NCBI GenBank assembly: GCA_937864225.1
Contig: CALMJK010000004.1
Location: 201,949 to 265,948, forward strand
DNA from: an uncultured bacterium
Lineage (GTDB): Bacteria > Krumholzibacteriota > Krumholzibacteriia > LZORAL124-64-63
Direction of reading: 5' to 3'
Length of the DNA: 64,000 nucleotides
Shown: positions 1-64,000 of the stretch, one piece after another
Layout: every line of letters begins with the position of its first letter
Position numbering within the stretch: position 1 is the stretch's first letter
Notes under the pieces: model-generated
What the model was told of the DNA's origin: nothing
Database searches by the model: none
What the model saw: only the letters and a program-made list of their open reading frames with translations
Made by a program: the position numbers and the translations under genes

Positions 1-2
1 AG

Positions 3-2207
3 GTGCTCGCCTCGCCGCACGCTCATGCCCGGATCGTGCGGGTGGACGCCGCGCGCGCCCTGGCCCACCCGGGCGTGGTCGCGGTGCTCTGGCACGCCGA
101 CGTGAAACCGATCCTCCACACGCGGGCGGGACAGAGCTGGCCGGAGCCGTCTCCCTACGACACCACCGTGCTGCCCGAAAAGGTCCGCCACGTCGGGGAC
201 CGCGTGGCGGTCGTGGCGGCGCGCACGCTGCGCGCGGCCGAGGAGGCGCTGGCGCTCATCGACGTGGAGTACGCGCTCCTGCCGGCGATCCTGGATCCGG
301 AGGAGGCGCTGCGTCGCACCGACGTGCTCATCCACGAGGCGCCCGATCCTCGCGGCATCGGCGGAGGCGGACGCGACAACGTGGCCGCGCGGATCGACAT
401 CAGGGTCGGCGACGTGGAGGGGGCGCTAGCGGCGGCCGATTTGGTCGTCGAGCGCGTCTATCACGTGCCGCGCGTGCAGGCCAGCCACCTCGAGCCGCAC
501 GTCGCGATCGCGTGGCTCGATCCGGACGGACGGTTGGTCGTCAAGACCAGTACCCAGGTGCCTTTCCACCTGCGACGCATCCTGGCACGGGTCCTGGAGA
601 TCCCCGAGGCGCGCATCCGCGTGATCAAGCCGCGCGTGGGGGGAGGATTCGGCGACAAACAGGAGATGGTGATCGAGGATCTGGTCGCGCTGCTGGCGCT
701 GCGCACGGGCAAGCCCGTGCGGCTCGAGATGACGCGCGCCGAGGAGTTGATCGCGGCGCGCCACCGGCATCCGCAGCGGATCACGCTGACGACAGGCGTC
801 ATGCGCGACGGCAGGATCGTCGCCAACCGGATGGCCGTGCTGGCCGACACCGGCGCCTACGGCAGTCACGCGCTGACCGTGCAGGGGAACACCGGCCAGA
901 AGGTGCTGCCGCTCTACCCCTGCCCGAACCTCCATTTCCACGTCGACTGCGTCTACACGAACACGCCGATCTGCGGCGCTTTCCGCGGCTACGGCGCCCC
1001 GCAGGGGTTCTTCGCGCTGGAGAGCCAGGTCGACGTGATCGCGCGCGAACTGGGCATGGACCCGCTCGAGGTGCGGCGGCTGAACCACATCCGAGAGGGA
1101 CAGACCGACCCGCTCTCGGCCCGCCTGGGCGAAGGGAAGTCCGGGCTGGTGCGCGTCGTGCGCAGCAGCGGGCTGGCGGAGGCCATCACGCGCGGGGCGG
1201 AGGCGATCGGCTGGGGGCGGAAGCGGCGCCCCTCGGCGCCCCACCTCAGGCGCGGGCTGGGCGTCGCGTTGGCCATGCAGGGCTCCGGCATCGCGGGAGT
1301 GGATTGGGCCGCGGCCACGGTCAAGCTCAACGACGACGGCAGCGTGAACCTGCTCGTGGGAGCCACCGACATCGGCCAGGGCAGCGACACGGTGCTGGCG
1401 CAGATCTGCGCGCAGACCCTCGGCCTGCCGCTGTCCAAGGTCATCGTCCTGAGCTCGGACACGGACCTGACGCCGTTCGACGTGGGGGCCTACGCCTCGA
1501 GCACGACCTACGTGTCGGGCGGCGCGGTGGAGAAGGCGGCGCGCGAGCTGCGCGGACAGCTGGCGGCGATCCTCGCGGGCAAGTGGGGCTGCGCGGCGGA
1601 GGCGATCGCTTTCGCGGACGAGCGCGCCCGCGGTCCGGACGGTCGCAGCCTCTCGATGCGGGAAGTCGCGCTCACGGCCCTCTACGAAGCCAAGACGCAG
1701 CCGGCCGCCACCGCCAGCCACATGTCGAACGAATCGCCCCCGCCGTTCGCGGCGCAGTTCGCCGACGTGGAGGTGGACGTGGAGACGGGCGAGGTTTTCG
1801 TGCGACGCTTCGTCTCGGCCGTGGACTGCGGCGTCGCGATCAACCCGCAGCTGACCGAGGGCCAGATCGAGGGGGCGGTCGCCCAGGCGCTCGGCTACGC
1901 GCTGTTCGAGGAGGTCCTCATCGACGACCAAGGGCGCGTGCGCAATCCCAATTTCCTGGACTACAAGATCGCCACCGCCATGGACATGCCCGAACTGGTC
2001 ACGCTGCTTGTCCCCGCGCCGGAGCCGACGGGTCCCTACGGCGCCAAGGCGGCCGGCGAAGTCCCGATCGACGGCCCCGCGCCCGCCATCCTCAACGCCA
2101 TCGCCGACGCCGTCGGCGTGCGCATCACGCGCCTGCCCGCCACGCCCGAGCGCGTCTGGCAGGCGTTGCGGGAAAAGGCCAAGCGCGACCTCGCCTCGGC
2201 ATCGTAG
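3..2207 (+). CDS. Xanthine dehydrogenase / CoxL-family molybdopterin-binding subunit (N-terminus cut by window edge)
   Basis: 734 aa ORF with family motifs (RVGGGFGDKQ, GAFRGYGAPQG, VGATDIGQGSDTVLAQICAQ, GPYGAKAAGEVPIDGPAPAILNAIADAVG). Confidence 0.9.
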   Translation: MLASPHAHARIVRVDAARALAHPGVVAVLWHADVKPILHTRAGQSWPEPSPYDTTVLPEKVRHVGDRVAVVAARTLRAAEEALALIDVEYALLPAILDPEEALRRTDVLIHEAPDPRGIGGGGRDNVAARIDIRVGDVEGALAAADLVVERVYHVPRVQASHLEPHVAIAWLDPDGRLVVKTSTQVPFHLRRILARVLEIPEARIRVIKPRVGGGFGDKQEMVIEDLVALLALRTGKPVRLEMTRAEELIAARHRHPQRITLTTGVMRDGRIVANRMAVLADTGAYGSHALTVQGNTGQKVLPLYPCPNLHFHVDCVYTNTPICGAFRGYGAPQGFFALESQVDVIARELGMDPLEVRRLNHIREGQTDPLSARLGEGKSGLVRVVRSSGLAEAITRGAEAIGWGRKRRPSAPHLRRGLGVALAMQGSGIAGVDWAAATVKLNDDGSVNLLVGATDIGQGSDTVLAQICAQTLGLPLSKVIVLSSDTDLTPFDVGAYASSTTYVSGGAVEKAARELRGQLAAILAGKWGCAAEAIAFADERARGPDGRSLSMREVALTALYEAKTQPAATASHMSNESPPPFAAQFADVEVDVETGEVFVRRFVSAVDCGVAINPQLTEGQIEGAVAQALGYALFEEVLIDDQGRVRNPNFLDYKIATAMDMPELVTLLVPAPEPTGPYGAKAAGEVPIDGPAPAILNAIADAVGVRITRLPATPERVWQALREKAKRDLASAS

Positions 2208-2614
2208 CGGCTGGAAATGTTTTGTTCGGCAGTTGAGAACCGACGGGGGATTTGTCCGGCGGCAGGATCGCCTACCCGAATTGCACCGGGGCGCCCGGAC
2301 CCCGGAACGGGTACGTGCTTCTGCCCAATCAGAATACCCATTTGATTGAAATGAACAAACCGCCACGAATTTAACTGGAGCGCGAGCCGCACCGACTGCA
2401 AGGGCGGCTCGCTTCATTTGTGCCCCAATCCAACACGAGTGACCAATTGCTGCGCGATCCTGCTCGCCAGGCAGCCCACCACGCAGTTGATTGCCTTAGG
2501 GGGCCCGGTGTCCGTAAGTTGTGACAAGATGATTCAGTTATTGGTTGGACGCCGAGCCGACGGTCTTGAGGCAGGATTGCAGTGGACAATTGAGGGTTGC
2601 GGGGGGGATCCAAT

Positions 2615-4873
2615 ATGAACACGTCGCCATGCCCCATAAGAAGGAGGCGGAGCAGAATGTGGTCAGCAAGCAGGACCTGTTCGCCTCTCCGAAATCTGCG
2701 ACGGCTCTTCGTAATCGCGGCGGTTCTGGCATCGTTGCCGGCATGCGTGTGCTGGCCTGGATCTGTCCGCGCGCAGTGCCTTGACTATTATGATTATCTG
2801 CATTTGGTGGGCGGCGTGGACACGCCAAGTCATGCCGTGGAGGTAACCGTTTCGGGTAGCTATGCCTACGTCGCGGACGTCATTTATGGTCTTCAAGTAA
2901 TCGATATCACAAATCCCGCCAGTCCGCAGATTGTGGGCAGCGTGGATACGCCCGGTCTTGCGGGAGACATAGCCATCGAAGGCAGTTATGTCTACGTTGC
3001 GGACTTCTATTATGGTCTTCAGGTGATCGACATCACGAATCCCGCCAGTCCCAAGATTGTGGGTAGCGTGCTCACGCCCTCGCGTTATCCCGAGGGCGTG
3101 GCCGTATCGGGCAGCTATGCCTACGTTGCGGACTCCGAATCGGGTCTTCACGTGATCGACATCACGCGGCCTGCCCATCCACGGATTGTGGGTAGCGTGG
3201 ACACGCCGGGCTCCGCCTTAAGCGTGACCATCGTAGGCAGTTTTGCCTACGTTGCGGACAACTATTTCGGCCTTCAGGTGATCGACATTACGAATCCCTC
3301 CAGTCCCAGGATTGTCGGCAGCGTGGACACGCCAGGCGAAGCGAAGGACGTGGTCGTCTCGGGCAGCTATGCCTACGTTGCGGACTACCATTCTGGTCTT
3401 GAGGTGATCGACATCACGAATCCCGCCAGTCCCCAGATTGTGGGCAGCGCAGACATGCCGGATGTTGCGTGTGGCGTGGCCGTCTCAGGCAGTTTCGCCT
3501 ACGTTGCGGACTACAGGGCCGGCCTTCAGGTGATCGACATCACGAATCCCGCCAGTCCTCAGATCGTGGGCGGCGTGGTCACGCTGGATGTTGCCTTCAA
3601 CGTGGCCATCTCAGGCGACTATGCCTACGTCGCGGACGCTGCGGCGGGCCTTCAGGTGATCGACGTCACAAATCCCGCCAGTGCGCAGATTGTGGGCGGC
3701 GCGGACACGCCGGGTATTGCCTATGGCGCGGCCATCGCAGTCGGCTATGCCTATGTTGCGGATTACGGGGCCGGTCTTCAAGTGCTCGACATCACGAATC
3801 CCGCCAGCCCCCAGATTGCAGGCAGCGTGGACACGCCTGGTTATGCCTGTGGCGTGGCGGTCTCAGGCGGCTACGCCTACGTCGCGGACTTTATGACCGG
3901 TCTTCAAGTGCTCGACATCACGAATCCCGCAAGCCCGCAGATAGTGGGCAGCGTGGACACGCCGGGCTCTGCCTTAGACGTGGCTCTCTCGGGAAGTCAA
4001 GCCTACGTTGCGGACTACGGGTCTGGTCTTCAGGTGATCGACGTCACGAATCCCGCAAGCCCGCAGATAGTGGGCAGCGTGGACACGCCGGGCTCCGCCT
4101 ATGGCGTAACCATCGCAGGCAGTTTTGCCTACGTTGCGGACTACTATTCTGGCCTTCAGGTGATTGACATCACGAATCCCGCCAGTCCTCAGATCGTGGG
4201 CAGCGTGGACACGCCGGGTTATGCCAGGGGCGTAGCCATCGCGGGCAGTTGTGCCTACGTTGCGGACGAAGATTCCGGTCTTCAGATGATCGATATCACG
4301 AATCCCGCCAGTCCCCAGATTGTGGCAAGGGTGGGCGCGCGGGGCCCTTCCTATGACGTGGCCATCTCAGGCAGCTTTGCCTACGTTGCGAACTACGAAT
4401 CCGGTATTCAGCTGATCGACATCACGAATCCCGCCAGTCCCCGGGTTGTAGCCGGCGTGGACACACCTGACGATGCGCGTGGCGTGGCCGTCTCATACGA
4501 CTATGTCTACGTTGCGGACGAAGCTTTTGGTCTTCAGATTCTGCCGGCGCAGTGCGCGACCTTCGTGGGCGTCCACGAAGGCCTTCCTGTCTCCGCGTTG
4601 CCGAGACTTGCCCAGAACCACCCCAACCCGTTCAACCCGAGCACGACGCTGAGCTACGAGCTGCCAAGGTCCGGTCATGTGGTCCTGGCCGTCTATGACG
4701 TGCGGGGCGCTCATGTGGTCACGTTGGTCGATGCCGTGCAAGCGGCGGGGGAGCAGAGGGAGGAATGGAACGGGCTGGACGGGTCCGGCGCGCCGATGCC
4801 GTCCGGGGTGTACTTCGCGCGGTTGAGGACGCAGGCGGGCGTGCGGACGGTGAAGGTGATGTTGGCGAAATGA
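2615..4873 (+). CDS. Secreted LVIVD-repeat beta-propeller protein with C-terminal T9SS/FlgD-like sorting domain
   Basis: Many YVAD..GLQVIDITNPASPQIVGSVDTPG repeats; hydrophobic N-terminus; C-terminal HPNPFNPSTTLSYELP...YDVRG...GVYFARLRT. Confidence 0.85.
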   Translation: MNTSPCPIRRRRSRMWSASRTCSPLRNLRRLFVIAAVLASLPACVCWPGSVRAQCLDYYDYLHLVGGVDTPSHAVEVTVSGSYAYVADVIYGLQVIDITNPASPQIVGSVDTPGLAGDIAIEGSYVYVADFYYGLQVIDITNPASPKIVGSVLTPSRYPEGVAVSGSYAYVADSESGLHVIDITRPAHPRIVGSVDTPGSALSVTIVGSFAYVADNYFGLQVIDITNPSSPRIVGSVDTPGEAKDVVVSGSYAYVADYHSGLEVIDITNPASPQIVGSADMPDVACGVAVSGSFAYVADYRAGLQVIDITNPASPQIVGGVVTLDVAFNVAISGDYAYVADAAAGLQVIDVTNPASAQIVGGADTPGIAYGAAIAVGYAYVADYGAGLQVLDITNPASPQIAGSVDTPGYACGVAVSGGYAYVADFMTGLQVLDITNPASPQIVGSVDTPGSALDVALSGSQAYVADYGSGLQVIDVTNPASPQIVGSVDTPGSAYGVTIAGSFAYVADYYSGLQVIDITNPASPQIVGSVDTPGYARGVAIAGSCAYVADEDSGLQMIDITNPASPQIVARVGARGPSYDVAISGSFAYVANYESGIQLIDITNPASPRVVAGVDTPDDARGVAVSYDYVYVADEAFGLQILPAQCATFVGVHEGLPVSALPRLAQNHPNPFNPSTTLSYELPRSGHVVLAVYDVRGAHVVTLVDAVQAAGEQREEWNGLDGSGAPMPSGVYFARLRTQAGVRTVKVMLAK
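2809..4542 (+). repeat. In-frame tandem coding repeats of ~126 bp (~42 aa LVIVD units, roughly 14 copies)
   Basis: Recurring 'atcgacatcacgaatcccgccagtccccagattgtgggcagcgtggacacgcc' period. Confidence 0.9.
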
Positions 4874-4961
4874 TACGGGACGTTTAATGCCTGGGGCCAA
4901 TCGCCGTCGTATGGCTCTGCGAAAAAGCGCTGACTAGCGTTCCGTCCAAGCTGGAGTCAAT

Positions 4962-6863
4962 ATGCCGTCCGCAACGGTTTGGGAAGGAGAAAGGGCTGTT
5001 TCAAGGCGAGTGGATTGGATGGCGGCGGCCATGTTGGCCGTGGCCATTGGCATCCGATTGCCGTATTTGAATTGGGGCCTGCCAGAGCTCGAGGAGGAGG
5101 CGCTACCTCTTAAAAAGGCTTTTGACATGTGGGGGTGGGAAGCAGGCCGATTGCAACTCGACCCCATGACGGCGGGCTGGCCATCGCTTTCCTTTTATCT
5201 TCATCTGCTTCTACAACAGCTCATTTATTTTGGCGGTCGGCTGAGCGGCGCTTTTGCAAATCGCTATGATTTCTGGCTGCTACACAACGATCTGACGCCC
5301 CTTGTGCTGGCCGCCCGAGGGCTGGGAGTGCTTGCCGCGGGCGGAACGGTCTATGTGGCGACCCGCCTTGGCAAGCGCCTGGGCGAAGCGCTGGGTGGTC
5401 TGTTCGCAGGGGGCCTGCTAACCGTCAGCCCCCTGCTTTTCCAGCAAGCGCGGCTGATCACTCCGGACATCCTTCTCACATTTTGCGTGGCAATGGCCGT
5501 GGCGCGGCTTGTCGATCTGTACGAGCGCGGTACCGTGCGCGATTACGTGTGGACCGGGATCTGGATTGGATTGGGAGTCTCCATCAAGTATTCGCCAGCG
5601 CTGCTGATCCCGGCGCTTTATGTCGTCCACGTGCTTGTTCGGCGACGCGAGATGCCAAAGATCTCACGATTGAAGCTCTGGCTTGGGGCGGCAAACCGGC
5701 GCTTTATGGTCGCGATGCTCGCCTGCCTGCTTGTCTTCTTCCTGACAAGCCCGTTTGTAGTCCTCAATCTGGAAGTTTCGCGAGCGGACGTTGGCTGGCA
5801 GTTCACGCACATGAGCGAAGGGCATTTTGGCCAGGAGGGACGCGGCTGGGGCTCACTGTTTTACGTCAAGGACGTTCTTGTGCCCGCTTTCGGCTGGCCA
5901 GGTTTCTCGCTGGCCATTGCGGGGCTGGTCTGGGGCGCATGCAGGCGCCGAGGCGCATGGCTGGTGCCGGCAGTGTGCTTTGTCTGCCTATACTTGGGTT
6001 TGGCTCTGCTACGCACTCAATTTGACAAGTACATGCTGCCAGTGCTGTTCCCTTTGGCTCTTGGCCTTGCCGCCGCCGCACAGAAGTTGAGTGAGCAGAT
6101 CAATGGCTTGACCTCCCGGCGCAGCAAGGGACTGCGTCTTGCCGCCATCGTATGCGGACTCATCATCCTGCTCCCCCCGGCCTGGGCAACCGGCCGACTG
6201 CTGCGTCGCCAGAGCCAGCCGACCACGGTGCAGCAAGCCCGGCAATATCTGCTGGAGATGCCAGGATCTGGCGAACTTGTCTACGCGCTGGAAGCATACA
6301 CGCCTTCTTTGCCCATTGATCGGCGCGCTCAACTGAGCGACCGACCAATTTTTGCGCGCCTGACACCTTCGCAACGCCAGCGCTTGAGGACCGGGCCGAC
6401 CTTCCGCGCCATCAGAATTCCGATGTACATGGGAATGACCGAGTTGAGTGATTTCTACTATGACTTGCAGCACTACTTGCCAGCTGATGTCATAGTCACG
6501 TCGAGCGCCGTGCGGGACAGATATGAACGCGAGCCTGAGCGCTATCAGCGGCAAGTGGCCTTTTATCGGAGCCTGGAACAGTATGCTGAATTGGTGCGTG
6601 TTTTCTCTCCTGGCCCAAGGACTTCAGGTCCCGCGCTTAGGATCTACCGATTTACGGACGCTGGCCGGCAGCGCTGGCTTCGGGAAAGACCGCCAAAATT
6701 GGAGTTTGTCGGGAAAATGAAGGCGCCCCACGTGCAGACTTTTCTAAGACGCATCGCAGCGGCGGCATTGGAAAAGGGCATGACTGACGTTGCCAAGCTC
6801 TACTTCGAGGCCTTGCGCGAGGTTGAGACACGCGGCGGGGCCATGCCGTCCCGCACTAGATAA
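4962..6863 (+). CDS. ArnT/GT39-like membrane glycosyltransferase
   Basis: Multi-TM protein, early acidic loop (LPELEEEALPLKKAF), PMT-like N-terminal topology. Confidence 0.65.
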   Translation: MPSATVWEGERAVSRRVDWMAAAMLAVAIGIRLPYLNWGLPELEEEALPLKKAFDMWGWEAGRLQLDPMTAGWPSLSFYLHLLLQQLIYFGGRLSGAFANRYDFWLLHNDLTPLVLAARGLGVLAAGGTVYVATRLGKRLGEALGGLFAGGLLTVSPLLFQQARLITPDILLTFCVAMAVARLVDLYERGTVRDYVWTGIWIGLGVSIKYSPALLIPALYVVHVLVRRREMPKISRLKLWLGAANRRFMVAMLACLLVFFLTSPFVVLNLEVSRADVGWQFTHMSEGHFGQEGRGWGSLFYVKDVLVPAFGWPGFSLAIAGLVWGACRRRGAWLVPAVCFVCLYLGLALLRTQFDKYMLPVLFPLALGLAAAAQKLSEQINGLTSRRSKGLRLAAIVCGLIILLPPAWATGRLLRRQSQPTTVQQARQYLLEMPGSGELVYALEAYTPSLPIDRRAQLSDRPIFARLTPSQRQRLRTGPTFRAIRIPMYMGMTELSDFYYDLQHYLPADVIVTSSAVRDRYEREPERYQRQVAFYRSLEQYAELVRVFSPGPRTSGPALRIYRFTDAGRQRWLRERPPKLEFVGKMKAPHVQTFLRRIAAAALEKGMTDVAKLYFEALREVETRGGAMPSRTR

Positions 6864-7041
6864 TCCCAATGGTGGCCAGCAGAGAGACTTCGGGCGTCCT
6901 GAACGACCAGCCCCGGCCTCTCGAAGTCTCGAAAACGCCCTGCCGGCATTTTGCTTAACACGGCTGCGCGCTTCCTGCTAGGCTAGACCCGTCCTCGATT
7001 CGACACATTCCCGTCATGTGCGCCATGCCGGGGGAAGCCAC

Positions 7042-9930
7042 ATGATCGGCGAGACAATCTCCCACTACCGGATCCTCTCGAAGCTCGGCGAGGGCGGGAT
7101 GGGTGTGGTCTACGAGGCCGAGGACTTGAGCCTTGGCCGGACCGTGGCGCTCAAATTTCTACCACCGAACTCCATCGCGCGTGAAGAAGACCGCGCCCGC
7201 TTGATTCATGAGGCGCGGGCAGCTGCGGCGCTGCTTCATCCCAACATCTGTCCCGTTTATGAGGTGGCTGACGCCGAGGGCCGCCTCTTCATCGCGATGG
7301 CGCATGTCGAAGGGCGGAGTCTCAAAGAAAGAATAGCCGATGCGCCCGTTCCGCTCGACGAAGCACTCTCGATTGCCCGGCAGATCGGTGACGGCCTTGC
7401 GGCCGCTCACGCCAAAGGCATCATCCATCGAGACATCAAGCCGGCGAACATCATGCTGACGCCCGAGGGCCGACCGATGCTCATGGACTTCGGCCTCGCG
7501 AAAATCTCGGGAACGACGAAGCTGACGCGGACAAGGACGACAATGGGAACGGTGGCCTACATGTCGCCGGAGCAGGTGCAGGGAGGAGAGGCGGATCATC
7601 GGAGCGACATCTGGGCTCTCGGTGCGGTGCTGTACGAGATGGTATCCGGGAGAACGCCTTTCGGAGGGAAGTACGAGGCGGCGATCCTCTACTCGATTCT
7701 CAACGAGGAACAAGACCAGCTGGCAGGGCGCGCTGACGGCTTGCCCGCCGGTCTCGATGACATTCTCTCTCGCGCCCTCGCGAAGGATCCGGCCGAAAGA
7801 TACCAGCGAGGCGGTGACCTCGTCGCGGCTCTCGACACGCTCGCGCGCGATCGCGAAGCCATGCCGGCGGGCCGCACGCTACGCTCCCGGGGGCTGAGAC
7901 GGCGATGGCGGCGCTGGCGTCCAGGGCAGCGAGCGGCGGCGATCATATCGCTCGTCGCGCTGGCTGCGATCGCGGCAATGCTGACGATCCGTTTCCGGCC
8001 GACTGCCCACGACCCGAAGGAATATTCTCTCGCCGTCATGGACTTTCGCGATTTGGCGTCGCCTGATGATCCGACGGTATCTGCGGGACTTGCCGAGCTT
8101 GTCAATATGGGGCTCATTCAGACGGATCTCGTTCGAGTGGTAAGCTCCGATCTCCTGCATGATCTGCGTCGCCGCCTCTTCCGCTCTCCTCGTGGGGCCA
8201 TCGAGGACGATCAAACAATGGAGATTGCTCGAAAGGCCGAGGCCACGCTCTTTCTCGCGGCGACGATCGTCCCGTCGGGGGCCGGTCGGTACGTGAATTG
8301 GCGGCTGGTAGATGCGCGAAGCGGACGGAATGTGGATGCGGACCGGGCCGAGGGGGTAACGGACGCTGACATTGCGGATCGGATCATAGCTCAAGTCGTG
8401 CCGGTGATCGCCCATGCGTGTGGCGTCGAAACGCCGACCGCCTTCACGAAGACGGGAAGCATTACGACCGGCAATTCACGCGCATATCAACACTATATGG
8501 CGGGTGTCCTGGCCGCCGAGGAAGGGCGTCCGGACGAAGCGGTCACTGAGTTCAAGCGGGCGACGACACAAGACACGACTTTTGCGTTAGCGTATTTCCA
8601 CCTTGCGAACATCTACACCGCATATCAAGACTGGGGCAATGCCAGCAATTGCATCGAGAAGGCGTGGAACTTCAGATCGCGCTTGAACATCAAGGACCGG
8701 ATGCGCCTAGAAGCCAGGCGCCTAGCCCTTACTGACGAGCCTGGCAAACAAAACGATGCGGCCGAGCTGCTTCGCGAGATGCGAAGGCGCTGGCCGGATG
8801 ACCCTCTTGTGTTAAGGGATCTGGGATACTTGTTATTCGAGCATTGGCATTTTGCAGAGGCGATGGAAGTATTTCATGAAGGACGACGTCTGTTTCCCGA
8901 TGATGCGGCCTTAGCGGAGCAGTACGTCTCCATGCTCGGAGTCATGGGCCGCCACCCGGAGGCCATGCGCGTGGCGCGGACGTGCGCCGAGCAAAATCCC
9001 AAGGATCCTTTGGGCTGGCATCTTGTAGGGAGCGCGTATCTTGGCTTGGGACTGCCGGACAGCGCGGAAGCGGCTTTTCGTGAGGCGACGAAGATCGATC
9101 CCGAATGGGTGCCTGAAAACTACAGCCGCTGCGCGTATTGGCGCGGAGATCTGAAAGCGGCGATCGGAATAATCGAGCAAATCCTCTCGCAGCAAGATCT
9201 CAGCGCCAACAGGCGTGAAGAATTGATTACGCTGAGCACGCAAGGCTTGAACTTGGCGGCGCTCTACATAGAGGCCGGGCGGCACCAAGAGGCGCGCCGA
9301 GTTTTTCGCGCGTATATGACTTCGCAGTTCGGCCGGATAAACCAGCTGCTGGTAATGATGGGGCGTGCGCAGGAGGTTCTCAAGCGAATCGAGCGCCTGA
9401 GTTCGGATGCATTGGAGCGGACACGCAGCGGCAGTTGGTTCAGGCACCGCGGCATGGCACTCGCCATGCTCGGGCAGGGCGAAGGGGCGAGAAGAGCCGC
9501 GAGCGAGGACTGTAAATCCCTGTGGGATTGGATTTGTCGCACGTACGCTGTGCTTATCGAGGCTGAAGCCGCCCTCGTGGATAGCGACCCTCAGCTGGCT
9601 TTCGATTCGCTGAACGCTATGAAAACGATCATTCCGGGTGTGTTCGTCGCGCCCGGTGGGGATTTCTTGAGCATCCGAACGCAAACGATCCTCGCTCGGG
9701 CCTACCGGATGGATGGCCGTCTTGATGAGGCCGCTCGAGTGTACGAGCAGTGGCTCCTGAGGTGCGGCGGTCATGCCCTAGCGCACTACGAGCTCGGTCA
9801 GATCTACGACGAGATGAAGCGCCCTGCGGACGCAAAGAAGGAATACGCGAAATTCCTCGAAATGTGGTCGGAGGCCGATCATGACCGCCCCCAGCTCATC
9901 GACGCCAAGAAGCGCCTCGCCGACCTGTAG
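7042..9930 (+). CDS. Serine/threonine protein kinase with C-terminal TPR region
   Basis: LGEGGMGVVYEAEDLSLGRTVALKFL, GIIHRDIKPANIML, DFGLAK, GTVAYMSPEQ; TM segment then TPR-like repeats. Confidence 0.92.
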   Translation: MIGETISHYRILSKLGEGGMGVVYEAEDLSLGRTVALKFLPPNSIAREEDRARLIHEARAAAALLHPNICPVYEVADAEGRLFIAMAHVEGRSLKERIADAPVPLDEALSIARQIGDGLAAAHAKGIIHRDIKPANIMLTPEGRPMLMDFGLAKISGTTKLTRTRTTMGTVAYMSPEQVQGGEADHRSDIWALGAVLYEMVSGRTPFGGKYEAAILYSILNEEQDQLAGRADGLPAGLDDILSRALAKDPAERYQRGGDLVAALDTLARDREAMPAGRTLRSRGLRRRWRRWRPGQRAAAIISLVALAAIAAMLTIRFRPTAHDPKEYSLAVMDFRDLASPDDPTVSAGLAELVNMGLIQTDLVRVVSSDLLHDLRRRLFRSPRGAIEDDQTMEIARKAEATLFLAATIVPSGAGRYVNWRLVDARSGRNVDADRAEGVTDADIADRIIAQVVPVIAHACGVETPTAFTKTGSITTGNSRAYQHYMAGVLAAEEGRPDEAVTEFKRATTQDTTFALAYFHLANIYTAYQDWGNASNCIEKAWNFRSRLNIKDRMRLEARRLALTDEPGKQNDAAELLREMRRRWPDDPLVLRDLGYLLFEHWHFAEAMEVFHEGRRLFPDDAALAEQYVSMLGVMGRHPEAMRVARTCAEQNPKDPLGWHLVGSAYLGLGLPDSAEAAFREATKIDPEWVPENYSRCAYWRGDLKAAIGIIEQILSQQDLSANRREELITLSTQGLNLAALYIEAGRHQEARRVFRAYMTSQFGRINQLLVMMGRAQEVLKRIERLSSDALERTRSGSWFRHRGMALAMLGQGEGARRAASEDCKSLWDWICRTYAVLIEAEAALVDSDPQLAFDSLNAMKTIIPGVFVAPGGDFLSIRTQTILARAYRMDGRLDEAARVYEQWLLRCGGHALAHYELGQIYDEMKRPADAKKEYAKFLEMWSEADHDRPQLIDAKKRLADL

Positions 9931-9955
9931 ACTCCCTCCCGAAGCAGAGAACCAG

Positions 9956-10015
9956 CGCTCCCGCCAGCGGTTGGCCCTCGAGAATATTGCCCTGCGGCGT
10001 CAACTCGACGTTTTT
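9956..10015 (+). pseudogene. Possible remnant of integrase/transposase N-terminus
   Basis: RSRQRLALENIALRRQLDVF resembles the 'LaxENlaLRqQLxV' start of integrase-core transposases; no catalytic domain follows. Confidence 0.3.
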
Positions 10016-10086
10016 GCTGACCAGACCATAAGATGGAATGAGCTGGGAAAAGACAGAGGAATCACCAAAACAGAAGAGGATGAACC

Positions 10087-10551
10087 ATGTGGAAAAGACT
10101 CGGCTTTCTGATTTTTGTAGTCATTGGGGCGTGTGTACTTATCTGGGGTTATGGTTCATACAACAAATCGCAGAAAGCGAAGAGTTGGCCTACCGCCGAG
10201 GGTACGATCATATCATCAGATGTCGAATTGGCGCGGTCTCATGCATCAGGCCGGCGTCGTTCCAGAAGGACGTATCGCGCCGAAGTAATGTTCGAATACA
10301 ATGTCGACGGCAAGACTTATACGTCGAACAGGGTCGTAATGGAGGGATTTAGTTCAAGCAAGCGAAGTTATGCGGAGAAAGTCGTCGAAAGGTATCCGGA
10401 AGGAGAAGCGGTGACGGTTTACTATGATCCTACGGATCCAACGATGGCAGTTCTAGAGCCAGGAAAAGTGGGGGGCGCATTCATACCTTTTGTGGTTGGT
10501 GGTATGTTTGTAATAGTTGGCACCATGGGGGCAATAAGAAAGACTACCTGA
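10087..10551 (+). CDS. DUF3592-like membrane protein
   Basis: N-terminal TM, SWPTAEGTIISSDVE, VxVYYDPTDPTMAVLEPG, C-terminal TM. Confidence 0.7.
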   Translation: MWKRLGFLIFVVIGACVLIWGYGSYNKSQKAKSWPTAEGTIISSDVELARSHASGRRRSRRTYRAEVMFEYNVDGKTYTSNRVVMEGFSSSKRSYAEKVVERYPEGEAVTVYYDPTDPTMAVLEPGKVGGAFIPFVVGGMFVIVGTMGAIRKTT

Positions 10552-10666
10552 TATTAATTCAGGTTGTCCTTCAATCTGGCAATCGCGTTGCGGTCAATTG
10601 GGACGAAGGGCACCTGAGTCGAAGGGGGAGTGGACCTGCCTCATGGACACGATGCGGTCTTCGACG

Positions 10667-11356
10667 TCAGAAACCGAGGCCCAGGACGACGGTCGTGGTG
10701 AAGCCGTTCAGTTCGAAGCCGTTCAACGAGTAGTTGTCGCCGTTGAGGTCGATCTGCTGATCTCCGAAAGAAGGGTCGTCCCACACGTATCTCGACTCGA
10801 CTCCCATGAAGACGCTCGACGAGACATTGATGTTGAGACCAGCGCCGGCGTGGACGCCGAAGGTCGTGGTGCCGTCGAAGGTGTTGGCGTAGTCACTCAC
10901 GTTGAACTCCGAGAAGTACGCGCCCAGCCCGAACTCTCCGTAGGGACAGATCGGCCCGAGCGGCACGAAAACCTTGGCGGACACGATGACTGGAATGACG
11001 TGGAAGTCGAGGTCGCTCAGGGTTTCGAGTTCAGAAGTGAAGACCCCCTTGGACTTGAAGTAGCCGATACCCAATTCGAGGGCGAAGGAGGGCATGAAAT
11101 AGTGTCCGAACGCGATCTCGCCGGCGAAGCCGGTATCGGTATCCCCGGCGAACGTTGTCTCGACGTCGATGTTGTCGAGATCGAACTCCGCGCTGGACGA
11201 GTAGATGCCGCCCTTCAGCGCGAAGTAGCTGCCGCGCTGGCCCGCTCCCGACGCATCGGTCGTCAGGGCCGTGAGGCCGAGCATGAGTGTCGCGACCAGC
11301 GCCAAGCCGTGCCTCGCGGTTCCTCGTCCCCGGCTGTCATGAATATTCCCGTTCAT
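10667..11356 (-). CDS. OmpW-like outer membrane beta-barrel protein
   Basis: Signal peptide, ALELGIGYFKSKG, amphipathic strands, C-terminal F. Confidence 0.7.
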   Translation of the reverse strand: MNGNIHDSRGRGTARHGLALVATLMLGLTALTTDASGAGQRGSYFALKGGIYSSSAEFDLDNIDVETTFAGDTDTGFAGEIAFGHYFMPSFALELGIGYFKSKGVFTSELETLSDLDFHVIPVIVSAKVFVPLGPICPYGEFGLGAYFSEFNVSDYANTFDGTTTFGVHAGAGLNINVSSSVFMGVESRYVWDDPSFGDQQIDLNGDNYSLNGFELNGFTTTVVLGLGF

Positions 11357-11520
11357 GGGATGATCCCTCCATTTGTCGTTTCGCGCTGCGGGCGCGGCCA
11401 TGCCTGGTCACTGTCCGCCATGATTCCCGGGCTCATACTCGGGGCACTCAGGAACATAGGCTAGCTGGCATTATCGCCGGCCGCCATGCTCCTGGTGGAG
11501 ACGGCTGTCGGCAGCGGCAC

Positions 11521-12756
11521 CTACCCCTCTTCGCCCAAGCCGTTCTCGCGGAGTGCGGACTGCGTTTTGGCCTCGGGCGCGGCCAGGAGGTGCCGGGGCA
11601 GGAACGCCCAGCCGGCGATGAGCGTGGGGATCACCGCGCTGGCGATGACGACCGCCACGAGGAAGGAATACTGGCTCTGAGTCACGATTCCATGAGACAG
11701 ACCGTAGAGGGACGATATCGTGCCGAAGGTCAGGCCGGTGGACATCATGAGAGTGTAGTACCAGCGCTCGTCCCGCCGCCGGCGGAAGGCGCGGATAACG
11801 GGATAGAGCCCGAAGATCTTCGAGAGCACCTTGCCCCCCAAGAGCATCACGAAAACCAGCGGCGCGGACGCCAGGGACGGCATGGAAACGAAGGTTCCGG
11901 CGCGGATGAAGTAGAACGGCGTCAAAAATCCGACCGTCAGAGTCCGTAGCCGTCGGACCCAGAGAATGTCGCCGCTGGAGAATTCAGCGAGCACCATCCC
12001 GACCAGGTAGGCGGGCAGCACGGCCTCGCTGCCCGACCAGAACGCCAGAGCGCCCAGGCCGAACAGCACGAGGATCACCCACTTGGTCCGGATCGCCGCC
12101 GTGCGGTGGGCGTACGCGCGGGTCAGCCAGCGGCTGCTCAGCGGCAGGCCCGCCAGCACGAGGGTCGTGACGCCAATGAAGATGACCGTCTTGTAGGTGA
12201 AGGGCGCGAACAACAATCCCAGGGCAATGACCGTGCCCAGGTCGTTGATGAAACACGCGCCGAGGATGCCCTTGCCGAACTCGGTCTTGTTGAGCCCGGT
12301 CTCCAGCATGACCGCGTAGACGACCGCCATCGACGTCGTCGAGAGCGCCACGCCGCAGAGCAGACTGGCCTGGCTGTTCCAATGCAGGACGTAGCCAGCG
12401 ATTGCCGCACAGCCTAGGAAGGGGGCGAGGAAGCCGACCAGCCCGACGAAAGTCACCTCCTTGAGCTTCGTCCGCAGCGCCTCGGGCTCCAGTTCGGCGC
12501 CGGCCAAGAACGTGAGCAGGACGGCTCCCGCCGAGGCCAGAAAGCGCAGCCATTCTTGGTCCGCCCCCAGGTCCTCCATTCTGCCCAGGGCGGAGGCTCC
12601 CGCCGCCACGGCGACGCCGACGCAGATTTCGACCAGAGCAATGGAGACCCGCAGGTGATAGGCGAGCATGGCGGACACAACGGCCAGACCCAGCCAGATC
12701 GCGGCGATGCAGAAGATGTGTTCCACTTCAATCTCCCGTGACGGGACCGAGACCAT
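11521..12756 (-). CDS. Kef/CPA2-type cation:proton antiporter
   Basis: Multi-TM; GAELEPEALRTKLKEVTFVGLVGFLAPFLG; GVALSTTSMAVVYAVMLETGL typical of the Na+/H+ exchanger superfamily; start 12756 or 12768. Confidence 0.8.
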   Translation of the reverse strand: MVSVPSREIEVEHIFCIAAIWLGLAVVSAMLAYHLRVSIALVEICVGVAVAAGASALGRMEDLGADQEWLRFLASAGAVLLTFLAGAELEPEALRTKLKEVTFVGLVGFLAPFLGCAAIAGYVLHWNSQASLLCGVALSTTSMAVVYAVMLETGLNKTEFGKGILGACFINDLGTVIALGLLFAPFTYKTVIFIGVTTLVLAGLPLSSRWLTRAYAHRTAAIRTKWVILVLFGLGALAFWSGSEAVLPAYLVGMVLAEFSSGDILWVRRLRTLTVGFLTPFYFIRAGTFVSMPSLASAPLVFVMLLGGKVLSKIFGLYPVIRAFRRRRDERWYYTLMMSTGLTFGTISSLYGLSHGIVTQSQYSFLVAVVIASAVIPTLIAGWAFLPRHLLAAPEAKTQSALRENGLGEEG

Positions 12757-12778
12757 CCGCTCGGCCATGGCGCGGGCA

Positions 12779-12802
12779 AAGAAAAACCCGCCTGCGGCGG
12801 GC
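12779..12802 (-). terminator. Intrinsic terminator between riboswitch aptamer and antiporter start (expression platform)
   Basis: Minus strand GCCCGCCgcaGGCGGGTTTTTCTTT just upstream of the CDS start. Confidence 0.85.
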
Positions 12803-12847
12803 AACGGTCACTTCACGACGACCCCGCCGCCGCGGAAACCCGCGCGG

Positions 12848-12900
12848 CAGGAGTCATCAGCCCTGGTCTTGGGCGGTTGGCGGGGGACTCCATCCCCTGA
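12848..12900 (-). promoter_or_regulatory. Fluoride (crcB-type) riboswitch aptamer
   Basis: Minus-strand CAGGGGATGGAGTCCCCCGCCAACCGCCCAAGACCAGGGCTGATGACTCCTG: GGAGUC/GACUCC stem, GCCC/GGGC stem, GGGG/CCCC pseudoknot, UGAUG conserved segment. Confidence 0.9.
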
Positions 12901-13073
12901 GTTGCAGAGACTCTAACACCGCCCCGGGCAAAAGACAACTTCGCCCGACGCTCGCGCACGGTCGTGGCGCGGGACAGGAGCCTGCCTGAAACGCGCGGCC
13001 CGTGCTATAGTCGGCCTCGTCGCGATCCATCCGCCCGTGGCGGGGAGCCGGCGGACGAAAAGAGGTGCGCGCC

Positions 13074-13577
13074 ATGGATTTTTGCGAGTTGGTCAAGGCA
13101 CGGTACAGTTGCCGCGCGTACAAACCGGATCCGGTGGACGGGGAGCTCGTGCGGCGCTGCCTCGAGGCGGCGCGTCTGGCGCCGACGGCCAGCAACGCGC
13201 AGGCGTTCCGGCTGCATGTGATGCCGACGGCGGGGCGGACCGACGACCTGCTGCGGCTCTACCACCGCGCGTGGTTCGGGCAGGCGCCGCTGGTGATCGG
13301 AATCGTCGGGCTCACGTCGAGCAACTGGGTGCGGCACGACGGCCGCAACTATTACGGCGTGGACTGCGCGATCGTGATGGACCACCTCATCCTGCAGGCG
13401 GCGGACCTGGGGCTGGGCACGTGCTGGGTGGCGGCGTTCGACGCCGCCGTCGCGCGCCAGTTGCTGCGGCTCGCCCCGGACGAGGAGCCCGTCGCGTTCA
13501 CGCCTCTGGGGTGGCCCGGGGACGCGCCACGGCCCAAGCAGCGCAAGAGTCTCGACGAACTCGTGGTGCGCCCGTAG
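13074..13577 (+). CDS. Nitroreductase family protein
   Basis: RYSCRAYKPDPVDGELVRRCLEAARLAPTASNAQ; GLGTCWVAAF. Confidence 0.88.
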   Translation: MDFCELVKARYSCRAYKPDPVDGELVRRCLEAARLAPTASNAQAFRLHVMPTAGRTDDLLRLYHRAWFGQAPLVIGIVGLTSSNWVRHDGRNYYGVDCAIVMDHLILQAADLGLGTCWVAAFDAAVARQLLRLAPDEEPVAFTPLGWPGDAPRPKQRKSLDELVVRP

Positions 13578-13695
13578 GGCGTTGACGCCCCGGCGCCCAC
13601 GGCGGACAATGCCCGCGGGCCGCCGCGGCGGCTCGCCGCGCGCGGTCGTTCGGCTCCGAGAATTTCACAACCCCCTGGCGAGGAGGCATCGTCCC

Positions 13696-14316
13696 ATGTC
13701 GCAAACGCTGAGGCGAGCGGCGGCGGCCGCTCTCCTGCTGTCCGTGGCCGCGCTGCTGAGCGGGTGCGGCGGCGGCAAGGTGGTCACGCGCGTCGACACC
13801 GGCGAACAGATCGATCTGTCGGGCAACTGGAACGACTTGGACAGCCAGAAAGCGGCGGCCGACCTCGTGCAGCAGTCCACGAGCGGCACGCCGTGGATCG
13901 AGGATTGGCTCGCGAGCCAGGGACGCAAACCAACGATCATCGTGGGTGAGCTGCGCAACAAGTCGGCCGAGCACATCCCGGTCAAGACGCTCGTCGCCGA
14001 CCTGGAGAAGATGTTCATCAACTCCGGCAAGGTGAAGGTCGTGGCGTCGGCCGAGGAGCGCGAAGGCGTGCGCGAGGAACGCGCGGACCAGCAGGAGTAC
14101 GCGTCGGTCGAGACGATGAAGCGCTGGGGCCTGGAGCGCGGGGCGGATTTCATGCTGCTGGGCGAGGTCAACGCGCTCATCGATCGCGAGGAGGGCGACG
14201 AAGTCAAGTTCTACCAGGTCGACAGCTATTTCGTGAACCTCGAGGACAACACCAAGGTCTGGGTCGGCCAGACGAGGATCAAGAAATTCGTCGGCCGCGG
14301 GGCCTATCGGCCGTAG
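13696..14316 (+). CDS. LpoB-like penicillin-binding protein activator lipoprotein
   Basis: Lipobox LLSGC; RVDTGEQIDLSGNWNDLDSQKAADLV; ADFMLLGEVNALID. Confidence 0.82.
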   Translation: MSQTLRRAAAAALLLSVAALLSGCGGGKVVTRVDTGEQIDLSGNWNDLDSQKAAADLVQQSTSGTPWIEDWLASQGRKPTIIVGELRNKSAEHIPVKTLVADLEKMFINSGKVKVVASAEEREGVREERADQQEYASVETMKRWGLERGADFMLLGEVNALIDREEGDEVKFYQVDSYFVNLEDNTKVWVGQTRIKKFVGRGAYRP

Positions 14317-14323
14317 GGCGGAC

Positions 14324-15817
14324 ATGACGGCGCCTCTCGCTGGAGCGGGGCGGTCCCGATGGAACTTCCCCGCGACGCGTCGCGCGACGCTGGCCCTGGC
14401 CGGCTGGGTCGCGGCCGCCGCGCTGTCCGGCTGCGCCACCTACACCGCCCGCTACGCGACGCTGCGCGATGACCTGGCCAGCGGCGATTTCGACCGGGCG
14501 CTCGCCACGCTCGAAAAGAACGCGTCCGATCGCGACCGGCTGCTCAACCTGCTCGAACGCGGCGCCTTCCTGCACTATGCCGACCGCTGGTCGGAGAGCA
14601 ACGCGGCTTTCCAAGCGGCCGAGGAAGTGGCGGCCGACCTCTACACGAAGAGCATCTCGCAAGGGGCGCTCTCCCTGCTGACCAGCGACGAGTCGATCGA
14701 CTACCGCGGCGAAGCGTTCGAGCTGGCGATGGTCCCCTACTATCGCGCGCTCAATTACATCTATCTGGGCGAGCGCGCAGAGGCCGTGGTCGAGGCGCGC
14801 AAGGCCAGCCTGCTGCTGCGGCAGCACGCGGAGCACGACCTCGGCGCCCTGGGCGCTCTCGACCCGGAGCGCGACACCTCGCCCGACGAGATCCTCAAGA
14901 ACGACGCCTTCCTGCACTACTTCGCCGCGCTCGTGTACGAATGGGGCGGTGACGTCAACGACGCCTTCATCGCTTTCCGCCACGCGGCCGACGCCTATCA
15001 CGACGCCGCGGGCGCGCTGGCGTTGAGCACGCCGCCCTGGCTGTCCGACGACCTGCGCCGCACCGGCGCGGCGCTCGGGTTCGCGGACGAACTGGCGCGC
15101 CTGCCCGCGGCCTTCCCGGCGGTCTTCGCGACGGACGCCGACTCGGTCGCCGGAGGCGCCTTTGCCGCCCCGGGCGCGGGACGCGGCGAGGTCGTGCTGC
15201 TCTTGGAGCTGGGCTTCGTGCCGCAAAAGCATCAGAACGAGCTGAACGTGCCGGTCCTCAAGACCGACCGGCGCGACGACCGGATCGTCTGGGCGCGCGA
15301 TCTGCGCGGCCGCCTGCGGCCAGGCTGGAGCGCCGGCGAGCAGAAGATCGAGTACTGGCTGCGGGTGGCGGTGCCCGAGCTCGTCAGCAGCCGTCCCTCG
15401 CTGAGGGGCGCGCGCGTGACCGCGGTGGACGCTGGCGTGCACGCCAACGCCTTGCCGATCGAGGACCTCGAGGGGCGCGCGCTGGCGGCGTTCAAGGCCC
15501 GGGAGGGCACGATCTGGCTCAAGACCATCGCGCGGGGCCTGGCCAAATACGGCGTCAAACAAGCGGCCGACCAGAAGGGATGGCTCGCGGGCGCGATGGC
15601 CAACGTCCTGGGCGCGGCGACCGAGAAGGCCGACACGCGCGCGTGGCTCACGCTGCCCAACCGGATCTGCATGGCGCGGCTGCGGCTGCCGCCCGGCCGG
15701 CACGACCTGAGAGTGGCGTTGCTGGATGACCGGGGGTTGGTCCTTCGCGAGGAGACGATCGCGGGCGTGGCGGTCAAGAGCGGCGACCGCGTCTTCCTCA
15801 GTAGGCGGGTGTTCTGA
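14324..15817 (+). CDS. Hypothetical lipoprotein (COG3014-like)
   Basis: Lipobox LSGCATY; adjacent to lpoB-like gene. Confidence 0.6.
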   Translation: MTAPLAGAGRSRWNFPATRRATLALAGWVAAAALSGCATYTARYATLRDDLASGDFDRALATLEKNASDRDRLLNLLERGAFLHYADRWSESNAAFQAAEEVAADLYTKSISQGALSLLTSDESIDYRGEAFELAMVPYYRALNYIYLGERAEAVVEARKASLLLRQHAEHDLGALGALDPERDTSPDEILKNDAFLHYFAALVYEWGGDVNDAFIAFRHAADAYHDAAGALALSTPPWLSDDLRRTGAALGFADELARLPAAFPAVFATDADSVAGGAFAAPGAGRGEVVLLLELGFVPQKHQNELNVPVLKTDRRDDRIVWARDLRGRLRPGWSAGEQKIEYWLRVAVPELVSSRPSLRGARVTAVDAGVHANALPIEDLEGRALAAFKAREGTIWLKTIARGLAKYGVKQAADQKGWLAGAMANVLGAATEKADTRAWLTLPNRICMARLRLPPGRHDLRVALLDDRGLVLREETIAGVAVKSGDRVFLSRRVF

Positions 15818-15820
15818 GCC

Positions 15821-17170
15821 TCAGGGCAGGCGCAGCGCCGCAGCGCCGCGCGCATCGCCCGAGGCCGAGCGCCGCGCGTCGAACAACGCCGCGGCAAGGG
15901 CGCGCCTTTGCGACCGGCTGGGCGCGAAGCTGCCGGCCCAGCCGTCGAGCTCCGTCTCGTCCGGCCTCCTCGCCAGCACGTCGCGGTAGAGAGCGCGCAA
16001 GAATGCGCGGTCGTCGCCGCCCGCCTGGCGATAATAGGCGTCCGCGCCCCAGGCCTCGATGCGGCCGCGCCACGGCTCATCCGGTGTGACGAAACGCTCG
16101 GTGGGCGGCGCGGCCAGCTCAGGGGCGCGCACCCTGAGCTCCTGGCTGGTCAAAAATTGCCAGGCGATGCGTTCGCGCAGCCGCGTCGCCACGGCGCGCG
16201 ACCAGGCGGCGACCTCGGCGTCGGTGGGCGTGCGACCGGTCGTCGCGCCAAAGAAGCCCCGCACGAGAGACGGGATGTTCGTGGTGTCCGCGGCGGCGCC
16301 GGGCGCGGCCAGCATGGCGGCCAGACGGTGGCGCGCGCAGCGCGGCCCGACGCGGCCATGCTCGAGGGTCTCGACGGGGCCCAACTGCATGAGGGCCGTC
16401 GCGGCCAGGCCCATCGCGAGCGCCACCGCCGGCAGCGAAGGTCGTCGCGCCCAGACGCGGGCCCAGGCGACCATCGCGACGAGGCAGGCGAGCATGAGCG
16501 GTCCGTTCGGCCAGTGCGCCAGCGCGCAGAGGCAGGCCACGCCGGCCACCGCACCGGCTCCGCGGGCCCCGTTTCGCCGGAGCAGCGGCCAGGGCAGCGC
16601 CAGCAGCACGAGCATCTGCAGCGCGGCCCACAGCGGGTAGCCCGCGAGCGACCACGCGACGGCGCCAGGCGCGGGCCGGCGCCCCTGGCTCGCGCCCCAC
16701 GCGATCGCGCCCACGATCATGAGGGCCGTGGGGACTGCGAGCGCCCGCAGCGCAGGTCTCAGCCGCGCGCGGGCGCAGCCGAGCGTGTCGCCGCGGGCCC
16801 TGGCGCGCAGGACGAGCGCTACGACCAGCGCCGCCAGCGCCGCCAGCAGGGCGGCATCGGCGCGCGAGGGACGATCCGCGCCCGACCAGCTCCACAACCC
16901 GGCCAACAAAAGCGGCCAGGCCAGGAGCGCCGCTCCCGCCCGCTGTGGCTGCGCCGGGCCGCGGCGCCGGTGGCGCAGGAAGAGGGCGCCCGCCGTCAAC
17001 GCGAGGACGGCCGGCGCGGTCGCCCAGAAGGCCGGCGGCACGCCGCCCGCCGGTGCGATGGGGAGCGCGTGGAGCCGGGCCTGGGGGGGCAGGTTCAGCG
17101 CCGCGGCGGCCAAGATGGCCGCGAGGTTCAACATGAGAAAGGCGGCGAGCACGTCAAAACACCCCGACAT
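15821..17170 (-). CDS. Membrane protein with C-terminal DUF4214-like domain
   Basis: N-terminal TM segments; FLRALYRDVLARRPDETELDGWAGSF. Confidence 0.55.
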   Translation of the reverse strand: MSGCFDVLAAFLMLNLAAILAAAALNLPPQARLHALPIAPAGGVPPAFWATAPAVLALTAGALFLRHRRRGPAQPQRAGAALLAWPLLLAGLWSWSGADRPSRADAALLAALAALVVALVLRARARGDTLGCARARLRPALRALAVPTALMIVGAIAWGASQGRRPAPGAVAWSLAGYPLWAALQMLVLLALPWPLLRRNGARGAGAVAGVACLCALAHWPNGPLMLACLVAMVAWARVWARRPSLPAVALAMGLAATALMQLGPVETLEHGRVGPRCARHRLAAMLAAPGAAADTTNIPSLVRGFFGATTGRTPTDAEVAAWSRAVATRLRERIAWQFLTSQELRVRAPELAAPPTERFVTPDEPWRGRIEAWGADAYYRQAGGDDRAFLRALYRDVLARRPDETELDGWAGSFAPSRSQRRALAAALFDARRSASGDARGAAALRLP

Positions 17171-17198
17171 GCGCGACTGTACGATCGATTGATTTATT

Positions 17199-17218
17199 AT
17201 GTGCAGCCGGCTGCACAT
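17199..17218. promoter_or_regulatory. 20-bp perfect palindrome, possible operator
   Basis: ATGTGCAGCC|GGCTGCACAT, 28 bp upstream of the likely start of the minus-strand gene. Confidence 0.5.
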
Positions 17219-17257
17219 GAAAAGTCAAGCAATGGGGCGACTAGGCCTCAGAGCGGG

Positions 17258-18694
17258 CTATCCCACGTACCGCCGCGGCAGGAACTCTCCCTGTTCCGGT
17301 TCGGTCCAGCGCACGCCGGGGCGCACGACGGCCACGCCGCGGCGCAGGACCTGGCGCACGGCGCCGCGCCAGTCCGTGCCGCTCCAGAGGCGGGCGAGCG
17401 GATCTCCCGGTCCGATCGGCAGGCGCGTGCCCTCGGCCGCGGGATCGAACAGGACGAGATCGGCGTCGCGGCCGGCCTCGACGCGCCCCTTGCGATGGCC
17501 GAGGCCCGCCAACTCGGCCGGGCGCTCGCAGCAGACGCGCACCCAGTGGGCCGGCGACAGGCCGCCCTTCTTCACGCCGAGCGTGTAGGCCACGATCAGT
17601 CGCTCCCCGACGCCGCCGGTGCCGTTGGGCACCATGGGGAACCCGTGCAGGCCCTCGTGGCGCTTGACGGCCAGCGGGAACTCGCAGTGGTCGCTCGCGA
17701 GCTGGTCGAGCGTCCCGTCGGCGAGCCCGGCCATCAGTGCGACTCCGTCGGCGGGAGAGCGCAGCGGCGGCGAGCAGATCGCGCGCAGGGCGTCGTCGCG
17801 CCCGCTGCGGTAGAGGGTGGCGGAGCGGAACACGTGGTGCAGGCACGTTTCCGCCGCGACAAGGCCCGCCGGCGCGTCCCTGCCTTGCCTGAACATCCGG
17901 ACGCGGTCCACGCTCTGGGCGACCGACAAGTGCACCAGCGTCATCGGGCAACGGGTGCGCGCCGCGATCTCGAGCACGGTCTCGACGGCGCGCACCTCGG
18001 TGGTCGGAGGACGCGACGCGGGGAACCATTCGGGGCCGGTGCGTCCGGTATGGATGTGCTGCGCCTCCGCTTGCGCGATCGCCTCGCCGTCCTCGGCGTG
18101 CACGAGCAGCCGGCCGCCGGCGTCGCGCACCGCGGCGGCCAGCGTCGCCAGCTCCGTGGGCGCGAGCATGAGACGGCCCTTGTAGGCCAGGAACGCCTTG
18201 AACGTGGCACAACCGTCCGCGACGAGACCCGGCAGCTCCGCCAGCCGCTCGGGGCGAGCGTCGGGCACGGTCACGTGGAGGCCGTAGTCGCAGAGGCAGT
18301 CGGCCTGCGCGGCGCGGCGCCAGCGCTCGACCGCCGCGCGCAGGCTCTCGCCCCGTTCGGGATTGGCGAAGTCGACGACGGTCGTCGTGCCGCCGAGCAG
18401 GGCGCAGGTCGAGCTCTCGCGCCAGCCCAGGCTTCGCACGCCGGGCCGCACCGGCATGCCGAAGTGTACGTGCGCGTCGACCCCGCCGGGCAGGATCCAA
18501 AGGCCCGTGGCGTCGATCGTCTCGGCCCCCTGGAAGTCGTCGAGCTCCGGCGACGAGGCGCCGGCGCCCGGCCCGTCCCGACGCAGCACCGCCGTGATCG
18601 TTGCGTCGCGCACGAACACGTCGGCGGCCAGGAGCCCTTCTCCCGTGACCACGGTGCCTTGGCGGATCCAGAGGCGGTTGACGGCCATGGGCAC
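17258..18694 (-). CDS. Dihydropyrimidinase/hydantoinase-family amidohydrolase
   Basis: GVDAHVHFGMP, FKAFLAYKGRLM (carbamylated Lys motif), VHAEDGE, DHCEF. Confidence 0.85.
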   Translation of the reverse strand: MPMAVNRLWIRQGTVVTGEGLLAADVFVRDATITAVLRRDGPGAGASSPELDDFQGAETIDATGLWILPGGVDAHVHFGMPVRPGVRSLGWRESSTCALLGGTTTVVDFANPERGESLRAAVERWRRAAQADCLCDYGLHVTVPDARPERLAELPGLVADGCATFKAFLAYKGRLMLAPTELATLAAAVRDAGGRLLVHAEDGEAIAQAEAQHIHTGRTGPEWFPASRPPTTEVRAVETVLEIAARTRCPMTLVHLSVAQSVDRVRMFRQGRDAPAGLVAAETCLHHVFRSATLYRSGRDDALRAICSPPLRSPADGVALMAGLADGTLDQLASDHCEFPLAVKRHEGLHGFPMVPNGTGGVGERLIVAYTLGVKKGGLSPAHWVRVCCERPAELAGLGHRKGRVEAGRDADLVLFDPAAEGTRLPIGPGDPLARLWSGTDWRGAVRQVLRRGVAVVRPGVRWTEPEQGEFLPRRYVG

Positions 18695-18841
18695 ACCCTA
18701 CGGCAGCGCGGCCGCTCTTGACAAGCGGGGACGGCCACGGGGACTGTGTCGCCGCTGGCGGAATTCCGTCGTCGCCGACCGCCCTTTGCTACTATAAAGT
18801 GGCCGCAGGCCGCATCCCCACCCGGGGGGCGAGGAGAGGCG

Positions 18842-20449
18842 ATGAAGCGCATTCCCACGAAAGTCAGCGTCCAGGACGAGGCGTTTCGGCGCAACGCGGC
18901 GGAAAACCGCCGGCGGGCGACCGAGCTGGCCGCCCTGCTGGCGCAGATCAGCGCCGGGGGCCCGGAAAAGGCCCGCCAAAGGCACGGGGCGCTGGGCAAG
19001 CTGCTGCCCCGCGACCGGATCGACGCGCTGCTCGACCCGGGCACGCCGTTCCTGGAGCTGTCGCCTTTGGCGGCGCACGAGGTCTACGACGAGGCGGTGC
19101 CGGCGGCGGGCCTGATCACGGGCATCGGCCGCGTGCACGGGCGGCCGGTCATGGTGATCGCCAACGACGCGACCGTGAAAGGGGGCACCTACTATCCCGT
19201 CACGGTCAAGAAACACCTGCGGGCGCAGGAGATCGCGGGCGAGAACCGCCTGCCCTGCATCTATCTGGTCGACTCGGGCGGGGCCTTCTTGCCCCTGCAG
19301 GCCGAGGTCTTCCCGGACCGCGAGCACTTCGGGCGCATCTTCTACAACCAAGCCCGGCTCTCGGCCGCGGGCATCGCGCAGATCGCCGCCGTGCTCGGCT
19401 CCTGCACGGCCGGCGGGGCGTACGTGCCCGCGATGAGCGACGAAGTCGTGATGGTCAAGGATCAGTCCACCATCTTCCTGGGCGGCCCGCCCCTGGTGAA
19501 GGCGGCCACGGGCGAGGAAGTGACGGCCGAGGAGTTGGGCGGCGCCGACGTGCACACCCGCATCTCGGGCGTCGCGGACCACTTCGCCAGCGACGACGCG
19601 CACGCGCTGCGCCTGGTGCGCGACATCGTCGAGAACCTGGAGCCGGTCGAGATCGCGGCCGTGCCGACGGCGGCGCCCGAGGAGCCGCACTACGACCCGG
19701 AGGAGCTGTACGGGATCGTCTCGTTCGACCCCAAGTACCCGTTCGACATCCGCGAGGTGATCGCGCGCCTCGTGGACGGGAGCCGTCTGCACGAGTTCAA
19801 GGTGCGCTACGGCGCGACGCTCGTCTGCGGGTTCGCGCGCATCCACGGCTACACCGTGGGGATCCTGGCCAACAACGGCATCCTGTTCAGCGAGTCGGCG
19901 CTCAAGGGCACGCACTTCATCGAGCTGTGCAATGCGCGGCGCATTCCGCTCCTGTTCCTGCAGAACATCACCGGCTTCATGGTCGGCAAGAAGTACGAGC
20001 ACGGCGGCATCGCCAAGGACGGCGCCAAGCTCGTCAACGCCGTCTCCAACAGCACGGTGCCCAAGTTCACGGTGATCGTGGGGGGCAGTTACGGCGCCGG
20101 CAACTACGGCATGTGCGGGCGGGCCTTCCAGCCGCGGCTGCTGTTCATGTGGCCGCAGGCCAAGATCTCGGTCATGGGCGGCGAGCAGGCGGCCAACGTG
20201 CTGCTGACCGTGAAGAAGGAGCAGGTCGCGCGATCGGGCGGCGCCCTGGCGCCCGAAGAAGAGCGCGCCATCCTCGATCCGATCCTGAGCAAGTACGAAC
20301 GGGAAGGGCACGCCTATTACTCGAGCGCCAGGCTGTGGGACGACGGCGTGCTCGACCCGTTGCAGACGCGCGACGTTCTCGGCTTGGGCATCGGCGCGGC
20401 GCTGCATGCGCCGATCCCGCCCGTGAAATACGGCGTGTACCGGATGTAA
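18842..20449 (+). CDS. mccB: Acyl-CoA carboxylase carboxyltransferase (methylcrotonoyl-CoA carboxylase beta)
   Basis: [77 protein letters not shown]. Confidence 0.9.
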
Positions 20450-20510
20450 CCGCCGCCCGTGGCGGCAGGGGCGTCCGGCTGCGGCCGGACGCGACGGAGG
20501 TCGGCGCCCC

Positions 20511-21380
20511 ATGTCCGTGCGCACCGCAAGCCGCGGCCCGGTCCTGATCGTGACGCTCGACAGGCCCGCGGCCCACAACGCCCTCGACGCCGCCACCGCC
20601 GGCACGCTCAAGGAACTGTTCGAGCGGCTCGCCTTCCTGCCGGCGCCGCCGCCAGCGCCGCACGACCCCGCGGCGCCCGCGCGGCCGCGCGCGATCGTGC
20701 TGCGCGCCGAAGGGCCGACGTTCTGCGCCGGGGCCGACCTGTCCGAGATGCAGGCGTTGGGACGGGCCGGCTTCGACGAGAACGTGGCGGCCGCCACCGC
20801 GCTGGGGCGCATGTTCCGCGCCGTGCGGCTGTGCCCGGTGCCCGTCGTGGCGAGGGTGCAAGGCCCTGCCTTCGGCGGCGGCGTCGGCCTGCTGGCGGCC
20901 TGCGACATCGTGGTGGCGTCGTCGCGCGCGCGGTTCGCGTTCACCGAGGCGCGTCTGGGCATCGTAGCGGGGGTGATCGCGCCGCTCGTGACGGCGCGCA
21001 TCCACGAGGCCGCGTGCCGGCACTGGTTCCTGACCGGCGACGAGATCGCCGCGCGGGAGGCCCTGCGCCTGGGGCTCGTGGATCGCTTGGCCGAGCCCGG
21101 CGAGCTGGACGCGGAAGTCACGCGGGTCGTGCGCTCGCTGCTGCGGGGAGGGGCCGCGGCGCACGCCCGGATCAAGCAATTGCTGGAGGGTCTCGACTCG
21201 CTCGGCTTCGAGGGAAGTCTCGACTTCACGGCGCGCGCGCTGGCCGAGGCGCGCACCGGCGCGGAAGCCCAGGCCGCTCTGGCCGCCTTTCTGGGGAAGC
21301 AGCCCGCGCCCTGGACGGCGGACGCCGGGGCGTGGACCTTGACCGACGAGCCGGCGGGCTCCGGCGGGGAGATCGCATGA
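20511..21380 (+). CDS. Enoyl-CoA hydratase/isomerase (methylglutaconyl-CoA hydratase-like)
   Basis: FCAGADLSEMQ, GPAFGGGVGLLAACDIVVAS. Confidence 0.88.
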   Translation: MSVRTASRGPVLIVTLDRPAAHNALDAATAGTLKELFERLAFLPAPPPAPHDPAAPARPRAIVLRAEGPTFCAGADLSEMQALGRAGFDENVAAATALGRMFRAVRLCPVPVVARVQGPAFGGGVGLLAACDIVVASSRARFAFTEARLGIVAGVIAPLVTARIHEAACRHWFLTGDEIAAREALRLGLVDRLAEPGELDAEVTRVVRSLLRGGAAAHARIKQLLEGLDSLGFEGSLDFTARALAEARTGAEAQAALAAFLGKQPAPWTADAGAWTLTDEPAGSGGEIA

Positions 21381-22906
21381 CCCTTCCGCTGCGCAAGGTC
21401 CTGGTGGCGAACCGGGGCGAGATCGCCGTGCGGGTGCTGCGCGCCTGCCGCGAGATGGGGCTGGCGACGGTGGCGGTCGCCTCGGAGGCGGACCGGCACG
21501 CGCGCCACGCGCGCCTGGCCGACGAGACCGTCGTGATCGGCCCGGCGCCCCCCCTCGAATCGTACCTGCGGATCGAGGCGATCCTCGACGCGGCGCGCCG
21601 CACGGGCGCGGACGCCGTGCATCCCGGCTACGGCTTCCTGGCCGAGAGCGCGGCGTTCGCGGCGGCCTGCCGCGACGCGGGGCTCGTGTTCGTGGGACCC
21701 GCGCCTGCGACCATCCGGGCCATGGGCGAGAAGACGGCCGCGCGCCGCGCGATGGCGGCGGCGGGCGTGCCGGTCGTGCCCGGGGCCGAATTGCCCGCGC
21801 CGTCGGCGGACGGCGAGCTCGACGCGGCGGCGGTGCGCGCGACCGCGGCGCGCGTCGGCTATCCGCTGCTCGTCAAGGCCGCCTTCGGCGGCGGAGGCAA
21901 GGGGATGCGCCTGGTGGGCGACGAGCGGGACGTGATCGGGGCGGCCGCGGCGGCGGCCCGCGAGGCGCGCAAGGCCTTCGGCGACGGCGCGGTCTACCTG
22001 GAGCGGTATCTCGAGCGTCCGCGGCACGTCGAGGTGCAGGTGTTCGGCGACACGCGCGGCAACGTCGTGCAACTCGGCGAACGGGAGTGCTCCATCCAGA
22101 GGCGGCATCAGAAGATCGTCGAGGAGAGCCCTTCGCCCGCCCTCACGCCGACGCTGCGGACGCGCATGGCGGAGGCCGCCGTCGCGGCCGCGCGGGCGGT
22201 GGGCTACGTGAACGCCGGCACCGTCGAGTTCCTGCTCGACGCTAGCGGCGAGTTCTACTTTCTCGAGATGAACACGCGCCTGCAGGTCGAGCACCCGGTC
22301 ACCGAGTGGGTGACGGGACTGGATCTGGTGCGGGCGCAGTTGCTGGTGGCGGCCGGGGAAGCGCTGCCGTGGCGCCAGGACGAGATCGTGCCGCGCGGCC
22401 ACGCCATCGAGTGCCGTCTGTACGCCGAGGAGCCGGCGCACGGCTTCCGGCCTTCGGTGGGGCGCGTCCTGCTGCTGGCGGAGCCGTCCGGTCCCGGCGT
22501 GCGTCTGGACAGCGGGATCGTCGCCGGCGACGAAATCACGATGCACTACGACCCGCTGTTGGCGAAGCTATCGGTGCACGGCCCCGACCGGGCCGCGGCC
22601 ATCGCCCGCGCGCTGACCGCGCTGTGCGACTATGCGCTGCTGGGCGTGGGGACCAACGCGGAGTACCTGCAGGCGATCCTCGACCACCCGGCCTTTCGCC
22701 AGGGCGCGACGCACACCGGCTTTATCGAGGAGCACTTGTCGGACTGGAAGCCCGGCCGCCCGCAGGACGAGGACGATGCTCTGGTCGCGGCCGCCGTGCA
22801 CGCCGGCCTCGTGGGACCAAAGTCGGAGGACGGCGAGTCGAGGACCGCGGCGCCGCCGTCTCCGTGGAGCGGACTCGGTCGCTTTCGCCTGCGCGGTCTA
22901 GCCTGA
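21377..22906 (+). CDS. Biotin carboxylase subunit of acyl-CoA carboxylase
   Basis: KVLVANRGEIAVRVLRACREMG; FGGGGKGMRLV; FLEMNTRLQVEHPVTE. Confidence 0.93.
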   Translation: MTLPLRKVLVANRGEIAVRVLRACREMGLATVAVASEADRHARHARLADETVVIGPAPPLESYLRIEAILDAARRTGADAVHPGYGFLAESAAFAAACRDAGLVFVGPAPATIRAMGEKTAARRAMAAAGVPVVPGAELPAPSADGELDAAAVRATAARVGYPLLVKAAFGGGGKGMRLVGDERDVIGAAAAAAREARKAFGDGAVYLERYLERPRHVEVQVFGDTRGNVVQLGERECSIQRRHQKIVEESPSPALTPTLRTRMAEAAVAAARAVGYVNAGTVEFLLDASGEFYFLEMNTRLQVEHPVTEWVTGLDLVRAQLLVAAGEALPWRQDEIVPRGHAIECRLYAEEPAHGFRPSVGRVLLLAEPSGPGVRLDSGIVAGDEITMHYDPLLAKLSVHGPDRAAAIARALTALCDYALLGVGTNAEYLQAILDHPAFRQGATHTGFIEEHLSDWKPGRPQDEDDALVAAAVHAGLVGPKSEDGESRTAAPPSPWSGLGRFRLRGLA

Positions 22907-22923
22907 TCCGTCCAAGGAGTGTC

Positions 22924-23424
22924 GTGCTGCTGCAATTCAACACCGGAAACCGCCTCGCCTCGCTCGAGGTCGTTCAGCGCGACGGCTGCGTCCTGCTCGA
23001 CGGCCGACCGGTCGCGGTGGAGGTTCTCGACGCGGCGCCCGGTCGACTCGAGCTGCGCCTCGACGGCCGCCGGCGTCGCGTGTGGTTGGCGGACACGGGC
23101 GCGCTGACGCATGTCTGCGTCGACGGGCGGACCTTTTCGCTCGTCCGCCACACCGGCGACGAGGAGTCGGAGGATGTCGCGGCGGGCGGGCCGCGCGTGA
23201 CGGCGCCGTTGCCGGGCAAGATCGTCAAGGTGCACGTGCAGCTCGGTCACGCCGTGGAGGCGGGGACGCCGCTGCTCATCCTCGAGGCGATGAAGATGGA
23301 GACGGAGATCGTCGCGCCCCTGGCCGGTGTCGTGCAGGCCGTGCACGCGATCGCCGGCGCCACGGTTGCCATGGGAGATCCGCTGGTCGACATCGCGCCC
23401 GCCGACGCGCCGCCCGGCGTCTGA
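22924..23424 (+). CDS. Biotin carboxyl carrier protein (separate polypeptide, GTG start)
   Basis: Biotinylation motif ILEAMKMETEI near C-terminus; SD AAGGAG upstream. Confidence 0.85.
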   Translation: MLLQFNTGNRLASLEVVQRDGCVLLDGRPVAVEVLDAAPGRLELRLDGRRRRVWLADTGALTHVCVDGRTFSLVRHTGDEESEDVAAGGPRVTAPLPGKIVKVHVQLGHAVEAGTPLLILEAMKMETEIVAPLAGVVQAVHAIAGATVAMGDPLVDIAPADAPPGV

Positions 23425-23427
23425 GGC

Positions 23428-24429
23428 TCATCCCCGCCAGGTGGCGCGCCAGATGTGGGTCTGTCCCTCCGCGGTCGCGCCGCGCTGCGAGGTCCAGATC
23501 AACAACTGGCCGTCGGGTGAAAAGCAGGGGAAACCGTCGAAGCCGCGGCTCCAGGTGAGACGCTCGAGGCCGCTCCCGTCGGGTCTCACCATCCACAGTT
23601 CGAAGTCCTGGTCCGCCGCGTCGCTGGCGAAGACGATGACCTGCTGCGAGGGGTGCCAGGCCGGGGTCAGGCTGGTCGCCTTCAGCTGGGTCAGTTGTCG
23701 CGGCATGCCGCCCGCGAGATCCGCGACATAGATGTCCATCTCGCGGGTCTCTCTGATGAGCGCGCCGTGGAAGACAACGGATCGCCCGTCCGGCGAGATG
23801 CGCGCGCCGCCAGCGTAGGGCAGCGCGAGCAGCTTCGTCTGTGCGGCGCCGTCGGCGTCCATCAGCCAGAGCGCGCCTTCGCCGTCGCGCAGCGAGGTGA
23901 ACACGATCTTCGTGCCGCCCCACGACCAGGATCCTTCGGCGTCGTAGCCCGGCGCGGCAGTGAGCGCGACGCGCGTGGATCCGTCGAGCGCGCAGCTGTA
24001 GAGGTCGAGCGTGGGATCGAACAGCCAAAGGTCGTCGGCGTCCGCCCGCGGAGCGTCCCGCCCCCGCGGATCGGACATCGCGCAAAGGATCGACAGGCCG
24101 TCGGGCGCGAAGGCCGGATCGTGGCTGCGGCCGGGGCCGGTGTCGATGAAAGTCGGGTTGCCGCCGTCGGCGGTCATGGTATAAATGGCGAAGTCGTCGC
24201 CGGCGACGGCGCGGCGCAGCCAGACGATCGAGCGGCCGTCCCTGCTGAACGAGGCCTGACGGTTCACGCCGTCGCGCGTGAGCGGGCGCACTCCTTCGAG
24301 GTGTCGCTCGCGCGGCTCGGCGGCGCTCTGGGGGGACGCACGCTTTTCGACCTTGACCTCGTCGCAGCCGCCGACGAGCAGGGCGGACAACATCAGGGCC
24401 GGCCAAGCGGCACGACGAACCGGGGACAT
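23428..24429 (-). CDS. TolB-like PD40/WD40-like propeller lipoprotein
   Basis: Lipobox LLVGGC; repeated SRDGRSIVW, APDGLSILCAM, SPDGQLLIWTS. Confidence 0.8.
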   Translation of the reverse strand: MSPVRRAAWPALMLSALLVGGCDEVKVEKRASPQSAAEPRERHLEGVRPLTRDGVNRQASFSRDGRSIVWLRRAVAGDDFAIYTMTADGGNPTFIDTGPGRSHDPAFAPDGLSILCAMSDPRGRDAPRADADDLWLFDPTLDLYSCALDGSTRVALTAAPGYDAEGSWSWGGTKIVFTSLRDGEGALWLMDADGAAQTKLLALPYAGGARISPDGRSVVFHGALIRETREMDIYVADLAGGMPRQLTQLKATSLTPAWHPSQQVIVFASDAADQDFELWMVRPDGSGLERLTWSRGFDGFPCFSPDGQLLIWTSQRGATAEGQTHIWRATWRG

Positions 24430-24534
24430 GGCACCTCCCGCCGTCGCGACGGCGCGACGACGGGCGGAATGCTACCGGACGCGGGAGTCGGCTGCAACAG
24501 CGCGTCGCGCGCGCCGCGCGACGGGAGGGCGCTC

Positions 24535-25497
24535 GTGAACGATGGCGCGAAGGTGCGCGCGGAAGCGGCGGCGGCCCGCTGGCCGTATCCGGTGCCCGTC
24601 CGGGGACGTCCGCTGTTCGCAGGCGGTCGTCCCGGGCTGGTGCTCGGGGGCGGCGGCGCGCGCGGCTTGGCGAGCATCGGCGTTCTCGAGGTGCTGGAGG
24701 AGGAGGAGCTGCGGCCGGCCGCGATCGCCGGCACCTCCATGGGCGCCCTCATCGGCGCTTTCCTGGCGGCCGGCTACAGCGCGGTCGCCTGCCACGGCAT
24801 CGCCAGCGCGCTATCGTGGCGCGACGTCCTCGATTTCGGCCGCGGCGGGGGACTGATCCGCGGCCACCGCTATGCGCAATGGCTCGGTCACCACCTGCCG
24901 GCGCGCTTTTCGGAGCTTGCCGTGCCGCTCGTCGTTACGGCCACGGACATCGAGCGTGGCGAGCTGGTCGCCCTGCGCGACGGAGACCTCATCGCGGCGC
25001 TGCGCGCCTCGACCGCCTTCCCGGGAGCGTTCGCGCCGGTCGAGATCGAAGGACGCCTGCTGCTCGACGGCGGCATCCTGAACACCCTGCCCGTGGACCT
25101 GATTCGCGAGTACGGCGTCTCGCCCATCGTGGCCGCCGATTTCGCCGCGCCCCGCGCCAGACCCGTGCGGCGGGAACGGGAAGAGTCCGCCTGGCAGAGG
25201 TTCTGGCGCCCGCTGACGTTCCGCCGCCGCAGCATGGCGGCCGACATCCTGCTCAAGGCCGTGGACATCATGCAGAACGAAATCACCGCGACGCGCCTGG
25301 CGGCCGCCCCCCCCGACATCCTCATCGAGCCCGTCATGGACGAGATCAACCTCGAGGACTTCCGCCGCTACGACGAGATCATCAAGGCGGGCGCCGACGA
25401 GGCGAACCGCGTCCTGGCGGCTCTGCGCCGCCGCGACCCGGATCCTCGCCTGGCGGGCGGAAACGGCCCGGCACCGCCCCCGTCCGCCGGCGCTTAA
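24535..25497 (+). CDS. Patatin-like phospholipase family protein
   Basis: LVLGGGGARGLASIGVLEVL, GTSMGALIGAF, DGGILNTLPVD. Confidence 0.9.
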   Translation: MNDGAKVRAEAAAARWPYPVPVRGRPLFAGGRPGLVLGGGGARGLASIGVLEVLEEEELRPAAIAGTSMGALIGAFLAAGYSAVACHGIASALSWRDVLDFGRGGGLIRGHRYAQWLGHHLPARFSELAVPLVVTATDIERGELVALRDGDLIAALRASTAFPGAFAPVEIEGRLLLDGGILNTLPVDLIREYGVSPIVAADFAAPRARPVRREREESAWQRFWRPLTFRRRSMAADILLKAVDIMQNEITATRLAAAPPDILIEPVMDEINLEDFRRYDEIIKAGADEANRVLAALRRRDPDPRLAGGNGPAPPPSAGA

Positions 25498-25507
25498 GGG
25501 ATCGATT

Positions 25508-26425
25508 TTGCCGCCGAAACAACTGCGGGGGTGGGCGCGCATGAACACGACGCTTAGGGAATTGATCGCGGGCACGCACGAACTGGCCTCGCTGCCTCAG
25601 ACGACGGCCCGCTTGCTGGAACTGCTCGACGACCCGACCGTCGAGGCCGTCGTGCTGCTCGACATCATCGGGCGCGATCCCGGCCTGACCGCGAACCTGC
25701 TCAAGCTCTGCAACTCGGCCTATTACGGCCGCCGGCGCGAAGTGGGCACGCTGCTCGAGGCGCTGGTGCTGCTGGGGAACCGCACGGTCCTGACCCTCGC
25801 CTTCGCGACCAGCATGGGCCGCGTGCTGCGCGGGGACCTGGCCGGTTACGGCATGCGCAAGGACGTGCTCTGGCGGCACTCCCTGGCCGTCGCCTTCGGA
25901 GCGGCCACCATCGTCCGCGACGACGGGCGGCAGCAGCTGGGAGATCGCGCCTTCACGGCCGGGCTGCTGCACGACATCGGCAAGCTGTTGCTGACTCAGC
26001 CCCTGGCGCGCAGCCTGGAGTGGGAGGAGGCCGCGAGCAGGGAGCGGAACCTGCTGGACTTGGAGCGGCAGATCGTTGGCTTCGACCACGCCGAGGCGGG
26101 CGCGGCGCTCGCGGACGCCTGGCGCCTGCCCGCACAGCTCGTGACGGCGATCCGCTGGCATCACCAGCCCGGCGAGGCGGCTCAGGATGGCGATCTCGTC
26201 ATGGCCGTCCACTGGGCGGACGGGATCGCGTCGGCGCTCGGCTACCCCGGCGTGGGGGGCCAGCCGGACGCGCCCCTCGCCGAGGGGCCGACCGATGTCC
26301 CCGGATTGCCCGCCGAAATCGCCCATCACGTCGCGGCCCAGCTGACGAACGAAGTGGAGCGGCTCGCCGGACTGATGCCCGAGCTGGCGGGATCGGGGCA
26401 GACGGGGCGCACGTCGCGGTGGTAG
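25508..26425 (+). CDS. HDOD domain protein
   Basis: LPQTTARLLELLDD, ANLLKLCNSAYYG, AFTAGLLHDIGKLLL, AIRWHHQP. Confidence 0.88.
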   Translation: MPPKQLRGWARMNTTLRELIAGTHELASLPQTTARLLELLDDPTVEAVVLLDIIGRDPGLTANLLKLCNSAYYGRRREVGTLLEALVLLGNRTVLTLAFATSMGRVLRGDLAGYGMRKDVLWRHSLAVAFGAATIVRDDGRQQLGDRAFTAGLLHDIGKLLLTQPLARSLEWEEAASRERNLLDLERQIVGFDHAEAGAALADAWRLPAQLVTAIRWHHQPGEAAQDGDLVMAVHWADGIASALGYPGVGGQPDAPLAEGPTDVPGLPAEIAHHVAAQLTNEVERLAGLMPELAGSGQTGRTSRW

Positions 26426-26435
26426 CCTGCCGCGC

Positions 26436-27314
26436 ATGACAGCGCTCACTCAGGCGCGTCGGGCCGACCTGGCGCTGCTGGTCGTTTCCATCCTCTGGGG
26501 CCTCTCTTTTCCCGCCATCAAGATGGCCACCCCCTTCGTCTCGCCCGTCCTGTTCGTGGCGCTGCGCTTCGGCTTGACCACGGCCGTGCTGGGCGCGCTC
26601 TGGCGCTGGTTGGGGCGCGACGCCGGCAGCGGCCTGCGCGGGGGCGCTTGGCTGGGCCTGCTGCTCACGCTCGGCTATGCCACCCAGACCGCGGGTCTGC
26701 ATTCGACGACCGCCGGCAACAGCGCCTTCATCACCGCGCTCTCGGTGGTGCTCGTGCCCTTCTACGCGGCGGCCCGCCTGCGACAGCGACCGAGGCTGGT
26801 CGCGTTGGCCGCTCTCGTGCCGGCCGTGGCGGGGTTGGCCGTCCTCACGCGTCCCGACCTGGGCCGGCTCGTCGCGGGAGATCTGTGGACGCTGGCCTGC
26901 GCGGTCAGCTACGCCGTGTATCTTGTGGAACTGAGCCGGGCCCTGACGGTCACGCCCTACCGGCCGCTGTTGTTCTGGCAGATCGTAACGGTCGCCGTCG
27001 TGGCGGCGGCCTGGGCCCTCGTGGTGGAGCGGGGGCGCGTGGTCTGGAACGGGACCGTCGTGCTCTCCCTGGCTCTCACGACGGTTTTTTCGACGCTGCT
27101 CGCCCTGTGGCTGCAGACTCGCTGGCAGGGACGGACGACCGCGACGCGCGCGGCGCTCATCTTCACGACCGAGCCGGTCTTCGCGGTGCTGTTCGCCTTC
27201 CTGCTGCTCGGAGAGAGGATGCCGGCCACGTTCGTCGCCGGCGCGGTTCTGATCCTGGCCGCGGTCCTGGGCGGGCTGCGTCCCGCGCCGCGCCGGACGG
27301 AGGAACACCCATGA
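26436..27314 (+). CDS. EamA/DMT-family transporter
   Basis: ALLVVSILWGLSFPAIKMA; ~10 TM segments; FTTEPVFAVLFAFLLLGE. Confidence 0.88.
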   Translation: MTALTQARRADLALLVVSILWGLSFPAIKMATPFVSPVLFVALRFGLTTAVLGALWRWLGRDAGSGLRGGAWLGLLLTLGYATQTAGLHSTTAGNSAFITALSVVLVPFYAAARLRQRPRLVALAALVPAVAGLAVLTRPDLGRLVAGDLWTLACAVSYAVYLVELSRALTVTPYRPLLFWQIVTVAVVAAAWALVVERGRVVWNGTVVLSLALTTVFSTLLALWLQTRWQGRTTATRAALIFTTEPVFAVLFAFLLLGERMPATFVAGAVLILAAVLGGLRPAPRRTEEHP

Positions 27315-27742
27315 AGGTCATTTTCATTTGCACGGCCAACTCTTGCCGCAGCCAGATGGCCGAAGCGTGGGCGAGACGCCTTTGGCCGGCCGACTGGGAG
27401 GTCGCCAGCGCCGGTCTGGTGACCTATCCGATCACCGACGCGACGCGCGCTGTCATGGCCGAGGCAGGTCTGGACATGACCGGTCAAGAGAGCAAACCCA
27501 TCGACGATTTTCGACTCGACGACTTCGACCTGGTCGTCACCCTGAGCGAGGAAGCGGGTCGGTTTCTGCCGCCCCTCGCCCAGCCGCAGCGCCACCGGCA
27601 CGCGCCCATCGAGGACCCCATGCAGGTCGAGGACGGCCCCGCACAAGGCCGTGCCGACTTCCGCGCCGCCCGCGATCTCATTCGAACCCTGGTGGTCGCC
27701 CTGGGCGCCGATCTGGGTTTGGCCGGCGACCGCCAGGCGTGA
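27311..27742 (+). CDS. Low-molecular-weight phosphatase / arsenate reductase-like
   Basis: FICTANSCRSQMAEAWARR (CX5R P-loop); IEDPMQVE. Confidence 0.85.
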   Translation: MKVIFICTANSCRSQMAEAWARRLWPADWEVASAGLVTYPITDATRAVMAEAGLDMTGQESKPIDDFRLDDFDLVVTLSEEAGRFLPPLAQPQRHRHAPIEDPMQVEDGPAQGRADFRAARDLIRTLVVALGADLGLAGDRQA

Positions 27743-28231
27743 CGAGCGGGCGCGGGAGCGGCGATCGGTCGCGTCGCGCGTAATTCCATCATCGACAATC
27801 GATTCAGATGAACGGTGTTTTCCTCTACAAAACAGTCGGCTTTCCCGGAGGGTTCTCGCGCGCGCCGCGCGCCGGTCGCCGCCGATTTCTTGACGGGCCC
27901 CCAATGCCCGCGCGCGCCGTCTGCGGCCGCGCCCGCCCGCCCCGCGCGCGGCCGGCGCCGCGCGCCGTGGGACCGGCGAAATCCTACGGCTTGCCTGGCC
28001 AACCTTCGGCTAACAAAATGCCCCAGGCCTCAGCATGGTGTGGTTGGGTGACAGCATCGCCCCTATATATTGGGGTCGGCCCCCGCAACTCAGGCCGAGG
28101 CAGCAATCCCTTCATTGCCAATGGTTTCACCCGGTAGACCCGGGGTTTCGGACAAAGGGCGGTTGCGCCGGCTTCCGGACGGAGCATGGGTTCGGGCCCG
28201 CCGCCCCCGCGCACGAGGAGCGTGACCCTCC

Positions 28232-31105
<2,874 letters not shown>

Positions 31106-31136
31106 GGCCGCTGCGGAAGGACCCGCGGGCCCGCGG

Positions 31137-31171
31137 TCGGGCCGGCAGGAAGGCCGGCCCGATCGTTTTTC
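31137..31171 (+). terminator. Intrinsic terminator after nrdJ
   Basis: TCGGGCCGGC-aggaag-GCCGGCCCGA then tcgttttt. Confidence 0.85.
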
Positions 31172-31272
31172 CGGCGCCGCGGGTGGACGCCGGGCCTTCG
31201 CAAGGGGGGTGTCGACATTTTCCGCGGCCATGCTATGCTGAACCCGACCTCTTGCTTCACGGAGGAAGCGGC

Positions 31273-31794
31273 ATGCGTCATCTTCCCTTTCCCGCCACGT
31301 TGCTCGCGCTCGCCTGCGGGGCGCTCTGCCTGCTGACCGAACCCGCCGAGGCCGGCGACTGGAATCGGGGCGACGACCCGATGCTGGACGCCGTGGGCTT
31401 GCACGCGGGCAAGATCGGGGGCGTCGGGCTGGCGTTCAAATTCCCACTGCAGTGGTGGCTCTACGGGCAGGCCGCCGGCGGGATCTGGCACACCGGCGGC
31501 GATCGGCGCCACAACCTCGGTTTCGAGCTGCAGTACATCCTGCGGCAGGACAGCAAGGTGCGGGTCTATTTCGGAGCCGGGCTGGGCTACTTCTACCATC
31601 GCGAGGAGACGTCGTTGCCCGACGGCAGCAGCGTCAACACGACCAGCAAGAACTGGAATGCTGGCTTCGGCGTGGGACTGGAACTGCTGCGCGGTGAACG
31701 CTGGTCTTTCCAGATCGAGGGCGATTTCACGCACGAGAGCGACGACGACTCGTTCATCTTCTTCCCGCAGGCCGGCATCTTCTACTATTTCTGA
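31273..31794 (+). CDS. Small outer-membrane beta-barrel protein
   Basis: Signal peptide; alternating strands; terminal FFPQAGIFYYF. Confidence 0.6.
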   Translation: MRHLPFPATLLALACGALCLLTEPAEAGDWNRGDDPMLDAVGLHAGKIGGVGLAFKFPLQWWLYGQAAGGIWHTGGDRRHNLGFELQYILRQDSKVRVYFGAGLGYFYHREETSLPDGSSVNTTSKNWNAGFGVGLELLRGERWSFQIEGDFTHESDDDSFIFFPQAGIFYYF

Positions 31795-31841
31795 GCTGAT
31801 GGCGGCCGCCAGACCGCCCGGGGCCTCGCCGGAGCCGAACC

Positions 31842-33221
31842 GTGACCGAGCGCCGCGACAGACCCCCCGCGACGTCTCAACTGGCCCGCGAACTGGGCCC
31901 GACCGAGGCGCTCTCGCTGATCGTCGGGCGCATCATCGGGTCGGGCATCTTCCGCACGCCGGGGCCGATCATGGCGCTGGCGCTCGGAGCCCCGCTCTTC
32001 TTCGGGGTATGGGCGCTGGCCGGCGTCGCGACGCTGCTGGGCGCCTTCTGTTACGCCGAGCTCGTGGCGATGCTGCCGCGTTCGGGTGGGCCTTACGCCT
32101 ACCTGCGCGCAGCGTACCCGCCCTGGTGGGCGTTCTTGCGCGGCTGGGCCATGTTCTTCGTGAGCGAGACGGCCGCGATCGCGGCGGTCGCCCTCGTATT
32201 CGCGGAGTACGCGCGGGCGCTGTGCGGGGCGACGGCGGGCGCGGGCGGCGCGGCCGAGACGGTCGTGGCCGTGGGGGCGGTTTGGGCGCTGACGGGCGTG
32301 AACGTGCTGGGCGTGCGCACCGGGGGCGCCGTCCAGAACGCGCTGACGCTGCTCAAGCTCGCGGCGCTGGCGGCCGTGGCGGCGGTTTGCCTGGCGAAGG
32401 CGCCCGGCGCGACCGGCGGGTCCGGCGCCCTCGCCGCAGCGGACGCGCCCTCCGGCTGGGGCGCTGTGATCGCCGCCGGCGCCGCCATGCGCTACGCCTT
32501 CTTCGCGTTCAGCGGCTGGGAGGGGGCCACGTACGTCGCGGAAGAAGTGCGCGAGCCGGCGCGCCACCTGCCGCGCTCCCTGCTGCTGGGCATCGGGGTC
32601 GTGTTCGCGACGTACCTGATCGTCAACTATGCGTACCTGAACCAGCTCGGCGTCGCCGGCATGGCGGGCTCCAAGCAGGTCGCGGCCGACGCGGTGCGCG
32701 CCGCGACGGGCCCGGCCGGCGCGGCGCTCGTGGCGTTGGCGGTCGTCCTGAGCACGTTCGGCAACATCAACGCGCAGGTGCTCGTGAAGGCGCGCACCTG
32801 GCACGCGATGGCCCGCGACGGCCTGTTTCCGGAGCCGCTGGGGCGCGTGCACGCGCGGCGTCGCACGCCGCTGGGGGCGCTCGTCGCCCAGGGGGCGTGG
32901 GCGACGGTGCTGTTGGTCGTGGCCGGGCTGGTTGGGCGCGCCTACGAGTCGGTCGTGGATTTTTTCTCGTTCACGTCGGCGGTCTTCAACCTCTCGACCT
33001 TCGCGGCGGTCTGGCTGCTGCGCCGCCGCCACCCGGACTGGCCCCGACCGTTCCGGGTTCCGGGCTGGCCCTGGACGCTCGTTGTCGTGCTCGCGATCCA
33101 GGCGTGGTTTCTGGTGACGACGGCGATCACCGCGCCGCTGCCCTCGCTGGCCGGCGCTCTGCTGACCCTGGCGGGCCTCGTCTGGTACCGCGTGCGCGTG
33201 GCCGGCCGGGCGCTGGACTGA
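31842..33221 (+). CDS. APC-family amino acid permease
   Basis: GPTEALSLIVGRIIGSGIFRTPG; 12-TM pattern; FAFSGWEGATYVAEEVREPARHLPRS. Confidence 0.88.
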   Translation: MTERRDRPPATSQLARELGPTEALSLIVGRIIGSGIFRTPGPIMALALGAPLFFGVWALAGVATLLGAFCYAELVAMLPRSGGPYAYLRAAYPPWWAFLRGWAMFFVSETAAIAAVALVFAEYARALCGATAGAGGAAETVVAVGAVWALTGVNVLGVRTGGAVQNALTLLKLAALAAVAAVCLAKAPGATGGSGALAAADAPSGWGAVIAAGAAMRYAFFAFSGWEGATYVAEEVREPARHLPRSLLLGIGVVFATYLIVNYAYLNQLGVAGMAGSKQVAADAVRAATGPAGAALVALAVVLSTFGNINAQVLVKARTWHAMARDGLFPEPLGRVHARRRTPLGALVAQGAWATVLLVVAGLVGRAYESVVDFFSFTSAVFNLSTFAAVWLLRRRHPDWPRPFRVPGWPWTLVVVLAIQAWFLVTTAITAPLPSLAGALLTLAGLVWYRVRVAGRALD

Positions 33222-33247
33222 GCGGCCCGCGCGCCCTGCAAAAGGAA

Positions 33248-33271
33248 CCCCGCCCTCCAAAGAGGGCGGGG
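33248..33271. terminator. Bidirectional terminator between convergent genes
   Basis: CCCCGCCCTC-caaa-GAGGGCGGGG. Confidence 0.8.
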
Positions 33272-33316
33272 TCTTGGCAACCGGGCCGCGGTGGACGCTT
33301 CAGCGTCCGGCCGCGC

Positions 33317-33601
33317 TTACCAGCGGGAGCGGCCGCCGCCGCCGCCCGTGCGCGGCTCGCGGGCGCGGGCCTCGTTCACGTTGAGGGCGCGTCCGTCAAC
33401 GGTCTTCCCGTTGAGAGCCGCGATGGCGGCGTTGGCCTCGTCGTCGTTCTCCATCTCCACGAACCCGAAGCCGCGCGAACGGCCGGTTTCGCGGTCGGTG
33501 AGGACGGAAGCGCTGGCGATCGAGCCGTAGGTGCTGAAGAGGTTGCGGAGCGTGGCGTCGGTCGTGTCGAAGCTGAGGTTGCCGACGTAGATCTTCTTCA
33601 T
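33317..33601 (-). CDS. Single-RRM RNA-binding protein
   Basis: KKIYVGNLSFDTTDATLRNLF (RNP2), RSRGFGFVEM (RNP1), Gly/Arg-rich tail. Confidence 0.92.
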   Translation of the reverse strand: MKKIYVGNLSFDTTDATLRNLFSTYGSIASASVLTDRETGRSRGFGFVEMENDDEANAAIAALNGKTVDGRALNVNEARAREPRTGGGGGRSRW

Positions 33602-33690
33602 GGATTCGTCCCTTTCTGCTGGGAGCCGGCAACGCTCCCGAACCAAGGGACGAAGCTGGCAGACCCAAACCAAGAGCGGGTCCAATCCCC

Positions 33691-34758
33691 ATGACCGGAC
33701 CCCGGCACTATAGTATGTTGGTTGCGGCTGTTCCGCCAGGAGACTTTAACTGGAAAGCTCCGGCATATTCACGATTCTTTTACTCATCTATAGCGAGGTG
33801 CCGCTTGCGTCGCTCTGCTGTTCTCTGGTCGGTGGCCTGGCTGCTCACCCTTGGTTCCGCCGTTTGGCAACGGGTCTCCGGGCCGACCTATCCGACGCGC
33901 GTGCGAGCCGCGATCGGGGGTTCGCCCGTGCAGGCTAAGTTGTTGCGATCGAACAGCATAAACTCCAGCCTGGCGGTCGCGGTCACGGCACCGGACACGT
34001 CGATCGCCGGCGCCGTGATCTGGCGCCGCCACCCCACCGACGATCCCTGGACCACCACCGTCCTGCGCCGCGACGGCCAGCGGCTGGTCGCGCGCCTGCC
34101 GGCCCAGCCGATGGCGGGCAAGCTGGCCTACCGCGTCGAACTGTCCCGCCCGGACGGCTCCGCGGCCGGGTTCCAGCGCCTGGAACTGCCCGCCGGGCGC
34201 CCGGTCGTGGCGCGCTTCAAGGGGGACGTGTCGCGGGCGCTGCTGCTCCTGCACGTCGTGGTGATCTTCTTGGCGATGCTCTGCTCCGCCCGCGCCGGCC
34301 TCGAGGCCCTCGCACGCGGACCGCGGCTGCAGCGCCACGTCGCGGCCGCGACCGCGCTGATGTTCGCCGGCGGACTGATCCTCGGCCCGCTCGTGCAAAA
34401 GGTGGCCTTTGACGCCTACTGGACCGGCTGGCCGATCGGCCGCGACCTCACCGACAACAAGGTGGCGGTCGCGATGCTGCTGTGGCTCGTGGCGTGGCTG
34501 CGTGGACGGGGCGGGCGCGACGCCCGGGGCTGGACCCTGTCTGCGGCGCTCGTGACGCTGGTGATCTTCGTCGTGCCGCACAGCCTGCTGGGATCGCAGT
34601 TCGATTACCGTCACGCCGCCGTCGGCATTGCGGTCGCGGCGAGGCGGCCCCGGTTCAATCGAAGGTCACGTCGCGTCCCCGGTTCTGCGCCTCGAGCCAG
34701 CTTTGCAGCGGCGCGAAGTAGGCGAGCATGGCCCGCGCGGAGAGCGGTTCCCCGGTGA
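33691..34758 (+). CDS. Hypothetical membrane protein
   Basis: Several TM helices; 3' end overlaps the opposite-strand peptidase gene. Confidence 0.45.
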   Translation: MTGPRHYSMLVAAVPPGDFNWKAPAYSRFFYSSIARCRLRRSAVLWSVAWLLTLGSAVWQRVSGPTYPTRVRAAIGGSPVQAKLLRSNSINSSLAVAVTAPDTSIAGAVIWRRHPTDDPWTTTVLRRDGQRLVARLPAQPMAGKLAYRVELSRPDGSAAGFQRLELPAGRPVVARFKGDVSRALLLLHVVVIFLAMLCSARAGLEALARGPRLQRHVAAATALMFAGGLILGPLVQKVAFDAYWTGWPIGRDLTDNKVAVAMLLWLVAWLRGRGGRDARGWTLSAALVTLVIFVVPHSLLGSQFDYRHAAVGIAVAARRPRFNRRSRRVPGSAPRASFAAARSRRAWPARRAVPR

Positions 34759-36436
34759 CCTCTTCCAGCAGCTGGCGCCAGTCGCGGGTCGCGCCCGGCT
34801 GCAGGATCGCGGCCAGGTACGCGCCGATCTCGCGCTTGCCGTAGTAATTGGCCTCGCGCGGGTCGCACTGCAGGATCTCGCGGCAGATGTGGTCGTGCAG
34901 CTGGTGCAGGATCACGTTGCTGAGCGCGTAATCGTAGTATTGCGCCGGATCGTCGTGGAGGTGGCTCTTCGTGGCCGCGTCGCAGGTCGACGGGCCGCGC
35001 GGCGCGGGGGGTTCGAGGCCCTGGTGGAGCGCGGCGTAGGACCACCAGCGGGCGTTCCACTCGGCCGGGGGCAGATCCTCCTCGTAGAGATCGTGCTCGA
35101 AATGGGTCATCGTCCCGCAGGCGAACGGGATGAAGACAATCGGCCCCATGAGCGCCTGGCTCAGCAGCCACTGCGTCCGATCGGGCGAGCGGTCCGCGGT
35201 CAGCAAACCCGTCTGGCGCAGGTAGGGGGTCTGGTTGCTGGCCAGTTCGATCAGGGTGCCGATGCCCTCGTGGAAGGCGCGGTTGGCGCCGGCCCGCAGG
35301 ACGTACGGCACGTCGGGCCGGCTGTAGCCCAGATAGTAGTAGACGTGGCCGAGTTCATGGTGGGCCGTGGTGAACCAGGAGAAATTCGGCGTCACGTTCA
35401 TCAAGCTGCGCACGTCCTGATCGAGGTCGATGTGCCAGGCCGACGCGTGCGCGTTCTTCCGGCGCGGCGAGTCGGTGGGCAACTCGTACAGATCTGAACG
35501 CTCCCAGAACGTCGCCGGCAGCGCGGGCATGCCGAGGGAGACGTAGAAATCCTCCGCCTGGCGGACGATCCACTCGGCAGAGCGATCCGCGACGAGCGCG
35601 TCGAGGTCCACGTCCTCGACCAGTCCCGGCCACTCCTGCGCCCAGCGGTTGTCGATCCAGTGCGCCGGAATGCGTCGGGGCGCGGGCACCCCGTAGCGCG
35701 CGGCCAGCGTGTGGCGCGCCCAACAGTGGAGCTGCGCGTACAGCGGCCGCACCTGGATCAGCAGCGTGTCCATGAAGGCCATCATTTCGCGGCTGTCCAG
35801 GCCGTAATCGGCCACCTCCAACCCGAAGAAGGAGCTGTAACCCATCCCCCTGGCGACCTCGTTGCGCAAAGTCCGCAGCTCTGCCAGGCCATCGCGCAGC
35901 GTGGGGCCGATGTCCTTGGCGCATTCCCAGATCGCCCTTCGCTCGGCCACGTCGCGCGACTCGGCCAGCAGCGCGTCGATCTCGTTCGGCGTGACGCCGC
36001 GCGGTTCGCGTCCCGGCAGCGAGAGCGTGTAGGCATATCCCCACAGCCGGTCGTTTTGGGCCGCCTCGGCGGCGATCAGGCGCTGGACCGTCTCGGGCAT
36101 CGTGCCGGGATTGTGCGCGGCAATGCGCCAGGCCGCGCCCGCCTGGCGGCGCTGCCGGTCGGTCAGGTCGTCGCGGGCGAGCAGGGCGCGCAGGCGCTCG
36201 ATCACCGCCGGGTCGCCCGTGTAGGCGGCGAAAGCCTGCTCGGCGGCGATGCGGCGCCGGCTGTTCTCGTCGCTCACCTCCGTGTTTGCCGCCCAGCGTG
36301 CCCCCTCGGCGTCCGTCCAGAGCCTGCGGTACTCTTCGTCGTAGGCGGTCAGGAAATCGTCGGGAGCGCCGGCGCGGGAGCATGCGCAGACCAGGATCGC
36401 GGCGGCAACGGCGAGGCACGTGCGTCGGGACGACAT
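34655..36436 (-). CDS. M2 (ACE-like) peptidyl-dipeptidase lipoprotein
   Basis: HHELGHVYYYLGY zinc site, GANRAFHEGIG; lipobox-like N-terminus. Confidence 0.85.
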   Translation of the reverse strand: MSSRRTCLAVAAAILVCACSRAGAPDDFLTAYDEEYRRLWTDAEGARWAANTEVSDENSRRRIAAEQAFAAYTGDPAVIERLRALLARDDLTDRQRRQAGAAWRIAAHNPGTMPETVQRLIAAEAAQNDRLWGYAYTLSLPGREPRGVTPNEIDALLAESRDVAERRAIWECAKDIGPTLRDGLAELRTLRNEVARGMGYSSFFGLEVADYGLDSREMMAFMDTLLIQVRPLYAQLHCWARHTLAARYGVPAPRRIPAHWIDNRWAQEWPGLVEDVDLDALVADRSAEWIVRQAEDFYVSLGMPALPATFWERSDLYELPTDSPRRKNAHASAWHIDLDQDVRSLMNVTPNFSWFTTAHHELGHVYYYLGYSRPDVPYVLRAGANRAFHEGIGTLIELASNQTPYLRQTGLLTADRSPDRTQWLLSQALMGPIVFIPFACGTMTHFEHDLYEEDLPPAEWNARWWSYAALHQGLEPPAPRGPSTCDAATKSHLHDDPAQYYDYALSNVILHQLHDHICREILQCDPREANYYGKREIGAYLAAILQPGATRDWRQLLEEVTGEPLSARAMLAYFAPLQSWLEAQNRGRDVTFD

Positions 36437-36487
36437 CCGGAGACCTCCTTCGCGGGGGACGTGATAATGCGCGCGCGCCGGCGACGC

Positions 36488-37327
36488 TCAGGCGACGAAC
36501 TCGACCCGGTCGACCGCCGGCACGAGGCCCGCGCGGCGCCCTCGGTCGAGCAGCTCTCGGATGGCCGCGCGCCCCCGCTCGCCGTAGTCGAGCGTCCAGT
36601 CGTTTACGTACATGCCGACGAAACGGTCGGCGAGCTTCCCGTCGAGTCCCCGCGCCCACCGCAGCGCATGGGCCAGCGCGGCCTCTCGATGCGCGAGGCC
36701 GTATCTGATGCTCTCGGTGAGGATGGCGCTGATCTCGCGGCGCCGGTCCGGGTCGTGTCGCTTGTGGATGGCGTTGGCGCCCAGCGGCAGGGGCAAGCCG
36801 GTCTCCTCGCGCCACCAGATGCCCAGGTCGAGGCAATTGGCGAGTCCCTCGCCGCCGTAGGTGAGTTGGCCCTCGTGGATGAGCAGTCCGGCCGCGAATT
36901 CCCCGGCGGCGACCCGCGGCAGGATTTCGTCGAAGGGCGCGGTCACGGCGCGGAAGTCGCCGATCGCCAGTCGCAGCGCCAGATACGCGGTCGTGAGCAG
37001 CCCGGGCACCGCGATGGTCATCCCGGCCAGCTCGGCGCGCGACAGGGTTCGCTTGGCGACGACGATCGGCCCGTACCCGTCGCCCATGCTCGCGCCGGTC
37101 GGCAGCAGCGCGTACTTGTCGCAGACGTGCGCGTACGCGTGGACCGAGATCGCGGTCACGTCCAGCTCGCCGCGGCGGGCGCGCTCGTTGAGCGTCTGGA
37201 TGTCCTCGAGCCGGTGCGTGAAGCGATAGCGCCCGGAATCGACCCGGCCGGCCGCCAGGCCGTAGAACATGAACGCGTCGTCGGGATCCGGAGAGTGCCC
37301 GAGAGTCAGCTCGACCGTGTCGCTCAT
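36488..37327 (-). CDS. mqnD: 1,4-dihydroxy-6-naphthoate synthase-like (futalosine menaquinone pathway)
   Basis: LGHSPDPDDAFMFYGLA, LNERARRGELDVTAISVHAYA, GLLIHEGQLTY. Confidence 0.85.
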   Translation of the reverse strand: MSDTVELTLGHSPDPDDAFMFYGLAAGRVDSGRYRFTHRLEDIQTLNERARRGELDVTAISVHAYAHVCDKYALLPTGASMGDGYGPIVVAKRTLSRAELAGMTIAVPGLLTTAYLALRLAIGDFRAVTAPFDEILPRVAAGEFAAGLLIHEGQLTYGGEGLANCLDLGIWWREETGLPLPLGANAIHKRHDPDRRREISAILTESIRYGLAHREAALAHALRWARGLDGKLADRFVGMYVNDWTLDYGERGRAAIRELLDRGRRAGLVPAVDRVEFVA

Positions 37328-38481
37328 TCCCGTCTCCGCCTGCGGCGCGGGCGCGGCGTGTCGTCGTCGCGTTCGATATCCTGACCGGCATTGCCGCGGC
37401 GCGACGCATTGATCAGGGCGAGCAGGGCCATGACCAGAGCGGCAATGATGACCAGCCAGCCGACGAGGCTGATGCCGGTGCGCTTGACCCGCTCCAGCCG
37501 CCGCGCGGGCGCGCCGGCGAGCGTTCCGCCGCCGTGCGTGTCGATGACGGGGGCGGAACCGCCCGACACGGTCCAGGACAGCTCCTCGTCCGCGGCGAGC
37601 GAGGGGCCGCTCAGGCCGCGCCAGCCCGTTTCCGCGTCGACGCCTTCGTCCGAAAAATCGCCGGTGACCTGGAGATCGACGGGCATGACGTTCACGGACA
37701 GCTGCCGCACCGGCAGGTTGGTTTCGAGCCTCAGCTGGGCCCAGCCGTCGTAAGGCAGGGAGGTCGTCACGCGCAGGCGCGTGGTGCCGGAACGCAGCGG
37801 CACGGCGAGTCCGTAGCGCTCCGGTTTGGCGCCAACGATCGGCGCCGTGCTGGAGGGAAGCGCGCCGGTGATCACCTCGCAGGCGGCGCCGATCGCCCCC
37901 TCGGGCAGCATCAGTTCGAGGCTGGTCGGATCGGGCAGGACGGTCCGCTGCGGGCTGGCTTCGTTGAGGATGGCGATCAGATATTCGAGTTGCAGTTGCT
38001 TTTCCGCTCGCTTGACGTTGACGGTGAGCTCGTTGATCGCGAGGCCCGTCTTTTCGGTCGTCGTCTCGAAGACATACACGGTGACCGGACCGGCCGCCAG
38101 GTCGTGCCCTGTCGTGCGGGCGAAATAGGGGACGTCCGCGTTGACGACCTGCACCAGGTACGAGCGGGTCTCGTCGAGGAACAGGCGCTGGAACACGACT
38201 TCCCCCGCGACGTCGCGCGCTGAAGCCACGACCGGCGTCATGGCCCCGATCTCCTGCAGCGTCACCGTCTGAGCCCTGTCGGGTTTGTGGGTCGTGCCGT
38301 TGATCACGCGCACGACCACGTCCACGGGCAATACCTCGGTGTTCTCGGCGCCCAGGGCTCCGCTCTCGCCGTCCGGTTCGTACGCCGGCGCCGGCGCCGG
38401 ACCCAGGCCCAGCCATCCCGCCAGCGCCAGCATCGCCGCCGCCGGTCCCAGCCGCTTGCATCCCTGTCGGATCACGGTCAT
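37324..38481 (-). CDS. Hypothetical exported protein with C-terminal TM
   Basis: Signal peptide, beta-rich domain, TM and basic tail. Confidence 0.5.
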   Translation of the reverse strand: MTVIRQGCKRLGPAAAMLALAGWLGLGPAPAPAYEPDGESGALGAENTEVLPVDVVVRVINGTTHKPDRAQTVTLQEIGAMTPVVASARDVAGEVVFQRLFLDETRSYLVQVVNADVPYFARTTGHDLAAGPVTVYVFETTTEKTGLAINELTVNVKRAEKQLQLEYLIAILNEASPQRTVLPDPTSLELMLPEGAIGAACEVITGALPSSTAPIVGAKPERYGLAVPLRSGTTRLRVTTSLPYDGWAQLRLETNLPVRQLSVNVMPVDLQVTGDFSDEGVDAETGWRGLSGPSLAADEELSWTVSGGSAPVIDTHGGGTLAGAPARRLERVKRTGISLVGWLVIIAALVMALLALINASRRGNAGQDIERDDDTPRPRRRRRRE

Positions 38482-38673
38482 CGCTCCCTGGCGCCGCGCG
38501 GTTTGTCGGTCGGCGCGCCGTCCGCTTGAGTTCCCCCCGGCCTTTGGGTATGTTCCTTATCCAGGCTGCCCGATCCAGTATAGGCGACCGGGCCAGGATA
38601 TCAACACCACCGGCGTCCCCGCGGGGCGCGCCCGGAACCCGCTCGCCGGGCCGGAGGACGAGACAGGCGCCGC

Positions 38674-39774
38674 ATGCTCGTGCGCGATGACTGCCTGCAC
38701 TTTCGCGGCCACGTGCCCTGCCGCCCGCACAAGCGGCGGGGCGCGCACTGCGAGCGTTGCGACGATTACGTCCGCGCCGAGGGGCGCGTGCTGCTGATCA
38801 AGCTGGGCGCGGCCGGCGACGTGATCCGCACCACGCCTCTGCTGCATCCCCTGCGGCGGGATTTTCCGCGTCACCGACTGACCTGGATCACGCGCTCGCC
38901 CGAGTTGTTGCCGGCGCTCGTCGACGACCCGCTTCCGTTCGACGCCGCGGCGGTGCTCTGGGCGCGTCACGTCGCCTTCGACCTGGTCATCAACCTCGAC
39001 AAGGACCGCGAGGCGTGCGCGCTGGCGAGCGAAGCGAAGGCGTCGCGCAGGCTCGGCTTCTTGCTCGGGGACAATGGGTTGTGCACGCCGGTCGACGCCG
39101 GCGCCGCGCGCGCGAAGTGGCTGACCGGGCTTTTTGACGACATCAGCCGCGCCAACACGCGCTCCTATCCGCAGGAGATGTTCGCGATCTGCGGCTACGA
39201 GTTCCAGGGGGAGGAGTACGTGCTCGACCGGCCGACGCCGGCGTCGCGGTTCGACCTGCCGTCGCCGGCGCCGGGCCGCGCCGTCGTGGGACTGAACACC
39301 GGCTGCGGCGACCGCTGGCCCAGCCGCCTGTGGCCGCAGGCGCACTGGGAGAGGCTCGCCCGCGACCTGCGCGACGAGGGCCACGCCGTGGTGCTCCTGG
39401 GCGGACCGGACGAGGACGCCCGCAACCATCGCCTCGCCGCGGCCGCGGGCGCGTGCTACCCCGGCCATTTCGACCTGCGGACCTTCGTCGGCCTGGTGGA
39501 TCGCTGCGACGTCGTCGTGACCGCCGTCACCATGGCCATGCACGTGGCCATCGGACTACGCAAGCAGCTCGTGCTGCTCAACAACATCTTCAATCGGCAC
39601 GAGTTCGAGCTGTACGGGCGCGGCGAGATCGTCGAGCCGGAGCAGCCCTGCGAATGCTATTTCCAGCCGAGGTGCACGGCGCGGAGTTTCTGCCTCGAAA
39701 CGCTGCGGCCATCGGTTGTGCAGGCGGCGGTGAGGGCTCGCGTCGCGGCGGGCGGCGCCGGGAGCGCGCGGTGA
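38674..39774 (+). CDS. Glycosyltransferase family 9 (heptosyltransferase-like)
   Basis: LLIKLGAAGDVIRTTPLL, VGLNTGCGDRWPSRLWPQAHW, VVLLGGPDE. Confidence 0.88.
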   Translation: MLVRDDCLHFRGHVPCRPHKRRGAHCERCDDYVRAEGRVLLIKLGAAGDVIRTTPLLHPLRRDFPRHRLTWITRSPELLPALVDDPLPFDAAAVLWARHVAFDLVINLDKDREACALASEAKASRRLGFLLGDNGLCTPVDAGAARAKWLTGLFDDISRANTRSYPQEMFAICGYEFQGEEYVLDRPTPASRFDLPSPAPGRAVVGLNTGCGDRWPSRLWPQAHWERLARDLRDEGHAVVLLGGPDEDARNHRLAAAAGACYPGHFDLRTFVGLVDRCDVVVTAVTMAMHVAIGLRKQLVLLNNIFNRHEFELYGRGEIVEPEQPCECYFQPRCTARSFCLETLRPSVVQAAVRARVAAGGAGSAR

Positions 39775-40943
39775 GGCTCGCGCTGCTGGGCCCGGCCCCG
39801 CCTTTTCGCGGCGGCATCGTCACCTACTTCGCGATGCTCGCGCGCGTGCTCGCCCAGCGCGGCCACGAACTGCTCTGGGCGTCGTTTCGCCGGCAGTATC
39901 CGCGCTTTCTCTTCCCGGGGACCGAGCAGGAGGGCGAGACGGCTCCCTGGCTGCGGCACGCCAACACGCCGCGCTTCGTGCCGTGGTCGCCGTGGAGCTG
40001 GTGGCGGACATACCGCGACCTGCGCGCCTTCGGCCCTGACGCGGTCGTCATCAAGTACTGGATCCCCTTCTTCGCACCCGGCTTCTTCGGGGTCGCCTGG
40101 CTGCTGCGCCGCCGGACGAGGACGCGCATCGTCTACATCCTCGACAACGTCATCCCGCACGAGAAGTACCCGCTCTCCGCGTTCCTCACGCGCCTAGCCC
40201 TGCGGCAGGGGCACGCCTGGATCGCGCAGTCGGAACAGGTCAGGCGCGACTTCTTCACGGTGCTGCCCGCGGCCGACCCGGGTGCCGTCGTGCTCGCCCC
40301 ACACCCGGTCTACGATTTCGGCGCGCCGGGGCGCCGACGCCCCGACCGGGCCGCCGCCCGCGCGCAGTTGGGTCTGCCGGCCGCGGCGCGCCTGGTCCTG
40401 TTCTTCGGCTTCATCAAGCCGTACAAGGGCGTCGCGCACCTGATCGAGGCGACGCCGCGGCTGCGCGAGCGCTACGGCGAGGCCCTGCAAGTGCTGGTCG
40501 TGGGCGACATCTACGGCGAGCGCCAGTCCTACCATGATCTGGTCGAGCGGCTGGGCGTGCGGGACGTCCTGCGCCTGGTGGAAGGGTTCGTCCCGGACGA
40601 GGCGGTCGAGGCCTACTTCTGCGCCGCGGACCTCGTCGTGCTGCCCTACGTGTCGGCCACGCAGAGCGGCATCGTGCAGATCGCGTACAATTACGACAAA
40701 CCGGTCGTCACCACGCGCGTCGGCGGCCTGCCCGAGGTCGTGATCGAGGGGGAAACCGGCTTCCTGGTGCCGCCCGCCGACCCCGCCGCGCTGGCGGGCG
40801 CGATCATCCGGTTCTTCGACGAGGAATGGAGCGGGCGTCTCGCCGCCGGCGTCGCGCGCGAAAAGGCGAAGTACTCCTGGGAGCGCATGGCGCAGACGAT
40901 CGAAGTCTTGGCGGCCGGTCAAGCCGGGAAACCCGCGCCGTGA
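39771..40943 (+). CDS. Glycosyltransferase family 4/group 1 (GTG start)
   Basis: GPAPPFRGGIVTYFAMLARVL; FFGFIKPYKGVAHLIEA; VTTRVGGLPEVVIEGETGFLVPP. Confidence 0.88.
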   Translation: MRLALLGPAPPFRGGIVTYFAMLARVLAQRGHELLWASFRRQYPRFLFPGTEQEGETAPWLRHANTPRFVPWSPWSWWRTYRDLRAFGPDAVVIKYWIPFFAPGFFGVAWLLRRRTRTRIVYILDNVIPHEKYPLSAFLTRLALRQGHAWIAQSEQVRRDFFTVLPAADPGAVVLAPHPVYDFGAPGRRRPDRAAARAQLGLPAAARLVLFFGFIKPYKGVAHLIEATPRLRERYGEALQVLVVGDIYGERQSYHDLVERLGVRDVLRLVEGFVPDEAVEAYFCAADLVVLPYVSATQSGIVQIAYNYDKPVVTTRVGGLPEVVIEGETGFLVPPADPAALAGAIIRFFDEEWSGRLAAGVAREKAKYSWERMAQTIEVLAAGQAGKPAP

Positions 40944-40950
40944 CCCGCCG

Positions 40951-41289
40951 TCAGTGATCGCAAGCGTTCCGCTCGACCGCCAGGGTTCCCGCCAACCAGT
41001 CGTTCACGATCTGTTCCGGCTCCTGCGCCGGCGCGCCGACCACGACCTGAATGTCGCGCGCGACGAACAGGTCGCGCGCGCGTCCTCCCATGCCGCCGGC
41101 GATGACCACGCTCACGCCCCACTCGGCCAGCCACGGGGGCAAGAGCCCCGGCTGGTGCGCCGGAGCGGCGACGTCCTCGCGGCCCAGGATGCGCTTCGTC
41201 TGCGGGTCCACTTCGATCAGCGCGAAGCTCTCGCAGTGTCCGAAATGTTGGCACAGTCGGCCGGCGGCCAACGGGATGGCGATCTTCAT
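40951..41289 (-). CDS. NifX/NifB-type FeMo-cofactor-binding-like protein
   Basis: MKIAIPLAAGRLCQHFGHCESFALIEVD. Confidence 0.85.
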   Translation of the reverse strand: MKIAIPLAAGRLCQHFGHCESFALIEVDPQTKRILGREDVAAPAHQPGLLPPWLAEWGVSVVIAGGMGGRARDLFVARDIQVVVGAPAQEPEQIVNDWLAGTLAVERNACDH

Positions 41290-41292
41290 GCG

Positions 41293-42210
41293 TCAGACCT
41301 CGTCTTTCTGGAAGGATTGATCCGGCGCGGCGGCTGCCGAGGCGAGCACGGCCCAGAGGCGGCGGATGTCCTCGCCCGCGGGCGCGCCGGTTTCGACGAC
41401 CGCGCGCGCCGCGATCTGCGCGCGGGTGACCTCGCGGTCGTAGCGGACTCGGCCCGCGAGCGCAACGCCTCTCGCGCGCGCGTCCGCCTCGATTCGCTCC
41501 GACAGGTCGGGGTTCAGATCCCATTTGTTGACGCAGACCGCCGCCGGCACGCCGAAATGGCGGGCCAGCGACAGCACGCGCGCCAGGTCGTGCTCACCCG
41601 AGACGGTGGGTTCGGTGACCACCAGCAGCTGGGAGGCGCCCGTGACCGACGCGATGACCGGGCAGCCGATGCCCGGAGGGCCATCCACGATGACCAGGGG
41701 CCGTCCGCTCGCCGCCGCGATGCGGCGAGCCTCGCCGCGCACGATGGAGACCAGCTTGCCCGAGTTCTCGGCCGCCGCGGCCAGGCGCGCGTGCACGAGC
41801 GGTCCGCACCGCGTGTCCGACACCATCCACTCGCCGCAGACGCGCTCCGGAAGGTCGATCGCCCCCGTGGGGCACGTCCGCGCGCAGACCCCGCACCCCT
41901 CGCACGCGAGCGGGTCTACCGCGTACGCAGGCGCCGGCGCGCCGGCAGCGGGAGGCAACACAGCGCCGAAGCGACAGTGCGCGAGGCAGAGCCCGCAGCC
42001 GCGGCATGCCGCCGGGCGGACGACCGCCTGGCGCCCGGCGCGGAATTCGTGGCGCCGGCGCACGACGGGCGCGAGCACCAGGTGCAGATCCGCCGCGTCG
42101 ACATCGCAGTCGGCCACGACCGCGTTGCCCGCGAGCACGGCCAGCGAAGCGGCCACGCTCGTCTTGCCGGTGCCGCCCTTGCCGCTGATCACGACCAGTT
42201 CGCGCGTCAT
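41293..42210 (-). CDS. MinD-superfamily ATPase with inserted ferredoxin domain
   Basis: SGKGGTGKTSVAASLA; CRGCGLCLAHC...CEGCGVCARTCPTGAI. Confidence 0.9.
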   Translation of the reverse strand: MTRELVVISGKGGTGKTSVAASLAVLAGNAVVADCDVDAADLHLVLAPVVRRRHEFRAGRQAVVRPAACRGCGLCLAHCRFGAVLPPAAGAPAPAYAVDPLACEGCGVCARTCPTGAIDLPERVCGEWMVSDTRCGPLVHARLAAAAENSGKLVSIVRGEARRIAAASGRPLVIVDGPPGIGCPVIASVTGASQLLVVTEPTVSGEHDLARVLSLARHFGVPAAVCVNKWDLNPDLSERIEADARARGVALAGRVRYDREVTRAQIAARAVVETGAPAGEDIRRLWAVLASAAAAPDQSFQKDEV

Positions 42211-43067
42211 CGCGCTCTCACCGTTCCGGTCGCGCGTGTCAGATCGGCGATCCGCGCCAGCAGGCCGGTCAGCAGCGGACGGTACGCTGGCACGGCGTCC
42301 ACCATCAATTCGCCGCGCGAGTAGGCTTGCGCGACGCGCAGGTCGTCGGGGATCTCGAGCAGCACCGGCAACCCCTCGCCGGCGCACCAGCGTTGCACGC
42401 GATCATCTCCACTGCCCATCCGGTTGACCACGACGCCCAGCGCAAGCCCCATTTCTCGCACCGTGGCGACCGCCAGTTCGAGATCGTGCAATCCGAACGG
42501 CGTGGGCTCGGCGACCAGCAGCACCGCGTCCGCTCCGCGGAGTGTCGCGACGACGGGGCACGACGTGCCGGGCGGCGCGTCGAGGATCGCCGGCACGTCC
42601 TCGCGGCGCGCCGCCTTGACGGCCGCGACCAGCGGCGGCGCCGCGGCCACGCCCACGTCGAGGCGGCCCGTGACGAGCGTGATGTGATCGACCTGGCGGA
42701 TCTCGACCTCGCCGATGCGCCGCTCGGTCTCGCGGATGGCGCCACGCGGACAAACCAGCGCGCACCCGCCGCAGCCGTGGCACAACTCCGGGAACACCAG
42801 CGGCGTCGTCCCGAACGAGACGATGGCGTGCCAGGCGCAGAACCGGCCGCATTCGCCGCAGCCGTCGCAGCGGTGCGGGTCCACCTCGGGCACGGGAATG
42901 CCGATCACGCGCCGCTCGCGCGCCGGGCCGCCCAGGAAGAGGTGGGCGTTGGGCGCCTCGACGTCGCAGTCGAGCAATTGGACGGGACCGCCGATCACGC
43001 GCGCAAGGTTCACCGCGAGCGTGGTCTTGCCGGTCCCGCCCTTGCCCGAGGCGATGGCGAGGTTCAT
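42207..43067 (-). CDS. MinD-superfamily ATPase with inserted ferredoxin domain (second copy)
   Basis: SGKGGTGKTTLAVNLA; CDGCGECGRFC...CHGCGGCALVCPRGAI. Confidence 0.9.
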   Translation of the reverse strand: MNLAIASGKGGTGKTTLAVNLARVIGGPVQLLDCDVEAPNAHLFLGGPARERRVIGIPVPEVDPHRCDGCGECGRFCAWHAIVSFGTTPLVFPELCHGCGGCALVCPRGAIRETERRIGEVEIRQVDHITLVTGRLDVGVAAAPPLVAAVKAARREDVPAILDAPPGTSCPVVATLRGADAVLLVAEPTPFGLHDLELAVATVREMGLALGVVVNRMGSGDDRVQRWCAGEGLPVLLEIPDDLRVAQAYSRGELMVDAVPAYRPLLTGLLARIADLTRATGTVRAR

Positions 43068-43426
43068 GCCCAGTGGCCTTCCACGTCCGCGCCGCGCGCC
43101 GGCGCGAGGCGGCCGGCCCGGAAGTCGGCCAGCGCGGTCGCCACGGTGGGGGCCGCGCTGTTGTAGACGGTGACTCCCGCCGCCGCGAGCACGCGGAAGG
43201 CTTTCGGGCCGCAGTGGCCCGTCACGACCGCCCGCGCGCCCGCACGCACGACCGTCTCGGCGGCCTGGATGCCGGCGCCCTGGGCGGCGCCGAGGTTCTG
43301 CGCGTTGTCGAGCATCTGCCAGGCGTCGCCGTCGAGGTCATACACGAGAAATTTCGGCGCGCGCCCGAACCGGCTGTCCAGGGGCGCGTCGGGGCCATCG
43401 CCCGAGGTCGTGAACGCGATCTTCAT
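43064..43426 (-). CDS. NifX-like protein (second copy)
   Basis: MKIAFTTSGDGPDAPLDSRFGRAPKFLVYD. Confidence 0.85.
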   Translation of the reverse strand: MKIAFTTSGDGPDAPLDSRFGRAPKFLVYDLDGDAWQMLDNAQNLGAAQGAGIQAAETVVRAGARAVVTGHCGPKAFRVLAAAGVTVYNSAAPTVATALADFRAGRLAPARGADVEGHWA

Positions 43427-43439
43427 CGCCGTCTCCCGT

Positions 43440-43883
43440 TCAATTGTAGGCTTCCATGACGCCGCGAGGCTCTTTCATCAGTTCGCCCGCGACTTCATCC
43501 ATACGGCTCTCCGTCCAGAAAGGCAGTCGGCGGTGGGCCTCGAAGTACTTGAGCGGGATCGGATGCGTGCCGACCACGACGGGCAGGCCGTGGACCGTCT
43601 CGATGTAGGCTTGAAAACGGCGCAGGTGCGGGCAGGGGGGGTACCCCACGACCAGGCCGGTCGCCAGGTGGATCACGTTCGCGCCGTTTTGGCGAAACTC
43701 CGCCGGGACATCCTCGACGTTGCCGCCCGGGCAACCGCCGCAAGTGGAGTAGCCGACGATCTCGACCGGCTCGTCGGCCGCGTAGCGGGCGAAGCCGCCC
43801 CGCCGCTCCCGCAGCGCTCGGAAGCATTTCCCGCCGCCGCAGTCGCGGTAGCGGGCGCAGATGATGATGCCGATGCGCGCCAT
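43440..43883 (-). CDS. CGGC-domain protein
   Basis: IGIIICARYRDCGGGKCFRAL, GYSTCGGCPGGNVED. Confidence 0.75.
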   Translation of the reverse strand: MARIGIIICARYRDCGGGKCFRALRERRGGFARYAADEPVEIVGYSTCGGCPGGNVEDVPAEFRQNGANVIHLATGLVVGYPPCPHLRRFQAYIETVHGLPVVVGTHPIPLKYFEAHRRLPFWTESRMDEVAGELMKEPRGVMEAYN

Positions 43884-44227
43884 CACGCCTCCACTTTGCC
43901 GGGCGGCGCGTCGGCGAGCGCGTCGAGGCGGCCGCGGATCGCCGCCAATTGAGCCTGCAGCTCCCCGACCTGGTCCTCGAGCTGCCGCCTTTCCTGTCGG
44001 GGATCTGGCGCGACAGTAGTCGCGCCGAGATCGCCGAACCGCGCCCAGCCGGGCAGCCCCGTGGCGCGATAGCAGTTTCGCCAGCCACGTCCGCCGCCGC
44101 GGCCCCAGCCTCGGCCCCCGGGCTGGGGATTCATGAATCCGGGCCTGCCCGCGCCCGCGCAGAAGCCGGCCGCGCGGCCGGTCAAGGGGCCCATGCCCCT
44201 GGGTCCTGTTCTGTCTCCGCCTGGCAT
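43883..44227 (-). CDS. DUF5320-like small protein
   Basis: MPGGDRTGPRGMGPLTGRAAGFCAG; C-terminal coiled coil. Confidence 0.8.
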   Translation of the reverse strand: MPGGDRTGPRGMGPLTGRAAGFCAGAGRPGFMNPQPGGRGWGRGGGRGWRNCYRATGLPGWARFGDLGATTVAPDPRQERRQLEDQVGELQAQLAAIRGRLDALADAPPGKVEA

Positions 44228-44253
44228 GATTCGTCCTCCTCGTTCGGGTTTGT

Positions 44254-44901
44254 TCATTTTCGCCGCAGCGCCACGCCGCACTGCGGACACTGCTTCCGGG
44301 CGCAAGGCTCGCCCTGCGCGTGGGGTTCGGCGTGACCGCACTGCGGGCAGACGCAGGTGCCGCCCGGACCGCCGGCCAGGGGGCCATTCAGGCGGCCACG
44401 GCGACCACCGCCGCCGGCGCCGCGACCGCCCCCGCCACCACCGCCGCCGGCGCCACCACCACCACCGCCTCTTCCCTTCATGTTCATCATTGACTCCTCT
44501 GCCGAGTTTTCGGCCCGCCGCCGCCCGCGGCCCCTGGGCCGCCCGCAGCAACCGGGCATCGTGAAGCGTTCGCCAGCCAATCCCCCGCGCAGCCAAGCTT
44601 GGACGACCTCGTCCAACGGCCCGGTCACGAAGGGGATCAGTCGGATTCCCTGTCCCGACACCATGACGGCCAGGGGGCGCGAGATGGCCCCGCACACCAG
44701 GTCATCCACGCCCCATTCGGACAGGCGCAGCGCTCGGACCGCCGGCGAGGCATCGGTGAATTCCGCGCGCGCCTGGGTCACGATGGCCCCCGCGGCGACG
44801 TCCACGAGCAGCAGGTGCCGGGCGACATCGAAGACCGGGGCGATCCGCTCCTGCCAGGCCGCGAAGGCCGCTCGTCGTGGTTTGAGTTGGCTGGATCGCA
44901 T
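44254..44901 (-). CDS. NifX-like domain joined by a Gly-rich linker to a C-terminal zinc ribbon
   Basis: AISRPLAVMVSGQGIRLIPFVTG; GGGGGAGGGGGGGG linker; CPQCGHAEP...CPQCGVALRRK. Confidence 0.65.
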   Translation of the reverse strand: MRSSQLKPRRAAFAAWQERIAPVFDVARHLLLVDVAAGAIVTQARAEFTDASPAVRALRLSEWGVDDLVCGAISRPLAVMVSGQGIRLIPFVTGPLDEVVQAWLRGGLAGERFTMPGCCGRPRGRGRRRAENSAEESMMNMKGRGGGGGGAGGGGGGGGRGAGGGGRRGRLNGPLAGGPGGTCVCPQCGHAEPHAQGEPCARKQCPQCGVALRRK

Positions 44902-45183
44902 GCCCTGGTTATCCGCCAGATTCGTGCCGCGAGCGGAGAGGGCCGCGATATTTTGTAAACTGTTTTATAACAAAGTGTTGCTCCAGCAACCAAATGTGCG
45001 CAACGCGAGGATAATCGCATCCACGCGACTTTTAACGCGAAATGTAGTCGCACTATTGCAACTCAGAGAAGCTTGCCACGACGCCGGGCTCGCTCAGACG
45101 ACGACCACGGGACGCGCAAGCAAGAGGAACGGGCGTTGGAGGTGAGCGGCCCGGGTTTGGCCGGCCGGACCGCTCCAGCGGAC

Positions 45184-45384
45184 CTATTCCGGCAGGACCC
45201 CTTTACCAACGAAGAGGTTGTTGGCGTACATGTCCGTGTTGTAGGTCACGTAGTTCGTCGCGCCATCGACATCCGTCATGCACGGGCACACGCTGCCGCA
45301 CTTGCAGGCGCAGCTAGGCCTGTTGGGACCGCTGCCGGAGCCCTGCACGCCGGTCAGAACATCATCGCGAACGCGCTTGATCAC
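45184..45384 (-). CDS. Cys-rich RiPP precursor B (66 aa, GTG start)
   Basis: MIKRVRDDVLTGVQGSGSGPNRPSCACKCGSVCPCMTDVDGATNYVTYNTDMYANNLFVGKGVLPE; paralog of precursor A; SD GAGGAGGTGA. Confidence 0.8.
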   Translation of the reverse strand: MIKRVRDDVLTGVQGSGSGPNRPSCACKCGSVCPCMTDVDGATNYVTYNTDMYANNLFVGKGVLPE

Positions 45385-45459
45385 CTGGATCACCTCCTCT
45401 CGGTGGTATGATTTCTCATCGCGCACGTGAAACTTGGTGATTCAAGAATAAAAATGCGC

Positions 45460-45483
45460 GGCCCGGGCCGAGCGGCCCGGGCC
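45460..45483 (-). terminator. Intrinsic terminator between the two Cys-rich precursors
   Basis: GGCCCGGGCC-gagc-GGCCCGGGCC; T-rich on the minus strand downstream. Confidence 0.75.
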
Positions 45484-45496
45484 GTCCTTCAGGAGG

Positions 45497-45688
45497 CTAC
45501 ACTGGCGTAGCGGCGTTCACGTACAGATCCGGGTTATAAGCGACGAAGTTCGTGGCGCCGTCGACGCTCGTGGTGCACGGGCACACCGTGCCGCACTTGC
45601 AGGTTGGCGGCTGAACCGGTTTGCCTTTCTGCTCCTGGTACGAGCCATGCACAGCGGTCAGAACATCATCGCGAACGCGCTTGATCAT
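45497..45688 (-). CDS. Cys-rich RiPP precursor A (63 aa)
   Basis: MIKRVRDDVLTAVHGSYQEQKGKPVQPPTCKCGTVCPCTTSVDGATNFVAYNPDLYVNAATPV; SD AAGGGGGTGA. Confidence 0.8.
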   Translation of the reverse strand: MIKRVRDDVLTAVHGSYQEQKGKPVQPPTCKCGTVCPCTTSVDGATNFVAYNPDLYVNAATPV

Positions 45689-45760
45689 GACAATCACCCC
45701 CTTCGATAGTATGGTTTTTCATCCGAACGCGGCACATCATTTCGGCCGCGCACAAGCGAG

Positions 45761-45789
45761 AACGTACTGACCGTCCCGCTCGCTGTCAA
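45761..45789 (-). promoter_or_regulatory. Sigma70-like promoter for precursor A
   Basis: Minus strand TTGACA-N17-TACGTT. Confidence 0.6.
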
Positions 45790-45861
45790 TTCGTCCGTGG
45801 GTCATGTTTCTGCATTGTAAGAAAGAGCTCGCAGGTGGGACTCGTCACGATTGTCATGAGT

Positions 45862-47373
45862 TCATTCGAGGACCACGTACTTGAGCCACTCCGACGCCGC
45901 GGGGCCCATCTTCTTCAGGTCGAGCCAGTCTCTGAAGGTTGCGGCGATCGCCCGCCTGACCTCCTCGCATCGCGCGGCAGGGATGACCACGTCGTCGCCG
46001 CCCTCTGATTCCCACGAGGCGCCCATGTTGATGAAGCAAACCGTGCAATGCCGCACGGCCCAGCAGGTCGGGCAGCGCTGCGCCACGGCGCCTATCAGCT
46101 TCTTGTAAAGAGCGTGGATCCTGTTCATGTCGAAGCCGCGCGAGACGTGCCCGATGAACATGTTGTCGCCGCCCCGCTCGCAGGGCAGCATGGAGCCATC
46201 CGCCCTCACGTGCAGTTTGCGCTTGCCCGGCTGGCAACTGCCGGTCGGGAACAGTTCCTCGCCGAGCGGGTCGCGGCCGCGGAAGTGGTATTGCGCCAGG
46301 CGTTTGCTGTAGAAATTTTGCACCGCGGGGGGGAGCTGGGCGTGCTGGCCGTCCCGGCAGGCGGCAAAAAAACGCTGGCGAATGTCCAGATGATCGGTCT
46401 GGGCGCCGGTGGTCGACGTGTCGGACGGCTCGGCCTGCTTGAACTGGACGTTGGTAAGATCCGCGTACGAAATGGTGACCACGGGCTGTTTGGCGATGCC
46501 GAATTCCTGGTAGATCGGGAAATCTGCGAAGTAGTCGACCACTCTTTTGAGCGCATAAGGAGGGGCGACGACGGCGTTGAAGCGGATTCTCAGATGGGCC
46601 TCGGGGTCCAGGCGCAATAGCCTCCTGAGGCCGGCCACGACCGCTTCGTGCGTGCCGGTGCCGTCGCGGAACAGACGATAGCGGTCGTGCAGTTCCTGCG
46701 GTCCGTCCAGGCTGATCTGCACGTGGACTCTCTGGTCGATCAGGTACCGGGCGACGTCATCGTCGATGAGCGTGCCGTTGGTGTCGATGTTGATGAGCAC
46801 ATCCCGCTCGCCTTGCAGTCGTCGGATGTGGGCAATGCCCTCCTTGACGAGATCGAAGGCCAGCAAGGGCTCGCCGCCGTAGAACGAGACCGCCGGACGC
46901 TGTTTCTTGGCGTTGCGCGCCATGAAGAAATCGATGGCTTCGCGCAGGATCTGGCCGCTCATGACCGCTTCGTTGTGCACGCGGGAGCCGGCCCGGCCCG
47001 TCGTGTACGGGCAATACCGGCAGCGCAGATTGCACTGCTCGGTGATCGTCAGCTGAAGTTGCCCGATGCTGTCCTCGTATCCCTGGGGGTCGCTGCAACA
47101 GGCGCAGCGCTCTATGATCTTCAGATCCACCGGCGTCAAGGCCTGGCACTCGTCCCTGAGCTGCGCGATTTCCGCCAAGGCCGTGGCGACCTTGTCCGCG
47201 CCCCAGCGGGCGTCGAGCCGGGCGCGAACGGCCTCGTCTTCGAGCCCGTTCAAGTCGTGGACCACGGCGGCGACCACCTCGTCGCACTCGTACAGGTCAT
47301 TGGTCACCGCGTCAAAGAAATGCCAAGTCCCATCGTGCTGGAACACATGGCTCAGGACCGTTCCCTTGCTCAT
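45862..47373 (-). CDS. Radical SAM/SPASM RiPP maturase
   Basis: CNLRCRYCPY; SFYGGEPLLAFDLV; SPASM-type Cys region (SCQPGKRKLHVRADGSMLPCER...CPTCWAVRHCTVCF). Confidence 0.9.
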   Translation of the reverse strand: MSKGTVLSHVFQHDGTWHFFDAVTNDLYECDEVVAAVVHDLNGLEDEAVRARLDARWGADKVATALAEIAQLRDECQALTPVDLKIIERCACCSDPQGYEDSIGQLQLTITEQCNLRCRYCPYTTGRAGSRVHNEAVMSGQILREAIDFFMARNAKKQRPAVSFYGGEPLLAFDLVKEGIAHIRRLQGERDVLINIDTNGTLIDDDVARYLIDQRVHVQISLDGPQELHDRYRLFRDGTGTHEAVVAGLRRLLRLDPEAHLRIRFNAVVAPPYALKRVVDYFADFPIYQEFGIAKQPVVTISYADLTNVQFKQAEPSDTSTTGAQTDHLDIRQRFFAACRDGQHAQLPPAVQNFYSKRLAQYHFRGRDPLGEELFPTGSCQPGKRKLHVRADGSMLPCERGGDNMFIGHVSRGFDMNRIHALYKKLIGAVAQRCPTCWAVRHCTVCFINMGASWESEGGDDVVIPAARCEEVRRAIAATFRDWLDLKKMGPAASEWLKYVVLE

Positions 47374-47478
47374 TGTCGAAATCACCTGATTTGATCGTTG
47401 TTGTCGACCGGCGAGCGCGTTTGGATAGCCGATGAATGACAGTACGGTCTGAGTCGGACCCCTGTCAACGCACGCGGC

Positions 47479-48570
47479 TCAGGCGTGGATCTCGACGACG
47501 TCCCCCTCGCCCAGCACGTGATCGCGCCCGACCTGCTGGCCCTCGAATTTGCCGCTGCGGCCCCACACCCGCGCGAACTTGAGCGACGCGGCCAGGTCGC
47601 GATGGATCAGGCGCGCCAAGTCCTCGACGGTATCGCCCGCGAACAGGGTGTAAGGGCGATGGTGGTCGGGTGGCTTGCCGGGGGCCTTCGTGTACACGCG
47701 CACGATGGCCAAGCCCCGCATCAGCAGGGGGCCGAGGCGTCCCAGGCCCAGGCCCGTCAGGGATGAAACGGCGAGCGCCGGAAAACGGGCGCCGCCCAGT
47801 TCCAACAACGCGGCGACCTCGGCGGGATCGAGGCCAAGGTCGGCTTTCGTGGCCAACAGCAAGGTCGGCAGCAACACGCGGAACGGATCGGCGAGCTCGC
47901 CTTCCCCGTCGTCAGTCCGGGCGCGCGGCGCGCCGTCGGCGCTCGCGCTCGCGGCGGGTGACCAATCTGCCGGCACGAGCCCCGCGGGCAGGCGCCCCTG
48001 CCAGTTGTCGGTGAGCGTGACCCGCTTGTGCGCGAGCCGAGCGCGGATCGCGACGACGCTCTCGGCGCAGTCCGGGTCGTGCAGATCCACGACCAGCAGC
48101 GCCGCGTGAGACGGCTGCAGGGCGTTGTATAGCCAGGGCTCCATGAAGTCGGCGCTGACGGGCGGCAGATCGACGAGTTGGAACGGCACGTCCTCGTGCA
48201 TGAGCATGCCGGGCAGCGGCGCGCGTGTCGTGAACGCGTAGGGCCCGATCTCCGCGCGCGATCCGGTCAGCGCTCGGTGCAGGCTCGACTTGCCGGCGTT
48301 GGGCGGCCCGAGCAGCGCGATCTGCGCCGCGCCCTCGGGTCGGATGGTCTGCAGCGGCCCGCCTCGCGCCGCGCCCTTGCGCGGGCCGGCCAACTCGTCG
48401 GTCAGTTCCTTGATCTTCGTCTTGATGTCGGCTTGAAGGTGTTCCGTCCCCTTGTGCTTGGGGATGGTCGAGAGCATCTCGCGCAGCAGGCGCAGGCGGT
48501 CGGCGGGATCGCGCGCCTTGCGGTACTGATCCTGAGCCTTCTTGTACTCGGGCGAGACGTTGGTCGGCAT
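47479..48570 (-). CDS. OBG/DRG-type GTPase with C-terminal TGS domain
   Basis: ALLGPPNAGKSSLHRALTG; LVDLPPVSADFMEP; YTKAPGKPPDHHRPYTLFAGDTVEDLARLIH. Confidence 0.88.
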   Translation of the reverse strand: MPTNVSPEYKKAQDQYRKARDPADRLRLLREMLSTIPKHKGTEHLQADIKTKIKELTDELAGPRKGAARGGPLQTIRPEGAAQIALLGPPNAGKSSLHRALTGSRAEIGPYAFTTRAPLPGMLMHEDVPFQLVDLPPVSADFMEPWLYNALQPSHAALLVVDLHDPDCAESVVAIRARLAHKRVTLTDNWQGRLPAGLVPADWSPAASASADGAPRARTDDGEGELADPFRVLLPTLLLATKADLGLDPAEVAALLELGGARFPALAVSSLTGLGLGRLGPLLMRGLAIVRVYTKAPGKPPDHHRPYTLFAGDTVEDLARLIHRDLAASLKFARVWGRSGKFEGQQVGRDHVLGEGDVVEIHA

Positions 48571-48674
48571 GATCTGACCACCACGGAAGTCGTCACGAGC
48601 TTACGGCAGCCCGGACGAAAAGGCCAGGGGCGAAGTATGAAATAGTAAAAATCGCAGTTCAGTTCACACCTGTC

Positions 48675-48736
48675 TTGACCCGTGAGCGGGGCAGTTTTAC
48701 AATCCATGTGATCTTGACCGCCAAGTGCTTGGCGGT
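48675..48736 (+). promoter_or_regulatory. Promoter + 5'UTR hairpin of precursor 1
   Basis: TTGACC-N17-TACAAT; hairpin ACCGCCAA-GTGC-TTGGCGGT. Confidence 0.75.
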
Positions 48737-48775
48737 GCGTTGGCACGCGAGCAGAGGGAATTAAGGAGGAGCGAC

Positions 48776-48946
48776 ATGGGGCAGAATCATCCCAAGAAAC
48801 TGGTGCTCAGCCGTGAGACCGTACGCGATCTGAGCCAGAATGACATGGCGAATGTCGAGGGCGGGATCTTGAACAAGCCCGACACTGCGGGCAGGGGCTG
48901 CACTTTGCCCACGTACACCGGATATCCCTGCTACACCTGCTTCTAG
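48776..48946 (+). CDS. Lanthipeptide-like precursor 1 (56 aa)
   Basis: MGQNHPKKLVLSRETVRDLSQNDMANVEGG|ILNKPDTAGRGCTLPTYTGYPCYTCF; SD AAGGAGG. Confidence 0.88.
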   Translation: MGQNHPKKLVLSRETVRDLSQNDMANVEGGILNKPDTAGRGCTLPTYTGYPCYTCF

Positions 48947-49094
48947 GCCGCCGATCCTGGTCGCGCGTCAGGGCTGCTTGCTGCCGCGAAAGCAGCTTGA
49001 CGCAGGTCCGCGATATCTGTAGCGTGATACGAATCAGGCGGCAGATTCCCTTTTTGCCTGATCTTACAAGAACCAATTTTAAGGGAGGGGCACT

Positions 49095-49307
49095 ATGGGA
49101 CAGAATCAGCCGAAGAAGCTCGTGCTCAACCGCGAAACGGTTCGCAACCTGACCAAGAGCGATTTGGTGGGCATTGAGGGCGGAAAGAACAAGCCCACAC
49201 TCGTCACATGCGATACCGATACTTGTCACTGCGATACAACCGATCCTTCGTTACCAGATTGTCATATCTGCGAAAAAACTTGCGGCGGGAATTGCTACCT
49301 CCCGTAG
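49095..49307 (+). CDS. Lanthipeptide-like precursor 2 (70 aa)
   Basis: MGQNQPKKLVLNRETVRNLTKSDLVGIEGG|KNKPTLVTCDTDTCHCDTTDPSLPDCHICEKTCGGNCYLP. Confidence 0.9.
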   Translation: MGQNQPKKLVLNRETVRNLTKSDLVGIEGGKNKPTLVTCDTDTCHCDTTDPSLPDCHICEKTCGGNCYLP

Positions 49308-49324
49308 AGGCCAATCGTAATCGA

Positions 49325-49355
49325 GGGGGGCCTGCAGTTCTGGCAGGCCCCTCTT
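49325..49355 (+). terminator. Terminator-like hairpin between precursor 2 and lanC-1
   Basis: AGGGGGGCCTGC...GCAGGCCCCT-CTTT. Confidence 0.75.
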
Positions 49356-49401
49356 TCATTCTCGATCGCCACTTGCTATGACTCTTCTCGTGGAAGGAAC
49401 C

Positions 49402-50700
49402 ATGGCCACGCCGGTCTGGCGACCGATTCTGAGTGGCGAGGCCCTCGCGAGCGCACGGGAGGCCTTGACCGACATCACGGCGTCCCTGGCGGCGGGCGCG
49501 TCCCCTCGCGCGCGCGAGGACTGGTCGCCAGAGCTCGTGCGCGCGCGCGCGGCCACGTTGAGCGACGGCTTCGCGGGCCAGGCCCTGTACTGCGGCTATC
49601 TGCACCAGGCCGGCGGCGGACGGCAGGCCGCGGACCTGGGGTTGGCACTGCTGAATCGGGCCATCGAAACGGCCGGCGCCGAACGCATGCCGCCTGGGCT
49701 GTACGGCGGCTTTTCCGGGATTGCCTGGGTCGCCAATCATCTGGCGGGTCGGCTCTATGAGCCCGACGAGGACGATCCATACGAGGAAACCGACGGCGTT
49801 CTGCACGATTACGCGCGGCACGCCCGTTGGCCGTTCCAGTACGAGCTGCTCAACGGGCTGGTGGGCATCGGGGTGTATGCCCTGGAGCGGTTGCCGCGGG
49901 CGTCGGGACGGCAGTGTCTGGAAACGATCGTGGATCGTCTCGCCGAGGTCGCGCAGCGGGGTCGCGACGGGATCACCTGGCTGACTCCATCGGCGTTTGT
50001 CGGCGAGCATCGACTGGAGCAGGCGCCTCAGGGAGGGTACTACCTGGGGATGGCGCACGGCGTGCCTGGCGTCGTGTCGCTTTTGGCGGCGTTGTGGGCG
50101 GCGGATGTGGCCCGCGACCGGGTGGGTCCTCTGTTGGAGGGGGCGGTGTCGTGGCTCTTGGCGCAATCGCTGCCGGCAGGCTCTCTGTCGCGCTTCCCGC
50201 TCTGGTGGAGCGCGGAAACCAAGCCGACACCCTCGCGGTTGGCGTGGTGCTACGGGGATCCGGGGGTGGCGGCGTCGTTGTTGTGGGCGGCGGCGGCGCT
50301 GGAGCGTGATGACTGGCGCCGGGAGGGTTTGGCGACGGCGCTGGCGGCGGCACGGCGGCCGCTGGCGACGAGCGGGGTGCGCGACGCGGGTCTATGCCAC
50401 GGCAGCGCGGGAGTGGCGCACATCTTCAACCGTCTCTATCAGGCGACGGGCGAGGAAGAATTGGGCCGGGCGGCGTTGTTCTGGTACGAGCAGCTGCTGG
50501 CGGCGCGCACGCCGGGCGAGGGTCATGGCGGATACATGTTCGAACGGATCGGCGCGGATGGAGCTTTTCGGGTGTCGGATCCCGGTTTCCTGAACGGCAC
50601 CGTGGGCGTGGGGCTGGTGCTTTTGGCCGCGACCACGGCGGTGGAGCCGGCGTGGGATCGGGCGCTGCTGACCAGCGTCCCGCCGCGCGCTTGCGGATGA
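49402..50700 (+). CDS. lanC: LanC-like lanthipeptide cyclase 1
   Basis: GMAHGVPGV, WCYGDPGVA, LCHGSAGVAHIFNRLY (Zn ligands C, C, H and catalytic H); upstream ATG at 49378 also possible. Confidence 0.92.
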   Translation: MATPVWRPILSGEALASAREALTDITASLAAGASPRAREDWSPELVRARAATLSDGFAGQALYCGYLHQAGGGRQAADLGLALLNRAIETAGAERMPPGLYGGFSGIAWVANHLAGRLYEPDEDDPYEETDGVLHDYARHARWPFQYELLNGLVGIGVYALERLPRASGRQCLETIVDRLAEVAQRGRDGITWLTPSAFVGEHRLEQAPQGGYYLGMAHGVPGVVSLLAALWAADVARDRVGPLLEGAVSWLLAQSLPAGSLSRFPLWWSAETKPTPSRLAWCYGDPGVAASLLWAAAALERDDWRREGLATALAAARRPLATSGVRDAGLCHGSAGVAHIFNRLYQATGEEELGRAALFWYEQLLAARTPGEGHGGYMFERIGADGAFRVSDPGFLNGTVGVGLVLLAATTAVEPAWDRALLTSVPPRACG

Positions 50701-50758
50701 CGGCGTCCAAGGCCGGACCCAAGGGACGGGTCTGGGGCGACAGCGGGTCGGGGGCGAC

Positions 50759-50788
50759 TTGACCCTGGTGGTCCAGATCGTGTAGCAT
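50759..50788 (+). promoter_or_regulatory. Promoter of precursor 3
   Basis: TTGACC-N18-TAGCAT. Confidence 0.55.
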
Positions 50789-50859
50789 GGAAGGGGTCAA
50801 GCCGATAGGTTTCGGTCTGCTTGACGTCGCAAAAACTCCCTATTCCAAGGAGCGGCAGC

Positions 50860-51054
50860 ATGGGCAAGAATCATCCGGCGAAGCTTGTTCTGAACCGCGA
50901 GACGGTGCGCGATCTGACCAAGGACGTTCTGAGGAACGTCGAGGGCGGCAAGTGGGAAACAAGAGAAACCATGTCTTGTGCCTGTGACACAACCGATCCC
51001 TCGCTCCGTCCCTTGTGCCCCTTCTGCGAGTTGACCTGTGGGCCTTGCATCTAG
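50860..51054 (+). CDS. Lanthipeptide-like precursor 3 (64 aa)
   Basis: MGKNHPAKLVLNRETVRDLTKDVLRNVEGG|KWETRETMSCACDTTDPSLRPLCPFCELTCGPCI. Confidence 0.9.
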   Translation: MGKNHPAKLVLNRETVRDLTKDVLRNVEGGKWETRETMSCACDTTDPSLRPLCPFCELTCGPCI

Positions 51055-51076
51055 CAGAAATTGAGTCTGGTTTCTA

Positions 51077-51112
51077 GGGGCCTGTCGTGATGACAGGCCC
51101 CGGTTTTGTTTT
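51077..51112 (+). terminator. Terminator-like hairpin between precursor 3 and lanC-2
   Basis: Perfect GGGGCCTGTC-gtgat-GACAGGCCCC followed by ggttttgtttt. Confidence 0.85.
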
Positions 51113-52293
51113 CAGGGTTTGCGAGCGAGGGGTCTGCAGATGACTGAAGGGATGAACGTGTCGGCGTGGCGGCCACTTCTGCGGGGGGAAGCGCTGGAAC
51201 GGGCGCGCGCGGTGGTGGAGGAACTGGCGGTGGCGGTGTCATCGCCAGCGCCGCTGTGCGTGAACAAGGATTGGTCGCCGTCGTTCATCCGGGTGCGCGG
51301 GGCCTCGTTGGGCAGCGGTCTGGCAGGCCAGGCCCTTTTCTGCGGTTATCTGCATCAATGGGACAAGGAGGAGCGTTCCGCGGCGCTTGGGGTGGAGCTT
51401 TTGGATCGCGCCATCGAGGTGGTTTGCGGGGAGCGCATGGCGCCGACGCTGTACGGGGGTTTTCCGGGGATCGCGTGGGCGGGCAGCCATTTGGCGGGCC
51501 GTCTGTACGAGGCAGGCGAGGAGGACGCCTACGAGGAGACGGACGAGGTTCTGCGGGAGTACGTGCGGCAGCGGCGCTGGCCGTTCCACTACGATCTGAT
51601 CAGCGGTCTGGTGGGCATTGGGGTGTACGGGTTGGAGCGTCTGCCGCGGGCATCGGCGCGGCGGTGCCTGGAAGCGGTGGTGGAGCGTTTGGAGGAGGTC
51701 GCGGAGCGGGGCGCGGCGGGGATCACTTGGTCGACGCCGCCTGAGCTGCTCATCGAGGAGCGGCGGCAGCAGCATCCGCAAGGGTTGCACGATCTGGGGA
51801 TGGCACACGGGATCTCTGGGGTGGTGTCGCTGCTGGCGTGGTTGTGGTCGGCGCAGGTGTCGCGAGAGCGGGTGGGTCCGCTGTTGGAGGGTGCGGTGAC
51901 GTGGCTGTTGTCGCAGACGCTGCCGGCGGGTTCGGCGTCGCGTTATCCGAACTGGCGCGGGGCGGGGCAAGAGGCCGGGCCGTCGCGGTTGGCGTGGTGT
52001 TACGGAGATCCTGGGGTGGCGGCGTCGTTGTTGCGGGCGGCGGGTGCTCTGGATCGGGCGGACTGGCGGCGTGAGGGTATGGCGACGGCGCTGGGGGCGG
52101 CGCGGCGGCCGTTGGCGGCGAGCGGGGTGAAGGACGCGTGTTTGTGCCATGGGAGCGCGGGCTTGGCGCACATTTTCAACCGGCTGTACCAGGCGACGGG
52201 TGAGCAGGAGTTGGGCGCGGCGGCGCAGTTCTGGTACGAGCAGTTGCTGGCGGCGCGCGCGCCGGGCGAAGACCATGGCGGTTACAGGTTCGA
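51077..52293 (+). repeat. ~1.2 kb direct repeat, copy 1 (offset 3911 bp to copy 2 at 54988..56204)
   Basis: Apparently identical DNA; four overlapping alternative-frame ORFs are duplicated unchanged between the copies. Confidence 0.93.
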
Positions 52294-52477
52294 GCGGGTC
52301 GACCTGCCGGCCTCGGCCTATGCGCGGGGCGCCGAGGCCGTGTCCCATGTGCAGGACTCGAGCTTCCTGAGCGGCACCGCGGGGGTCGGCCTGGTGCTGT
52401 TGGCCGCGACCACGGCGGTGGAGCCGGCGTGGGACCGGGTGCTGTTGACCAACATTCCCGCCGGCGCGTGCCTGTAG
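51140..52477 (+). CDS. lanC: LanC-like lanthipeptide cyclase 2
   Basis: GMAHGISGV, WCYGDPGVA, LCHGSAGLAHIFNRLY. Confidence 0.92.
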   Translation: MTEGMNVSAWRPLLRGEALERARAVVEELAVAVSSPAPLCVNKDWSPSFIRVRGASLGSGLAGQALFCGYLHQWDKEERSAALGVELLDRAIEVVCGERMAPTLYGGFPGIAWAGSHLAGRLYEAGEEDAYEETDEVLREYVRQRRWPFHYDLISGLVGIGVYGLERLPRASARRCLEAVVERLEEVAERGAAGITWSTPPELLIEERRQQHPQGLHDLGMAHGISGVVSLLAWLWSAQVSRERVGPLLEGAVTWLLSQTLPAGSASRYPNWRGAGQEAGPSRLAWCYGDPGVAASLLRAAGALDRADWRREGMATALGAARRPLAASGVKDACLCHGSAGLAHIFNRLYQATGEQELGAAAQFWYEQLLAARAPGEDHGGYRFERVDLPASAYARGAEAVSHVQDSSFLSGTAGVGLVLLAATTAVEPAWDRVLLTNIPAGACL

Positions 52478-52525
52478 CAGCGCAGAGAAAAGATGCACTA
52501 CTCAATTCCGCACGTGGCTGATCTC

Positions 52526-52586
52526 TTGATTTTCGAAGCGTCGGTTCAGTAAGATCAAGTGTGATTGCCATCAATTCGTGTTGGCA
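52526..52586 (+). promoter_or_regulatory. Promoter + weaker 5'UTR hairpin of precursor 4
   Basis: TTGATT-N18-TAAGAT; TGCCA...TGGCA inverted repeat. Confidence 0.5.
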
Positions 52587-52619
52587 GGCCAGACGAAAAC
52601 CCTGTGCGAGGAGGGGGAA

Positions 52620-52778
52620 ATGGAACAGCGTAGCCCGAAAAGGATCGTGCTCAACCGCGAAACCGTCCGCGACCTGAGCCTCAATGAAATGGACAACATC
52701 GAGGGCGGCGGTCAGCGATACACATCGGGGAAGCTGTGTGACCTGAGCGCGACGGGGGATCCCTGCCGGATTTGCTGA
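52620..52778 (+). CDS. Lanthipeptide-like precursor 4 (52 aa)
   Basis: MEQRSPKRIVLNRETVRDLSLNEMDNIEGG|GQRYTSGKLCDLSATGDPCRIC. Confidence 0.88.
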   Translation: MEQRSPKRIVLNRETVRDLSLNEMDNIEGGGQRYTSGKLCDLSATGDPCRIC

Positions 52779-52869
52779 AGATGAGGCAGCAACCTGCTGT
52801 CTCTACCCTAACCGGCGTTTCGGCGCGGATCACGGCCGCAAACTGGGACATGATTCGCGGTGTCGTGCA

Positions 52870-52905
52870 GGAGGCCGGCGATGCATGCCGGCCTCCCGTA
52901 TTTTT
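52870..52905 (+). terminator. Intrinsic terminator after precursor 4
   Basis: GGAGGCCGGC-gatgcat-GCCGGCCTCC then cgtattttt. Confidence 0.9.
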
Positions 52906-52986
52906 CGCGCGACCTAAACGCAGCCGTGCAAATGCCGGTGGCGTGGTAGGAGATTGCGGATTCCCGTCATGCCGGCGGCGCTCGCC

Positions 52987-53047
52987 TTGACGCTTAAATC
53001 GGAACTCCATACAATCAGCGCGAGAGTGGCCGTCAAATGTTTGACGG
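52987..53047 (+). promoter_or_regulatory. Promoter + 5'UTR hairpin of precursor 5
   Basis: TTGACG-N17-TACAAT; CCGTCAAA-TG-TTTGACGG. Confidence 0.8.
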
Positions 53048-53086
53048 TCAAGCCAACATGAGGGCATCACAGTTTGAGGAGGCAAC

Positions 53087-53272
53087 ATGGGCCAGAGTCA
53101 TCCCAGGAAGCTAACGCTGAACCGCGAGACGGTTCGCGACCTGACCAAGGACGTTCTAGTGAGCATCGAAGGTGGCAAGAGCCTCACTGCCGGTCCAGCC
53201 TGTTATCCTTTCACGATTTTTACGACCGCTATTAGTGTTATTCCGTGCCGCATTTGCTGTTTGGATGATTAG
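53087..53272 (+). CDS. Lanthipeptide-like precursor 5 (61 aa)
   Basis: MGQSHPRKLTLNRETVRDLTKDVLVSIEGG|KSLTAGPACYPFTIFTTAISVIPCRICCLDD. Confidence 0.9.
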   Translation: MGQSHPRKLTLNRETVRDLTKDVLVSIEGGKSLTAGPACYPFTIFTTAISVIPCRICCLDD

Positions 53273-53431
53273 CCGTTGAGTCGAGAGTGGTCCTGACATG
53301 ACTCAGACGATCGGCGGTCGCGTGGACACTTAACGCCGCCAATTGTGGCGTTCTGAGATTGACTCTTAGGTCATGCCTCGCGATGTCTGCGAGTTGATTT
53401 GCGGAACTAGCATCGTCGCGTAGAGATTGAG
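53273..53431 (+). repeat. 3' cassette repeat after precursor 5 (similar to 53834..53995; partly to 54820..54985)
   Basis: Shared 'CCGTTGAGTCG...CTGACATG...GGCGGTCGCGTGGACACTTAACGCCGCCAATTG...ATGCCTCGCGATGTCTGCGAGTTGATTT.CGGAACTAGCATCG'. Confidence 0.85.
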
Positions 53432-53518
53432 AAAAACGCTGATCCTGCAGCTGGCCGCGCAAATATCCGGCGACATAGTATGACATTAAGAATTCCCTTC
53501 GTGCCTGCGGCGCTCGCC

Positions 53519-53581
53519 TTGACGCTTGAATCGGAAATCTGTACAATCGGCACGAGGATGGCCGTCAAATGCTTGGTGGCC
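53519..53581 (+). promoter_or_regulatory. Promoter + 5'UTR hairpin of precursor 6
   Basis: TTGACG-N17-TACAAT; GGCCGTCAA-ATGC-TTGGTGGCC (with GU pairs). Confidence 0.8.
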
Positions 53582-53619
53582 ACGCCAACATGTGTGGGCA
53601 TCGGAGTTAAGGAGGAGAC

Positions 53620-53808
53620 ATGGGCCAGAATCACCCGAAGAAGCTTGTTCTGAGCCGTGAGACGGTTCGCGATCTGACCAAAGATGTTCTGATGGGCATC
53701 GAGGGAGGCAAAAACAAACCGTACACTGCCGGTGAAGTCTGTGTGGCTTACACGGAACAGACGACCGATCCAACGAATTTCTTCCCGTGCAACATTTGCT
53801 GTTTGTGA
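53620..53808 (+). CDS. Lanthipeptide-like precursor 6 (62 aa)
   Basis: MGQNHPKKLVLSRETVRDLTKDVLMGIEGG|KNKPYTAGEVCVAYTEQTTDPTNFFPCNICCL. Confidence 0.9.
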   Translation: MGQNHPKKLVLSRETVRDLTKDVLMGIEGGKNKPYTAGEVCVAYTEQTTDPTNFFPCNICCL

Positions 53809-53833
53809 CATTTGTCAGAAGTGGGGCGCTGCA

Positions 53834-53995
53834 CCGTTGAGTCGGAAGTGATCCTGACATGGCTGCGACTGTCGGCGGTCGCGTGGACACTTAACGCCGC
53901 CAATTGCGGTTTTCTGAGATCGATTCTTCGGTAATGCCTCGCGATGTCTGCGAGTTGATTTTCGGAACTAGCATCGCCGAGTAAGGATTGATCCT
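53834..53995 (+). repeat. 3' cassette repeat after precursor 6
   Basis: Close copy of 53273..53431. Confidence 0.85.
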
Positions 53996-54002
53996 GGTTC
54001 TT

Positions 54003-54027
54003 GGGGCCTGCCCCAGTGACAGGCCCC
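54003..54027 (+). terminator. Terminator-like hairpin between precursors 6 and 7
   Basis: GGGGCCTG-ccccagtga-CAGGCCCC, no strong T-tract. Confidence 0.6.
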
Positions 54028-54030
54028 GCC

Positions 54031-54092
54031 TTGACGGGTGAGATCCAAGAGTCATACAATAGACGCCAAGGCGACCACCGGCTGCTTGGTGG
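54031..54092 (+). promoter_or_regulatory. Promoter + 5'UTR hairpin of precursor 7
   Basis: TTGACG-N18-TACAAT; CCACCGG-CTGC-TTGGTGG. Confidence 0.75.
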
Positions 54093-54131
54093 CCGAGCTA
54101 ACAGGCGAGCATCGTGGTTAAGGAGGGCGAC

Positions 54132-54326
54132 ATGGGTCAGAATCATCCCAGGAAGCTGACGCTAAGCCGCGAGACCGTCCGCGACCTGACCAAGGACGCT
54201 CTGGGTGGCATTGGGGGCGGCGATAACAAGCCGTACACGGCCAGGTGCACCAATCAAACCACCGCTCAGACAATTTACCCCTGCCTGAGATGCTGCGTCG
54301 CAATCATTTCGGAAGCGGAATGTTGA
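54132..54326 (+). CDS. Lanthipeptide-like precursor 7 (64 aa)
   Basis: MGQNHPRKLTLSRETVRDLTKDALGGIGGG|DNKPYTARCTNQTTAQTIYPCLRCCVAIISEAEC. Confidence 0.88.
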   Translation: MGQNHPRKLTLSRETVRDLTKDALGGIGGGDNKPYTARCTNQTTAQTIYPCLRCCVAIISEAEC

Positions 54327-54357
54327 GGCCTTGATTCGAGGATACCGCTGACAACAA

Positions 54358-54386
54358 GGGGGCTGGTCGCCATCGCGTCGGCCCCC
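54358..54386 (+). terminator. Terminator-like hairpin after precursor 7
   Basis: GGGGGCTG...CGGCCCCC then atgtttcgtt. Confidence 0.65.
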
Positions 54387-54537
54387 ATGTTTCGTTCAGC
54401 GACTCGCTTGCCTGCCCGCGCTGCGAGTTGTCGGCCGCTTTTCTTTCGACTGAAAGCTATGCCCTCAGCGGCGCCAGAGAAATCGCCGGCGCCATAGTGG
54501 GAGATTGCGCATTCCCCTGACGCCAACTGCGCTCGCC

Positions 54538-54600
54538 TTGACGCTTGAATCAAAGCTCCATACAATCAGCATGCAGCGGGCCGTCAAATGATTGGCGGCC
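54538..54600 (+). promoter_or_regulatory. Promoter + 5'UTR hairpin of precursor 8
   Basis: TTGACG-N17-TACAAT; GGCCGTCAA-ATGA-TTGGCGGCC. Confidence 0.8.
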
Positions 54601-54637
54601 ACGCCAACATAGGGGATCACAGTTCAAGGAGGGCGAC

Positions 54638-54805
54638 ATGGGCCAGAGTCATCTCAGGAAACTGACGCTAAGCCGCGAGACGGTTCGCGACCTGACCAAG
54701 GACGTTCTGGAGAGCGTGGAGGGGGGCAAGAATAAGCCGTACACTGCCGGTAACAATTGTTTCGATACCACAGATCCTACGATTATTCCGTGCCTTACTT
54801 GCTGA
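54638..54805 (+). CDS. Lanthipeptide-like precursor 8 (55 aa)
   Basis: MGQSHLRKLTLSRETVRDLTKDVLESVEGG|KNKPYTAGNNCFDTTDPTIIPCLTC. Confidence 0.9.
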   Translation: MGQSHLRKLTLSRETVRDLTKDVLESVEGGKNKPYTAGNNCFDTTDPTIIPCLTC

Positions 54806-54987
54806 GCGTAGATCCTCAGCCGTTGAGTCGAGAGTGATTCTGGCATAGCTGAGACGGCCGGCTGTCGCGTGAATACTTGAAGCCGCCACTGGTGGCTTTG
54901 CGCGGCCGGCTCGTCGGGGACGCCTGGCGGTGCTCGCGAAATGACTTGCGAAATTTGCTTCGCTGCATAGAGACTGATCGTGGTTTT

Positions 54988-55023
54988 GGGGCCTGTCGTG
55001 ATGACAGGCCCCGGTTTTGTTTT
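54988..55023 (+). terminator. Terminator-like hairpin between precursor 8 and lanC-3
   Basis: GGGGCCTGTC-gtgat-GACAGGCCCC then ggttttgtttt; same as 51077. Confidence 0.85.
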
Positions 55024-56204
55024 CAGGGTTTGCGAGCGAGGGGTCTGCAGATGACTGAAGGGATGAACGTGTCGGCGTGGCGGCCACTTCTGCGGGGGGA
55101 AGCGCTGGAACGGGCGCGCGCGGTGGTGGAGGAACTGGCGGTGGCGGTGTCATCGCCAGCGCCGCTGTGCGTGAACAAGGATTGGTCGCCGTCGTTCATC
55201 CGGGTGCGCGGGGCCTCGTTGGGCAGCGGTCTGGCAGGCCAGGCCCTTTTCTGCGGTTATCTGCATCAATGGGACAAGGAGGAGCGTTCCGCGGCGCTTG
55301 GGGTGGAGCTTTTGGATCGCGCCATCGAGGTGGTTTGCGGGGAGCGCATGGCGCCGACGCTGTACGGGGGTTTTCCGGGGATCGCGTGGGCGGGCAGCCA
55401 TTTGGCGGGCCGTCTGTACGAGGCAGGCGAGGAGGACGCCTACGAGGAGACGGACGAGGTTCTGCGGGAGTACGTGCGGCAGCGGCGCTGGCCGTTCCAC
55501 TACGATCTGATCAGCGGTCTGGTGGGCATTGGGGTGTACGGGTTGGAGCGTCTGCCGCGGGCATCGGCGCGGCGGTGCCTGGAAGCGGTGGTGGAGCGTT
55601 TGGAGGAGGTCGCGGAGCGGGGCGCGGCGGGGATCACTTGGTCGACGCCGCCTGAGCTGCTCATCGAGGAGCGGCGGCAGCAGCATCCGCAAGGGTTGCA
55701 CGATCTGGGGATGGCACACGGGATCTCTGGGGTGGTGTCGCTGCTGGCGTGGTTGTGGTCGGCGCAGGTGTCGCGAGAGCGGGTGGGTCCGCTGTTGGAG
55801 GGTGCGGTGACGTGGCTGTTGTCGCAGACGCTGCCGGCGGGTTCGGCGTCGCGTTATCCGAACTGGCGCGGGGCGGGGCAAGAGGCCGGGCCGTCGCGGT
55901 TGGCGTGGTGTTACGGAGATCCTGGGGTGGCGGCGTCGTTGTTGCGGGCGGCGGGTGCTCTGGATCGGGCGGACTGGCGGCGTGAGGGTATGGCGACGGC
56001 GCTGGGGGCGGCGCGGCGGCCGTTGGCGGCGAGCGGGGTGAAGGACGCGTGTTTGTGCCATGGGAGCGCGGGCTTGGCGCACATTTTCAACCGGCTGTAC
56101 CAGGCGACGGGTGAGCAGGAGTTGGGCGCGGCGGCGCAGTTCTGGTACGAGCAGTTGCTGGCGGCGCGCGCGCCGGGCGAAGACCATGGCGGTTACAGGT
56201 TCGA
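54988..56204 (+). repeat. ~1.2 kb direct repeat, copy 2
   Basis: See 51077..52293. Confidence 0.93.
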
Positions 56205-56400
56205 AGTCAGGGAGTGGGAGGAAACCAGTCGGGTGCCGGACTCGAGCTTCCTCAGCGGCACGGCGGGGGTGGGCCTGGCGCTGTTGGCCGCGACCACGGC
56301 GGTGGAGCCGGCGTGGGATCGGGCGCTGCTGACGAACATTCCCCCGCTGGCCGCCGCCGGTTCGGTCCGCGGCGCCGGCGACGCCGGGCGCGCGCCTTGA
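55051..56400 (+). CDS. lanC: LanC-like lanthipeptide cyclase 3
   Basis: Identical to LanC-2 up to GGYRFE, then divergent; same zinc-site motifs. Confidence 0.92.
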   Translation: MTEGMNVSAWRPLLRGEALERARAVVEELAVAVSSPAPLCVNKDWSPSFIRVRGASLGSGLAGQALFCGYLHQWDKEERSAALGVELLDRAIEVVCGERMAPTLYGGFPGIAWAGSHLAGRLYEAGEEDAYEETDEVLREYVRQRRWPFHYDLISGLVGIGVYGLERLPRASARRCLEAVVERLEEVAERGAAGITWSTPPELLIEERRQQHPQGLHDLGMAHGISGVVSLLAWLWSAQVSRERVGPLLEGAVTWLLSQTLPAGSASRYPNWRGAGQEAGPSRLAWCYGDPGVAASLLRAAGALDRADWRREGMATALGAARRPLAASGVKDACLCHGSAGLAHIFNRLYQATGEQELGAAAQFWYEQLLAARAPGEDHGGYRFEVREWEETSRVPDSSFLSGTAGVGLALLAATTAVEPAWDRALLTNIPPLAAAGSVRGAGDAGRAP

Positions 56401-56418
56401 GCCGAGACTCGCTTCGCG

Positions 56419-59400
56419 CTACGCCGGCGGCGTGAGCGTTGTCCGGCGCTTCTTGCCTGCCCGTGCCAGCAGCGAGTAATAGTGTTGTTCGAGGAAGCAG
56501 TAGATGACCGCTTCCTGGGCGCGCGCCGCGTCGCGCGACATGCGGTTGGCGTGCATGTGCAAGAAGCTGGCGGCGATTTCCGGCAGAGGCGTGGCCAGGG
56601 TCCCCTTCTTTGCCAGGTCCGTCAGTTGTTGGAGCGCCGACCTGCAGCGCTCGTTTCGGCGCTTCAAGATCTCGATCCCGGGCCAGAGTGAATGATCGGC
56701 GCCGCAGGCGGGATCCAGGAGTCTGGACAGCGCTTCTCGTTCGGCGCGGTAGCGGCCCAGGATCTGTTTCTTGAACGTTCCTTCCAAGGAGAACTCGCGC
56801 GCGTAGCTCTCGGACAGCCTGGTCAAGAGCGCTGATTTTCCTTCCAGATCGAAATCGAACGCGTCGAGCATCATGTCCATGCCCTTGACCGTCAGGCGCC
56901 AGCGCTCATCCGCCCCTTCGTCCCCAAAGAGCATCCCGAGGATCTCCAGCACGGCCTCGCTGTCGTGATGGAAGATCTCCTCGCACGGTTCGATGCCGCC
57001 GTTGCCTCCATAACGATTCATTTCCCGCACGTACGTATCGATCTGGAATCTCCACAGCAACTCTCCGGTCAACAGCGGCTGGACCGCGACGCGGAGGGCG
57101 GGCAAGACCCGCGCCAGGAGCGCGCCTGGCTCGCCGCGGAAGCGCACGCGCACGTGGCTTTGGGGATCGGCATAACGGATGAAGAACCAAGCCTGGCATT
57201 CTCCGGACCGCATGAACTCGCCGGCCAGGGGGCGGACGATCCGGCACAACAGGCGGTCGGCCACCGCGGGACCACAGTAGAGTTTCACGTAGAGCCATTC
57301 GGAGCCCGGCGGAAAGACCGTGGGCACGGACGGAGCCGTGTCTTTGCGGGCGGCTCGCGCAGCGGTCGCGGCGGCATTGTTGACTTCTGCGTTTGACGCC
57401 TTTGTTGCTGCATCGGGCGGGCGGCGCACCATGGGGATGATCACTTCGTTGCAGAAGCGGCCTTCCGGGCCCTCGACCGCCAAGCAGTCCGGACCTGGGA
57501 GCATCTCGCGGAGAACGAAGGCGGGCCGGCCCTTGATCGCGCTGTGGAAGGCCAACACGCTCAGAGGGTTCTCGAAATCCACGCACAGCACGTTGTCGCG
57601 GTCGGCAAGTCCCACCCATCTCGGGAGCGCCCGTCGCTCCTTCCACAACAAGATCTCCCGCACGAGTTGCGCCCCGGAGGCGTCGGCCGCGTCTTTGAGC
57701 TCGCTGCTCTGGACGTTCCAAATGGCGGGCGCGAGAACCACGGCGCCGACCCTCACGCGCGGGAGACGGGGCTGGCTGGCCAGTTGTCCCCAATCCCAGC
57801 CGAGTCCGCTCGTGACGCCCTGGACCTGCAGGGCCCCCAGGAACTGATAGACCTTCATCGTCCGCAGCGACATGTTGTGCGCGGTCGTCAGGCGCGGCAC
57901 GATTTCTCGCCCCAGGGCGGGAGCGCGCAGGACCACCCGTTCGCCTGCCACGCCCACGGTCAAGTCGGCCAGAGTCAGGATCCGCTCGGGGGGTGCGCCC
58001 GAACGCCCCAGGAAAGCGAGTTCGTGACCCCGCAGAAGTGGGCGCGCCAGGACGTTGCCGATCCGCCCGTCAGACTGGTGCACGATCTCGCAGTACACCG
58101 CCTCCGGTCGCAGGCTTTCCTCTTGGGCGAGATGGCGCCGGACATGATCGAGCAGCACCGGGTCCCCATGGCAAAAACGGCCCAGCAGGCGGGCCCCAGA
58201 CGGCCCGCTGAGACCCGACAGGAGGAACCGCGGGGCGCGGGGATTGCCGGCTTCGGCGGGGAGCACGGCGCCCATGACCTGAAAGGCGTCGGGAAGCGGC
58301 GGCCTGCCCCGGGGGCGATACTTGGCGGTTTCAACGGGCTCGAGCCGCAATTCGTCGGCGCCCGCGGCCAGCGCTTCAGCGAGCTTCCACTGGATGAAGT
58401 CGCCGGCTCCGGAGGCCGCGACCTGCCTGTCGCGGTCGGCGGGGGGAAAATCCAGCCCGGCCAGCAGCGGGCTGGCTTCCGCGCCCGGCGCGCGGTTAAC
58501 GGCGAAGCCGATCCCCACGTCCTCGTCCAGGACTTGCAGCAGAGGCACCTGGCGATCCCCGTAGCGATCCTCGAAATCCTTGCGGAAGGAGGCGAGGGGG
58601 TCGGGCGGCTTGGCCGAGAGATTCTCGAGCACCGTCAACGCGTCGAGGATCGCTTCCGGCAAGCCGCTCTCCAGAGTCAGGTCGGTCGCCGGCTTGATCA
58701 TGTCCACCTGGAACAGGCGATCGAGATTGGCGTCGGCGGGCAGGCTCTCGATTTCGGCGGCCACCGCGCGGTACTGCGCGGGATTCCGGCCCAGCCCCGC
58801 TTGATCCAGTTTCTTCAGTTCAGCGCGGACCCATGCCAGCTTTTCGCGCGCCTCTCTGGCGCTTGGCTTGTCATGGAGCTGGTCCAGGAGGCCATCGATC
58901 GATTCCGGTCCGGTGAGCGTGGGGGCCAGGTCGGGCACGAGGATCTGGGCGTCGATGACTTGATCGACGTAAGCCAGCGCTTCCTCGGGGGTGATGGCCT
59001 CGCTGACGAGGGCGGCGGCCAGCTCCGCGCGTCGCGACCCTTGGCGAGCGCGGTGGATCGTGTCCCGCAGGGGCCCGTCCGCGGTCGCGGCGACGAGGAA
59101 GTAGGAGCGGTGACGTCCCTTGAGGCGGGCCTCGGCGTAACGGAGGGTCTCGCCGAACTCGAACAGGCTCGAGTTGGGGAAATAGCGCAGCTCCTGACGA
59201 AAATCCGCGCTTTGGCTGAGTCCGTCCACGAGGGCGGTCAGATAGTCCATGTCCAATCGCGTGTGGCGGACATACGCTCCTCGCGGGCCGAGCCGGAGCC
59301 GATCGCTTTTTCCGAAAACCCCCACCGAGCCGCCGGCGTACAACCCGAAGGGCGTACAGCGAGCGGCCATGCGCTGGAAGTACTTGACCACGGCGTTCTG

Positions 59401-59700
59401 GACCCGTTCGCCCCGCTCGCCGTCGGGATCCTTCTCCCAAGCGGGCAGACTTTCCTCCAGGCTCGGCGAGGCCACGAACAGCGCCTCGCGGATCTCCGGC
59501 CGGCGGCAAGCAAGGGCCAGGCGTGCTCGGAGCTTCGCCAGATCCTCCTTGTAATGTCGCGCGAATGCTTCGGGATCGGCCAGGGCGCGACTGCACGCGG
59601 TGCCCTCCGCCCACGTCAGGAGTTCGTCGAAAGGCAGCAGGGGAGTGCGCAGCGCGAAGAAGCCTGACGCGCAGAAATCCTTGGCCGCCAACTCTTGCAT
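56419..59700 (-). CDS. lanB: Full-length class I lanthipeptide dehydratase (LanB: N-terminal glutamylation region + SpaB-C-type elimination domain)
   Basis: FALRTPLLPFDELLTW, KYFQRMAARCTPFGLYAGGSVG, WLYVKLYCG, AWFFIRYADPQSHVRVRF, DTYVREMNRYGG, EIFHHDSEAVLEIL. Confidence 0.93.
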   Translation of the reverse strand: MQELAAKDFCASGFFALRTPLLPFDELLTWAEGTACSRALADPEAFARHYKEDLAKLRARLALACRRPEIREALFVASPSLEESLPAWEKDPDGERGERVQNAVVKYFQRMAARCTPFGLYAGGSVGVFGKSDRLRLGPRGAYVRHTRLDMDYLTALVDGLSQSADFRQELRYFPNSSLFEFGETLRYAEARLKGRHRSYFLVAATADGPLRDTIHRARQGSRRAELAAALVSEAITPEEALAYVDQVIDAQILVPDLAPTLTGPESIDGLLDQLHDKPSAREAREKLAWVRAELKKLDQAGLGRNPAQYRAVAAEIESLPADANLDRLFQVDMIKPATDLTLESGLPEAILDALTVLENLSAKPPDPLASFRKDFEDRYGDRQVPLLQVLDEDVGIGFAVNRAPGAEASPLLAGLDFPPADRDRQVAASGAGDFIQWKLAEALAAGADELRLEPVETAKYRPRGRPPLPDAFQVMGAVLPAEAGNPRAPRFLLSGLSGPSGARLLGRFCHGDPVLLDHVRRHLAQEESLRPEAVYCEIVHQSDGRIGNVLARPLLRGHELAFLGRSGAPPERILTLADLTVGVAGERVVLRAPALGREIVPRLTTAHNMSLRTMKVYQFLGALQVQGVTSGLGWDWGQLASQPRLPRVRVGAVVLAPAIWNVQSSELKDAADASGAQLVREILLWKERRALPRWVGLADRDNVLCVDFENPLSVLAFHSAIKGRPAFVLREMLPGPDCLAVEGPEGRFCNEVIIPMVRRPPDAATKASNAEVNNAAATAARAARKDTAPSVPTVFPPGSEWLYVKLYCGPAVADRLLCRIVRPLAGEFMRSGECQAWFFIRYADPQSHVRVRFRGEPGALLARVLPALRVAVQPLLTGELLWRFQIDTYVREMNRYGGNGGIEPCEEIFHHDSEAVLEILGMLFGDEGADERWRLTVKGMDMMLDAFDFDLEGKSALLTRLSESYAREFSLEGTFKKQILGRYRAEREALSRLLDPACGADHSLWPGIEILKRRNERCRSALQQLTDLAKKGTLATPLPEIAASFLHMHANRMSRDAARAQEAVIYCFLEQHYYSLLARAGKKRRTTLTPPA

Positions 59701-59791
59701 CCTTCGAAGCTGGTTGTGAGAGAAACCGGCACAGCCCCGGCCACCGGCGGAACGCGCCAGGGGCCTTGATCTCCGCTCTTTCCGGCCCGGT

Positions 59792-62032
59792 TCAGGTCGC
59801 GCTGGTGTTCTTCTCCGATGACTGCGCCATGACCAGCTCGGCGTACAGCCCATTGGCTCGCATCAGTTCGGCGTGAGTGCCCTGCTCGACGAGCCGGCCC
59901 TTCTCCAACACCAGGATCACGTCCGCGTCGCGCACCGTGCTGAGGCGATGCGCCACCACGATGCGCGTACAGCCCAGACCGGCCAGGGCGGCCTGGATCT
60001 GCGCCTCGATCTGGGCGTCCAGGGAGCTGGTGGCCTCGTCCAGGAAAAGGATGGCCGGATCGTGCGACAGGGCGCGGGCCAGAGCGATCCGCTGGCGTTG
60101 GCCGCCCGAGAGCGACAGGCCGCCTTCGGAAAGGATCGTGTTGTAGCCCAGGGGCATGGCCATGATCTCGTCGTGGATGTGGGCCAGCTTAGCGGCGACC
60201 TCGATGTCGTCCCGCGTGAGCTCGGGATCGGCCAGGGCGATGTTCTCGCGGATCGAGCCGCCGAACAGGTGCGTGTGCTGCGTGACCACGCCCAGTTGCG
60301 AACGCACGCTGCGGGCGTCGAGGCCCGTCAGGTCGATGCCGTCGTAGAGGACGCGCCCCTTGGTCGGCTGGTACAGCCCGAGCATGAGGTTGGCCAGCGT
60401 GGTCTTGCCCGCGGCCGAGCGGCCGACGATGGCCACCATCTGTCCCGGCGTGATGTCCAGGGAGATTTCCTCGACGGCTGGCGCGCTGTTGATCGCGTAC
60501 TGGAACGTCACGTTTTCGCAGCGGATCCCGCCCTGGAGCCGGGGGGCGTTGACGACCTTCTCGGGATCCTGCTCCTTGGGCGTGGACAGCACGTCGTCCA
60601 GGCGGTCGACGTAGCTGCCCAACTGCTGGAAGGACATGGCGGTGCCCACCAGCGAGGAAAGCGGGGTCAAGAAACCCTGGGCCAGGGCGTTGAGCGCCAG
60701 CATCGTGCCCAAGCTCAGGTGGCCCTGGATCACCAGCCAGCCGCCGGTGAGCATGATCACCAGCGGTGACACGAAGCTCAAGCTGCCGATGACCGACTGG
60801 ACGAGCGCGTCCAGACGCCCGCGGTTGATGCTGACATTGAGGACGTCGACGAACAGGTGCGACCAGTGCTCCAGGGCGCGGGGCTCGGCTCCGGCCGCCT
60901 TGAGGGTCTCGATGCCGGTGAACATCTGCACTTCGTAGCCTTGAGAGCGGGCCTCCTTGGCCAGGTTCTCGGTCATCAGGTCCCGGATCTTGTGGCGGGA
61001 GAACAGGAAGACCACGACGCGCAAGAAGCCCAGCAGCAGCACCAGCCCGCCCAGGAGAGGACTGATCAGCATCAGCAGCACGAGATAGGACAGCAGCATG
61101 ATGCTGTCCAGGGCGCCCGACAATGCGCTGGAGGTGATGAGTTCCCTCACGACCGCGTTGCTGTTCAGACGCATGATCAGGTCGCCCGCCGACCTCGTCT
61201 GGAAGAATGGGTACGGGAGATCGAACATGTGCTCGAGAAAGTCGAGCGTCATGCGCGCGTCCAGTTCGGTGCGCAGGTGCAGCATCAGGAAGGCGCGCAG
61301 GTATGACAGCAGGAAGTTGAAGACCAGCAGCCCGGCGAAGCCGACCGCCAGGATCTGCATCAGTCCGATGTCGCTGCGGGGGATAACCCGGTCGACCAGG
61401 GCGCCGGTCAGGATCGGCAGTCCCAGCCCCACGAGTTGGGCCATGGCCGTCAGCAGGAGAATCCGACCCAGGAGCCCCGAACGGGACAGCACGCGGCGCA
61501 CATAGCCCCAGACCGGGCGCGCGGCCTCTTGGCCGGTGGCGAACGTCTCCAGCGGGTCGAAGATCAGGGCCACGCCCGTGAAGTAGCGGCCGAATTCTTC
61601 GAACGACACGCGGCGGGGACCCAACGCGGGGTCCACCAGTTTGATGTGCTTCTTGTCTTGGCCCTCGTAGACGACGAAGTGATCGAAGCCCCAGTGCAGG
61701 ATGGACGCGGGGGGCAGGTAGTCCAGGTCCGCGACCTCCAGCGTGACGCCTCGGCCCCGCAGGTTGTAGCGCCGCGCGGCCTGCACGAGGTCCAGGGCGC
61801 TGGCGCCGTCGCGGCCGGCTCCCACGCTGTCCCGCACGGTGTCCAGCCGCACGCGCCTGCCGTGGTAGCCCAGCACCATGGCCAGGCAGGCCGAACCGCA
61901 GTCGGCGGCGGTGTGCTGCTGGACGTAGGGGATCTTGCCGCCGCTGCCGCCGCGCTCCAGCCTGCGCAGCGCCGGGAAACGCTCCAGCAACCGTTGGCCG
62001 CGTCGCGGCGGCGCCTCATCCGGAGAAGCCAC
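59792..62032 (-). CDS. lanT: C39 peptidase-containing ABC transporter (bacteriocin/lanthipeptide export and leader cleavage)
   Basis: PYVQQHTAADCGSACLAMVLGYHG (catalytic Cys), FDHFVVYEG (His), DPALGPRRVSFEEF; Walker A GRSAAGKTT, LSGGQRQRIALARAL, ILFLDEATSSLD. Confidence 0.95.
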   Translation of the reverse strand: MASPDEAPPRRGQRLLERFPALRRLERGGSGGKIPYVQQHTAADCGSACLAMVLGYHGRRVRLDTVRDSVGAGRDGASALDLVQAARRYNLRGRGVTLEVADLDYLPPASILHWGFDHFVVYEGQDKKHIKLVDPALGPRRVSFEEFGRYFTGVALIFDPLETFATGQEAARPVWGYVRRVLSRSGLLGRILLLTAMAQLVGLGLPILTGALVDRVIPRSDIGLMQILAVGFAGLLVFNFLLSYLRAFLMLHLRTELDARMTLDFLEHMFDLPYPFFQTRSAGDLIMRLNSNAVVRELITSSALSGALDSIMLLSYLVLLMLISPLLGGLVLLLGFLRVVVFLFSRHKIRDLMTENLAKEARSQGYEVQMFTGIETLKAAGAEPRALEHWSHLFVDVLNVSINRGRLDALVQSVIGSLSFVSPLVIMLTGGWLVIQGHLSLGTMLALNALAQGFLTPLSSLVGTAMSFQQLGSYVDRLDDVLSTPKEQDPEKVVNAPRLQGGIRCENVTFQYAINSAPAVEEISLDITPGQMVAIVGRSAAGKTTLANLMLGLYQPTKGRVLYDGIDLTGLDARSVRSQLGVVTQHTHLFGGSIRENIALADPELTRDDIEVAAKLAHIHDEIMAMPLGYNTILSEGGLSLSGGQRQRIALARALSHDPAILFLDEATSSLDAQIEAQIQAALAGLGCTRIVVAHRLSTVRDADVILVLEKGRLVEQGTHAELMRANGLYAELVMAQSSEKNTSAT

Positions 62033-63017
62033 GGTTGCCCCCTTCCCAGATCCCGCGCAGTCCCGGGACGAGATTCAGGATGATCGGGATGGAGCGGACT
62101 CGGACCTGGACCTGGCCCTGCATGCCGTCGGCGTAGATGTAGTCCTTGCCGTCGGCCGTGAAGGATTCCCCGCTGAGCGTTGCCTCTGCCAGCACGACCG
62201 AGCCGTTGACCAAGACGGCGTCGGCAATCTCCTGGCCCAGATAGCGGCGGGCCTCGGACGGGCCGACGAGCTCGTCGGCGATCCCGCTCAGAACCACCGG
62301 CTGATATGTGTGGGCGTAGCCGGTGATCTCGAAGCGCCCCAACTGGCCGACGGCCAGCTGGGGGCGGAAATATCCCGGCAGCATGACGATCAGCGCCAGC
62401 TGGCTGTCGGGACCCGAAAGGGTCGCCAGGATCTGGCCCGGCGCGACCGATTGCCCGGAACGAACGCGGATGTCCCGGACCACGCCGGCCGCCGGGGCCG
62501 TCAAGCGTCGGGCGGCCAGCATCTTCTGGGCGTAATGCAGCTGGGAGCGCAGCGACGCCGCGCTGCGCCGGGCGCTCTCGTCCAGAGGATTGCGCAAACA
62601 CGCCGTCAATTCGACCTCGAGCGCTTGTTCGATCTGCTGAACCGCCGCAATCTGTTCCTCGTCCACCAGCCGAACGAGGAGCTGTCCGGCCTGGACACGC
62701 TGGCCGGGGACCACGGCGATCTCCTGCACCGTGGCCGAAACGGGGCAAGTCACTTCGGTCTTGAATTTGGCACGCACGATGGCGGGACCGGTGGCGTATT
62801 CGTTCATCCGCCCCAGGCACAGGTAGAGCAGGGTCGCCGCGAAGAAGCCCAGGAGCAGGCGGTAGGTCCAGCCCATCCAATCGGGCGACAAGCGCAGGAT
62901 ATCGCCGTGGCGTTGGCCGCCGAAGCGTTGGTGCTCGAGAGCCTCGGGGCGGAAGATGCTCTCGGGGTCCGTGCGCTCTTCAGACGTCAACGCCGCTGAC
63001 TCCCCGCGCCGGGACAC
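62016..63017 (-). CDS. HlyD-family membrane fusion protein partner of the ABC exporter
   Basis: N-terminal TM; TCPVSATVQEIAVVPGQRVQAGQLLVRL lipoyl half-motif; overlaps the ABC gene start. Confidence 0.88.
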   Translation of the reverse strand: MSRRGESAALTSEERTDPESIFRPEALEHQRFGGQRHGDILRLSPDWMGWTYRLLLGFFAATLLYLCLGRMNEYATGPAIVRAKFKTEVTCPVSATVQEIAVVPGQRVQAGQLLVRLVDEEQIAAVQQIEQALEVELTACLRNPLDESARRSAASLRSQLHYAQKMLAARRLTAPAAGVVRDIRVRSGQSVAPGQILATLSGPDSQLALIVMLPGYFRPQLAVGQLGRFEITGYAHTYQPVVLSGIADELVGPSEARRYLGQEIADAVLVNGSVVLAEATLSGESFTADGKDYIYADGMQGQVQVRVRSIPIILNLVPGLRGIWEGGNRGFSG

Positions 63018-63169
63018 GCCTCGCGCTCAACACGGCCGACCCGAGATGGACCGGCGCGACGGCCGCCCGCCGCATTCCCTGCTCGTCGCGGCGGGCGCCG
63101 TGCCCTATGATGATCGCCGTCCTTCCGCCCCCCGTGGGCGGCCGGGTCGCGAATGAACAGGGTGGTATC

Positions 63170-64000
63170 ATGCGTCTCCAATCGACGTTTCAATCAGTCG
63201 CTCTCAGCGCGCGCCAGATCGCGCCCCCCCGCCTCGGGGATCGGGCAAGCCTCCTGGCGTCTTGCGTCCTGACGGCCCTTGTCGCCGGCATCGCCTGGGC
63301 AGGGACCGAAGCGCAGGTTCGACCCACCTCCGGCTCGGCAGCCCCAACCGCCGTGGCCGGGCCGGCGTCCGGAGAGCTCATCGGCATCGTTTTCGCCCGT
63401 CGCGCCCTCGACCTGGAAGCCGAGATCGAGGGACAAGTGGCTGAGATCGTCGTAGAATTGGGGCAGCATGTCAACCGCGACCGAGTGCTGCTGAAGCTGG
63501 CATCGCCCTGGCTCGAGCACGAGCTGGTGATCGTGCGCGCCAGTGTTGCCACGGCCCAGGCCGAATTGGATCAGGCCATCCTGGAACGCGACCTGGCGGT
63601 CCAGAAGCGGGAGCGGCGCTTGCAGGCACCCGATGCCTGGTCCGCCGAGGAGCGCGCCGAGATTCAGTTCGCGGCGGACATGGCGCAGGTGCAGGTCTCC
63701 CTGGCCAAGGCCCAACTGGAGGGGAACCAAGCCAAGGCCGACCAGTTGGCGGAGCAATTGGCGCGGGCCACCGTCCGCGCGCCCTTTGCCGGCGTTCTCA
63801 GCGGCCGTTACTGCGAACTCGGCGAGCGCGTCGCCGTCAACTCGCCGCTGCTGCGCCTGATCAGCGACGCGGACCTGCAGGTCAGGTTCGGCATCCCAGA
63901 GAATCTGGTCGGCCGCGTGACCCTGGGTTCGGATCTGGAGGCTCATTTCCCGGTCCTGAATCTGACCGTGCCGCTGAAGATTTCACGCCTGGCTCCGGAA
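63170..64000 (+). CDS. RND/HlyD-type periplasmic adaptor, 3' end outside the window
   Basis: Open frame from ATG 63170 to window end: LDLEAEIEGQVAEIVVELGQHVNRDRVLLKL ... ATVRAPFAGVLSGRYCELGERVAVNSPLLRL. Confidence 0.8.
   Translation, partial: MRLQSTFQSVALSARQIAPPRLGDRASLLASCVLTALVAGIAWAGTEAQVRPTSGSAAPTAVAGPASGELIGIVFARRALDLEAEIEGQVAEIVVELGQHVNRDRVLLKLASPWLEHELVIVRASVATAQAELDQAILERDLAVQKRERRLQAPDAWSAEERAEIQFAADMAQVQVSLAKAQLEGNQAKADQLAEQLARATVRAPFAGVLSGRYCELGERVAVNSPLLRLISDADLQVRFGIPENLVGRVTLGSDLEAHFPVLNLTVPLKISRLAPE

What the first reader, a model, noticed from the sequence alone, without database searches (positions are those of the whole stretch)
48675..54600. Conserved 5'UTR hairpin with compensatory substitutions at fixed distance from the -10 box of precursor genes
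p1 CCGCCAA-gtgc-TTGGCGG, p5 CCGTCAA-atgt-TTGACGG, p6 CCGTCAA-atgc-TTGGTGG, p7 CCACCGG-ctgc-TTGGTGG, p8 CCGTCAA-atga-TTGGCGG. Pairing is kept by double changes or GU wobbles while primary sequence varies, with the stem starting about 14 nt after the -10 hexamer, i.e. near the 5' end of the mRNA. This suggests a selected RNA structure (5' stabiliser or regulatory/protein-binding element) rather than only a DNA operator.
Basis: partly seen in the sequence, partly recalled or inferred. Interest (0 to 1): 0.78.

Follow-up and report, generated by a model that had tools for sequence, protein, structure and literature searches.

The report
5' mRNA hairpins on lanthipeptide precursors
Most peptide-antibiotic precursor genes in this bacterium begin their message with a small hairpin just after the predicted transcription start, with different letters each time but the same shape and position, most likely a cap that keeps these messages long-lived so that plenty of precursor is made.

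Summary
In p1, p5, p6, p7 and p8 a stem starts exactly 14 nt after the -10 box. So do lanthipeptide-type precursors on other contigs and the radical-SAM precursor in this window.

Across 18 precursor promoters, folding energy dips sharply about 8 nt after the -10, near the predicted transcription start (Stouffer z -7.4; -5.2 with paralogues collapsed). For 41 other strong promoters of the same genome it is -1.2.

Classical covariation is weak: five paralogues, four pairs with double changes, 29/500 shuffles as good. The sequence motif occurs perfectly only in this cluster. The strong evidence is repeated placement of structure without sequence, which argues for RNA over one shared DNA operator.

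Best reading: a 5'-proximal mRNA stabiliser of the ompA/papA/vacA kind on short precursor transcripts, some ending at intrinsic terminators, so that precursor is made in excess. The genome has RNase E/G; an RNase J model found no match. Start site, half-life and function are untested. Likely a new member of a known kind, unusual for its systematic use on RiPP precursors.

The parts
48675..48703 (+). p1 promoter TTGACC-N17-TACAAT
48716..48736 (+). p1 5' hairpin (A)CCGCCAA-gtgc-TTGGCGG(T)
48776..48946 (+). p1 precursor, LxLxRETVRxL leader
   Evidence: NF038153 above cut-off
49033..49062 (+). p2 5' hairpin ATCAGGC(GG)...GCCTGAT, 7 nt after -10 TAGCGT
49095..49307 (+). p2 precursor
50796..50825 (+). 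p3 5' hairpin GTCAAGC...GCTTGAC, 7 nt after -10 TAGCAT
50860..51054 (+). p3 precursor
51077..51101 (+). intrinsic-terminator-like site between p3 and lanC2
52565..52587 (+). p4 5' hairpin TTGCCA-N11-TGGCAG, 9 nt after -10 TAAGAT
52620..52778 (+). p4 precursor
52870..52896 (+). intrinsic-terminator-like site after p4
53027..53050 (+). p5 5' hairpin TGGCCGTCAA-atgt-TTGACGGTCA
53087..53272 (+). p5 precursor
53559..53582 (+). p6 5' hairpin TGGCCGTCAA-atgc-TTGGTGGCCA
53620..53808 (+). p6 precursor
54075..54092 (+). p7 5' hairpin CCACCGG-ctgc-TTGGTGG (weakest of the set; alternative folds compete)
54132..54326 (+). p7 precursor
54578..54600 (+). p8 5' hairpin GGGCCGTCAA-atga-TTGGCGGCC
54638..54805 (+). 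p8 precursor
54986..55014 (+). intrinsic-terminator-like site between p8 and lanC3
49378..50700 (+). lanC1 (LANC_like)
51119..52477 (+). lanC2 (LANC_like)
54877..56400 (+). lanC3 (LANC_like; ORF as listed, true start probably near 55051)
56419..59853 (-). lanB-type dehydratase (Lant_dehydr_N and Lant_dehydr_C)
59792..62032 (-). C39-peptidase ABC transporter
45727..45751 (-). 5' hairpin GCGCGGC-N11-GCCGCGT of the radical-SAM precursor, 9 nt after its -10 TACGTT
45497..45688 (-). Cys-rich precursor next to the radical SAM gene

Best explanation
The hairpins are 5'-proximal mRNA stem-loops that protect precursor transcripts from 5'-end-dependent decay. Each precursor gene has its own strong sigma-70-type promoter. 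Transcription is predicted to start 6-8 nt after the -10, so the message begins with 0-6 free nucleotides and then the hairpin. An open stretch of lower G+C with a strong Shine-Dalgarno sequence follows. Several precursor units end in an intrinsic-terminator-like site before lanC, which would give a short message with a hairpin at both ends and more precursor than enzyme. Shown by computation: position, structure beyond chance, absence from other strong promoters, open ribosome site, an RNase E/G gene in the genome. Inferred: the start site, the slower decay, and the purpose (excess precursor).
For: Folding energy of 30-nt windows dips to a mean of -12.2 kcal/mol at 8 nt after the -10, against about -3 to -4 just upstream and around the ribosome site. 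Eighteen precursor promoters: mean z -1.73, Stouffer -7.4 (-5.2 with p5-p8 left out). Forty-one other strong promoters of the genome: mean z about -0.2; Mann-Whitney p 0.0013, or 0.012 with paralogues collapsed. 14/18 against 13/41 fold at -9 kcal/mol or better. Hairpin sequences are unrelated between p1/p5-p8, p2, p3, p4, the C6 and C3 precursors and the radical-SAM precursor. The radical-SAM enzyme gene, with a good promoter in the same cluster, has only a -0.8 kcal/mol hairpin. The ribosome-site region is less structured than in controls (p 0.0004, through lower G+C). RNase E/G is present, no RNase J-type match. Precedents: 5' stem-loops stabilise bla, papA and ompA messages (PMC3997798); the vacA stem-loop at +4 to +30 raises half-life, which falls on disruption and returns with a mirror stem (PMC4843948).
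Against: No start-site or half-life data exist. In p1 and p5-p8 about 4-6 unpaired nucleotides may precede the stem, which would weaken a block of RppH. In p1, p6 and p7 longer folds compete with the hairpin. Four of 18 precursors (C6:43966, C18:135534, C6:116610, p4) do not reach -9 kcal/mol at that offset. Sense and antisense strands fold about equally well (-200.5 against -193.0), so fold energy alone does not exclude a DNA palindrome. Two other RiPP-like families of the genome (loci L107, L114) have strong promoters without a clear hairpin.
Confidence: 0.58

Rival explanations
1. The palindromes of p1 and p5-p8 are a DNA operator for a dimeric repressor that sits just downstream of the start of transcription and co-regulates these genes.
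For: CCGTCAA-N4-TTGACGG is a good 18-bp dyad at a classical repressor position, in a fixed register of 14 nt in all five. Both strands fold about equally. Covariation is statistically weak.
Against: p2, p3, p4 and the other clusters have hairpins in the same place with unrelated sequence, which one operator cannot explain. The pattern occurs perfectly only in this cluster: four sites, plus p7 with two mismatches, with the remaining two-mismatch sites near the level of the backward control. No Pfam regulator was seen among the ORFs tested at 44.3-64 kb; 36-44 kb was not scanned. Deviations from perfect pairing inside the core stem are all G-U on the sense strand.
Confidence: 0.13
2. The hairpin is a landing site for an RNA-binding protein or small RNA that coordinates precursor expression in response to a signal.
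For: Placement is systematic on precursor genes. The loops of p1 and p5-p8 all read NUGN.
Against: Loop and stem sequences are not shared with p2-p4 or other clusters. No Rfam match at E up to 1. The ribosome site is open, not sequestered.
Confidence: 0.13
3. The structure acts on transcription itself, for example promoter escape or early pausing through the nascent RNA, rather than on decay.
For: The stem lies within the first ~30 transcribed nucleotides at a fixed distance from the -10.
Against: Other strong promoters of the genome do without it. No experiment speaks for it.
Confidence: 0.08
4. No function: chance palindromes in a G+C-rich genome, multiplied by tandem duplication.
For: p5, p6 and p8 share long similar leader sequence. 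G+C-rich leaders often fold: 13/41 controls reach -9 kcal/mol.
Against: Collapsing p1/p5-p8 to one still gives Stouffer -5.2 against -1.2 for controls. The summed energy lies 8 sd below shuffles.
Confidence: 0.08

Closest known systems
5'-terminal stem-loop mRNA stabilisers of ompA, papA and engineered bla (E. coli), vacA (H. pylori)
   Same: A simple stem-loop within the first ~30 nt, ribosome site left open, on messages needed in quantity; a host with RNase E/G.
   Different: Here it recurs on many separate precursor genes with unrelated stems in one genome; start site and half-life are unmeasured; some stems may begin 4-6 nt in.
Class I lanthipeptide clusters
   Same: LanB-type dehydratase, LanC cyclases, C39 peptidase transporter, NF038153-like leader with GG; terminators after precursor genes.
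   Different: Eight precursors each with its own promoter and 5' hairpin, and three LanC genes. I found no report of 5' hairpins on such precursors in the searched papers, which is not a full survey.
Regulatory 5' RNA elements (riboswitches, thermometers, attenuators)
   Same: Structured leader upstream of a coding gene.
   Different: No Rfam match, no sequestered Shine-Dalgarno, no terminator/anti-terminator pair seen in the leader.

Membership tests
5'-proximal mRNA-stabilising stem-loop | Stem-loop at or within a few nt of the transcript's 5' end | tested here: inconclusive
   Stem starts 7-14 nt after the -10, about +1 to +7 by prediction; start site not mapped.
5'-proximal mRNA-stabilising stem-loop | Structure kept while sequence varies | tested here: met
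   Unrelated stems at the same place in p1/p5-p8, p2, p3, p4 and other clusters; within p1/p5-p8 covariation only weak.
5'-proximal mRNA-stabilising stem-loop | Ribosome site not sequestered by the stem | tested here: met
   Mean -3.8 against -7.2 kcal/mol in controls 40-70 nt after the -10.
5'-proximal mRNA-stabilising stem-loop | Host has a 5'-end-sensing decay enzyme (RNase E/G or RNase J) | tested here: met
   RNase_E_G match E 5.7e-105; no RNase J-type match. RppH not searched.
5'-proximal mRNA-stabilising stem-loop | Breaking the stem shortens half-life, restoring it rescues | not testable with these tools
   Needs bench work.
DNA operator of a cluster regulator | Shared sequence at all co-regulated promoters | tested here: not met
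   Only p1 and p5-p8 share it; p2-p4 do not.
DNA operator of a cluster regulator | Regulator gene nearby | tested here: inconclusive
   None among ORFs tested at 44.3-64 kb; 36-44 kb not scanned.
Known Rfam RNA element | Match to a covariance model | tested here: not met
   No match up to E 1 in 44-60 kb.
Class I lanthipeptide cluster | LanB dehydratase, LanC cyclase, leader peptides | tested here: met

The most novel reading that the evidence does not exclude
RiPP precursor genes in this lineage repeatedly and independently acquired 5'-proximal hairpins as a standard part of the gene unit (promoter, hairpin, open ribosome site, precursor, terminator), so that the ratio of precursor to enzyme is set by mRNA lifetime rather than only by promoter strength or a regulator.
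Probability: 0.35. Interest if true: 0.6.

Novelty: new member of a known kind. Interest (0 to 1): 0.42.

Why it matters
Precursor peptides must be made in excess over their modifying enzymes, and how clusters achieve this is rarely examined at the RNA level. A sequence-free hairpin rule at the 5' end gives a testable answer, a simple marker for finding short precursor genes, and a part for expressing such clusters in laboratory hosts.

Tried and rejected
Relatives in other genomes: only a few distant leader matches in the class and one in a Thermoanaerobaculia MAG. The MAG locus has an 11-bp hairpin (shuffle p 0.017) and G046 a hairpin further upstream (p 0.017), but two G043 loci show nothing beyond chance (p 0.18 and 0.57) and promoters there are unclear. 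Conservation outside the genome is therefore unproven.

The covariance model hit 14 other genomes at E up to 0.01. The two best hits that I could inspect lie inside apparent coding sequence, so I treat them as chance.

Sense-against-antisense folding was meant to separate RNA from DNA palindromes but is nearly a tie. The openness of the ribosome site is explained by base composition, not by avoidance of folding beyond composition (z 0.17 against -0.14). Precursors whose promoter I could not assign (C6:15118, C6:18854, C6:54889) or that sit second in an operon were left out.

Full report
What is there. The window is G000:C4:201949-265948 of a 2.87-Mb, 21-contig genome. At 48.7-62 kb lies a class I-type lanthipeptide cluster: eight precursor genes p1-p8 with a common LxLxRETVRxL...EGG leader, three LanC genes, one LanB-type dehydratase and a C39 peptidase transporter. 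A radical SAM gene with two Cys-rich precursors lies beside it at 45.2-47.4 kb.

Check of the observation. The five quoted hairpins are present, and each stem begins exactly 14 nt after the -10 hexamer. Within p1/p5-p8, 92% of cells pair and four of ten pairs show a change on both sides, but 29 of 500 shuffles do as well; slid controls give 0-2 such pairs. With five sequences, three of them tandem copies with the same 5' arm, covariation is suggestive only.

p2, p3 and p4 also have hairpins, 7-9 nt after their -10 boxes, with unrelated sequences. The same holds for precursors with similar leaders elsewhere: C6:13903 (GGCGCCGA-ttga-TCGGCGCC), C6:74883 (CGCCATCG...CGATGGCG), C6:73330 (TTCGGCG...CGCCGAG) and C3:320888, and for the radical-SAM precursor in this window. 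The -10-to-start distance is 64-77 nt in 14 of the 18 promoters; the other four are 86, 90, 100 and 106 nt.

Statistics. Sliding 30-nt folds over 14 promoters show a dip at 4-12 nt after the -10, deepest at 8 nt with a mean of -12.2 kcal/mol. Against dinucleotide shuffles the sum is -170.8 versus -101.9, sd 8.6. The offset of 8 was chosen from this scan, a small penalty. As a genome-wide control I took all TTGAC-N18/19-TANANT sites (48 sites, against 3 for the reversed pattern), fetched those outside the known precursors and analysed 41: mean z -0.2, Stouffer -1.2, against -7.4 for 18 precursors and -5.2 with p5-p8 dropped. The control set even contains two other RiPP-like families (loci L107, L114). 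The radical-SAM enzyme gene, with a good promoter in the same cluster, has no real hairpin.

RNA or DNA. The motif CCRYCAANTGNTTGRYGG has perfect matches only in this cluster, and the covariance model finds nothing convincing elsewhere. One operator cannot explain hairpins of unrelated sequence in the same place. Inside the core stems every imperfect pair is G-U on the transcript strand, in keeping with RNA, but the numbers are small, and overall sense and antisense energies are nearly equal. I therefore call RNA likely, not proven.

Mechanism. The stem is predicted to start at about +1 to +7. The ribosome site downstream is open. The genome has RNase E/G, and an RNase J model found no match. 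Terminator-like sites follow p3, p4 and p8. 5' hairpins impede RppH and stabilise messages such as bla; papA and ompA are cited with them (PMC3997798). In vacA a stem at +4 to +30 raises half-life, disruption lowers it and a mirrored stem restores it (PMC4843948). The simplest reading is a 5' stabiliser giving short, long-lived precursor messages. The steps from structure to half-life and to precursor excess are inferred.

Limits. p7's stem is weak, and p1, p6 and p7 have competing long folds. Four of 18 precursors lack a strong compact hairpin at that offset; C6:43966 instead has a 10-bp perfect inverted repeat with a loop of about 41 nt. Evidence from other genomes is thin. The searched literature showed no report of such hairpins on RiPP precursors, but that library lacks most subscription journals.

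Noticed in passing
window 51077-52293 and 54988-56204: A 1217-bp block (terminator plus most of lanC2 / lanC3) is 100% identical between the two copies, while the 3' ends differ: very recent duplication or gene conversion, or an assembly effect.
   Followed up: partly
window 45184-45697 (-): Two paralogous Cys-rich peptides (CKCGxVCPC...) beside a CcpM/RumMC-like radical SAM gene look like a second, different RiPP system in the same window.
   Followed up: partly
locus L114 (G000:C6:228190-230100): Two small ORFs with RKYPSD-type cores resemble microviridin-like graspetide precursors; each has a strong promoter with only a 4-bp GCAC-GGTT-GTG(C/T) hairpin 7 nt after the -10.
   Followed up: no
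locus L107 (G000:C5:236200-237340): Two related Cys-rich small ORFs (MFYLIDP...) with TTGACA/TAAAAT promoters may be another RiPP or secreted peptide family without a clear 5' hairpin.
   Followed up: no
locus L059 (G000:C6:43841-43966): Precursor leader with a perfect 10-bp inverted repeat CTTGGAAATT...AATTTCCAAG enclosing about 41 nt, starting about 11 nt after the -10: an outsized version of the same arrangement.
   Followed up: partly
G000, whole genome: 22 leader-family matches on four contigs plus one on C18; of 81 other genomes of the class only two have any match, so this species is unusually rich in such precursors.
   Followed up: no
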